Shown: positions 1 through 35,356 of the stretch, piece by piece
How positions within the stretch are numbered: position 1 is the stretch's first letter
Layout of the letters: every line of letters begins with the position of its first letter
IMG/VR virus record: IMGVR_UViG_3300007541_000077
Span: 1 to 35,356 of that record
Length of the DNA stretch: 35,356 bases
Direction: 5' to 3' (one strand)
Source of the DNA: a virus
Notes under the pieces: generated by a model
What the model was told of the DNA's origin: nothing
What the model saw: only the letters and a program-made list of their open reading frames with translations
The model's database searches: none
Made by a program: the position numbers and the translations under genes

Positions 1-1
1 G

Positions 2-112
2 CGAGTGGCTGGAATATGGTCCAGAGAAAGTGGATTGGGGTTGAGCTTTGACGTAACCGAAGCATCTCCCACTGTTGAACCCGAACGACCTAAACTAAAG
101 GTGGTGAAATGA
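2..112 (+). CDS. C-terminal fragment of an unidentified protein (partial at window edge)
   Basis: One frame is open from the window edge to a TGA at 110-112, which overlaps the next start codon as ATGA. The last 20 or so residues (ending PERPKLKVVK) look like ordinary protein. I do not recognise a family. A competing reading is a different frame that stops at 44, with a short peptide ending KVDWG. In that case only the part after about 41 would belong to this gene. The overlap with the next open frame favours the longer reading, but the fragment is too short to decide. Confidence 0.35.
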   Translation, partial: RVAGIWSRESGLGLSFDVTEASPTVEPERPKLKVVK

Positions 113-237
113 GAGTAAGACGAAATCTCCTATGGAGAAAACTACTGACTCTGCGCTGGAGTGGAGCAGGCGGAGCACATTTTAATAGGAAAAAACGCTT
201 GCACCGTGAACGTAAACATAAGGGAGGTGAAGAATGA
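109..237 (+). CDS. Small basic hypothetical protein (42 aa)
   Basis: A short reading frame starts at ATG 109 behind a good ribosome binding site (AAAGGTGG at about 98-104). It ends in TGA at 235-237, overlapping the cytochrome c start as ATGA. The product has many Arg, Lys and His residues and no recognisable domain. The ribosome binding site and the two tight ATGA junctions argue that it is translated and coupled to the cytochrome gene. Its composition could equally come from a leader-like region with no protein function. Function unknown. Confidence 0.45.
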   Translation: MRVRRNLLWRKLLTLRWSGAGGAHFNRKKRLHRERKHKGGEE

Positions 238-545
238 GAATAGCAGCACTAGCACTGGCACTAAGCGTAAATGTGGCAACGGCATCTGACGGTGGACTAA
301 AGGAAGCCGAAACGCTAATGAAGTCCAAGAACTGTTTCACTTGCCACGCTATTGATAAAAAAATAGTTGGTCCGTCGTTTAACGATATCTCTGCAAAGTA
401 CACCGAGGAAGATATCCCAGCTTTGGTCCACAAGATTATGCGTGGCACAAAGGGAACTTGGGGTCCCATTCCTATGCCACCTAACCCAGTGTCCGCTGAG
501 GAGGCTGAGAGTGCAGTTAAGTTTATATTGAAGTTAAAGGATTAA
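234..545 (+). CDS. Class I c-type cytochrome, exported
   Basis: A 103-residue protein with a short signal peptide (about residues 1-18, ending ATAS), so the mature protein should be periplasmic. It has one haem-attachment motif CFTCH at residues 34-38, and PIPMPP around M81, which fits the distal methionine ligand of the small cytochrome c551/c552 family. Mature length (about 85 residues) matches that family. Such proteins shuttle electrons between respiratory complexes or to terminal oxidases and reductases. The start is set by a near-perfect ribosome binding site (AGGGAGGTG at about 221-229). It is followed two bases later by the cupin gene. Haem attachment would rely on the host Ccm system, since no maturation gene is seen here. 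A cytochrome c is unusual in a phage and suggests capture from a proteobacterial host. Confidence 0.88.
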   Translation: MRIAALALALSVNVATASDGGLKEAETLMKSKNCFTCHAIDKKIVGPSFNDISAKYTEEDIPALVHKIMRGTKGTWGPIPMPPNPVSAEEAESAVKFILKLKD

Positions 546-547
546 CA

Positions 548-889
548 ATGAAAGCAGGTAAGGTTTGGGGCAACACCGCTAATATACTGAGCAACGGAGT
601 GTTAGAATTCCACCGCATAGAAGCTAACGCTGGAGGCTATTGCTCCAAACACTACCACCGCACTAAATATAACGGATTCTTTGTGGAGAGCGGTAAGTTG
701 TTAGTGAGAGTTTGGAAAAACAACTACGACTTAGTAGATGTAACCGAACTTTCGGCTGGCGACTTTACTGTTGTAGCTCCAGGTGAGTACCATCAATTTG
801 AAGCACTAGAGGACACTGTGGCTTTTGAGTTGTATTGGGCACAGTTCCACCACGACGATATAGTAAGAGAATCCATTGGAGGAAAATAA
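548..889 (+). CDS. Small cupin-fold protein
   Basis: A 113-residue single-domain cupin. Cupin motif 1 is visible as the HYH pair (H35, H37) followed by FFVESG with E47. Motif 2 contains the PGEYHQF segment with H82. Together these supply the usual metal-binding set of three His and one Glu. Cupins of this size are common in marine T4-like phages, but their substrate is not known. It begins two bases after the cytochrome stop, and its own stop TAA (887-889) shares a base with the next ATG, so the three genes look co-translated. The enzymatic role is unassigned. A sugar-phosphate or small-molecule binding function would be a guess. Confidence 0.75.
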   Translation: MKAGKVWGNTANILSNGVLEFHRIEANAGGYCSKHYHRTKYNGFFVESGKLLVRVWKNNYDLVDVTELSAGDFTVVAPGEYHQFEALEDTVAFELYWAQFHHDDIVRESIGGK

Positions 890-978
890 TGACCTGCGTA
901 GTTTGCGGTAAAAAGATTGACCCTCTTTGTCAGTGGAGCAGTTGTAAGAGCTCCAACAATCCTAAAAAACAAAAATAA
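889..978 (+). CDS. 29-aa cysteine-rich peptide, possible zinc ribbon
   Basis: ATG 889 overlaps the cupin stop (TAATG) and the frame runs to TAA 976-978. Four cysteines sit as C3-x2-C6 and C14-x4-C19, followed by a lysine-rich tail (NPKKQK). The pattern would suit a single zinc site. The ribosome binding site is the GGAGG-like run just before 883. I know no family name for it. The overlap with the cupin and the ordered cysteines support a real gene, but at 29 residues it could be chance. Confidence 0.45.
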   Translation: MTCVVCGKKIDPLCQWSSCKSSNNPKKQK

Positions 979-984
979 TTTTTA

Positions 985-992
985 ACTAAATA
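985..992 (+). promoter_or_regulatory. Late-type promoter octamer ACTAAATA
   Basis: The octamer ACTAAATA matches the T4-type late -10 element (TATAAATA) in its marine-phage variant. If spaced as in T4, transcription would start near 998, giving a leader of about 28 bases with AAAGGAG before the first SpeD gene at 1026. Confidence 0.5.
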
Positions 993-1025
993 TCTCTTTT
1001 TCGCAAAGCAAAAAGGAGAAGTGCC

Positions 1026-1391
1026 ATGTCGTCATATTGGGGTTATCATGCAATGTTTGATTGTTCGAGTTGTGAGCTAGATGCTATCACTTCTCGAGAA
1101 AAGTTACATAAGTTTTTAGTTGATTTGGTGCAGCGTATTGATATGAAAGCATACGGTGAACCTTTTATTGAGCACTTTGCCACCCATGATCCTGAGAAGG
1201 CTGGCTTCAGCGTTTGTCAGATGATTGAGACCAGCAACATCACTGGACACTTTGTGGATAAGAACGGCGATGCCTACATTGACATCTTCAGCTGCAAGCC
1301 TTACGACGTTGAGGTTGCCAAGAAGGTTATCGTTGATCACTTAGACCCATTAAAGATTCGTGTTAACTTCATCACTCGTCAAGCAGGGTGA
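1026..1391 (+). CDS. speD: S-adenosylmethionine decarboxylase family protein (SpeD, phage type)
   Basis: A 121-residue protein of the class 1b AdoMet decarboxylase family. These are proenzymes that cleave themselves to make a pyruvoyl group from serine and supply the aminopropyl donor for spermidine. The three functional residues line up with family spacing: S70 (pyruvoyl precursor, in IETSN), H75 (+5) and C90 (+20, in DIFSC). The residue before the serine is Thr rather than the usual Glu, as I recall from cyanophage relatives. The ribosome binding site AAAGGAG precedes ATG 1026. It runs directly into a second SpeD-like gene. Published work has shown that some SpeD homologues, including phage ones, have become ornithine or arginine decarboxylases, so the substrate is not certain. 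Confidence 0.88.
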   Translation: MSSYWGYHAMFDCSSCELDAITSREKLHKFLVDLVQRIDMKAYGEPFIEHFATHDPEKAGFSVCQMIETSNITGHFVDKNGDAYIDIFSCKPYDVEVAKKVIVDHLDPLKIRVNFITRQAG

Positions 1392-1396
1392 CGGCG

Positions 1397-1675
1397 ATGA
1401 AAGCAGATATGTGGAGCCATGTGGATTGGGTAGAATTAAATGGCACTACCGACACGGAACTTAAAGCGCAGTACGATGACCTATTGAAGAGGAGTGGGTT
1501 TACGATTCTTAATTTCGTAGACCACTTCTTTTCACCACACGGTTATACTGCTTTGTGGCTTTTGGGTGAGAGCCACTTTGCCATTCACACCTTCCCCGAA
1601 GAAAACAAATATTACATTGAGCTTTCTAGCTGCATTGAGGAAAAGTACGATAACTTCAAACAGCTTTTGTTATAA
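1397..1675 (+). CDS. Second, divergent SpeD-type pyruvoyl decarboxylase-like protein
   Basis: About 92 residues from ATG 1397. A GTG at 1388 overlapping the previous TGA is also possible, but the AGGGTG site fits the ATG better. It carries the canonical SpeD core GESHFAIHTFPE followed by ELSSC. Numbered from the ATG these are S59 (cleavage serine, preceded by the usual Glu), H64 and C79, with exactly the +5 and +20 spacing of AdoMet decarboxylase. Outside this core it shares little with the gene before it, so it is a paralogue of a different lineage rather than a recent duplicate. At 92 residues it is shorter than usual, ending soon after the catalytic Cys. It may be a second decarboxylase, a substrate-switched form, or a partner subunit. 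Confidence 0.75.
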   Translation: MKADMWSHVDWVELNGTTDTELKAQYDDLLKRSGFTILNFVDHFFSPHGYTALWLLGESHFAIHTFPEENKYYIELSSCIEEKYDNFKQLLL

Positions 1676-1678
1676 ATA
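1671..1678 (+). promoter_or_regulatory. Late promoter TATAAATA
   Basis: A perfect T4-type late promoter octamer overlaps the stop codon of the second SpeD gene. With T4 spacing the transcript would start near 1684 and reach the exported barrel-like gene at 1760, which has AGGAG about 10 bases before its ATG. This suggests late expression of that gene. Confidence 0.65.
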
Positions 1679-1759
1679 AAGATGATTGGTTGAAACTGAT
1701 CTGATCTATATCCTTCCTCATTATGCTCTTATAGAAACTTAAACAGGAGCATCCTAAAA

Positions 1760-3625
1760 ATGCGTCTATTCAAATGCGCTATGGCATTTGTTATGATGAC
1801 ATTTTGTAATTTAGTTTTAGCGGATACATCATCTGTGAATGAATCTACAGAAATGGGAGTTTTAGAAAATGATTATGTAAAGGCAGGAGTTAATAAAACA
1901 ACAGGTACATTTGGTTCAGGAGGCAACACTTCTCCAGGATTGATGTTCGACTCAACAGGTACTGGCGACTTTAACACCAGTTACGATTACCTAACCCCAG
2001 GAAGTCCATTTGACGGTTGGTCTATTAAGATCGACGGTTCTAACAGTTATAACAATAACGCTAGTACAAGCAGTGCGACTTGGCTTGACTCAGACGGACT
2101 TGCCAACGGTACTGACACATTAACTTGGGAAGGCACAAATCCCGCATACAGTGGTTGGTCGGTGGAACATATCTACTCACTTGGTGCTACTAGTAAGTAC
2201 ATTGACATTACCACAAACATTACAGCAGGCAGTTCAGCTGACACAGTTTACTTTGGTCGCTATATTGATCCAGATGCTAGAGCAGCAAGTGGCGATAGTT
2301 CAGCAACCGACAACGTGTTAGGTTATTCAGGTATTCCAGAAAGCAACGTGGCATTCAGTGAAGCAACAGTTTCACGTTACGCATTGGGTTTGTACTCAAC
2401 AAACTCAAACGTTGATGCAGGTATTAATGACTGGGATCAAAATGCTGATAGCTACACTACTTCAAAATACACTGATAGTGATGGCAACACAGTAAACTAC
2501 GGTACAGGCGACGACACTATCGGTTTAACTTGGGTATGGTCAGGTGTTAGTGCTGGTGATATTTTAACAGCAGACTACGCATATATCTTTGGACCAAGCG
2601 CATTTGATGCAGCGGACACTGCTATTGATGGTGGTGCTGGTGGTGGAACTGCAGGTGAGTTACCGAGTGGTTGGGGTGCAGTCAGCGACGAAGGTTCAGC
2701 GACAGATGCTGCTTCAAGCAGTGGACCTACAGCAGTCGGTACAGCAACATCTAGCATTACAAGTCACTCTGCTTCAGAAGCTGATGGTGTACAAACTATT
2801 GCTCGTACAAAAACTACTAGCACATGGACAGTATACAGTGATGCGTCGACTAGTGATCCTACAACAACAACAGAAAGTTTATCAAGTTTTACAGGTCGTG
2901 TTGATCAAATTGAAACAGTCAACAACATGATGCAATTAACAAATCGTGAAGTAGATTTTCATGGTGTTAAGTTATTAAATGACAACAGCAAAGCCAGCAA
3001 TGGAATGGCTGGTGATGTGGTGGGTATTGTGGTTGGTGGACAGCGTGATCTAGATAACGGATGGGCACTTGGTGCTGGGTTCGGTAAACTAGATGCTAGA
3101 GCTGACAACAACAGCGACTGGGTTGAAGCGGATAGCGTTATGTTTAATGTTCACGCTGAACGTGAATTGGTTGACGGTAGCGTTAGACTTAGCTTGACCA
3201 ATAGCAATGTAGACTACAGCCTCAGCAGAGTAATTGGAGACTTTAGTAATACTGCTAGCACCACAGGTGTTGATCGTTATGTTAAAGTTGAGTGGACTGC
3301 GAGTGGTGAGAAGCTTCGACCAATTCTCGGATACACCAAAGGCGTAACTCGAGTTGAGGGATATACTGAGGCAGGTTCTGTACAAAGTGCTCGAACAGTT
3401 GCAAGAGATAACGACTGGTATAGGTTTGCTTCCATTGGATTTGAATTTAATCTAACTCCAAGTCTCAGTGGTAGTTATGTCCACGACACAGATGGAACTA
3501 ACAGTCTCGCTATTGGGTTAGATAAAACAATTAACGATAAGACTTTGACTCTTGAAGTTGGCAGAGTCGAAACAGAAACGACTGCTGCAAATACGATTAA
3601 TGCAAAACTAAACATAATGTTCTAA
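1760..3625 (+). CDS. Exported protein with autotransporter/outer-membrane barrel-like C-terminus
   Basis: A 621-residue protein. Residues 1-21 form a signal peptide (KCAMAFVMMTFCNLVLA). Residues about 25-300 are a Gly/Asn/Ser/Thr-rich, beta-like extracellular-type region. Residues about 300-375 are a low-complexity Ser/Thr linker. From about 410 to 621 there are alternating polar/hydrophobic strands (for example GWALGAGFGKL, SVRLSLTNSNVDYSL, KLRPILGYTKG, SLSGSYVHD, TLTLEVGRVE), ending NAKLNIMF. A C-terminal Phe after alternating residues is the signature recognised by the BAM outer-membrane insertion machinery, so I infer a barrel of autotransporter type. It is flanked by a late promoter and a terminator, so it is its own unit. 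Outer-membrane proteins are rare in lytic phages. Possible roles are receptor masking or altering the infected cell surface. It does not look like a tail fibre because of the signal peptide. Confidence 0.65.
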   Translation: MRLFKCAMAFVMMTFCNLVLADTSSVNESTEMGVLENDYVKAGVNKTTGTFGSGGNTSPGLMFDSTGTGDFNTSYDYLTPGSPFDGWSIKIDGSNSYNNNASTSSATWLDSDGLANGTDTLTWEGTNPAYSGWSVEHIYSLGATSKYIDITTNITAGSSADTVYFGRYIDPDARAASGDSSATDNVLGYSGIPESNVAFSEATVSRYALGLYSTNSNVDAGINDWDQNADSYTTSKYTDSDGNTVNYGTGDDTIGLTWVWSGVSAGDILTADYAYIFGPSAFDAADTAIDGGAGGGTAGELPSGWGAVSDEGSATDAASSSGPTAVGTATSSITSHSASEADGVQTIARTKTTSTWTVYSDASTSDPTTTTESLSSFTGRVDQIETVNNMMQLTNREVDFHGVKLLNDNSKASNGMAGDVVGIVVGGQRDLDNGWALGAGFGKLDARADNNSDWVEADSVMFNVHAERELVDGSVRLSLTNSNVDYSLSRVIGDFSNTASTTGVDRYVKVEWTASGEKLRPILGYTKGVTRVEGYTEAGSVQSARTVARDNDWYRFASIGFEFNLTPSLSGSYVHDTDGTNSLAIGLDKTINDKTLTLEVGRVETETTAANTINAKLNIMF

Positions 3626-3627
3626 GC

Positions 3628-3647
3628 ATGGGGGAGCAATCCCCCAT
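3628..3647 (+). terminator. Hairpin terminator after the barrel-like gene
   Basis: A perfect 8-bp inverted repeat (ATGGGGGA / TCCCCCAT) closes on a GCAA tetraloop, three bases after the TAA of the upstream gene. The following T-tract is weak (TGCAATTTGTGTTT), so termination may be partial. The next promoter starts immediately downstream. Confidence 0.7.
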
Positions 3648-3653
3648 TGCAAT

Positions 3654-3682
3654 TTGTGTTTAATATATAATGTTAGTATAAT
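3654..3682 (+). promoter_or_regulatory. Sigma70-like early promoter
   Basis: TTGTGT (3654-3659), a 17-base spacer beginning TTAAT, and a perfect TATAAT (3677-3682). It is the weakest member of a family of six promoters in this window that share the TTAAT stretch directly after the -35 box. It would serve the gene at 3713. Confidence 0.55.
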
Positions 3683-3712
3683 TATGGTTTGTGAAACTAA
3701 TTGGAGATTTGC

Positions 3713-4006
3713 ATGTCTAATGTTGTTTTGGAAAAATCTTTTATTTCAACCGAAGATAAAACTTTTGTAAGGGAGTTATTGCATAATGAAGAGATCCGAG
3801 ATCTGTGTGTTACTTTTACCAAGAAAGACGGCACGCAAAGGGAAATGTTCTGCACGTTATCAGAAAGTAGAATTCCTACCGACAAAAAACCCAAAAACAC
3901 AGATTCCGTATTTACTGACGAAGCACTTCGAGTCTTCGATGAAAAGATAGGAGAGTGGAGATCTTTCCGCTGGGAAAGCGTAATCAAGATCGAGTATACT
4001 ACCTAA
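3713..4006 (+). CDS. SH3-like beta-barrel phage protein (DUF2693 type)
   Basis: About 97 residues from ATG 3713, chosen because GGAG lies at 3703-3706; an upstream TTG would lie on the ribosome binding site. The pattern ELLHNEEIRDLCVTFTKKDG, then MFCTL, and a C-terminal VFDEKIGEWRSFRWESV matches a small protein found in many T4-like and other large phages, annotated as an SH3 beta-barrel fold (DUF2693). Function unknown; a role in early takeover or nucleic-acid binding is only a guess. It has its own promoter, and a second promoter follows it before the next gene. Confidence 0.7.
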   Translation: MSNVVLEKSFISTEDKTFVRELLHNEEIRDLCVTFTKKDGTQREMFCTLSESRIPTDKKPKNTDSVFTDEALRVFDEKIGEWRSFRWESVIKIEYTT

Positions 4007-4034
4007 GTTATTGATTATACAGAGAAAATAAAGC

Positions 4035-4063
4035 TTTACTTTAATTCTACATTATGGTATAAT
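4035..4063 (+). promoter_or_regulatory. Sigma70-like early promoter with TTAATTC spacer element
   Basis: TTTACT (4035-4040), a 17-base spacer starting TTAATTC and ending TATGG (extended -10), then TATAAT (4058-4063). Predicted start is near 4070, about 25 bases before ATG 4095, with GGAGG at 4080-4084 in between. Confidence 0.85.
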
Positions 4064-4094
4064 GACTATATATTATTATGGAGGATTAAATCCT

Positions 4095-5180
4095 ATGAGT
4101 ACTGTACTAAAGAAAAAAGTAAAGCAACAAAAACTTATATCCGCAATAAAAGAAATTGAACCAGTAATCACTAAAGATGATTACGAATCCTCATTGCATC
4201 GAGCGTTCAATTACCACAATTACAACACACCCAACAAGAAGTTAAAAGATTGGGCTGTGTTGTATACCAAAAAGAACTTTCCTAAACTTGTATCTGCCGT
4301 AAGTAAAGCACCCGAATGGGAGTTTACGACTTATGCAGTTATAGCACATCATTTATTGAAGGGACAATATATTGCTCCTGAAGAAAGTCAAAGATTAAAT
4401 GATAGGCTACAATCTATCGCTGCAAGGTACAGTATAGCTGAAGAGAAAGCTACAGAAACAAAACTTGTAGTTGATATTCAAAAGCGTATATACGACACTG
4501 CTGTTGTTTTATCTGATGAGATTGATTATCAGATAGACGCATTCCTCAAAACTAAAATTGTTCCAGACTTTTCCGCTATGGCTTATCTTCGCAGTAAAGA
4601 AGTAAGTGGACCTGTGGCAAAAAAGATTGGAGAATTTTATGAGGGGTGGCTTTATGAAGTAGAAGAAGCACTGGCAGGAACTGATGAGGATTTGGTAGAT
4701 GGGTACTCTAACTTTACCAAGACTCAGCTCAAAAAGTTTTACAAGTTTATTGAAGATATTATTAATGACTGTAAACAGTTTGTGGTTTCGAGTAAAGGTG
4801 CACGCAAACCTCGTGTTCGTAAACAGAAGTCTCCACTTCAGTTAGTTGCTAGAATGAAGTATATGAAAGAGGATGGCGACCTGAAGAGTGTTAATCCAGT
4901 AGATCTGATTGGCAGTAAGGAAGCGTGGATCTATAATACCAAATACAAGAAACTCATGAAGTATGCATCTGCGGATAACTCTGGTCTCAGTGTTAAGGGA
5001 ACTACGCTCATAAATTATTCAACGGTAGATTCAGTTGGAAAAACTTTGCGCAAACCAGAAGAGGTGTTGCAGAATTTTACTCGTAAGTGGTTAAATGATT
5101 CACTCAAGAAACTCAAGACCAAAGCTTCAACACCAAATGGTCGAGTGAATCAAGACTGCATAATTTTGAAGGTGTTTTAA
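4095..5180 (+). CDS. Conserved T4-like phage hypothetical protein (361 aa)
   Basis: I start it at ATG 4095 (MSTVLKKK), about 10 bases after GGAGG; an in-frame ATG at 4062 lies inside the promoter -10. The protein is mostly helical by composition, Lys-rich and soluble. Its central part has an Asp/Glu-rich helix pair (EGWLYEVEEAL, FYKFIEDIIND). A basic stretch KGARKPRVRKQK near residue 235-250 could touch nucleic acid. It lies one base upstream of RNase H and heads the same transcript, so it probably acts in early or replication-stage metabolism. I recall relatives in marine T4-like phages without a known function. Confidence 0.75.
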   Translation: MSTVLKKKVKQQKLISAIKEIEPVITKDDYESSLHRAFNYHNYNTPNKKLKDWAVLYTKKNFPKLVSAVSKAPEWEFTTYAVIAHHLLKGQYIAPEESQRLNDRLQSIAARYSIAEEKATETKLVVDIQKRIYDTAVVLSDEIDYQIDAFLKTKIVPDFSAMAYLRSKEVSGPVAKKIGEFYEGWLYEVEEALAGTDEDLVDGYSNFTKTQLKKFYKFIEDIINDCKQFVVSSKGARKPRVRKQKSPLQLVARMKYMKEDGDLKSVNPVDLIGSKEAWIYNTKYKKLMKYASADNSGLSVKGTTLINYSTVDSVGKTLRKPEEVLQNFTRKWLNDSLKKLKTKASTPNGRVNQDCIILKVF

Positions 5181-5181
5181 T

Positions 5182-6054
5182 ATGATACTAGTTGATTATA
5201 GTCAGGTTTCTTTGAGCAACATTCTTTCGTTCAAAGATGATTTACGTAGGGGTGATGCCAAAGATATTGAGAACTTAGTTCGTCATGTAACTTTGTCCAC
5301 ATTGAAGTCATATAAAAAGCGGTACGGCGATACTTATGGTGAGCTGGTGATTTGTTGCGACGGTAGAAAGTATTGGCGCAGAGATCACTTCGCTCATTAT
5401 AAAGCTATGCGCAAGAAGCATCGGGAAGAGTCCGACTTAGATTGGCATTTGATATTCGATACACTATCTAAGGTGCGTGCTGAGATTAAAGAAAATTTCC
5501 CATATAAAGTTATGCACTTTGAGAACACAGAAGCTGATGATATTATTGCAGCGTTGGTGTTGCTGACTCAAACAGTTGGACGTCATGAAGAGAATCTAAT
5601 TATCTCTAGCGACAAAGACTTTAAGCAGTTACATCTTTACAACAACGTGAAGCAGTGGTCACCTATTCAAAAGAAAATGGTGATTAGTAAACATGCTGAA
5701 GTTCGTAAACAAATTGTTGAACACATTGTGAAGGGAGATACTGGTGATGGTATACCAAACATACTTAGTGCTGATGATATTTTTGTTAACGGTGGTCGTC
5801 AGAAACCTGTAACAGCAAAAAGACTTAACGAGTTTTTTACTGATGGTATAGATGCTTGCCGTACACCAGAGGAAAGAGCTAACTGGCATCGCAACCAAAA
5901 GCTGGTAGACTTTAACTATATACCTGAGGAGATTGTTGATCAGATACAAAAAGAATATGATGAACTAAAACCGAATGGGGATAAAATGACAATTATGAAT
6001 TATCTAATGGAAAACAGATGTCGTAATCTGTTAGATGAATTGGAGGATTTTTAA
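5182..6054 (+). CDS. rnh: RNase H / 5'-3' exonuclease, T4 Rnh type
   Basis: A 290-residue member of the FEN/5'-nuclease family that removes RNA primers from lagging-strand fragments in T4 replication. Family acidic motifs are visible in order: an N-terminal Asp (D5 in ILVDYS), ICCDGR with YWRRD, the helical-arch acidic motif NTEADDIIAAL near 115, SSDKDFKQL near 140, and the metal-binding GDTGDGIPN near 190 at the helix-hairpin-helix start. Length is close to T4 Rnh (305). It follows the previous stop with one base between and overlaps the next ATG by one base, so the three genes form one operon. Confidence 0.92.
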   Translation: MILVDYSQVSLSNILSFKDDLRRGDAKDIENLVRHVTLSTLKSYKKRYGDTYGELVICCDGRKYWRRDHFAHYKAMRKKHREESDLDWHLIFDTLSKVRAEIKENFPYKVMHFENTEADDIIAALVLLTQTVGRHEENLIISSDKDFKQLHLYNNVKQWSPIQKKMVISKHAEVRKQIVEHIVKGDTGDGIPNILSADDIFVNGGRQKPVTAKRLNEFFTDGIDACRTPEERANWHRNQKLVDFNYIPEEIVDQIQKEYDELKPNGDKMTIMNYLMENRCRNLLDELEDF

Positions 6055-6494
6055 TGAAACGACACATCGTTGAAATACTAGAAGAAATAAACGCTGATCC
6101 TAAAAAGATCGAAAGCTATAAAGCCAATGGAGCACTAAAGGCAATATTTGAATATGCCTTTTTGCCAGAAAAGAAGTTTGTATTACCTGAGGGAGATCCT
6201 CCGTACAAACAAGATGCTGCTCCCTTTCCAATGAATCCAACAAACCTGCTTATGGAGATACGCAGGCTTTATGTATTTTTGCGGCAAGACCTGAAGCCCA
6301 TTAAACGAGAACAATTATTCGTTCAGTTGTTGGAATCGATTCATCCCAGCGAAGCTAAAATCGTTCTGGCGGTTAAGGAGCAGAAGCTTCCTAAGTTGTA
6401 TAAAAAGATTACAAGGAAGCTTGTAGCCGATGCAGGGTTTATTCCAGCTCTTCCAGAGAAGGAATCTACCTTAAAAAAGTCTGTAACCTCTTGA
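6054..6494 (+). CDS. Conserved T4-like phage protein (DUF6433 type)
   Basis: A 146-residue soluble protein. The start MKRHIVEILEEINADP, a central MNPTNLLMEIRRLYVFLRQDL, and a C-terminal KLYKKITRKLVADAGFIPALP are the recurrent features of a family found next to rnh in marine T4-like phages, which I recall as DUF6433. Its start overlaps the rnh stop (TAATG), implying coupled translation. Function unknown; constant linkage to RNase H suggests a role near the replication fork, which is inference only. Confidence 0.75.
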   Translation: MKRHIVEILEEINADPKKIESYKANGALKAIFEYAFLPEKKFVLPEGDPPYKQDAAPFPMNPTNLLMEIRRLYVFLRQDLKPIKREQLFVQLLESIHPSEAKIVLAVKEQKLPKLYKKITRKLVADAGFIPALPEKESTLKKSVTS

Positions 6495-6516
6495 TTTCAT
6501 TGAGGAAAAAAAGACC

Positions 6517-6545
6517 TTTACATTAATTCAATAATATGGTATAAT
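6517..6545 (+). promoter_or_regulatory. Sigma70-like early promoter with TTAATTC spacer element
   Basis: TTTACA (6517-6522), a 17-base spacer opening TTAATTC and closing TATGG, then TATAAT (6540-6545). Predicted start is near 6552. It serves the membrane/lipoprotein cluster beginning at 6575. Confidence 0.85.
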
Positions 6546-6574
6546 TACTCTAGTAATTTTGAATGGGATATATT

Positions 6575-6703
6575 ATGACTAAGTTTGTAGTAGGTTTTAT
6601 TTTTGGGTTTGTTATATCAACAGTAGGTGTTAGTAACTTTACAAATTTCTTGGATCGGAATTTAACTTCTGCCCAAGAGGTAGTTAAGGAGAATGTGAAA
6701 TGA
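6575..6703 (+). CDS. Small single-span membrane protein (42 aa)
   Basis: Starts at ATG 6575, 23 bases after the predicted transcription start. Residues 4-20 (FVVGFIFGFVISTVGVS) form one transmembrane segment, followed by a short polar tail ending EVVKENVK. The TGA at 6701-6703 overlaps the next ATG (6700) as ATGA. I recall similarly sized single-span proteins starting MTKFVVG in marine T4-like phages. Role unknown. Its position ahead of a lipoprotein and a periplasmic protein suggests that all three act on the envelope. Confidence 0.7.
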   Translation: MTKFVVGFIFGFVISTVGVSNFTNFLDRNLTSAQEVVKENVK

Positions 6704-7245
6704 AAATTATGAAATATGTGATGTTGTTATCTGTAGTGCTTATTAGTGCTTGTGCTAACAATAAAAAAATGACTGAAGCTGATGCGCTTCCAGAAACTGT
6801 TATGGAAAAGCCATCGATGATTACTGATCTTGGTAAAGTAAAAGTCACGTTCAGTGATAAGGGTCAGTGGGAATCGTTAGAGTCTACAGCCACAGCCAAT
6901 GTATCTTTGGATAGTGATGTGGGTATAGAGCAGTCTATGAATCTTGCGACTCTTCGAGCAAAACGAAACATCGTTGAGTTTATAGAAACTGAGATCACTG
7001 CCAGTAAAACAACAGAGACTTTTGTTGACACTTTAGTAAAGCAACAATTATCTGTTGATGCTGCAGCTAACTTGACTTCTAAAGTAACTGAATCTATCAA
7101 AGAAGATTCTAGCGGAATTATTCGAGGTGCTTATATTTCTGATAGGAAACTCTTAGATAAAACAAGAACAGTATCTGTTACAGTTGTTGTTGATAGAAAA
7201 ACATTGGCTGTATCCAGTATGCTTAGAGCACAGGTAAGCAGATGA
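6700..7245 (+). CDS. LPP20-like lipoprotein (FlgP-type domain)
   Basis: A 181-residue protein with a lipoprotein signal (LSVVLISAC, lipobox LISAC with C18), so it should be lipidated and membrane-anchored on the periplasmic side. The body (roughly 55-175) contains GIEQSMNLATLRAKRNIVEFIETEI and a later beta-rich segment ending RTVSVTVVVDRKTL. This is the arrangement of the LPP20/FlgP family, in which a helix of repeated Ala-Arg-x-x-Leu precedes a VxVxV strand. In Vibrio, FlgP is an outer-membrane lipoprotein of the flagellar basal disk. It overlaps the next gene by 4 bases. Assignment to the domain is by eye only, and the phage role is unknown. Confidence 0.6.
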   Translation: MKIMKYVMLLSVVLISACANNKKMTEADALPETVMEKPSMITDLGKVKVTFSDKGQWESLESTATANVSLDSDVGIEQSMNLATLRAKRNIVEFIETEITASKTTETFVDTLVKQQLSVDAAANLTSKVTESIKEDSSGIIRGAYISDRKLLDKTRTVSVTVVVDRKTLAVSSMLRAQVSR

Positions 7246-8255
7246 GACTTCTAATTATATTATGTTTTCTTTTTTCTACAGTAGCAAAAGCAGAATTGGT
7301 TACTGTAGAAGGAAGAGGTGAGACTTACGACAAAGCTTTGAGTAACGCAAAAGAGGCAGCAGTAGGTAAAGTTGCTGGATCTTTTGTATTATCTGAGAGA
7401 AGTTTTAGTGATGAAGAATATTCTGAAGATATGGTTGAGTATAACTCAGGTTCCATAACTTCTTACGATGTTATTCATAGCTTCTATGATGATAAAACTA
7501 AGTTGCATGTTGTTACTATACAAGCTAACGTCGATCCAAAGAAAAACAATCTATTAACAGTTAATAAACCTACGGAAGTGGAAATAGATTGGAAAGAACA
7601 TAACAATCGTGCTGAAGTAATACATCGTTTAGATAACATTAATCGAATGTTTAGTGTTGTTATTCAGGAACCAAAAGTTGGTATAGGAACTTATCAAACC
7701 AAGTTCCGAACTAAAGTTACATTCTCGTACCAGCCTAAATGGATTTCTGATATGGAAACTTTTGCTGGAGTTTCTGGTGGTAAGGGCAAAGTTAGAACTA
7801 ATGTGTACGAAAGAGTACACGGTAATATAGTTACTGGCTTGCTTAGTAAATCGCCACTAGCTGCGGTATTAGTTTACGAAGTAGGTAAACCAAATGAGGT
7901 GCAGAGAGACGATCAGATGATGACCTGTTTCGCTAAGAAGAAAGGGTCGCATTTAAAGTGTTACAACATAGGTGTAGAATATACCATACCAAGATCTCCC
8001 ATGTTAACTATAACTGGGGTAACTGATTCTGGTGAAGTTGTGTTATACCAGCACCTTGTAAATATGACAGAATTATATCAATATGTAAATGCAGGCGATC
8101 ATATAAACCATAGAATGTTTAAACAAATGAATTATACTTTCGATCAACCAGCATTTGTGGTATATAGCAATCAAAAAATTGTTGAAGATATGAGTTTTTA
8201 TGTCGACAATAATGTTGCTAAGTCATTAAAACGATTTAATGTTTACTGGAGATAA
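7242..8255 (+). CDS. Exported periplasmic protein with FlgT-like N-terminal domain
   Basis: A 337-residue protein with signal peptide 1-17 (LLIILCFLFSTVAKA). Residues about 20-105 carry the pattern VTVEGRGETYDKALSNAKEAAVGKVAGSFV, then SGSITSYDVIHSF and LHVVTIQANV. Periplasmic proteins such as FlgT, and others with a ligand-independent swapped-hairpin domain, show this pattern. The rest (about 110-337) is unrecognised and beta-rich, with two Cys (MMTCF and LKCYN) that could form a disulfide. It is translationally coupled to the LPP20-like lipoprotein by an ATGA overlap. FlgP and FlgT are also encoded together in Vibrio, so a phage-borne pair is notable. No flagellar function is implied without evidence. 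Confidence 0.55.
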   Translation: MRLLIILCFLFSTVAKAELVTVEGRGETYDKALSNAKEAAVGKVAGSFVLSERSFSDEEYSEDMVEYNSGSITSYDVIHSFYDDKTKLHVVTIQANVDPKKNNLLTVNKPTEVEIDWKEHNNRAEVIHRLDNINRMFSVVIQEPKVGIGTYQTKFRTKVTFSYQPKWISDMETFAGVSGGKGKVRTNVYERVHGNIVTGLLSKSPLAAVLVYEVGKPNEVQRDDQMMTCFAKKKGSHLKCYNIGVEYTIPRSPMLTITGVTDSGEVVLYQHLVNMTELYQYVNAGDHINHRMFKQMNYTFDQPAFVVYSNQKIVEDMSFYVDNNVAKSLKRFNVYWR

Positions 8256-8257
8256 TT

Positions 8258-8752
8258 ATGCCTAATTGGTGTTTCAACGAAGCAGTTCTTTTTAATCAAG
8301 ACAGTACTAAAATAGATGCTCTGGTAGAGGAACTTGAGAAAGAAAATCCAGAACCATTTAACCATCTCAGACCAAGACCAGAAGAGAAAAATGAAGAGTG
8401 GTATAGTTGGAATATAGAAAAGTGGGGAACTAAATGGGATGTAAACATTGAGGACTACACTCGTGTTGATGACAATACGATTCAATTATTCTTTGATAGT
8501 GCTTGGTCTCCACCAATAGAACTATACACTTATCTAGAACATGAGGGTTGGGATGTAAGTGCTCAATATTCTGAGGAAGGAATGCAGTTTGTTGGTTCTT
8601 ATTCTGATTTAGAAAACGACTATTATGAATATGATTTTTCTGAAGAGGATTGGCGAGAACATATCCCAGAAGAGTTAATTATATTTGGAAATCTAGATGA
8701 TGGGTATGAGTGGTATAAAGAAAATCTAGAAGATGAAGAACAAATTCACTAA
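8258..8752 (+). CDS. YubB/Api92-like ferredoxin-fold protein
   Basis: A 164-residue protein with the N-terminal signature MPNWCFNEAVLF, a central W-rich region (EEWYSWNIEKWGTKWDV), a segment IQLFFDSAWSPPIELY, and EEGMQFVGSYS. This is the pattern of the DUF1281/YubB ferredoxin-like proteins found on plasmids and in phages. It is strongly acidic overall, especially in the last 50 residues. The biochemical role of the family is not known. It follows the FlgT-like gene by two bases and overlaps the dCMP deaminase start by 20 bases. Confidence 0.7.
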   Translation: MPNWCFNEAVLFNQDSTKIDALVEELEKENPEPFNHLRPRPEEKNEEWYSWNIEKWGTKWDVNIEDYTRVDDNTIQLFFDSAWSPPIELYTYLEHEGWDVSAQYSEEGMQFVGSYSDLENDYYEYDFSEEDWREHIPEELIIFGNLDDGYEWYKENLEDEEQIH

Positions 8753-9200
8753 CCTTTATATGAAACTGGCTGAGGAAACTGCTAAACTTTCTTCAGCCAG
8801 AAGATTAAAAGTTGGAGCAGTAATAGTAAAAGACCACAGAGTTATTAGTCTTGGATATAACGGGACTCCTGCTGGTTGGGATAATAACTGTGAAATAGAA
8901 ATTGAAAACGAGCATTTAAAGAAATACCCCAACCCACATCAACACCATGTTATAGAACTGAGAACTAAGCCAGAAGTAATACACGCTGAAGCAAATGCTA
9001 TTGCCAAACTTGCAAGAGATGGTGAGTCAGGTAAAGATGCTACGATGTTTCTAACCCACAATCCTTGCATTGAGTGCGCAAAATTAATTTACGGAGCAGG
9101 CATTTCTAAGGTATACTATAAGAATGAATATCGAAACAACGAAGGTGTAGAGTTTTTAAACAAATGCAACATAGGAACTATCTATTATGAAAATCTGTAA
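8733..9200 (+). CDS. cd: Deoxycytidylate (dCMP) deaminase
   Basis: A 155-residue zinc deaminase that converts dCMP to dUMP, feeding thymidylate synthesis. Zinc-site residues are H84 and E86 (proton shuttle) in IHAEAN and C112/C115 in PCIECA. The substrate-side motif GYNGTPAGWDNNCE near 41-53 is typical of dCMP deaminases. Length is slightly below T4 Cd (193). The start at 8733 overlaps the previous gene by 20 bases; ATG 8760 is a shorter alternative without a better ribosome binding site. It is followed by a MazG-like nucleotide hydrolase with a 14-base overlap, a nucleotide-metabolism pair. Confidence 0.9.
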   Translation: MKNKFTNLYMKLAEETAKLSSARRLKVGAVIVKDHRVISLGYNGTPAGWDNNCEIEIENEHLKKYPNPHQHHVIELRTKPEVIHAEANAIAKLARDGESGKDATMFLTHNPCIECAKLIYGAGISKVYYKNEYRNNEGVEFLNKCNIGTIYYENL

Positions 9201-9558
9201 TCCATGGGTTGATGTTCTCTGGTTTATGCAATCAGGCGATCAAGCAACCACACACAATGATGATAAACAAGCAGAGTTATACAAAACATTAATCGATGAA
9301 GAGCATGGTGAATTTACAGAAGCTTTTAAAAACAAAGATGATGTAGAAATTGCTGATGCTTGCTTTGATATGATATGGGTGATTATTGGATATATGTACT
9401 CAAGAGGTTGGGATCCTATTGATATTTGGGAGGAAGGTAAAATTTCTAATCACAAAAAGATAGACCCAATAACAAATACTATACACAAACGTGAAGATGG
9501 AAAGATTCTGAAACCAGAAGGATGGACTCCCCCAAACTTCTCTAAACTTGTTAAATAA
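9187..9558 (+). CDS. MazG/HisE-like nucleoside triphosphate pyrophosphohydrolase
   Basis: A 123-residue all-alpha NTP-PPase superfamily protein. The metal-binding motif is seen as EEHGEF (about 38-43) and, 15 or so residues on, EIADACFDMIW, giving the ExxE...ExxD set. The family hydrolyses nucleoside triphosphates to monophosphates and may remove unwanted dNTPs or lower the alarmone pool. Phage MazG-type enzymes are common in marine T4-like genomes. The C-terminal tail (KREDGKILKPEGWTPP) is typical of phosphoribosyl-ATP pyrophosphohydrolase-like phage forms. It sits beside dCMP deaminase. The precise substrate is unknown. Confidence 0.75.
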   Translation: MKICNPWVDVLWFMQSGDQATTHNDDKQAELYKTLIDEEHGEFTEAFKNKDDVEIADACFDMIWVIIGYMYSRGWDPIDIWEEGKISNHKKIDPITNTIHKREDGKILKPEGWTPPNFSKLVK

Positions 9559-9561
9559 ATA
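9550..9561 (+). promoter_or_regulatory. Late-type promoter motif (TTAAATAAATA)
   Basis: Two overlapping octamers, GTTAAATA (9550-9557) and AATAAATA (9554-9561), lie on the stop codon of the upstream gene. T4 spacing predicts a start at 9563-9567, right at ATG 9566, so a late transcript would be leaderless. Confidence 0.45.
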
Positions 9562-9565
9562 TAAT

Positions 9566-10102
9566 ATGAATATATTTTACTTAGATCATGATACAAAAAA
9601 GTGTGCAGAAATGCACGTTGATAAACATTGCGTAAAGATGATACTTGAATATGCACAACTACTATCTACTGCTCATCGTGTGCTTGACGGTACTGAGTAC
9701 GTTGGGAGTACTGCTAATGGACGTAAAAGGATACGTTACAGTCTTCCTGATGATCGTGAATCTGTCTTGTACATGGCTACTCATATCAACCATCCAAGCG
9801 CTGTCTGGGTGAGACAATCTGTCAAGAACTACGAGTGGTTGTACAAGTTGTTTTTCGATCTAACTGATGAGTATATCCACAGATATATGAAGATTCACAA
9901 ATGTGTGATGCTTGCTCACCTTCTCAGAAATCCTCCAAACAACATTCCTAAAGATGTTCCATTTACACAACCTACTCCAGCTATGCCTGACGAGTACAAG
10001 GTAGCTGGCGACTCTATTAAATCATATCACAACTACTATAATGGATCAAAACAGCGAATGTTTTCTTGGAAAAATAGAAACACGCCACACTTTATAACCT
10101 AA
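9566..10102 (+). CDS. Conserved T4-like phage hypothetical protein (178 aa)
   Basis: Starts at ATG 9566 (MNIFYLD); a non-AUG start at 9548 would overlap the previous stop. The N-terminus MNIFYLDHDTKKCAEMHVDKHCVKMILEYAQLLSTAHR is highly conserved in marine T4-like phages as I recall it. Later there are SVLYMATHINHPSAVWVRQS and a C-terminal KQRMFSWKNRNTPHF. Conserved His, Asp and Lys residues in the first 40 positions suggest an enzyme, perhaps metal-dependent. I do not know the function. Late-type octamers lie at its start. Confidence 0.75.
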   Translation: MNIFYLDHDTKKCAEMHVDKHCVKMILEYAQLLSTAHRVLDGTEYVGSTANGRKRIRYSLPDDRESVLYMATHINHPSAVWVRQSVKNYEWLYKLFFDLTDEYIHRYMKIHKCVMLAHLLRNPPNNIPKDVPFTQPTPAMPDEYKVAGDSIKSYHNYYNGSKQRMFSWKNRNTPHFIT

Positions 10103-10105
10103 ATA
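10098..10105 (+). promoter_or_regulatory. Late-type promoter CCTAAATA
   Basis: The octamer overlaps the stop codon of the upstream gene. Predicted start is near 10111, five bases before ATG 10116, leaving no room for a ribosome binding site. Confidence 0.5.
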
Positions 10106-10115
10106 AAAATACAAT

Positions 10116-10361
10116 ATGCCAACATACGAATTTATTGACACTTCAAATAATGAGATCTTCGAAAAGTCTATGAAGATCTCTGAGCTAGATTCATATCTAG
10201 CAGAAAATCCCACACACCAAAGACACCATAGCAGCGCACCACCGTTGGGTGACCCTGTGCGTCTTGGTATTCGTAAAGTCGACAACGGATTTAAGGAGGT
10301 GCTACACAAAATCTCAGAAAGAGCTCCAGGAGCGAAAGGACTAAAAGACCACATTCGATAA
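10116..10361 (+). CDS. Small FmdB-like phage protein (81 aa)
   Basis: Begins MPTYEFIDTSNNEIFEKSMKIS and continues to PPLGDPVRLGIRKVDNGFKEVLHKI. The first strands resemble the FmdB regulatory-protein domain, but the zinc-ribbon cysteines normally following it are absent, as in other T4-like phage versions. It is widespread in marine T4-like phages, and its role is unknown. It lies 24 bases before phoH, which has AAGGTAGGAAG ahead of its ATG. Confidence 0.7.
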   Translation: MPTYEFIDTSNNEIFEKSMKISELDSYLAENPTHQRHHSSAPPLGDPVRLGIRKVDNGFKEVLHKISERAPGAKGLKDHIR

Positions 10362-10384
10362 TAACAACAAGGTAGGAAGTTTAT

Positions 10385-11146
10385 ATGCCAAGAAGAGCAG
10401 AAAATGTTTTAGATATAAATGATGGCAAGAAACAAAATAAAAATCATGGGCTAAAAATTAGATTAGATGATTTAAAAACTTTTGATCCTTTAACTGACAA
10501 TCAAAAAAAGTTTTTTGATTTATATAAGAAGCAAGAATATTTTGTAGCACTACACGGAGTGGCAGGAACAGGAAAAACTTTTATTGCTTTATATAAAGCT
10601 TTAGAAGAAGTCTTAGAAAAAGACAATCCCTTTAGTAAGATTATTATAGTTCGCTCAGCTGTGCAGTCCAGAGATATTGGACACCTTCCTGGAGATATAG
10701 ATGAGAAGATGGAAATCTATAGGCAGCCTTATGTTCAAATATGCGATACTCTTTTCGGAAGGAAAGATGCATACCAACGGTTAGAAGAACAGGGGCATAT
10801 AGAATTTATTTCCACTTCGTTTATTAGAGGTATGAGTTTTGATGATGCGATTATTATAGTTGATGAGATGCAAAACTTAACCTTTGAAGAGATAGATACG
10901 GTGATGACTCGAGTGGGATATCGGTCAAAGATTATTTGGTGTGGCGACTACCGCCAAACAGATCTAAATAAAAGAAAGAATGACGTAAGTGGTATTTTAA
11001 AATTTTTAGATATAGCGATGCATATGAAAGCATTTAGTAAAATTGAATTCACTATTAATGACATTGTCAGAAGTAGCTTGGTAAAAGATTATATTCTTGC
11101 CAAGACAAAATTCGAGGATGCTCAGGATATGTTGAAACCAAAATAG
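10385..11146 (+). CDS. phoH: PhoH-like P-loop ATPase
   Basis: A 253-residue nucleotide-binding protein. Walker A is GVAGTGKT (residues 58-65), and Walker B with the following glutamate is IIIVDEMQN (about 157-165). Between them lie RSAVQSRDIGHLPGD and FIRGMSFDDA, both PhoH hallmarks. A sensor-like WCGDYRQTD follows at about 185. PhoH proteins belong to superfamily 1-like helicase folds, and some act on RNA. They are among the most common auxiliary genes in marine phages, but not reliably linked to phosphate starvation. Position between the FmdB-like and RecB-like genes is typical. Confidence 0.9.
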   Translation: MPRRAENVLDINDGKKQNKNHGLKIRLDDLKTFDPLTDNQKKFFDLYKKQEYFVALHGVAGTGKTFIALYKALEEVLEKDNPFSKIIIVRSAVQSRDIGHLPGDIDEKMEIYRQPYVQICDTLFGRKDAYQRLEEQGHIEFISTSFIRGMSFDDAIIIVDEMQNLTFEEIDTVMTRVGYRSKIIWCGDYRQTDLNKRKNDVSGILKFLDIAMHMKAFSKIEFTINDIVRSSLVKDYILAKTKFEDAQDMLKPK

Positions 11147-11160
11147 GATAATATATTATT

Positions 11161-11817
11161 GTGAAGTTTAATCATATATCATACGACCACACAAAGATAA
11201 CGAGAGCCACTGCCCATGATGGCTCTCGTGTCTACAGAACTCCAACTGGTAAAATGTATCCATCAGTTACTTCTGTAACTGGTCTACTCAAAAAGGATAT
11301 TATAAAAGCTTGGCGTGCTAAAGTTGGAGATAAAGTTGCTAACGAGATATCCACTCGAGCTGCCAGAAGAGGAACCAAAGTCCACTCTCTCTGCGAATCC
11401 TATTTGAGCAACGAGGCAGTCGAACCAGATATGTTTGATCTGGAGATGTGGAATAATATACGTCCAGAACTAGATAGAATAAATAATATACATGCATTAG
11501 AAACTCAGCTTTATTCAGATCATCTTCAAGTTGCAGGTACGGTAGACTGCATTGCTGAGTATGACGGAACTCTTTCTGTTATAGATTTTAAAACTTCCAA
11601 AAGAGTTAAGAGTAAAAAAGATATAGATGATTATTTTATGCAGTGTTCTGCATATGCAGTTGCCTTTGAAGAGAGGACTGGAGTTCCTGTTGCAAATTTA
11701 ATGATTATTATGGCAGTAGATGATTCCGAGACGCTTATCTTTAGAGAAAAGAGAGACAATTGGATAAAGCAGTTTATAGAGTTACGAGAAGATTATAGAA
11801 AACTAAGAAATATATAA
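11161..11817 (+). CDS. RecB-like PD-(D/E)XK exonuclease
   Basis: A 218-residue nuclease-fold protein. N-terminal SVTSVTGLLKKDIIKAWRAKVGDKVANEI and RGTKVHSLCE (with the motif-I His) are followed by ALETQLYSDHLQVAGTVDCIAEYDGTLSVIDFKTSK. In this region E, D (GTVD) and D-x-K (IDFK) form the catalytic set of the RecB/Cas4-type nucleases, then a late Gln-Tyr helix (FMQCSAYAVAFEE). The start is a GTG, with AGGA about 12 bases upstream. Homologues in marine T4-like phages are annotated as exonucleases, probably for DNA degradation or recombination. Confidence 0.82.
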   Translation: MKFNHISYDHTKITRATAHDGSRVYRTPTGKMYPSVTSVTGLLKKDIIKAWRAKVGDKVANEISTRAARRGTKVHSLCESYLSNEAVEPDMFDLEMWNNIRPELDRINNIHALETQLYSDHLQVAGTVDCIAEYDGTLSVIDFKTSKRVKSKKDIDDYFMQCSAYAVAFEERTGVPVANLMIIMAVDDSETLIFREKRDNWIKQFIELREDYRKLRNI

Positions 11818-11829
11818 TGGAGAACATTT

Positions 11830-12060
11830 ATGGGTATATCTAAAACGCAAGAGTCTTTTGACAGAATACAAAAATTGTTACCAGAGGTGTGGGAAACCTT
11901 ACACTACAACTGGACTTTAGCATTTGGTGGTGGTTTAACTCTAGAAGAGTTTAACAAAAGCTTAGAAGAAAATAACATAATATCCAAAAGAACAATGGAA
12001 ACTGCTTACGATGTTGATTTTATAATAAATAATATAAAACTAACAATCGGAAGTCAGTAA
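11830..12060 (+). CDS. Hypothetical protein (76 aa)
   Basis: Starts at ATG 11830 with GGAG about 9 bases upstream. The protein is soluble, with a Gly patch ([12 protein letters not shown]) and a C-terminal [13 protein letters not shown] do not recognise it. Its last base overlaps the first base of the next ATG (TAATG), so it is coupled to the Fe-S carrier gene. Confidence 0.65.
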
Positions 12061-12371
12061 TGATTACAGTTACAGAAAAGGCAATGGAAAAGATTAATGC
12101 TCTCTTACAAGAAGAGGGCAATCCAGATTTTAAAGTTAGAGCATTTGTCACTGGTGGCGGATGTTCTGGTTTTAATTACGGATTCACTTTTGAAGAAAAT
12201 AAAGATGAAGACGATTTTGAGGTTGGCGGAATTATTGTAGATTCAATGAGCATGCAGTATTTACAGGGAGCTATTATTGACTGGGAAGATAGTGTCATGA
12301 GTAGCCAATTTGTAATTAGGAACCCAAACGCTACAGCCACATGTGGTTGTGGTAAAAGCTTTGCAGTTTGA
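12060..12371 (+). CDS. erpA: A-type iron-sulfur carrier (ErpA/IscA-like)
   Basis: A 103-residue protein that should hold and transfer Fe-S clusters to apo-enzymes. All three cluster ligands are present: C35 in GGGCSGF, and C95 and C97 in TCGCGKSF. Segments [31 protein letters not shown] and QFVIRNPNA match the ErpA branch of the HesB/IscA family more closely than IscA itself, by my reading. Full family length suggests a working protein. Related HesB-like genes occur in marine T4-like phages. The tRNA begins two bases after its stop, so the two are likely on one transcript. Confidence 0.88.
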
Positions 12372-12372
12372 C

Positions 12373-12446
12373 GCTCCCTTAGTTAAACGGTATAACAGTT
12401 GATTTGTAATCATCTATTGGCAGTTCGATTCTGTCAGGGAGCACCA
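12373..12446 (+). tRNA. tRNA-Thr (anticodon UGU), CCA encoded
   Basis: A complete cloverleaf can be drawn: a 7-bp acceptor stem (GCTCCCT/AGGGAGC); a 4-bp D stem (GTTA/TAAC); an anticodon stem GTTGA/TCATC with one T-T mismatch, around loop TTTGTAA (anticodon TGT); a 4-base variable loop; a T stem GGCAG/CTGTC with one G-T pair around TTCGATT; then A plus an encoded CCA. UGU reads ACA, a codon favoured in AT-rich genomes. The gene lies between the ErpA-like gene and an exported protein, so it must be processed from a longer transcript. Confidence 0.93.
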
Positions 12447-12460
12447 ACAAAGGAGAATGT

Positions 12461-12892
12461 ATGAGAACAATATTATTTGCTTTTCTTATATCTCTTGTTG
12501 GGTTAAGTTATGCAAACAGAGAATATTTGGCTGATCCTGTTTTGCAAGTTAATGCAGAACGAGATAAATTAAAATTTGACCCAACTGAGATTCATAAAGT
12601 AAGAGGCACAAATAAAATAGAAGCATATTGGGATATCTACGGCGATTATCCTTCTAAAGCTAAAGTATATATGCGAAGGATGAAGTTTTTTGTAGACTGC
12701 CATCCAGAAAACTTTCCAGACACAGATAAAGCACGAGTAACATTAAGCACTGTTGCTCTGGGAACAATAGATAATCATATGATAAAGATTATTCTTATTC
12801 CTCCAGGAGCCGAAGAATGGATGTTCTGGGATGAAGTTTCATTTATTACACCAGAGCATATTACTAAGATATGCACCTATAAGGGAGAATAA
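12461..12892 (+). CDS. Exported hypothetical protein (143 aa)
   Basis: Starts at ATG 12461 behind AAAGGAG. Residues 1-18 (TILFAFLISLVGLSYA) are a signal peptide with an A-x-x-like cleavage site before NREYL. The mature part has two Cys (FFVDCHPE and ITKICTYK) that may form a disulfide, and a segment YVRR-like/YMRRMKFFV. No family recognised. It is followed after one base by another small exported protein, so these are probably a periplasmic pair. Confidence 0.7.
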   Translation: MRTILFAFLISLVGLSYANREYLADPVLQVNAERDKLKFDPTEIHKVRGTNKIEAYWDIYGDYPSKAKVYMRRMKFFVDCHPENFPDTDKARVTLSTVALGTIDNHMIKIILIPPGAEEWMFWDEVSFITPEHITKICTYKGE

Positions 12893-12893
12893 T

Positions 12894-13220
12894 ATGCGGT
12901 ACTTAGTAATTGCAGTAGTTTGTATAGCGTTGATGATTGCTATGGCTTCTATAACTAATGCAGACGACTCGCCTTACTGCTTGACTAAAGCAAGTCTTGC
13001 TAAAGATGTAGTATCTAGTATTAATGATGGACTAAATCCACAAAATATTAATTTTGCCTTTCCTAATGTTCAATCTGAAGAAGAAGCTGAAATTGCAGTA
13101 GCTTGGGCTCAAGAAATTATGCGTGAAGTGTTACTAATTATGAAGGAAGAGAAAGATCCAGTAAAGGTATATAATTTAATAAAGGATAGTTGTATAAATC
13201 CTTCTGATAAACAAATATAA
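12894..13220 (+). CDS. Exported hypothetical protein (108 aa)
   Basis: I start it at ATG 12894, with AGGGAG seven bases upstream. Earlier in-frame starts lie inside the preceding gene. Residues 1-23 (YLVIAVVCIALMIAMASITNA) make a signal peptide or membrane anchor. The mature part is acidic and helical with two Cys (PYCLTK and DSCINP). No family recognised. Together with the gene before it, it forms a pair of small two-Cys exported proteins. Confidence 0.68.
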   Translation: MRYLVIAVVCIALMIAMASITNADDSPYCLTKASLAKDVVSSINDGLNPQNINFAFPNVQSEEEAEIAVAWAQEIMREVLLIMKEEKDPVKVYNLIKDSCINPSDKQI

Positions 13221-13230
13221 GGAGATACTC

Positions 13231-13386
13231 TTGGCAGCACCAAAAACGAAAAAGACTACAGTAAATGCAAGAATTCATCAGCCTGTTCACAAAAGAACTT
13301 CTATTGGTGGACCAAGACCTAAAACCAGTTCCATGAATAAGTCTAAAAAAAGAAGCTATAAAAAGTACCGTGGGCAGGGAAAATAA
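13231..13386 (+). CDS. Small very basic phage protein (51 aa, TTG start)
   Basis: Reading from TTG 13231, eight bases after GGAG, gives a Lys/Arg-rich protein starting MAAPKTKKTTV. It contains QPVHKRTSIGGPRPKTSSMNK and ends YRGQGK. I recall near-identical architectures (HKRTSIG, KTSSMNK, YRGQG) as a conserved small protein in marine T4-like phages, so I trust it despite the non-AUG start. The high positive charge suggests nucleic-acid binding. Function unknown. Confidence 0.75.
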   Translation: MAAPKTKKTTVNARIHQPVHKRTSIGGPRPKTSSMNKSKKRSYKKYRGQGK

Positions 13387-13388
13387 GC

Positions 13389-13417
13389 TTTACTTTAATT
13401 CAAAAAAGTAGTATAAT
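13389..13417 (+). promoter_or_regulatory. Sigma70-like early promoter with TTAATTC spacer element
   Basis: TTTACT (13389-13394), a 17-base spacer opening TTAATTC, and TATAAT (13412-13417). Predicted start is near 13424. It reads into the leader and small membrane peptide at 13544, then a strong terminator, making a short self-contained unit. Confidence 0.85.
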
Positions 13418-13438
13418 TTATACTAATTTGGGGTAAAA

Positions 13439-13446
13439 CCTAAATA
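13439..13446 (+). promoter_or_regulatory. Possible late-type promoter CCTAAATA
   Basis: An octamer of the same form as those before late genes lies 22 bases after the early -10 box. It would give the same short transcription unit a late start near 13452. The evidence is the motif alone. Confidence 0.35.
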
Positions 13447-13543
13447 ATAAACTGCTCTGATAAAAAGGAGCATTTAAGGAGTTTTGTAAATTGTACTTGT
13501 CAACAGAAACAATTTGCATTTTTCAACTAAAAAGGAGATCCAC

Positions 13544-13630
13544 ATGAAATTGGATTGGAATCTTGCGGCACATGTTGCTGTCGTTATGGTTGTAGTAAAC
13601 CTAGTAGGTAATGCGACAGGTTGGTGGTAA
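13544..13630 (+). CDS. 28-aa single-span membrane peptide
   Basis: ATG 13544 follows a strong AAAGGAG. The peptide starts MKLDWN, has a hydrophobic core LAAHVAVVMVVVNLVG and ends TGWW. With its own early promoter about 120 bases upstream and a terminator 40 bases downstream, it is the only protein the short transcript can encode. The leader of roughly 120 bases (13424-13543) is long for this genome and could be structured or encode an RNA. Function unknown; a small inner-membrane modulator is conceivable. Confidence 0.6.
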   Translation: MKLDWNLAAHVAVVMVVVNLVGNATGWW

Positions 13631-13669
13631 TCCACAAACCACGTTAAACTTTGATTTGACGTAGGTCTT

Positions 13670-13700
13670 GCCAGTTCTTCCTTAAAGAACTGGCATTTTG
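13670..13700 (+). terminator. Strong rho-independent terminator
   Basis: A perfect 10-bp stem (GCCAGTTCTT / AAGAACTGGC) with loop CCTTA is followed by ATTTTGATT. It ends the short unit begun at the promoter at 13389. Confidence 0.85.
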
Positions 13701-13737
13701 ATTATGAAAGCGATACCAATAGGCTAATATCTTAGAC

Positions 13738-14343
13738 ATGGATCAACTTCCAAAAAACAGGGGCAAGGGTAATGTCCTGTGTAATGGACCACGGTGGAAA
13801 CACTATAAGCCAAATGGTCTCTATACTATGGGATGTAACTTTCCTCCAGTGCCAGTAGACGCAACGTCTATAATTGATAGAGATGTAATTAGAGTATGGG
13901 CAACTGACAACGTAAAGATGCTGACTAATAAAGTGGTTCTAAACAAAGCCAGCTCTGAAACTATAAAAGAACATAGAAGATTTTTTTCTCTAGAACAAAA
14001 TACTATAAAAGTTTTGGGGACAGTAAATGTATTAAGAAATTATTATAGTTCTGGTCATTGGGCAGCATATGCTATGATTCGTTTAGGATTTACAGAATTA
14101 GATATTTACGGTTGTGATTCTTATTTTGATGTGGACATTGGTAGTTATACAGATAATTTTGTAGAAAAAGGTAAACCGAATTATAATCCAAAATTTGTGG
14201 GCGAATGGCGCAAATCTTGGAAACGTCTTTCCCAAGAAGAGGGTAAAGGTGTTACGTTTAATTTTATTGACAAAATAGAAGAGGACGGCACAGTTGTTAA
14301 AGAAGTTCTGTATGTTGACAGAAAAGCGCAACTGGATCCCTAA
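13738..14343 (+). CDS. Phage protein with Rossmann-like GHWAAYAMIRLGF...DIYGCDS region
   Basis: A 201-residue protein. The N-terminal GNVLCNGPRWKHY and TMGCNFPPV, a central DVIRVWATDN, and SSGHWAAYAMIRLGFTELDIYGCDSYFD near residue 103-130 resemble the nucleotide-sugar or DUF115/MAF-like and sialyltransferase-like folds. Those families share a GxGxxAxxxAxxLGFxxIxLxGxD pattern. I cannot assign an enzyme from this. No export signal is seen, so it acts in the cytoplasm. No clear promoter was found in the 38 bases between the terminator and its start. Confidence 0.6.
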   Translation: MDQLPKNRGKGNVLCNGPRWKHYKPNGLYTMGCNFPPVPVDATSIIDRDVIRVWATDNVKMLTNKVVLNKASSETIKEHRRFFSLEQNTIKVLGTVNVLRNYYSSGHWAAYAMIRLGFTELDIYGCDSYFDVDIGSYTDNFVEKGKPNYNPKFVGEWRKSWKRLSQEEGKGVTFNFIDKIEEDGTVVKEVLYVDRKAQLDP

Positions 14344-14354
14344 GGAGGTATAAC

Positions 14355-15008
14355 ATGAAGAACGAAATATTTCTTTCATTTACTTTGCTTACTGCTGTAT
14401 TTCTTATTGCTTATGCAGCATATCCTAAGAATATTTCATCGCCTCAAATCGAGGTAAAAGAATTTCAATCAAGTTTAATCTTACCCAGAGTTAAAAAAGA
14501 AATACAATGTCTGGCTGATAATATGTACTTTGAAGCTGTTGGTGAACCATACATCGGACAAAAAGCTGTTGCTCTGGTAACGTTAAATAGAGTTAAGAGT
14601 CCTAGATTTCCTGATAGTATTTGCGGTGTAGTAAAACAAGGAATTGTCTCTAAGTGGCATACAGAAAACACAGGCAAGATAGTACCGATTAAACACAAGT
14701 GTCAGTTTTCTTGGTGGTGTGATGGTAAGCCAGATGTAGTTTATGACAGGAAAGCTTATGAATCGATTTATAAGATGGCAAAACAAATTGCTCTAAATTC
14801 AGAATTGAATTATGATATAACTGGTGGAGCACTTTGGTACCATGCTGATTACGTTGCACCCAGTTGGAGAAAAATGAAAGTTAAAACAGTGAAGATTGGG
14901 CAACACATATTTTATAAGGATAAAAATAATGGCACAAAAACTAAACTTTCAAGTAACCGAAGGGCAAAAGATGGCTCATTCGTTCTACTTGCTGATGGAC
15001 GAGATTAA
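14355..15008 (+). CDS. SleB/CwlJ-type cell wall hydrolase, membrane-anchored
   Basis: A 217-residue protein with one N-terminal membrane segment (residues 5-22). Its hydrolase domain spans about 48-185: EIQCLADNMYFEAVGEPYIGQKAVALVTLNRV, with probable catalytic E60, then CQFSWWCDGKPD, and GALWYHADYVAPSW. This is the Hydrolase_2 (SleB) family, which cuts peptidoglycan glycan strands. As an anchored periplasmic enzyme it may serve lysis, since no canonical endolysin is seen elsewhere in the window. The last 27 residues run out of frame over the start of the ClpP-like gene (80-base overlap) and look unlike the family, which normally ends near GQHIFYK. Confidence 0.82.
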   Translation: MKNEIFLSFTLLTAVFLIAYAAYPKNISSPQIEVKEFQSSLILPRVKKEIQCLADNMYFEAVGEPYIGQKAVALVTLNRVKSPRFPDSICGVVKQGIVSKWHTENTGKIVPIKHKCQFSWWCDGKPDVVYDRKAYESIYKMAKQIALNSELNYDITGGALWYHADYVAPSWRKMKVKTVKIGQHIFYKDKNNGTKTKLSSNRRAKDGSFVLLADGRD

Positions 15009-15489
15009 CTATACTTCTGCTAAATCAACAATAGATTGGATATTTGAATCAAATTTTTCAGAAGAAAGACCAGAATTATTAAACCTTATTATTTGCTCTC
15101 CTGGAGGAGATTTGAATGCTGCGTTTGCAGTGATAGATGTGATGAGAGGATCAGCAATACCAATTAGAACTTTTGGTATAGGACAAATTGCTTCTGCTGG
15201 ACTTTTAATTTTTATTGCAGGTGATAAGAAAATGAGAATACTAACTCCCAATACCAGTATTCTTTCTCATCAATATAGCTGGGGAGCCTTTGGTAAAGAA
15301 CACGAGTTATTTGCTCAGATTAAAGAATATGATTTAACAACCAAAAGAATGATAAACCATTACAGAAAGTGCACTGGATTGCCAGATAAGAAGATTAGAG
15401 AGGTATTATTGCCTCCACAGGACACGTGGCTTTCCGCTTTGGAAGCTAAAAAGCTGGGTATCTGCGACTATGTTAAAGATCTCACATAA
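14929..15489 (+). CDS. clpP: ClpP-like serine protease
   Basis: A 186-residue protein from ATG 14929, behind AAGGAT. An upstream in-frame ATG at 14896 would add 11 residues deeper in the overlap. The ClpP fold motifs are ICSPGGDLNAAFAVIDVMR (54-72), the nucleophile S89 in GQIASAG, H114 in ILSHQYSWGAFG, and D165 in PPQDTWLSALEAKKLGICD. The order and spacing match the bacterial catalytic triad. Phage ClpP proteins are found in marine T4-like genomes. They might form tetradecamers with host ClpX or ClpA, or mature the prohead, but the cellular target is not known. The start lies inside the SleB gene. Confidence 0.85.
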   Translation: MAQKLNFQVTEGQKMAHSFYLLMDEINYTSAKSTIDWIFESNFSEERPELLNLIICSPGGDLNAAFAVIDVMRGSAIPIRTFGIGQIASAGLLIFIAGDKKMRILTPNTSILSHQYSWGAFGKEHELFAQIKEYDLTTKRMINHYRKCTGLPDKKIREVLLPPQDTWLSALEAKKLGICDYVKDLT

Positions 15490-15508
15490 AATCAAGGACT
15501 TATACCCC

Positions 15509-15537
15509 TTTACTTTAATTCGGCAAAGTGGTATAAT
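15509..15537 (+). promoter_or_regulatory. Sigma70-like early promoter with TTAATTC spacer element
   Basis: TTTACT (15509-15514), a 17-base spacer opening TTAATTC and ending GTGG, then TATAAT (15532-15537). Predicted start is near 15544, only about 8 bases before ATG 15552. The GGAG at 15542-15545 would then sit at the very 5' end of the message. Confidence 0.87.
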
Positions 15538-15551
15538 ATATGGAGTTGCTT

Positions 15552-15803
15552 ATGTCTAACGATTGGCGCAACGGCGGAACTCTTCAGTATGGCGTTTCTG
15601 TTTCTTACAAGCGTAAGGAAGAACAGAAATGGCTTTCTAGAGAGTTTTGGGGTGATAATGCAGTAATAGATGCGAAAAACTACTTCGATATTATTTTTGA
15701 CGAAGCAGAATATCCTTCTTTTACGACTATATGTAGAGGTGATGATGGGAATGATGCCAGCGTGGTTTACAACGACACGGAACAGAAAGCCGAGGAAGCC
15801 TAA
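15552..15803 (+). CDS. Hypothetical early protein (83 aa)
   Basis: I start it at ATG 15552 (MSNDWRNGG), with GGAG seven bases before it; an upstream ATG at 15540 overlaps the promoter. It is soluble and acidic, with aromatic-rich KKYF-like segments (NYFDIIFDEAEYPSF) and an Asp/Glu-rich tail. No domain recognised. It overlaps the next gene by about 50 bases in another frame. Its own promoter marks it as early. Confidence 0.65.
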   Translation: MSNDWRNGGTLQYGVSVSYKRKEEQKWLSREFWGDNAVIDAKNYFDIIFDEAEYPSFTTICRGDDGNDASVVYNDTEQKAEEA

Positions 15804-16125
15804 GTTTCGTACAGCAGAAGCTAAACAGAAATATGAACAGAATCTTAGAAATTGGGAAGAGCTAAAGAAACGCCACGGAGCAGATTCAAAAAAGACTCCA
15901 AGCTTTGTACCACTTACAAGCTACAAACTAACACCACCTGTCGGCAGAGAATCAGCAAAGCACTATCCTAGCTGCGGAACTGCAGGCATGGGTGTTGCAA
16001 CTAAGTCTGAAAACAAAACCTACACAGGAACCAATATCTTAGGAATAGGAACTTTGCATAAGTCTAATGCTGTTCCCATTTTTAACGATACCGAAGCTAA
16101 AGATATTGCAAAAATGCGTCGTTAA
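15751..16125 (+). CDS. Conserved marine T4-like phage protein (about 124 aa)
   Basis: The conserved part begins RKPRKPKFRTAEAKQKYEQ and continues to a C-terminal YTGTNILGIGTLHKSNAVPIFNDTEAKDIAKMRR, a pattern I recall from many cyanophages. Several ATGs are available (15742, 15751, 15754). AGAGG at 15735-15739 best suits 15751. The N-terminus overlaps the preceding gene. It is basic and probably cytoplasmic. Function unknown. Confidence 0.68.
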   Translation: MMPAWFTTTRNRKPRKPKFRTAEAKQKYEQNLRNWEELKKRHGADSKKTPSFVPLTSYKLTPPVGRESAKHYPSCGTAGMGVATKSENKTYTGTNILGIGTLHKSNAVPIFNDTEAKDIAKMRR

Positions 16126-16128
16126 TAC

Positions 16129-16157
16129 TTTATTTTAATTCACTCTTGGAGTATACT
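16129..16157 (+). promoter_or_regulatory. Sigma70-like promoter overlapping a ribosome binding site
   Basis: TTTATT (16129-16134), a 17-base spacer opening TTAATTC, and TATACT (16152-16157). The -10 box ends directly at ATG 16158, so a transcript from here would start near 16164. It would be leaderless at the second in-frame ATG (16164) or miss the first start. The GGAG at 16147-16150 would serve messages coming from upstream. Confidence 0.7.
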
Positions 16158-16430
16158 ATGAATATGGACTTGACAGGTATCGATAAAAAAATTGCTTCAG
16201 CGTACAACTATGGTACGAAATCTGAACTCAAAGAACTACGTAATCAACTTGTTAGTTACAAGATGGAACTGGATAAGTTTATGTCAAAATATCTAACTAT
16301 GTTTGAGCGGAAGATGTCTTATGATGAGTTAGACACTCCAATATGGAACTTGTACCATAAGAAATATGATGAATATACTAAAGTCACAAAGAGTTTAAAC
16401 ACAGCTGAATACTATATTAATAAAAAATAA
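16158..16430 (+). CDS. Hypothetical helical protein (about 90 aa)
   Basis: Starts at ATG 16158 with GGAG seven bases upstream, or at ATG 16164 if the overlapping promoter makes a leaderless message. The protein is almost wholly helical and coiled-coil-like (SELKELRNQLVSYKMELDKFMSK; YDEYTKVTKSLNTAEYYINKK), with no Cys. No family recognised. It is followed after 12 bases by the peroxiredoxin gene. Confidence 0.65.
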   Translation: MNMDLTGIDKKIASAYNYGTKSELKELRNQLVSYKMELDKFMSKYLTMFERKMSYDELDTPIWNLYHKKYDEYTKVTKSLNTAEYYINKK

Positions 16431-16442
16431 TTGGGAGATATA

Positions 16443-16976
16443 ATGCTTAATCGTGTTCCAAACGTAACTTTTAAAACAAGAGTTCGTGATGAAAGTATTG
16501 GCGGAGATAATCCTTATCGTTGGCAGGATATGACCACCGATGATTACTTTGCCAATAAAAAAGTTATTTTGTTTTCGCTTCCAGGAGCTTTCACTCCAAC
16601 TTGCTCAACTTTTCAGTTACCTAATTTTGAAAAGATGTATGAGGCATTTAGAGGACAAGGAATAGACGACATATACTGCATGTCAGTCAACGATTCGTTT
16701 GTTATGAATGCTTGGGCGAAATCTCAAAACTTACAAAACGTAAAGGTAATCCCAGATGGTTCTGGCGAGTTTACTAGACTTATGGGTATGTTAGTTTGTA
16801 AGGATAACTTGGGATTTGGTATGAGGTCTTGGCGTTACGCTGTTCTTGTAGATAATAAAGAAATTGTTAAATGGTTTGTTGAACCAGACAGAGAAGATAA
16901 CTGTGGTTTAGATCCTTACGGTGAAACTTCTCCCGAAAACATTTTCAATCAAATCTCAAGAATAAGTGGATTATAA
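16443..16976 (+). CDS. Peroxiredoxin (Prx5/redoxin-type)
   Basis: About 177 residues from ATG 16443, with GGGAG eight bases upstream. The peroxidatic site is SLPGAFTPTCS, with C54 in the P-x3-T-x2-C motif. YCMSVNDSFVMNAW and VIPDGSGEFTRLMGM follow as in Prx5-type enzymes, and the conserved active-site Arg is likely the one in MRSWRYAVLVD. It should reduce hydrogen peroxide and organic peroxides with a host thiol donor. Other cysteines (around C75, C119 and C153) could act in resolution. Peroxiredoxins of this form occur in marine bacteria, so host capture is likely. The stop overlaps the gp33 start (TAATG). Confidence 0.85.
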   Translation: MLNRVPNVTFKTRVRDESIGGDNPYRWQDMTTDDYFANKKVILFSLPGAFTPTCSTFQLPNFEKMYEAFRGQGIDDIYCMSVNDSFVMNAWAKSQNLQNVKVIPDGSGEFTRLMGMLVCKDNLGFGMRSWRYAVLVDNKEIVKWFVEPDREDNCGLDPYGETSPENIFNQISRISGL

Positions 16977-17191
16977 TGTTCAACAATGCAAACGAGTTCT
17001 CGCTCTACATTGAACAGATTGTTAGAGATAAAAAAGTTCCTTACATGGATGCTATATTAGAATACTGTAAGGAAAACTATCTTGAACCATCTGATGTAAC
17101 CAGTTTTATCAATTCTAATTTAAAAGATAAGTTGGAGTTAGAATTCAGAGAATTAAATTATCTTCCTAAACAAGGAAAACTTGACGTCTAA
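16976..17191 (+). CDS. 33: Late transcription coactivator gp33
   Basis: A 71-residue protein matching the short gp33 of marine T4-like phages: FSLYIEQIVRDKKVPYMDAILEYCKENYLEP, then KLELEFRELNYLPKQGKLDV. In T4, gp33 sits on the RNA polymerase beta flap, represses non-late transcription, and couples the sigma-like gp55 to the gp45 sliding clamp. This supports reading the NNTAAATA octamers in this window as late promoters. It is coupled to the peroxiredoxin by a one-base overlap. Confidence 0.75.
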   Translation: MFNNANEFSLYIEQIVRDKKVPYMDAILEYCKENYLEPSDVTSFINSNLKDKLELEFRELNYLPKQGKLDV

Positions 17192-17196
17192 CGGAT

Positions 17197-17817
17197 ATGA
17201 CAGTGAACGGTTTTAAAGCTTACAAATATTATATGGCAGTGAAACTACACTTCACAACGGACAAGTATAATGTTTTCGATACTGGAGGCAAGGTCAAGGG
17301 ATCTGTTGATGCATTTAAGCGTAGATCTGATCGCTTCCATTTCGAAAACATAGCACATAAAATATCAGAAGATAAAAAGCTGATTCAATATTATGTAGCA
17401 AACTTTGCCTACGGAAATCCAGGAATGATTTGGGAGCAAGAAGAAGCTCAAAAGAATTATGTAACTTGGGTTAAACGTAGAGAAAGTATTGCATATATTT
17501 TCCGTGAAGATACAATGAAGATATTGGATCACTGCGAAAAGGAAAGACTGGATAAAAACAGATTGTATTCATTTGTTGGTGGTGATTATCCTGAGTTACT
17601 AAAACTTTACATTGGAAAGCATATAACGCTGGAAACAATGAGGATTTTAGATGACTTTGATAGTTACCTCAACGAATGGAAACTAAACGATTCTTTGGCT
17701 TTGTTATGGGATGGTGAACGCAGAAGAATCGAGAAGTGTAAGCGGTTCGTAAAATATGACAAAGCTCGTATTGAACCGTTGTTTTTAAATTTTAAAAAGG
17801 AGTTAGATGTACTTTAG
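17197..17817 (+). CDS. 59: gp59 helicase loader
   Basis: A 206-residue protein resembling T4 gp59 (217 aa), which loads the gp41 helicase onto forked DNA covered by gp32. The N-terminal FKAYKYYMAVKLHFTTDKYNVF and the following AFKRRSDRFHFENIAHK match the HMG-like N-domain. A helical C-domain follows (LLKLYIGKHITLETMRILDDF). It is basic overall. ATG 17197 is needed to keep the first strand. The next genes are a small acidic protein and gp32, in keeping with the T4 order 33-59-32. Confidence 0.85.
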   Translation: MTVNGFKAYKYYMAVKLHFTTDKYNVFDTGGKVKGSVDAFKRRSDRFHFENIAHKISEDKKLIQYYVANFAYGNPGMIWEQEEAQKNYVTWVKRRESIAYIFREDTMKILDHCEKERLDKNRLYSFVGGDYPELLKLYIGKHITLETMRILDDFDSYLNEWKLNDSLALLWDGERRRIEKCKRFVKYDKARIEPLFLNFKKELDVL

Positions 17818-17819
17818 CC

Positions 17820-18002
17820 ATGGGACGTACTTTTAAGAGAGAGACTTTTAATCGGTACGACGACTGGGACAATAAATTCTCAGAAAATCGTAAAGGTAAA
17901 AAGAGCATGAAAATCATAAATAAATATGTTGATGAGGATTATAATGAAGACAACATTGACTTTAATTATGAAGAAGAATATACTAAACAATACGACAATT
18001 AA
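17820..18002 (+). CDS. Small acidic hypothetical protein (60 aa)
   Basis: Begins MGRTFKRETFNRYDDWDN. The first 30 residues are basic and the last 30 very acidic (DEDYNEDNIDFNYEEEY). Similar two-sided small proteins sit between gp59 and gp32 in marine T4-like phages, as I recall. No function known. It ends 27 bases before gp32. Confidence 0.6.
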   Translation: MGRTFKRETFNRYDDWDNKFSENRKGKKSMKIINKYVDEDYNEDNIDFNYEEEYTKQYDN

Positions 18003-18028
18003 TAATACACTTTTATACGGAGACAAAT

Positions 18029-18916
18029 ATGGATATTAATACTTTACGAAATATGCGTAATAAAGACTTTGGTGAAATTGCCAAAGCTTTTGATAAGATC
18101 GCAACCCCCACCACTACAGAATCAAAGTCTTATGCAGACGAGCGGTTCTGGAAACTAGAACAAGATAAAGCAGGTAATGCTACCGCCACCATTCGATTTC
18201 TTCCAAGGGTTGAGGGTGATGAGTTACCATGGGTTAGAGTTTTTAAACACTCTTTCCAAGGTCCAACTGGACGCTGGTATATTGAGAACTCATTGACCAC
18301 TTTTGGTGAGAAAGATCCTGTGGGCGAACTCAACAGCCGTCTGTGGAACTCTGGTTCAGAAGCTAACAAAGAATTGGCAAGAAAGCAGAAACGTAGACTT
18401 TCTTATATTGCTAATATTCTTATCGTTAACGATCCTAAACATCCAGAAAACGAGGGCAAGGTATTCTTGTTCCAGTTTGGTAAAAAGATCTTTGATAAGA
18501 TTATGGACAAAGCTCGTCCAACCTTTGAGGATGAGAAGCCAGTAAATGTTTTTGATCTATGGGAAGGAGCTGACTTCAAGTTGCGTATGCGTAAGGTTGA
18601 TGGATATGCAAACTACGATCAATCTCAGTTTAACGAGCCTTCAGCACTTTATAGTGGTGAAGAGCAGAAACTGCTAGAGGTTGTTGGTCAGCAATATAAA
18701 CTTGCTGAGTTCTTGGATAGAGACAAATACTTCAAGTCTTTTGATCAATTATCTAAGAAGTTGTCTGATGTTTTGGGCGACGGTGAACCAATGCCATCTG
18801 CCTCAGATCTAGCTGAAGAAGATCGTCCTAGACCTAAAGCTGCAGTAACTGCTTCTGGAGATGATGACGACGGAATGTTATCATACTTTCAAAAGATAGC
18901 TGACGAAGACGAGTAA
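18029..18916 (+). CDS. 32: Single-stranded DNA-binding protein gp32
   Basis: A 295-residue protein close to T4 gp32 (301). It shows the N-terminal self-association region (1-20), an OB-fold core (SYADERFWKLEQDKAGNATATIRFLPR; WVRVFKHSFQGPTGRWYIENS; VFLFQFGKKIFDKI), and a flexible acidic tail after 250 ending ADEDE, used to recruit partners. It covers single-stranded DNA at the fork and works with gp59. The T4 zinc site is missing: the region equivalent to its Cys cluster reads NSLTTFGEKDPVGEL, and the whole protein contains no Cys. It ends at a strong terminator. Confidence 0.92.
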   Translation: MDINTLRNMRNKDFGEIAKAFDKIATPTTTESKSYADERFWKLEQDKAGNATATIRFLPRVEGDELPWVRVFKHSFQGPTGRWYIENSLTTFGEKDPVGELNSRLWNSGSEANKELARKQKRRLSYIANILIVNDPKHPENEGKVFLFQFGKKIFDKIMDKARPTFEDEKPVNVFDLWEGADFKLRMRKVDGYANYDQSQFNEPSALYSGEEQKLLEVVGQQYKLAEFLDRDKYFKSFDQLSKKLSDVLGDGEPMPSASDLAEEDRPRPKAAVTASGDDDDGMLSYFQKIADEDE

Positions 18917-18920
18917 AAAG

Positions 18921-18946
18921 AAAGGGGAGCTTGGCTCCCCTTTTTT
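18921..18946. terminator. Bidirectional terminator between convergent blocks
   Basis: A 10-bp perfect stem (AAAGGGGAGC / GCTCCCCTTT), a 3-base TTG loop and a T-run on the plus side. The minus side has TTTCTTTTT, so it can stop both gp32 transcription and the inverted late block. It overlaps the stop of the minus-strand tape-measure-like gene. Confidence 0.9.
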
Positions 18947-21443
18947 ATGGACTAACAAATTGTAAACTTGAATTACTGTAATTTCTTACAGTGCTGTCCA
19001 TATTTCTGGTTCCCATTCTTCCTATGACAGCTTTATTGTTACTTACATTGTTTATGGTATTTGATCCATCTACTACATTAACAGCTGGTAGGTTAACTGG
19101 AGTTGTTTTAATCATTTCATTTTCTGTTGATAGATTGTTTATTGTTTGTTGATTAAGTTGTGATCCAGAAACATTTTTGTTTATTGGAGAGCCAAATTCA
19201 TCATACATTGTATAACCACTTATATCTATGGGTTTTCCAGCACCCCCATCGTCTTTGGATGAAAACTTCATAAGCTTCTCAGCTTGTTCTGGAGTAAGTT
19301 TATCTAGTGCTCCAAAGTCTATATCTTCTAGTTTGCTTATTTCTCTCGCTCCCCTTGCAAATGCGAACAGTCCCTCACCAAGTTCACTTAATCCCTTACC
19401 AACTTTTTTGAAATCTTCAGAGTGTTTTGCTAATTTTGTGTATACTGTAAATTTTTCTGTTGGATCTTCATCGTCTTTCCAAAAGGTCAGGGCACTGAAA
19501 ATATCACTAAAGAAACTTGACCCTGCCTCTAGAATACCTGCTCCAGCCATTTTTGCCATACCACCAGCCAATGCACTTAATCCTTGTCCTGCCTTTAATA
19601 GATTTTCCCCATCTATACCTGCAAAAGCATTTAATCCTGCAGCTAAATTGATCATCATCACTTTGATGCCACTACCATCCATTCCAAATACTTTCATTAT
19701 TTTCTCACCAACACCAAGTCCTAAGAAAAATCCTCCAAGACCAGCACCAATAGCAGTCATACCAAGAGCAGCTCCTCCTGCCATCGATGCTCCAATACCT
19801 GGAACAGCTCCAAATAAAGCACCAGCACCTAATAGTGCCCCAAAAGCAGCCAAACTTGGTCCGCTAAAGGCATTTAAACCCTCAGCCAAATTGACCATCA
19901 TGTCCCTTATTCTTCCACCATCTGCTCCCATCATCGTTGCTAGTCCATCACCAACAGCTAGTCCAGTAAAGAATCCACCTAATCCTAAACCTATTGCAGC
20001 CATTCCTACTGCTGCTCTACCAGCGACTTTTGTTCCAACCACACCAAATATAGCCCCAGCTCCCAACAATACACCCATAGCAGCTAAACTATTAGCATCA
20101 AATGCTCCAAGACCTTCGGCTAAATTTACCATCATATTCTTGATAGCAGTACCATCTGCTCCCATCATGGTTGCGAGTCCATCACCTGCAGCTAGTCCAG
20201 CAAAGAATCCTCCAAGACCAAGACCGATAAGAGCCATACCCGTTGCTGCTCTACCAGCAACCTTAACTCCTCCAACTATACCAAACAAAGCACCAGCACC
20301 TAAAAGTGCTCCAAGCGCCAACAATCCTTGTCCAGAAAATGCCTCCAATCCTTCGCCAATATTTACTAGTAATTTTTTTAAACTACTTCCATCTCCAAGT
20401 TTACCAATAATTAAGTCAGCTGCAGATAATGCTATGAAGAATGCTGCAATACCAGCACCGATGGCTGCCATTGCTCCTGTTATCCCCAGTAATCCCTTAG
20501 CAAGACCTCCTGCTTTTACTCCTCCACCGCCACCATCCGTACCACCAAGACTAGACATTGATCCTTTACCAACAACGTTAGCTTGTTTATCAGGAATATC
20601 TTTTTCAATTTTTCCTAATAGTTTTGTTTGGGTTTTTTGTTCTTTTTGCTCCTCTTTATATTTTCTTTCCTCAAGAACTGCGTTTCTATTGGAAGGGGAA
20701 AAATCACCTGTTAGTTGCTCACGTTTTGCGCTTGAACTTAGAGATGAGAAATTACCTGTTAGTTGCTCACGTTTTTCAAGTAATTCTTTTGCTCGGTCAG
20801 TTGTTGGAGCAAGTTTATCTGGAGTTGTTCCTTGATATTCAGCCTCTTTAGCTATTTCGGCTTCATTATCTTTTATTTGGTTAATTACTTTGTTTCTTTG
20901 TATAAATCTTTCGCTTAAAGTAGATATACTATCTGTACTTCCTAACGCTTTTTCTTGACGAATATACTTTTGCTTTTCTATTGCTTTGTTGAATATTCCA
21001 CCAAAGTTTAATTTTTCAAGAGCTGCAATTTTAAAGTTTTCTTTAGATCTAAATGTGTCTTTTAGTCCTGTAAATGCAGATCGTATAGGTCCAAGAAAGT
21101 CTTTACCGAATAAACCTTTAAACGATTTTGATGACATAGCAAGCTGAAGCGCAAAATCTTGACGAGCCTTTATTTCTTTATCTAGAGCATCTTCTAATTT
21201 ACTATCATTTTCATTGATTTTATCGCTCTCAATATTTTTAATATTTTCAATATTTTTAATATTTTTTTCCTGCAATTCTTTAGATTGTTTTACTACATCA
21301 AGCTGTTTTCTAGAAAGTAGTGTCAATTCTTTAAACATTATCGTTTCATCAATATGTGCAATGTACTTACCAATGGTTTTTGTTTCCTCTACCAATGATT
21401 TTTGTAAAGATAATAGTTCAGAAAATTTACTTTGATTTTCCAT
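18945..21443 (-). CDS. Tape-measure-like tail protein with hydrophobic repeats
   Basis: About 832 residues from the ATG at 21443, which shares one base with the gp51-frame stop (TGATG). Residues 1-110 are coiled-coil and Asn/Lys-rich (KNIENIKNIE). Residues about 180-285 are charged and helical, with a short duplication (REQLTGNF and REQLTGDF). A Gly stretch follows (GGTDGGGGG). Residues about 315-640 hold four copies of a roughly 78-residue hydrophobic repeat. The C-terminal quarter is polar. Position directly after the gp26/gp51 chaperone pair, coiled-coil content, hydrophobic segments and size fit a tail-length ruler in the place of T4 gp29. I see no direct sequence match to gp29. Confidence 0.65.
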   Translation of the reverse strand: MENQSKFSELLSLQKSLVEETKTIGKYIAHIDETIMFKELTLLSRKQLDVVKQSKELQEKNIKNIENIKNIESDKINENDSKLEDALDKEIKARQDFALQLAMSSKSFKGLFGKDFLGPIRSAFTGLKDTFRSKENFKIAALEKLNFGGIFNKAIEKQKYIRQEKALGSTDSISTLSERFIQRNKVINQIKDNEAEIAKEAEYQGTTPDKLAPTTDRAKELLEKREQLTGNFSSLSSSAKREQLTGDFSPSNRNAVLEERKYKEEQKEQKTQTKLLGKIEKDIPDKQANVVGKGSMSSLGGTDGGGGGVKAGGLAKGLLGITGAMAAIGAGIAAFFIALSAADLIIGKLGDGSSLKKLLVNIGEGLEAFSGQGLLALGALLGAGALFGIVGGVKVAGRAATGMALIGLGLGGFFAGLAAGDGLATMMGADGTAIKNMMVNLAEGLGAFDANSLAAMGVLLGAGAIFGVVGTKVAGRAAVGMAAIGLGLGGFFTGLAVGDGLATMMGADGGRIRDMMVNLAEGLNAFSGPSLAAFGALLGAGALFGAVPGIGASMAGGAALGMTAIGAGLGGFFLGLGVGEKIMKVFGMDGSGIKVMMINLAAGLNAFAGIDGENLLKAGQGLSALAGGMAKMAGAGILEAGSSFFSDIFSALTFWKDDEDPTEKFTVYTKLAKHSEDFKKVGKGLSELGEGLFAFARGAREISKLEDIDFGALDKLTPEQAEKLMKFSSKDDGGAGKPIDISGYTMYDEFGSPINKNVSGSQLNQQTINNLSTENEMIKTTPVNLPAVNVVDGSNTINNVSNNKAVIGRMGTRNMDSTVRNYSNSSLQFVSP
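19540..20475 (-). repeat. Four tandem ~78-codon repeats in the tape-measure-like gene
   Basis: Equivalent points of the four units (the GLGGFF or AAFF segments) lie near 19723, 19968, 20202 and 20435, so the period is about 233-245 bases. Each unit encodes GLGLGGFFxGLxxGDGLATMMG, then xMMVNLAEGLxAF, then LGALLGAGALFG. The two middle copies are the most alike and the outer two more diverged, consistent with growth of the gene by internal duplication. Confidence 0.85.
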
Positions 21444-21628
21444 CAATTTTTCCTACTTTCTAGTCTTCTTTTTTCTTCTTCTAAGTGTTGTACAAGTAAT
21501 GCAACATATATTTCTCTTTCAAATGGAATCATTTCTTCAATTTCTGTTAAACTATACTTATGATGCTGCATTAAGGCAAAATTTGTTTTATATAAGTTTA
21601 ACAGATCTTCATGACAAAGGTTTACTGA
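21443..21628 (-). CDS. 51: gp51 domain, probably made as a -1 frameshift extension of gp26
   Basis: A 61-codon frame encodes NLCHEDLLNLYKTNFALMQ followed by EIEEMIPFEREIYVALLVQHLEEEKRRLE. I recognise this as the gp51 baseplate hub assembly protein of marine T4-like phages. The frame has no ATG before its 20th codon and no ribosome binding site there. It is continuous with gp26 through a -1 shift on T TTT TTT at 21634-21628. The joined product would be 298 residues (237 from gp26 plus 61). This arrangement, directly upstream of the tape-measure-like gene, copies the G/GT tail chaperones of lambda. The stop TGA overlaps the next ATG. Confidence 0.75.
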   Translation of the reverse strand, partial: SVNLCHEDLLNLYKTNFALMQHHKYSLTEIEEMIPFEREIYVALLVQHLEEEKRRLESRKN

Positions 21629-22338
21629 AAAAAACTTGTTAGTCCCTCTATGACTTTATCGTGCTCTTTATTGCATACTGGACACGTATATTTTACATCA
21701 GTACTAAGTTTAGGTATTGTATCAAAAAACTTTTGTATTTTTCCAAACTGTTCTTGCGTAAGATTATTAATAAATTCCATAACTTCTTCTTTTGCAGTTT
21801 CTGCTGAGTGGTATATCTCATCGCTGTTGTAAATATAATCTATAGAATTGTATATTATTTCAAATATAGAATCTATTTGATCTGTGTTAGCATTTTCCAA
21901 TTTTAGTACAGTGTTAAAATTTGGATATTTCATAACTACACCAACATCATCAAATAGTTGGATTTTATTGCTATGATCTTCAGATTTCTTAACATCAATT
22001 TTAGTTAAGTCAATATCTAATTTTACTCTAGCTTTCTCATCATCACAGTCATCGCAAGCAAATATTAATTCTACTGTTTCTCCAACAGATTTAGCACGAA
22101 TTTGTGTAAACAAATATTCTAAGTCAAATAGTGCCAATTTTTCTACATCTATTTTACTAACTAAACAGGACGATATAACACTTTTTAATGTATCTGCCAT
22201 TACCCTTGGATCTTCACTTTGTTGCGCCAGCAAAAGAGCCTTTTCTTCCTTGATTAAAAATGGTCTAAACTTTGCGTCTTCACTAGAAGAAGGAATTTTT
22301 AAATTATATGTTGGTGTACTTTGAATCGGTAATGCCAT
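21622..22338 (-). CDS. 26: Baseplate hub protein gp26 (tail chaperone-like)
   Basis: A 238-residue protein (T4 gp26 is 208). MALPIQSTPTYNLKIPSSSEDAKFRPFLIKEEKALLLAQQSEDP and LALFDLEYLFTQIRAKSVGE are the typical conserved segments. Two CxxC pairs, FACDDC (about 90-95) and YTCPVC (about 222-227), could bind one zinc as in relatives. In T4 the protein is needed to build the baseplate hub. Here it ends on a slippery heptamer leading into gp51. The ribosome binding site AAAGGAG lies nine bases upstream. It is three bases downstream of the gp16-like stop. Confidence 0.88.
   Translation of the reverse strand: MALPIQSTPTYNLKIPSSSEDAKFRPFLIKEEKALLLAQQSEDPRVMADTLKSVISSCLVSKIDVEKLALFDLEYLFTQIRAKSVGETVELIFACDDCDDEKARVKLDIDLTKIDVKKSEDHSNKIQLFDDVGVVMKYPNFNTVLKLENANTDQIDSIFEIIYNSIDYIYNSDEIYHSAETAKEEVMEFINNLTQEQFGKIQKFFDTIPKLSTDVKYTCPVCNKEHDKVIEGLTSFFQ
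21628..21634 (-). promoter_or_regulatory. Slippery heptamer T TTT TTT for -1 frameshifting
   Basis: On the minus strand the gp26 codons read AGT TTT TTT CAG TAA. The seven Ts are in the phase required for tandem -1 slippage (X XXY YYZ). Slipping gives TCA GTA AAC in the gp51 frame, two codons before the gp26 stop. Confidence 0.7.
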
Positions 22339-22340
22339 TA

Positions 22341-22763
22341 CTATTCTCCTTTATTCATAGTCGAAATTAACTTATTCAACTCAGCGGTGCTTCCAACAAA
22401 AATTGAATTGTTGGTCACGTTTTTTTCAGTTTTTGATCCTTTGGGGTTATCTAAATTTTGCTTTTGTTTGTGTAAATCCATTAGTTGCTGGTTTACATCT
22501 GCCAATTGCTTAATTAAATTTCCCACTACTTCAAATGCTCTTGGATGCTCACTTTGTTTAGCAACTTCTAGAGCATTCGTTAATGCATCTTCTCCCTGTA
22601 CTAATAGTACCTGTAGATTTTTTCTAGAGGCATCATAATCTGTTTCTATTTTTTGATTCCCACTAGATATCTCAGGTTCTTCCACAATTTCGGGAACTAG
22701 AGACTTTTCTTCAGGGATTATTTCAATATCAAATACTTCTGATAATTTATCGTTCATTTTCAT
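22341..22763 (-). CDS. 16: Small terminase subunit gp16-like
   Basis: A 140-residue helical protein. The core TDYDASRKNLQVLLVQGEDALTNALEVAKQSEHPRAFEVVGNLIKQLADVNQQLMDLHKQKQNL matches the central oligomerising helices of gp16 in marine T4-like phages (length about 140-165). gp16 recognises DNA and regulates the large terminase gp17. An acidic N-terminus and a polar C-terminus (KTEKNVTNNSIFVG) flank the core. ATG 22763 or 22757 may be used. A late-type octamer lies just upstream. It sits in the inverted hub block rather than beside gp17 as in T4. Confidence 0.75.
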   Translation of the reverse strand: MKMNDKLSEVFDIEIIPEEKSLVPEIVEEPEISSGNQKIETDYDASRKNLQVLLVQGEDALTNALEVAKQSEHPRAFEVVGNLIKQLADVNQQLMDLHKQKQNLDNPKGSKTEKNVTNNSIFVGSTAELNKLISTMNKGE

Positions 22764-22774
22764 AATAATCTTTC

Positions 22775-22782
22775 TATTTATC
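22775..22782 (-). promoter_or_regulatory. Late-type promoter GATAAATA
   Basis: Read on the minus strand, the octamer overlaps the TAA of the tail-tube-family gene. Predicted start near 22769, about six bases before the gp16-like ATG. Confidence 0.5.
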
Positions 22783-23407
22783 TACCCCACCCAAACTCAG
22801 TAACTACATTTTGTTGTGTTCTAAATACAGAGTTATTTTGTACAGTACGATTAAAGTCATTAAATTTTCCTTGGAATTTAGAAAAGTCTGTATAGTATAC
22901 CAAAGGAAATGGAGTTGCAACCTTTTTATCTTCTCTTGGCATTGGAAAATAACCATAAGATTTAAAATATCTGTACGCAAATGTAACAGAAAGTTTCATT
23001 ATATCTTTTGCAGCATAGTCTAGTGCTATTGAAGAAACTGCCTTTGGATATGCTTCTATTAGTTGGCATTGATATTTTTGCATATTTTGCATATCTTCAA
23101 CATATATGTCCATAGGGACCACATAGTTATCATAGTAATTTACTCTTTTCGAATCAGGATTTATTATGAAAGATAACCATGAATCAAACATAGCTTTTAC
23201 AGTCATATTATGATCAACATAAAATGTTAGAGTTACGGGGTCATGTATCTTCTCATAAGGGAGTTCTCTATACTCTCCAAAGGTTCTAGATTGTGTTGTA
23301 GAGAAATTAATTCCTGGAAGCTGTGCCGTGTCGCAGTATAAAAGAACTTTTTCTAGTTGTGATTGGTAAAAGCTGTTAACTCTAGTTATTCCAAGGGGTA
23401 GCGACAT
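22778..23407 (-). CDS. Tail-tube-family protein (gp54/gp19-like), apparently N-terminally interrupted
   Basis: A 209-residue open frame. SFYQSQLEKVLLYCDTAQLPG, TFGEYRELPYEKIHDPVTLTFYVD, MFDSWLSFI and LIEAYPKAVSSIALDYA are the classic strands of the T4 gp19 tail tube/gp54 tube initiator family. The family's first helix and strand are missing from this frame. They are present immediately upstream in the same frame (23408-23479), separated by a single TGA at 23429-23431. The ATG at 23407 has AGTAGTC rather than a ribosome binding site before it. gp54 starts the tail tube on the baseplate. Without the N-terminal strand the product would probably not fold normally. Confidence 0.75.
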   Translation of the reverse strand: MSLPLGITRVNSFYQSQLEKVLLYCDTAQLPGINFSTTQSRTFGEYRELPYEKIHDPVTLTFYVDHNMTVKAMFDSWLSFIINPDSKRVNYYDNYVVPMDIYVEDMQNMQKYQCQLIEAYPKAVSSIALDYAAKDIMKLSVTFAYRYFKSYGYFPMPREDKKVATPFPLVYYTDFSKFQGKFNDFNRTVQNNSVFRTQQNVVTEFGWGR

Positions 23408-23479
23408 GACTACTGAAAATCTAGAGGTTCAAGCTAATCCTTCTGTTTTGACAGATGCTATAAATTTGTTTAGCGACAT
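23408..23479 (-). other. Missing 5' end of the tail-tube-family gene, with in-frame TGA
   Basis: From ATG 23479 the frame reads MSLNKFIASVKTEGLA, then TGA (23431-23429), then TSRFSVV and on into the tail-tube-family ORF. The ATG overlaps the previous stop (TAATG), the junction type used throughout this block. The peptide looks like the gp54/gp19 N-terminus (KFxxxVKTEGLxRxSRFxV). A CGA-to-TGA change would explain the stop. It could be a true nonsense mutation, a read-through site, or a sequence error. Confidence 0.7.
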
Positions 23480-24072
23480 TAAAATCTTCCTAGTTTTTGT
23501 GATTCACTCCATACTACTGAAGCTGAAGTGCCTTTAAATTGTTCTACTGGCAATAACATAGCTGTTACCCAGTCTTCTGATGGAACATTTTTGTATAAAC
23601 TCCTAACATTACTTGCCAAATAGTGTTTTACGCATGGTTTTACCGCTGCAAATTTAGTTGAACCACTCAAAAGACCCCATGAAAGCTTCAATTTAGTGTT
23701 TTCATCCATATTATTGTTGGTAGAAAACGCCATAAGTCTATCTAAAATCCTTATTCGCATAAAATATGGCAAATAATGAAAATTTATACCGTAAAATCCT
23801 CCTGATTCCAATCTAAACGGAAAAATCAGCGGAAATCTATCATAATATGGAAGTTTTTCCTTAGTTTTTGGATCATAAAAGAACATATACATTCGACCAA
23901 GAAGCATTCTTTTAGATAATCTATCAGGAATATCCTTTAAAACTTGATTTGGAGTGTATCTTTTTCTTTTAAGTAATAAAGATTGCTGCGCAAACCAAGA
24001 TCTAGACTGCTTTTTGGCATTTTCTAAGTCGTACTTGTTATCTTCAAATATTTTATATAAAGAAGTAGCCAT
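23479..24072 (-). CDS. Conserved T4-like assembly protein (possibly the gp2 position)
   Basis: A 197-residue protein. MATSLYKIFEDNKYDLENAKKQSRSWFAQQ, then GRMYMFFYDPKTKEKLPYYDRFPLIFPFR, GFYGINFHYLPYFMRIRILDRLM, and AVKPCVKHYL are strongly conserved-looking blocks that I recall from marine T4-like phages. It is rich in aromatic residues and basic. It follows gp4 on the same strand. In T4, gp2 (the DNA-end protector) and gp4 are neighbours, so this may fill the gp2 role, but I cannot confirm a match. Its stop overlaps the start of the tail-tube-family gene. Confidence 0.7.
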   Translation of the reverse strand: MATSLYKIFEDNKYDLENAKKQSRSWFAQQSLLLKRKRYTPNQVLKDIPDRLSKRMLLGRMYMFFYDPKTKEKLPYYDRFPLIFPFRLESGGFYGINFHYLPYFMRIRILDRLMAFSTNNNMDENTKLKLSWGLLSGSTKFAAVKPCVKHYLASNVRSLYKNVPSEDWVTAMLLPVEQFKGTSASVVWSESQKLGRF

Positions 24073-24075
24073 ATT

Positions 24076-24088
24076 CTATTTATTTAGT
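24076..24088 (-). promoter_or_regulatory. Late-type promoter (CTAAATAAATA)
   Basis: Minus-strand ACTAAATA (24088-24081), with an overlapping AATAAATA, lies across the gp4 stop. Predicted start at about 24075, three bases before ATG 24072, so the message would be nearly leaderless. Confidence 0.5.
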
Positions 24089-24521
24089 TAATTCCAAGGT
24101 GTTTTTCGGTTAAAATTATAAAATCCCATCCTCTATCTTTGGCAAAATTGCTTGCAGCCTTCCATTTTGCCTGATTTTTGATAAAATAGAAGGATTCTGT
24201 TAGATATTTTCTAGTTCTTTTTCCTGGATAATTTGGTGGTTTTGTTTGCTCTTCTGGCTTTATTTCAACTAAATAAGTCTTGAGCAGACCTTCTTTATTT
24301 TGTATTTGAATTCTAAAATCTATGAAATAACGGTGAATTTTATTGTCTGTCGGGCAGCGGTAAGGAACAACGGTTTCTTCGCTTTGCCACTTTAAGACTT
24401 GCGGATTTTTATCGCACCAAACCGCAAATCTGGTCTCCCAAGAGCTTCTCATTATAATATTTGAGGGGTCTCCGTTGTATTTTTGGGGATTTATAGGTTT
24501 ATATTTTCTTTTGTGGAACAT
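24084..24521 (-). CDS. 4: Head completion protein gp4
   Basis: A 145-residue protein (T4 gp4 is 150) needed to finish filled heads before tail joining. It matches gp4 along its length: YKPINPQKYNGDPSNIIMRSSWETRFAVWCDKNP, WQSEETVVPYRCPTDNKIHRYFIDFRI, YLVEIKPEEQTKPP, and KWKAASNFAKDRGWDFIILTE. The E (SSWE), D (YFIDF) and ExK (VEIKP) pattern fits the TnsA/PD-(D/E)XK nuclease fold proposed for this family. A late octamer on the minus strand lies about 27 bases upstream. Confidence 0.9.
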   Translation of the reverse strand: MFHKRKYKPINPQKYNGDPSNIIMRSSWETRFAVWCDKNPQVLKWQSEETVVPYRCPTDNKIHRYFIDFRIQIQNKEGLLKTYLVEIKPEEQTKPPNYPGKRTRKYLTESFYFIKNQAKWKAASNFAKDRGWDFIILTEKHLGIN

Positions 24522-24522
24522 A

Positions 24523-24530
24523 TATAAATA
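24523..24530 (+). promoter_or_regulatory. Late promoter TATAAATA (rightward)
   Basis: A perfect late octamer two bases from the gp4 start. Predicted transcript start near 24536, with a 39-base leader to gp48 at 24575. It is one half of a divergent late promoter pair. Confidence 0.7.
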
Positions 24531-24547
24531 TTACAAAATAATAAGCA

Positions 24548-24555
24548 TATTTAGC
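24548..24555 (-). promoter_or_regulatory. Late-type promoter GCTAAATA (leftward)
   Basis: The minus-strand octamer predicts a start near 24542, about 20 bases before the gp4 ATG. It faces away from the rightward TATAAATA, so the two overlap and may compete. Confidence 0.55.
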
Positions 24556-24574
24556 TAACAGAAAAGAGAAATTA

Positions 24575-25819
24575 ATGGCAAATACAGATCCTTGGGGTGG
24601 CGCTGGAAGTTCTTCTGCTACTCAGCAAGAGCAAAAGAGCTCTCTTACAGGTCAACTCCTAGAATTTATAGATCAGGGAATAACTTCTCTACAAAATAGA
24701 AATAGTCTTGAGTACAAAGCTCGTGGCGATGGAAGAGAATTTGATAAAAAGAACTATGAGGTTTTTGACCACTCATATCCAGATGACCTTATGTCTGAAA
24801 ATAATCAGTATGGAGATAATTATGTAATTTTTTACATTAATGTTTCTACTGATTCCAAAATGTTCAAGGGACGCACTGAAAATCAAATTGAATCTTTGAC
24901 TGTTGGAGATGTTGATCCCAGAGACAGAGGAGATTTGATAGCCCAAGAATATAATAAAACTCAAGTCATAGGAACTCAAGCCGCAGTTAGCGCAGGACTT
25001 GGAGGTTTAGTTTCTGGAGGTTCTCCATCGGTATCTGTACCAGCAGGTGTTTTTGGTGGAGCTGCTGCATGGGGAGTTTCAACACAAACATCTGGATTTA
25101 CTAGACCGCAGAAAAGATTAAAAACTGCTATTGCTCTTCATGTTCCAAATACTCTAAACATTAATTATGGTGTTCAATGGGCAGAGGATAGCACCTTTGC
25201 TTTTCAGGCTACTGCTGAAGTCTTAAGAATAGCTGGCGATACAGCTAGAAGTCTAATTGATGCGGCTGGAAGCGTAAAGGGAGTTACAGATATTTCAGGT
25301 ATGAAAGATGCAGCATCAAAGGGAATTAAGGGAGTTGTTGATGCAGTAAAATCTGGCGCTCCAGCATTAACAGCCATGGGAATGCAAGCTACTAGTCCTG
25401 CTCTTGGAGCTGCGTCAGGATTAGCTACAAATCCAAAGATGGAACAAATATTTAAGGGTGTAGATTATAGAACCTTTAACTTTGATTATCAGTTTTACCC
25501 AAGAAACTCAAAAGAAGCAGCTAATGTAAGAAGAATTATTGAGTCTTTTAAGTATCATATGCATCCTGAGTTTAAAGATGATGGTAATTGGCTTTATATC
25601 TACCCTTCTGAGTTTGATATCTATTACTATCATGGCACAAAAGAAAACAGAAATATCCACAGACATACTTCTTGTGTTTTAACAGCAATAAATGTAAACT
25701 ATACGCCACAGGGACAATTTACCACATTTGAAGATGGCATGCCAACACAGATTAACGTAACAATGACGTTTAAAGAACTTGCTCTTCTCACTAAAGATAA
25801 GATTAAGGATGGAATGTAA
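24575..25819 (+). CDS. 48: Baseplate tail-tube cap gp48
   Basis: A 414-residue protein (T4 gp48 is 364). The C-terminal third carries the tube-like region FKGVDYRTFNFDYQFYPRNSKEAANVRRIIESFKYHMHPEF, WLYIYPSEFDIYYYHG, and VNYTPQGQFTTFEDGMPTQINVTMTFKELALLTK, which is highly typical of gp48. The middle contains a Gly/Ala-rich segment (AAVSAGLGGLVSGG) and amphipathic helices. gp48 sits on the hub and starts the tail tube together with gp54. The start follows AAAGAG. The stop overlaps gp53 (TAATG). Confidence 0.88.
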   Translation: MANTDPWGGAGSSSATQQEQKSSLTGQLLEFIDQGITSLQNRNSLEYKARGDGREFDKKNYEVFDHSYPDDLMSENNQYGDNYVIFYINVSTDSKMFKGRTENQIESLTVGDVDPRDRGDLIAQEYNKTQVIGTQAAVSAGLGGLVSGGSPSVSVPAGVFGGAAAWGVSTQTSGFTRPQKRLKTAIALHVPNTLNINYGVQWAEDSTFAFQATAEVLRIAGDTARSLIDAAGSVKGVTDISGMKDAASKGIKGVVDAVKSGAPALTAMGMQATSPALGAASGLATNPKMEQIFKGVDYRTFNFDYQFYPRNSKEAANVRRIIESFKYHMHPEFKDDGNWLYIYPSEFDIYYYHGTKENRNIHRHTSCVLTAINVNYTPQGQFTTFEDGMPTQINVTMTFKELALLTKDKIKDGM

Positions 25820-26313
25820 TGTATTTTAGAAATTTTAACAACTTCTTCTACGACTTTCAAATTGGTGGAGAAAGAGTAATCACAAGAGTAAAAGATATTA
25901 CTAAGAATGTTAGATTGCGTACAGAAATACTTTCTAATGTAACTTTATATGATGAATATGATATTAAAGATGGAGATACTCCAGAAATTATAGCTGAAAA
26001 GTATTATGGTTCTCCAGAGTATCACTGGATTGTTATGCTGTGTAATGATAGGTATGACTGGTTGGCAGATTTTCCAATGACAACTCCAGCTTTATCTTCA
26101 TATGTAACTCAAAAGTATGGGTCAGGCAATGAATATGCTACACACCATTATGTTGATAATAATGGATTTGAGGTAGATGCAGATAATGCTGAGGCAACCT
26201 CTGTCTCAAATTATGCGTATGAAGACACACAAAACGAAACTAGAAGAAGAATAAAATTAATATCACCATCTTTATTAGCTAAAATTTTAAGAAACTTTGA
26301 AGATATAATTTAA
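25819..26313 (+). CDS. 53: Baseplate wedge protein gp53
   Basis: A 164-residue protein (T4 gp53 is 196). The central LysM-like segment YDEYDIKDGDTPEIIAEKYYGSPEYHWIVMLCNDRYDWLADFPMTTP is the family hallmark, and a C-terminal helix ends RRRIKLISPSLLAKILRNFEDII. gp53 clamps gp6 and gp25 in the wedge. It overlaps both neighbours by one base. Confidence 0.9.
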   Translation: MYFRNFNNFFYDFQIGGERVITRVKDITKNVRLRTEILSNVTLYDEYDIKDGDTPEIIAEKYYGSPEYHWIVMLCNDRYDWLADFPMTTPALSSYVTQKYGSGNEYATHHYVDNNGFEVDADNAEATSVSNYAYEDTQNETRRRIKLISPSLLAKILRNFEDII

Positions 26314-27620
26314 TGGTAACTGATTTAGAAGAAATTAGAGCTGCTGGAGATGTAATCTTAGGCAAAGCAGAGGTAGTAAACACTTCTGGGTTTGGTCAAG
26401 ACATTTCTAATCAGATATCAGGCATACAAATTTTTGAAAGCCTATTCGATCCATTTATAACTGGAGTATTAATTGTAGACGATACTCTAGATCTTATCAA
26501 TTTGTTTCCACTTGTTGGAGAAGAATTCTTAAACCTTTCAATAAGAACTCCAACCTTAGAAAGATTGGAAGATGGAACTAGCAGAACTATAACTGGAAAA
26601 TTTTACATTTATAAAGTTTCTGAGCGAGAATATATTGGAGATAAACGATTAACATATAAATTGCATTTTATCTCATTTGAAGCTTTGGTTGATCTTAATA
26701 AAAAGCTTTCTTTGCCGTTTAGGGGAAAGTGTTCTGATATTGCCAAAAACATAATATCTTCTGAGAGAGGATTAGAGTCAAAGAAAAAAATTTATATTGA
26801 AGAATCTGCAAACTCAATTAAATTTGTCTCAAACTTTTGGAGTCCTGTTAAATGCCTAAACTATGTTTCTGAAAGAGCTGTAAATTATAAAGATAGTCCA
26901 ACTTACTATTTTTATGAAAACAGAAATGGATTTAATTTTGGAAGTTTACAAAACTTAGCAGTTCAACCTCCAGTTCAAACGTTTACATATGATGCATATT
27001 CTAGAGATTTTAACAGTAATGGTCAGTCAATAAAAAATATTGAGGAAGAATACAAAAGAGTTAGAGATATTTCTGTGCCTGTTGTTTATGATTATATGGA
27101 AAGAATACGATCAGGAACATATACTTCAAAATTAATAACTCATGATCTGGCAACTAAACAGTATAATGTTAGAACTTTCAGTATGTTAAACAACTTCAAT
27201 AAAGAAGACACACTAAATCAAAATCCAATATCTTCAAGTAAAAATATCGCCTTTCCTGATGCTGCTTTGATGACAAAACCTCTTTGCAATTTTAACTTTA
27301 CTGGCTATGGAGATGTTACGACTAGCGATAAAGCATTGAAAAGAGTTTCTAAGATAAAACAGTTTAGATCTAATGCTATTGAGATAGTAGTTCCTGGCAG
27401 AACAGATTATACTGTTGGACAACGTGTTACTGTTATTTTTTATAAAAATACTCCATTGGCAGCAGGAGAAGATATTAAAGACCATATTGATAAAATCTAT
27501 ACTGGAACATATTTGATATCAGCAATAAACCATTATGTTAGTAGAAAAGAACACGAGTGTAATTTAGAATTGATAAAAGATTCGTATATAGTTGATTTAG
27601 ATGAGGGGGGAGTAATATAG
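26313..27620 (+). CDS. 27: Baseplate hub protein gp27-like
   Basis: A 435-residue protein (T4 gp27 is 391). Hub-type segments include ISNQISGIQIFESLFDPFITGVLIVDDT near 35-60, KFYIYKVSEREYIGDKRLTYKLHFISFEAL near 100-130, and C-terminal VPGRTDYTVGQRVTVIFYK with YTGTYLISAINHYVSRKEHECNLELIKDS. These are the folded tube-like domains shared by hub proteins that join tube and spike. It lies directly before gp5, its structural partner, which supports the call. The stop TAG shares its G with the GTG start of gp5. Confidence 0.8.
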   Translation: MVTDLEEIRAAGDVILGKAEVVNTSGFGQDISNQISGIQIFESLFDPFITGVLIVDDTLDLINLFPLVGEEFLNLSIRTPTLERLEDGTSRTITGKFYIYKVSEREYIGDKRLTYKLHFISFEALVDLNKKLSLPFRGKCSDIAKNIISSERGLESKKKIYIEESANSIKFVSNFWSPVKCLNYVSERAVNYKDSPTYYFYENRNGFNFGSLQNLAVQPPVQTFTYDAYSRDFNSNGQSIKNIEEEYKRVRDISVPVVYDYMERIRSGTYTSKLITHDLATKQYNVRTFSMLNNFNKEDTLNQNPISSSKNIAFPDAALMTKPLCNFNFTGYGDVTTSDKALKRVSKIKQFRSNAIEIVVPGRTDYTVGQRVTVIFYKNTPLAAGEDIKDHIDKIYTGTYLISAINHYVSRKEHECNLELIKDSYIVDLDEGGVI

Positions 27621-30061
27621 TGCAAATTTATACTGGTGTTGTTGAGAATAGAATGGATCCTCTAAAACTTGGTCGATGCCAAGTTAGAATAGTTGGAGTA
27701 CATACTCACAATACAGCAGAACTTCCTACCAGTGAGTTACCGTGGGCATATCCCATGCAACCAACGACCTCTGCTGCTATTAGTGGCATAGGATTTAGCC
27801 CAACAGGTCCAGTTGAGGGAACGTGGGTTGTAGTTTTATTTAGAGACTACCCAGAAAACCAACAACCTATTATAATTGGAACTGTTGGTGGTATTCCACA
27901 AGCTCCTGTTTCTATAGATGCTGGATCAACTGGAGTTGTATTGAAAGATGAATATGGAGTAGCAAAAAATAACACTGATGTAATTGTTGATGATGGTGGA
28001 ACAATTAATTATTCAGGCGATGTCGGGGAAGAAACAGAATTATCTACAACCCCTTCATATACAGGACTAAGACCTGTTAAAGATTTTTCCTCAGTAAGTC
28101 AAGCAGGTATTAATTTAATTAAACAATTTGAAGGAAAAAAATTAAAGGCATATCAAGATATAGTTGGGGTTTGGACTGTTGGATATGGAACTACTTATAT
28201 TCTGGGTCAACCAGTACAAGCAAATAGAGAAATCACTGAAGAAGAAGCAGAGAAATTTCTTACTGATGATTTAAAAAATAGATTTTTACCAGCTGTTAAG
28301 AGATCAGTTCGAACATTAGTAACCCAATCTATGGTAGATGCACTTTGTTGTTTTGTTTATAACGTGGGTAGTGGCAATTTACAGCAATCAACTCTTTTAA
28401 AAGAATTAAATTCAGGTAAGTATGCAAATGCTGCTGCCAGATTTAATGATTGGGTTTATGCTGGTGGCAAAAAAGTTAATGGTCTGATAACTAGAAGAAA
28501 CGCTGAACGTGAATTGTTTTTATCAGAGGGATTGCCAAATATACAGGGTGGACTTACGCCAATGGCGCAACCAGCAGTTCCAGTTGGTAATTCTTCTACT
28601 GATTCAAAAGGAAACACTATTGAGCGTTCAACTGGAACTTCTGATAATAATGTTTCCACACAAATAGGATTTAGAGATCCTACTGGAAAATATCCTCTTT
28701 ACATTAATGAAGCTGATACGAATAAATTAGCAAGAAACGAAGACATTTCAAATACGATAGTATTTAAGAAGATAGCTTCACGTGATACAGGAGTTGAAAT
28801 AGCTAACTCAACTTCTACCTGGGATCAAAGTCCTATACCGTATAATGCACAATATCCATACAATCATGTACATTACAGTGAATCTGGTCACGTGTTTGAA
28901 TTTGATGACACACCAAACTCAGAAAGAATTAATCTACATCATACCTCTGGAACTTTTACTGAGATAGATGCAAATGGAACTCAGGTAAACAGAATAGTTG
29001 GTGATGGATATGAGATATTAGAACGTAATGGTTATATTCATATACTTGGTTCTCAATTTGTTACTGTTGAGGGATCCCAAAAAGTTAAAGTTGTAAACAC
29101 ACTAGATTTAGAAGTTGATGGAGCAACCACTATTAATATTCACAACAATGCTACAGTTAATATTAGTGGTGATGCTAAGATGTCAGTTGGCGGAGAGTAT
29201 GCATTAAAAGCTGCTTCTATTAAGATGGAAACCACTGGAAATATTGACATTAAAGCAGGTGGAAATTTTGCAGTAGATTATGTTCGTGGAGACTTTGGTA
29301 CTGGTGCTGCTTCTAGTGGATTGTCTGCTCCTGGATCAACAAAAACACCATTATCTCCAAACTTTAGTAGTCTTTCAATGATTAATCGATCTTTGTCATC
29401 AGCTCAAACATTTGAAACTCCAGAGGAAGGAGATCCTGCAGGATATAGAGCTAGACAAATAGAGCAAGGCAACATTTCTTCTGATGAACTTGATTCAGGA
29501 CAAAAATCTGATTCAGTTGTTCCATCTAAAAATAATATAGTACCAAAGGAAATAGATTGTGATTTTATTCAAACTATGGATACTAGCCAATTTGGTCCAT
29601 CTTTAGTTTTATCAAAGTATTTTAATCTTGGGCAAGTAACTTCTAATTGGACCAGAAGACCACGGAATCAATTTGGACTTACTCCACAAGATATTGTTTG
29701 TAACCTTAGAAATTTATGCGTAAACGTATTAGATCCTGTAAAAGAACGTTGGCCAAATATGATTATTACCAATGCATTTAGAAGACCTGGAGATGTTTCA
29801 GCTTCTTCTAAAGTTTCTCAACATTATAAAGGACAGGCAGCTGATATTGTTTTAGGAGGATTTAGTAGGACAGAACACTACGAAGCAATTCAAGAAATAC
29901 AACAGTTAGTTCCTTACGATCAATTATTGTTAGAATATTCTGGACCGACTACTGTTTGGATTCACATATCTTTTATTACCAAAGGAATAAGAAAGCAGCA
30001 CTTTACTATGAGAGACCATAGTCGAGTGTCAGATTTTGGAACATTTACTTTGATAACATAA
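27620..30061 (+). CDS. 5: Spike protein gp5 with lysozyme and M15-type peptidase domains
   Basis: An 813-residue protein (T4 gp5 is 575), GTG start behind GGGGGGAG. Domains: an N-terminal OB fold (about 1-100); a GH24 lysozyme domain (about 155-300) with catalytic E171, D180 and T186 at T4-lysozyme spacing (11/20/26); and a beta-helix spike stem (about 410-560, with repeats such as SGDAKMSVGGEY and METTGNIDIKAGGNF). After a linker comes a C-terminal domain (about 650-800) with H735-x6-D742 (SQHYKGQAAD) and H782 (WIHISF), the zinc-ligand pattern of M15 D-Ala-D-Ala-type peptidases. The lysozyme would cut glycan strands and the M15 domain peptide cross-links during penetration. Confidence 0.9.
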   Translation: MQIYTGVVENRMDPLKLGRCQVRIVGVHTHNTAELPTSELPWAYPMQPTTSAAISGIGFSPTGPVEGTWVVVLFRDYPENQQPIIIGTVGGIPQAPVSIDAGSTGVVLKDEYGVAKNNTDVIVDDGGTINYSGDVGEETELSTTPSYTGLRPVKDFSSVSQAGINLIKQFEGKKLKAYQDIVGVWTVGYGTTYILGQPVQANREITEEEAEKFLTDDLKNRFLPAVKRSVRTLVTQSMVDALCCFVYNVGSGNLQQSTLLKELNSGKYANAAARFNDWVYAGGKKVNGLITRRNAERELFLSEGLPNIQGGLTPMAQPAVPVGNSSTDSKGNTIERSTGTSDNNVSTQIGFRDPTGKYPLYINEADTNKLARNEDISNTIVFKKIASRDTGVEIANSTSTWDQSPIPYNAQYPYNHVHYSESGHVFEFDDTPNSERINLHHTSGTFTEIDANGTQVNRIVGDGYEILERNGYIHILGSQFVTVEGSQKVKVVNTLDLEVDGATTINIHNNATVNISGDAKMSVGGEYALKAASIKMETTGNIDIKAGGNFAVDYVRGDFGTGAASSGLSAPGSTKTPLSPNFSSLSMINRSLSSAQTFETPEEGDPAGYRARQIEQGNISSDELDSGQKSDSVVPSKNNIVPKEIDCDFIQTMDTSQFGPSLVLSKYFNLGQVTSNWTRRPRNQFGLTPQDIVCNLRNLCVNVLDPVKERWPNMIITNAFRRPGDVSASSKVSQHYKGQAADIVLGGFSRTEHYEAIQEIQQLVPYDQLLLEYSGPTTVWIHISFITKGIRKQHFTMRDHSRVSDFGTFTLIT

Positions 30062-30062
30062 T

Positions 30063-30575
30063 ATGGCTTGGTCACCGACAGACACAAATTTAGGAACTTA
30101 TAATGAGTTGTCAGATGTTTCTGAGACTATAACTTATACCGATGGTGGCACTAGTTATACAGTTACATTAACACCACAGCAAACAGATCCTACTACGTTG
30201 ACTTTGTCGAATGATGATCCAGCTACCATAACAGGATATTATGATAATGTATTTACAGACACTATACAATATAGAACGATAAATGATACTTTTGTAGATG
30301 TTACTAGTTTTAGCGATATAGATTTAGACGAGTTAAGTGAAATGATTTATTATGTTCCAGAATCTACAACCAGCAGAACATATAGTTATTTGGCTACTGC
30401 AGATGGACAATCTAAAACGTATACAATAACTATTAATAATGATTGGGATGCTGGAAAATTTTTACTAAAATCATATGTTAAAAGAACTGTTCCTTCTGGA
30501 ATTGTTTGGATAAATAGTTCGGCTGAAACTGTAACTTGGTTAAACGCCAGAGGACAAGAAGTTACTTGGGAATAA
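30063..30575 (+). CDS. Hypothetical virion-associated protein (170 aa)
   Basis: The protein has no Cys and is rich in Thr, Ser, Tyr and Asp, with many short beta-like strands (SETITYTDGGTSYTVTLTP; SRTYSYLATADGQSKTYTITI). The C-terminal VPSGIVWINSSAETVTWLNARGQEVTWE has a repeated VTW motif. No family recognised. It lies between the gp5 spike and a fibre gene and is co-oriented, so a tail accessory role is likely but inferred. Confidence 0.65.
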   Translation: MAWSPTDTNLGTYNELSDVSETITYTDGGTSYTVTLTPQQTDPTTLTLSNDDPATITGYYDNVFTDTIQYRTINDTFVDVTSFSDIDLDELSEMIYYVPESTTSRTYSYLATADGQSKTYTITINNDWDAGKFLLKSYVKRTVPSGIVWINSSAETVTWLNARGQEVTWE

Positions 30576-30580
30576 TTTAG

Positions 30581-31462
30581 ATGGATATACCTAATAGTTT
30601 TGCAGATAAAAGTGGAACAATCCAACTTTCTTTGTTGGATGATAATTTTACCACTGTAGAAGACGATTTTAATACACTAAATGGTACTGTTACCACACTA
30701 AGTGGAACTGTTACTACACTAAGTGGAACTGTTGATTCGTTAAATACTACTGTTTCTGGATTGACATCTTCCCAGTGGACAACTTCTGGATCTGACATAT
30801 ATTATAATTCTGGCGACGTTGGTATTGGTACTACTAGTCCTGATTATAAACTTCATGTTGATGGAACAGCGTATTTTAATGCAAATGAGCTTACTGTAAG
30901 AGGCGGTTCTCCAACCATATATTTTAGAGACACTGATGAAATGTCAGCTATGCTCCACAATAATAGTAACTTACTATATGTTTTGCGTGGAGGAACTGAC
31001 ACGAGATCTTGGGTTCAAGTTAGTAGTCAATGGCCATTTATTTTTAATCTTTCTAATAATGCTGCTACCTGTGGTGGAGACTTTGCTGCAGTAGGAAACG
31101 TTACAGGATATTCTTCAGATGTAAGATTAAAAGAAAATATAGTTCCAATATCAAATGCTTTAGAAAAGGTAAACAAACTTCAGGGAGTTACTTTTGACTG
31201 GAAAGATGAAGCTATAAAATTGGGTTTTGTCCCCGAGCATAAACAATTTGATGCTGGAGTTTTAGCTCAAGAGGTTCAAAAAGTTCTTCCGCAGGCAGTT
31301 GCATATGCTCCGTTTGATCAGGAGTGGAGCGAGGAATTAAATAGAAATGTAAGTAAATCTGGAGAAGATTACCTTACGGTAAGATATGAAAAAATAGTTC
31401 CTCTATTAATTGAAGCAATTAAGGAATTAAGTGCAGAAGTTAAAAAGTTGAAAGGTGAGTAA
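30581..31462 (+). CDS. Tail fibre-type protein with S74 self-cleaving chaperone domain
   Basis: A 293-residue protein. Residues 1-25 are an adapter-like start. Residues about 27-65 form a short heptad-repeat stalk. A segment with the VGIGTTSPDYKLHVDGTAYF motif (about 82-105) leads into a small beta domain. The C-terminal part (from about 178) is the Peptidase_S74 intramolecular chaperone: GYSSDVRLKENIVPI (Ser-Lys dyad in S-D-x-R-x-K), FDWK, FDAGVLAQEVQKVLPQAV, YLTVRYEKIVPLLIEAIKEL. This domain trimerises fibres and then cuts itself off. The fibre is short, so it may be a tip or side fibre. It overlaps the next gene by one base. Confidence 0.85.
   Translation: MDIPNSFADKSGTIQLSLLDDNFTTVEDDFNTLNGTVTTLSGTVTTLSGTVDSLNTTVSGLTSSQWTTSGSDIYYNSGDVGIGTTSPDYKLHVDGTAYFNANELTVRGGSPTIYFRDTDEMSAMLHNNSNLLYVLRGGTDTRSWVQVSSQWPFIFNLSNNAATCGGDFAAVGNVTGYSSDVRLKENIVPISNALEKVNKLQGVTFDWKDEAIKLGFVPEHKQFDAGVLAQEVQKVLPQAVAYAPFDQEWSEELNRNVSKSGEDYLTVRYEKIVPLLIEAIKELSAEVKKLKGE
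30676..30745 (+). repeat. Tandem 21-base repeats coding a seven-residue stalk
   Basis: Three near-identical 21-base units (ACACTAAGTGGAACTGTT and variants) encode LSGTVTT, LSGTVTT and LSGTVDS, preceded by LNGTVTT and followed by LNTTVSG. The seven-residue period with Leu and Val at fixed positions fits a trimeric coiled-coil stalk, and the exact DNA copies suggest slippage-prone length variation. Confidence 0.8.
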
Positions 31463-31968
31463 TGGCTCTACAGTCAAGTGGTGCAATATCAATTGCAGAT
31501 ATTAACACTGAGTTTGGTAGAGGAAATGATTTAAATTCTTACCGTGGAACTTCACATGCCAGTGGAACATTTAGTAGTGGTGCTATTTCGTTTAATGATT
31601 TTTATGGAAAATCAAACGCTATTGCAGTAAATGTTTCTTTTACTCAGTGTGTAGACCATTATGCTACAGTATATTATGATGGAAACGGTAATATAAGAAT
31701 TCAAAGTAGAGAACCAAGTGGAAATATTCATACTGGACGAGGCGATTGTGGAGGTAATGCGCAAGGAGATATAACTCGGTATACTTTTAGTAAGAGTGGA
31801 CGCTCTAATATTAATGTGACCATATCTTCTTCTGGACGTAACGGATCTGGTTCTATAACAATTAACCAAAGTGTGAATAGTACGTATGGACCGACACAAG
31901 TTGGAGTAACAGATAGTTCTGGTGGAGCTGCAGGATATTCATTTACAATAGTAGGAACGATAACATAA
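31462..31968 (+). CDS. Tail fibre-associated protein with phage adhesin-like N-terminus
   Basis: A 168-residue protein. The start MALQSSGAISIADINTEFGRGNDLNSYRG and FSSGAISFNDFYGKS is a recurring module at the N-terminus of phage tail and virion-associated proteins. The rest is beta-rich and Gly/Ser-rich, with two Cys (FTQCVDH, GDCGGN). It is probably surface-exposed on the virion. The receptor or partner is unknown. It lies between the S74 fibre and a fibre-assembly-like gene. Confidence 0.65.
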   Translation: MALQSSGAISIADINTEFGRGNDLNSYRGTSHASGTFSSGAISFNDFYGKSNAIAVNVSFTQCVDHYATVYYDGNGNIRIQSREPSGNIHTGRGDCGGNAQGDITRYTFSKSGRSNINVTISSSGRNGSGSITINQSVNSTYGPTQVGVTDSSGGAAGYSFTIVGTIT

Positions 31969-31979
31969 TAAGGAATAAT

Positions 31980-32327
31980 ATGGCAACATACGTTGAAGTT
32001 GATGAGAATAATGTGATACTTGGATTGTATATTAATGTAGACACAGCACCAACTGCAGGAGAAGGATACACAATTAAGGAAGTAACTTCTTATAACGGTC
32101 TGGGATTTGTGGAAGGGCAAGTGTTCAATCCAGAAACTGGTGGTATAGATGATACTGAGTTATCTTTGTCTGTAAAGGCAGAAAACGAGCTTAGATTAAC
32201 CGATTGGAAGGTTATACGCCATAGAGATCAGGTAGATCTTGGAGCAACAACTTCATTGACCAATGACGAGTATTTAGAATTGTTGCAACATAGACAAAAT
32301 TTACGAAATACTGTACTAGATGCCTAA
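31980..32327 (+). CDS. Tail fibre assembly chaperone-like protein
   Basis: A 115-residue protein. The C-terminal half (ELRLTDWKVIRHRDQVDLGATTSLTNDEYLELLQHRQNLRNTV) has the L-x-x-TDW-x-x-x-R and LxxRQxLR pattern of tail fibre assembly and XkdW-like chaperones. The N-terminal half is a small beta domain (VEVDENNVILGLYI). It follows the fibre genes, in line with helping their folding or attachment. Confidence 0.65.
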   Translation: MATYVEVDENNVILGLYINVDTAPTAGEGYTIKEVTSYNGLGFVEGQVFNPETGGIDDTELSLSVKAENELRLTDWKVIRHRDQVDLGATTSLTNDEYLELLQHRQNLRNTVLDA

Positions 32328-32330
32328 ATA
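32323..32330 (+). promoter_or_regulatory. Late-type promoter CCTAAATA at the PAAR gene
   Basis: The octamer overlaps the stop of the previous gene. T4 spacing puts the transcript start at 32336, exactly on the A of the PAAR gene ATG, so the message would be leaderless. Confidence 0.5.
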
Positions 32331-32335
32331 AAACT

Positions 32336-32638
32336 ATGCCAGCAGTTATACGAATAGGAGATACTTCAACAGGACATGGATGCTTTGCTCCAACGGTTCT
32401 TCAGTCCACTCCTGTACAAAAGACTTATTTTAATGGCAAATTAGCTGGAGTAATAAACTCATCCTGTCAGTATGTAGCCCATACTTGTGGCTTAGTAACT
32501 CATTCAGGAACAGAAAGAGCGCCATCCAGTGGAGCTAGAAAAACTTATATAGAGGGAAATTTGGCTGCTAGGATTGGAGACGATATTGTTTGTGGAGATG
32601 CTTGTGGGCAGGGTTCTCCCAATAGTTTTATAGAATAG
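32336..32638 (+). CDS. 5.4: PAAR-repeat spike tip protein (gp5.4-like)
   Basis: A 100-residue PAAR protein, matching T4 gp5.4 in size. It should cap the gp5 spike with a sharp zinc-bound cone. PAAR features: MPAVIRIGDTSTGHGCF with possible ligand H14, TYFNGKLAGVINSSCQYVAH, SGTERAPSSGARKTYIEGNLAARIGDDIVCGD. Several His and Cys residues could supply the metal site. No ribosome binding site precedes the ATG, only the late octamer. Confidence 0.88.
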   Translation: MPAVIRIGDTSTGHGCFAPTVLQSTPVQKTYFNGKLAGVINSSCQYVAHTCGLVTHSGTERAPSSGARKTYIEGNLAARIGDDIVCGDACGQGSPNSFIE

Positions 32639-32639
32639 A

Positions 32640-32647
32640 TATAAATA
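32640..32647 (+). promoter_or_regulatory. Late promoter TATAAATA at gp25
   Basis: A perfect late octamer. T4 spacing predicts a start at 32653, exactly at the gp25 ATG, again a leaderless arrangement. Confidence 0.6.
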
Positions 32648-32652
32648 ACTAA

Positions 32653-33045
32653 ATGGCACGCAACACTAGAACTTTTAAAGATATAGACCTTAATTTTACT
32701 GCTCATCCAGTTACGGGAGACGTAGCTAGAAAGTACGATGAGGCAGCAATTAAACAGTCTGTACGTAATTTAATATTAACTCAGAACTATGAGCGACCTT
32801 TCCACAGTGAAATAGGATCTCAGGTTCGCAGTGCTTTATTTGAGTCTGCTAGTCCAATGACTGCAGCAATATTACAACGTAGCATAGAGGATGTTATTAA
32901 TAACTTTGAGCCAAGAGCAGTGTTGCTTGAGGTGGAAGTTATTGACAATTTAGATAATAATGCTTATAATGTAAAGATAGTTTTTAAAATAATTAATACG
33001 GAAACGCCCATATCCGTTAACCTAATTCTTAAGAGAACACGATAA
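32653..33045 (+). CDS. 25: Baseplate wedge protein gp25
   Basis: A 130-residue protein (T4 gp25 is 132). The start FKDIDLNFTAHPVTGDVARKYDEAAIKQSVRNLILTQNYERPFHSEIGS and the core NFEPRAVLLEVEV show the gp25-like fold, including the EPR motif that nucleates sheath assembly. It overlaps gp6 by one base, matching the usual gp25-gp6 order in marine T4-like phages. Confidence 0.93.
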   Translation: MARNTRTFKDIDLNFTAHPVTGDVARKYDEAAIKQSVRNLILTQNYERPFHSEIGSQVRSALFESASPMTAAILQRSIEDVINNFEPRAVLLEVEVIDNLDNNAYNVKIVFKIINTETPISVNLILKRTR

Positions 33046-34880
33046 TGGCAAATAAAAGAATAAGTGTGTCTGAGTTGGACTTTGATAGTATTAAATCTAA
33101 TTTAAAAAGTTATATGGAAGGACAGTCTGAATTTTCAGACTATGACTTTGAGGGGTCTGGTCTTTCTGTATTGTTAGATGTTTTGGCATATAATACACAC
33201 TACAACGCTTTATATACAAACCTTGCTGTTAACGAAACATTTTTAGATTCAGCTTCTAAACGAAGTAATGTAGTTTCTATTGCAAAATCTTTGGGGTATA
33301 CTCCTCGCTCTGCTACTGCACCAAGAGCTATTTTAGATGTTAGAGTTACTTCCACTTCTTCTACTCCTGCGACACTTACTCTACCAAAGTATTCTACTTT
33401 TACTACGACCATATCTGGAGAGTCTTATATTTTTTATACAACAGAAGAATATACAACATACCTCGATGGTTCAGAATATCTTTTTCAAAATGTAAATGTT
33501 CGTGAAGGAAATAAATTAACGTTTAAATATACTGCTGCGACAGGACAAAGATATATCATACCAAATGCAGGTTGTGATTTATCAACACTTACAGTACAAG
33601 TTCAAGAGTCAGCAGCTACAGGTTTATATAGAACATACAGTGAAGGTAGTAATATATTAGGTTTAACATCAACCAGCGAAGTTTATTTTGTAAAAGAAAT
33701 AGAAAATGAACTATATGAAGTTGTTTTTGGGGACGGAACCATAGGTAAAGCACTTTCAAATGGTAACGTTATAACATTAAGTTATATTGTTACTAATAAA
33801 GATGCTGCCAATAGCGCAAAATTATTTACATATAGTGGTTCTTCACTATTAGGTGGTACTGTTTCAGCAACTACTGTTTCTGCTGCGTCAGGTGGAACAG
33901 ACATTGAAAATATAGAAAGTATTCGCTTCAATGCTCCTCGGCATTATTCAACACAAAACAGAGGAGTTACTAGTGAAGATTATAAGAGTTTAATTACTGA
34001 AGAAGTTTCTAATGTTGAAGCTGTTAGTGTTTGGGGTGGAGAAGATAACGATCCTCCAGTTTATGGTAAGGTATACTGTTCAATTAAACCTACAGGAGCT
34101 AATGCGCTTACTACTGCACAAAAGTCTCAAATAATTACTGAAATATTGAAGCCAAGAAATGTTGTTTCTATTACTCCAGAAATTGTTGACCCCGAGTATA
34201 TTCACGTAGCTGTAAACTCAGCGGTTTACTACAATCCAAGATTAACTACTCGTTCGGCTGCAGATATTAAAGCTATTGTAGAGGGTATAATAAAAAATTA
34301 TAATACTACAGATTTAGAAAAATTTGATAGCGTATTTAGAATCTCAAAACTTAGCAGACTAATAGATGCAAGCGAGCCAGGAATAGTAAGTAATATTACA
34401 AAAGTAATTCTTCACAAACCAGTTTCTCCAGTTTATGGAGTAAACTCGCAGTATAAGTTTAATATTATCAACCCAATTTACAGTTCTGGACAACCAGAGG
34501 ATAGTATTACTACGACTGCATTTTATATAGATGGAGACACAGTTAACGAATACTACATTGACGATGATGGTAAGGGAAATTTAAGATTATATTACCTAGT
34601 AAGTGCAACAGAAAGAAACTACGTTAATAACAATATAGGAACTGTTACTTACTCAACAGGAACAATTAATGTTCCAACATTAAATATTACTTCTCTTGGC
34701 ACTGGAGTTACTGCGTTTAAGTTCTTTATTAAACCTTCATCTTACGATGTTGTAACTGCTCGCAATCAAATCTCAGTTATATTAGATGACGAGATAACAG
34801 TCAGTGTAATTACTGACTCCTTCTCGCTTGGTAATACAGGCGGCGGAACAAACTACAAGTTTACAACCAGTAGATCATAA
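33045..34880 (+). CDS. 6: Baseplate wedge protein gp6
   Basis: A 611-residue protein (T4 gp6 is 660). The N-terminal SELDFDSIKSNLKSYMEGQSEFSDYDFEGSGLSVLLDVLAYNTHYNALYTNLAVNE is diagnostic, and a baseplate-J-like region follows (RFNAPRHYSTQNRGVTSEDYKSLI; VSVWGGEDNDPPVYGKVYCSIKP). gp6 forms the inner ring of the baseplate with gp25 and gp53. The stop shares a base with the next ATG. Confidence 0.93.
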   Translation: MANKRISVSELDFDSIKSNLKSYMEGQSEFSDYDFEGSGLSVLLDVLAYNTHYNALYTNLAVNETFLDSASKRSNVVSIAKSLGYTPRSATAPRAILDVRVTSTSSTPATLTLPKYSTFTTTISGESYIFYTTEEYTTYLDGSEYLFQNVNVREGNKLTFKYTAATGQRYIIPNAGCDLSTLTVQVQESAATGLYRTYSEGSNILGLTSTSEVYFVKEIENELYEVVFGDGTIGKALSNGNVITLSYIVTNKDAANSAKLFTYSGSSLLGGTVSATTVSAASGGTDIENIESIRFNAPRHYSTQNRGVTSEDYKSLITEEVSNVEAVSVWGGEDNDPPVYGKVYCSIKPTGANALTTAQKSQIITEILKPRNVVSITPEIVDPEYIHVAVNSAVYYNPRLTTRSAADIKAIVEGIIKNYNTTDLEKFDSVFRISKLSRLIDASEPGIVSNITKVILHKPVSPVYGVNSQYKFNIINPIYSSGQPEDSITTTAFYIDGDTVNEYYIDDDGKGNLRLYYLVSATERNYVNNNIGTVTYSTGTINVPTLNITSLGTGVTAFKFFIKPSSYDVVTARNQISVILDDEITVSVITDSFSLGNTGGGTNYKFTTSRS

Positions 34881-35356
34881 TGGCGACAATTAAACCAAAT
34901 ATATCGACGATTGTAGCAAGGCAACTTCCTGAGTTTATTCGGGATGAATACCCTTCATTTGTTTCATTCGTTGAAGCATATTATGCATATTTGGATGCCA
35001 ACTACAATGGAAGAAACATTGAAGATTATAGAAATTTAGATGAAACTGTTGACAGCTTTATTCAGCAATTTAAAAACGAATTAAATGTACTTGCTGAACA
35101 GTCTTTTCCAAATTATGCTAACTTAAATGAAAAAGAAACCATCATAAGAAAAGCCAAGCAGTACTTTTCTGCTAAAGGTAGTGAAGCTGCATATAAATTT
35201 TTGTTTAGAGCTTTATATGGTAAAGAGATAGAGGTTTACTATCCTAGTGAAGCTATGTTACGAGCTTCAGATGGAAAGTGGCAACAAGATCTTTCTTTTT
35301 ATGTAAGTGTTACTTCTGGAGATGCTTTAAGTATAGTTGGTAAAGAAGTAAATGTA
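34880..35356 (+). CDS. Large baseplate/wedge structural protein, partial at window end
   Basis: The frame is open to the window end (159 codons). It begins MATIKPNISTIVARQLPEFIRDEYPSFVSFVEAYYAYLD and continues through VDSFIQQFKNELNVLAE, YFSAKGSEAAYKFLFRALYGKEIEVYYPSE and LRASDGKWQQDLSFYV. I recall this N-terminus as the large structural protein that follows gp6 in marine T4-like phages, in the place of T4 gp7. The assignment to gp7 rests on position. The rest lies outside the window. Confidence 0.8.
   Translation, partial: MATIKPNISTIVARQLPEFIRDEYPSFVSFVEAYYAYLDANYNGRNIEDYRNLDETVDSFIQQFKNELNVLAEQSFPNYANLNEKETIIRKAKQYFSAKGSEAAYKFLFRALYGKEIEVYYPSEAMLRASDGKWQQDLSFYVSVTSGDALSIVGKEVNV

Follow-up and report, generated by a model that had tools for sequence, protein, structure and literature searches.

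The gp26/gp51 locus of a marine T4-like virus raises the question of how its gp51 reading frame, which opens without a nearby start codon, is translated. The window analysed here is the 35-kb virus record IMGVR_UViG_3300007541_000077. Its minus strand carries the T4-type genes gp4 (head closure), gp2 (DNA end protector), a tail tube protein, the small terminase gp16, gp26 and gp51 as well as one long gene, and the plus strand carries gp48, a tail protein (phrog_350, gp27 by position) and gp5. The gp27 gene at 26313-27620 has a G-rich 3' end (GAGGGGGGAG, window 27604-27620) that includes an in-phase GGGGGGA and precedes the overlapping GTG start of gp5. Most simply, this G-rich end is the ribosome binding site of gp5.

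The gp26/gp51 junction

The gp26 gene (21622..22338, minus strand) is an ATG open reading frame of 238 amino acid residues that probably corresponds to a short, TAC-N-like chaperone form and matched the families PF12322 and phrog_150 (E 8.2e-64 and 1e-69). Its 3' end reads GGA CTA ACA AGT TTT TTT CAG TAA. As the initial annotation had stated, the heptamer T TTT TTT (21628..21634, minus strand) lies in the X XXY YYZ phase of a slippery sequence, two codons before the gp26 stop. A Shine-Dalgarno-like GAGGG (21644..21648, minus strand) is located 9 nt 5' of it, and the junction segment of the window carries the GAGGG and AGTTTTTTTCAGTAA. In-phase T6/A6 heptamers are scarce in the window, with 16 per about 10,900 codons. 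Since they are so rare and the site is invariant in the relatives described below, the heptamer at the junction is not a matter of chance.

Free of stop codons from 21655 onwards, the -1 frame closes with a TGA at 21445-21443, and this TGA shares bases with the ATG of the tape-measure-like gene that follows (TGATG). The initial annotation had described an uninterrupted frame of 61 codons; the frame is indeed uninterrupted, but about 59 codons lie beyond the gp26 stop. The resulting extension, a TAC-C-like gp51 domain (21443..21628, minus strand), was recognised by 60 residues that match phrog_634, 'baseplate hub assembly catalyst', with an E value of 2.5e-26. Its residues also match the C-terminal end of phrog_150 (positions 239-280 of 282), and some members of phrog_150 are therefore fused proteins. 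When the gp51 stretch was read in another frame, many stops were encountered. Between 21655 and about 21571 the -1 frame contains no ATG, GTG or TTG, and the first ATG stands at codon 20 counted from the slip. The claim that gp51 has no ATG before this codon was therefore correct and extends to GTG and TTG.

Conservation of the junction in relatives

The gp26-gp51 frameshift fusion was used as the tblastn query, and 834 phage records were matched. Where the match consisted of two pieces and these were compared, they were offset by -1. Complete junctions were read in 204 cases, from viral contigs and named phages; the 178 considered here are those outside the Ackermannviridae-like phages, minus one broken contig. 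In all 178, T TTT TT(T/C/G) is present in phase and at most 4 codons from the gp26 stop, so that the alignment of junctions showed a heptamer that is universal outside the Ackermannviridae-like group. The carriers include Kyanoviridae, the pelagiphage HTVC008M, Pootjesviridae (with TTTTTTG), the KVP40-like Vibrio phage nt-1, Aeromonas Aeh1 and Asswx_1, Cronobacter LPCS28, Stenotrophomonas BUCT608, Vibrio EniLVp02 and Rhizobium/Sinorhizobium phages, and among them the identity of gp26 to that of the window is as low as 22%. In close relatives of the window a stop codon often follows directly after the heptamer. At the junctions that were read, the gp51 frame is unbroken, and its protein sequence is conserved.

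In one pelagiphage contig gp26 is broken at codon 162, probably by a sequencing or assembly error. The existing annotations vary: gp51 is unannotated in S-H9-1, Asswx_1, LPCS28 and Aeh1 and is annotated from an internal ATG in S-T4 and HTVC008M.

Could gp51 be made as a separate protein once gp26 has terminated, either through reinitiation or with a non-standard start codon? Among the 66 non-redundant relatives, 8 have, in addition to the heptamer, an ATG that overlaps the gp26 stop (TAATG/TGATG), and the GenBank annotators place the start at such a stop-overlapping ATG or at an internal one, which would both fit a separate product. However, in the window and in 39 of the 66 relatives the -1 frame lacks ATG, GTG and TTG as far as 16 nt beyond the stop, and the absence of a gp51 start noted in the window thus extends to most relatives. 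A start at the internal ATG would omit the conserved HEDLLNLYKTNFAL, in line with the earlier remark that conserved sequence would be lost. Reinitiation also leaves the invariant T TTT TT unexplained, and gp51 of T4 is itself a fused protein. We consider a separately started gp51 very unlikely. For the relatives with both the heptamer and the stop-overlapping ATG, a mixture of frameshifting and reinitiation is possible. The finding named beforehand as one that would contradict frameshifting was a set of relatives in which gp51 has an evident ATG and ribosome binding site and the heptamer is missing; the outcome favours frameshifting. Judged from the sequence, the gp51 domain is very probably translated only as a fusion with gp26.

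Codon choice at the heptamer

The codon usage at the junction was compared in the 66 non-redundant genes, with the rest of these genes as the background. The codon 5' of the two phenylalanines ends in T in 66 of 66 genes, and the same residues elsewhere have a T-ending codon at a frequency of 0.54. The codons seen here are AGT, TCT, GAT, GCT and AAT, and none ends in C, A or G. The first phenylalanine is encoded by TTT in every gene (66 of 66; background 0.64). The second codon varies between TTC, TTT and TTG, as -1 slippage permits, with 37 TTC and 2 TTG among the 66. Formal probabilities of 1e-20 for the preceding T and 1e-15 for the first TTT were obtained, which overstate the independence of these related sequences. 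Given the spread of hosts, the synonymous constraint at the heptamer is nevertheless clear.

The two phenylalanines might instead be kept for reasons of the protein alone, with the heptamer being incidental and gp51 a relic or unexpressed. The gp26 family does end in a conserved GLxxFF, and this includes gp26 of T4. For a control, we inspected the T4 gene, where FF is retained and encoded as GAG TTC TTT, which is not slippery; the 66 shifting genes, in contrast, all have NNT TTT. T4 gp26 need not shift because T4 gp51 itself is the full long form. Together with the intact and conserved gp51 frame and the essential role of gp51 in T4 (PMC3004832), this makes a purely protein-based conservation of FF the most improbable of the explanations considered.

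Possible stimulators of the shift

The Glu codon of the GAGGG is GAG in 37 of 52 relatives, compared to a background of 0.30 GAG in the same genes. This preference therefore suggests that GAGGG is a likely Shine-Dalgarno-like stimulator in a dnaX-like arrangement; dnaX frameshifting also uses a Shine-Dalgarno-like stimulator. A prediction of downstream RNA structure, as proposed by the initial annotation, gave no stem-loop 3' of the heptamer in the window (z +1.85 and +0.5 in two computations). A cyanophage subgroup has a 10-bp stem that starts 6 nt 3' of the heptamer. Over 22 cyanophage sequences the mean z downstream of the heptamer is -2.95, and 87% of the pairs form in 40 aligned sequences. 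Compensatory change was limited to a single pair (UA replaced by GC or AU), so that the support from covariation is modest. These observations are hints of lineage-specific stimulators.

They also bear on slippage of the RNA polymerase on the T run, by which a base of the mRNA would be lost or gained and the fusion would arise at transcription. The run of seven Ts in the window would be suited for this, but in most relatives the run stops after six Ts, at a C or G, and is short for transcriptional slippage. The T run also keeps the X XXY YYZ phase, and in many relatives the GAGGG or a stem-loop is placed at distances typical of ribosomal stimulators. Transcriptional slippage is hence highly improbable, and a shift of the ribosome is preferred.

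In Ackermannviridae and the Vibrio D531/K475-like phages a single gp26 gene is followed by a gp51-like domain, which again lies in the -1 frame. No canonical tandem slippery heptamer was found at their junctions, which read NTT TTY ATY TAA or CTT TTY NNN TAA. In the stretch that leads from the presumed slip point to the earliest possible start, 12 Ackermannviridae sequences have 3, 1 and 8 variable sites, of 13 each, at the -1-frame codon positions 1, 2 and 3, respectively. Because the variation falls mainly at position 3 of the -1 frame, the stretch before any start appears to be translated in this frame. We tentatively propose that this chaperone family may set the ratio of the short to the long form in at least four ways: by the heptamer with GAGGG in the clade of the window, by the heptamer with a downstream stem-loop in the cyanophage subgroup, by two separate genes in T4, and in Ackermannviridae by a shift into the -1 frame at NTT TTY, where a canonical tandem slippery site is missing.

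The gene following gp51

The gene that follows gp51 (18945..21443, minus strand) encodes 832 amino acid residues with 7 TM-like hydrophobic segments, and homologues are present in 33 related loci. A family search with the 832-residue protein gave no match at E<=1, and comparisons with T4 gp29 and with the tape measure of HTVC008M gave no significant match. In the annotation of HTVC008M a 'putative tail tape measure' is listed. From its position, its length, its hydrophobicity and this annotation, the gene is a probable tape measure gene.

The T4 pair and the fold of gp26

The relation to the two T4 proteins was examined with the same families. T4 gp51 matches positions 13-280 of phrog_150 and in addition phrog_634, and T4 gp26 matches positions 14-235 of phrog_150 only. 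T4 gp51 therefore combines a gp26-like domain and a gp51 domain in one open reading frame. Two PF12322 genes are present in T4 and in an Aeromonas T4-type phage, and one in each of 18 other genomes. Both T4 proteins are counted among the hub assembly chaperones; assembly requires gp51, and the particle does not contain it (PMC3004832).

An AlphaFold model of the window gp26 (pLDDT 86.9) was compared to known structures. The N-terminal domain had the HK97 tail assembly chaperone 2ob9 as its best match (Z 7.8, 84 residues, rmsd 3.9, identity 10%), followed by 3fgx (Z 7.7) and then by matches with 4.7 and 2.6; both leading values are below the Z 8 line and in the grey zone. Foldseek against the PDB alone returned nothing below E 0.8 for the model and had the HK97 chaperone at rank 4, which topped the structural list only after realignment. 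The HK97 protein aligns with the N-terminal 85 residues of the gp26 model, whereas the additional C-terminal 150 residues, approximately, of gp26 are outside the match. The model is thus suggestive of a tail assembly chaperone fold in the N-terminal domain. The view of gp26 and gp51 as a chaperone pair of the G/GT type gains from the in-frame long form of T4, the copy numbers of PF12322 and the HK97-like N-terminal domain.

The proposed mechanism

Taken together, we hold with high confidence that gp26 would be made as a short form and, by -1 frameshifting, as a gp26-gp51 long form, comparable to the gpG/gpGT pair. Most ribosomes that translate gp26 would end at the TAA and produce the short chaperone gp26. 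A minority would move back by one base at T TTT TTT, where the tRNA-Phe in the P-site and the A-site can pair again with TTT, and would then read about 60 more codons to give the long form. The GAGGG 9 nt upstream probably aids the slip. The short and the long form may act as gpG and gpGT do in lambda and coat the tape measure protein, and the extra domain of the long form may recruit parts of the tube or the hub before the chaperones leave. The occurrence and the rate of the slippage, the function of both forms and the effect of the GAGGG are what we infer from these comparisons.

This reading connects gp26 and gp51, two hub factors of T4 that had long counted as assembly proteins without a clear role, with the tail assembly chaperone system in general. 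It would also correct the records of T4-like genomes in which, as often happens, gp51 is left out or is cut at an internal ATG.

Comparison with known systems

The slippery sequence of lambda is G GGA AAG and differs from that of the window, where the extension has about 60 amino acid residues and the next gene is only a probable tape measure gene. Like the window, lambda has a short chaperone and a -1-extended long chaperone, gpG and gpGT, beside the tape measure gene (PMC5009743). T4 gp26 and gp51 are direct homologues of the short and the long form of the window, but in T4 they are encoded by separate genes on opposite strands and without a frameshift, whereas the window has one gene and a -1 frame. 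Vladimirov, Gautam and Davidson reportedly named genes 26 and 51 for T4 and found frameshifting retained in several T4-like groups. According to a review of 2016 (PMC5009743), G-T frameshifting is a conserved trait of long-tailed phages 'except T4'. The tail assembly chaperones of T4-like phages were then reportedly identified by Vladimirov, Gautam & Davidson (2022, Virology 566:9-15, doi 10.1016/j.virol.2021.11.003). In some T4-like phages, as is reported from that study, frameshifting is replaced by two genes, one for the short form and one for the fused long form (PMC10885494), and the study is also cited for poly-T slippery sequences that the short-form genes of T4-like phages carry in some groups (PMC12846349). 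As described there, the T4-like chaperones have short and long forms, as predicted for the window, which is another environmental member. Because the 2022 study closed the T4 gap, gp26/gp51 frameshifting is an already published phenomenon in T4-like phages and the window is a well-supported new example of it. In conclusion, the window adds to this known system a clean case with strong comparative support and with hints of stimulators that differ between lineages.
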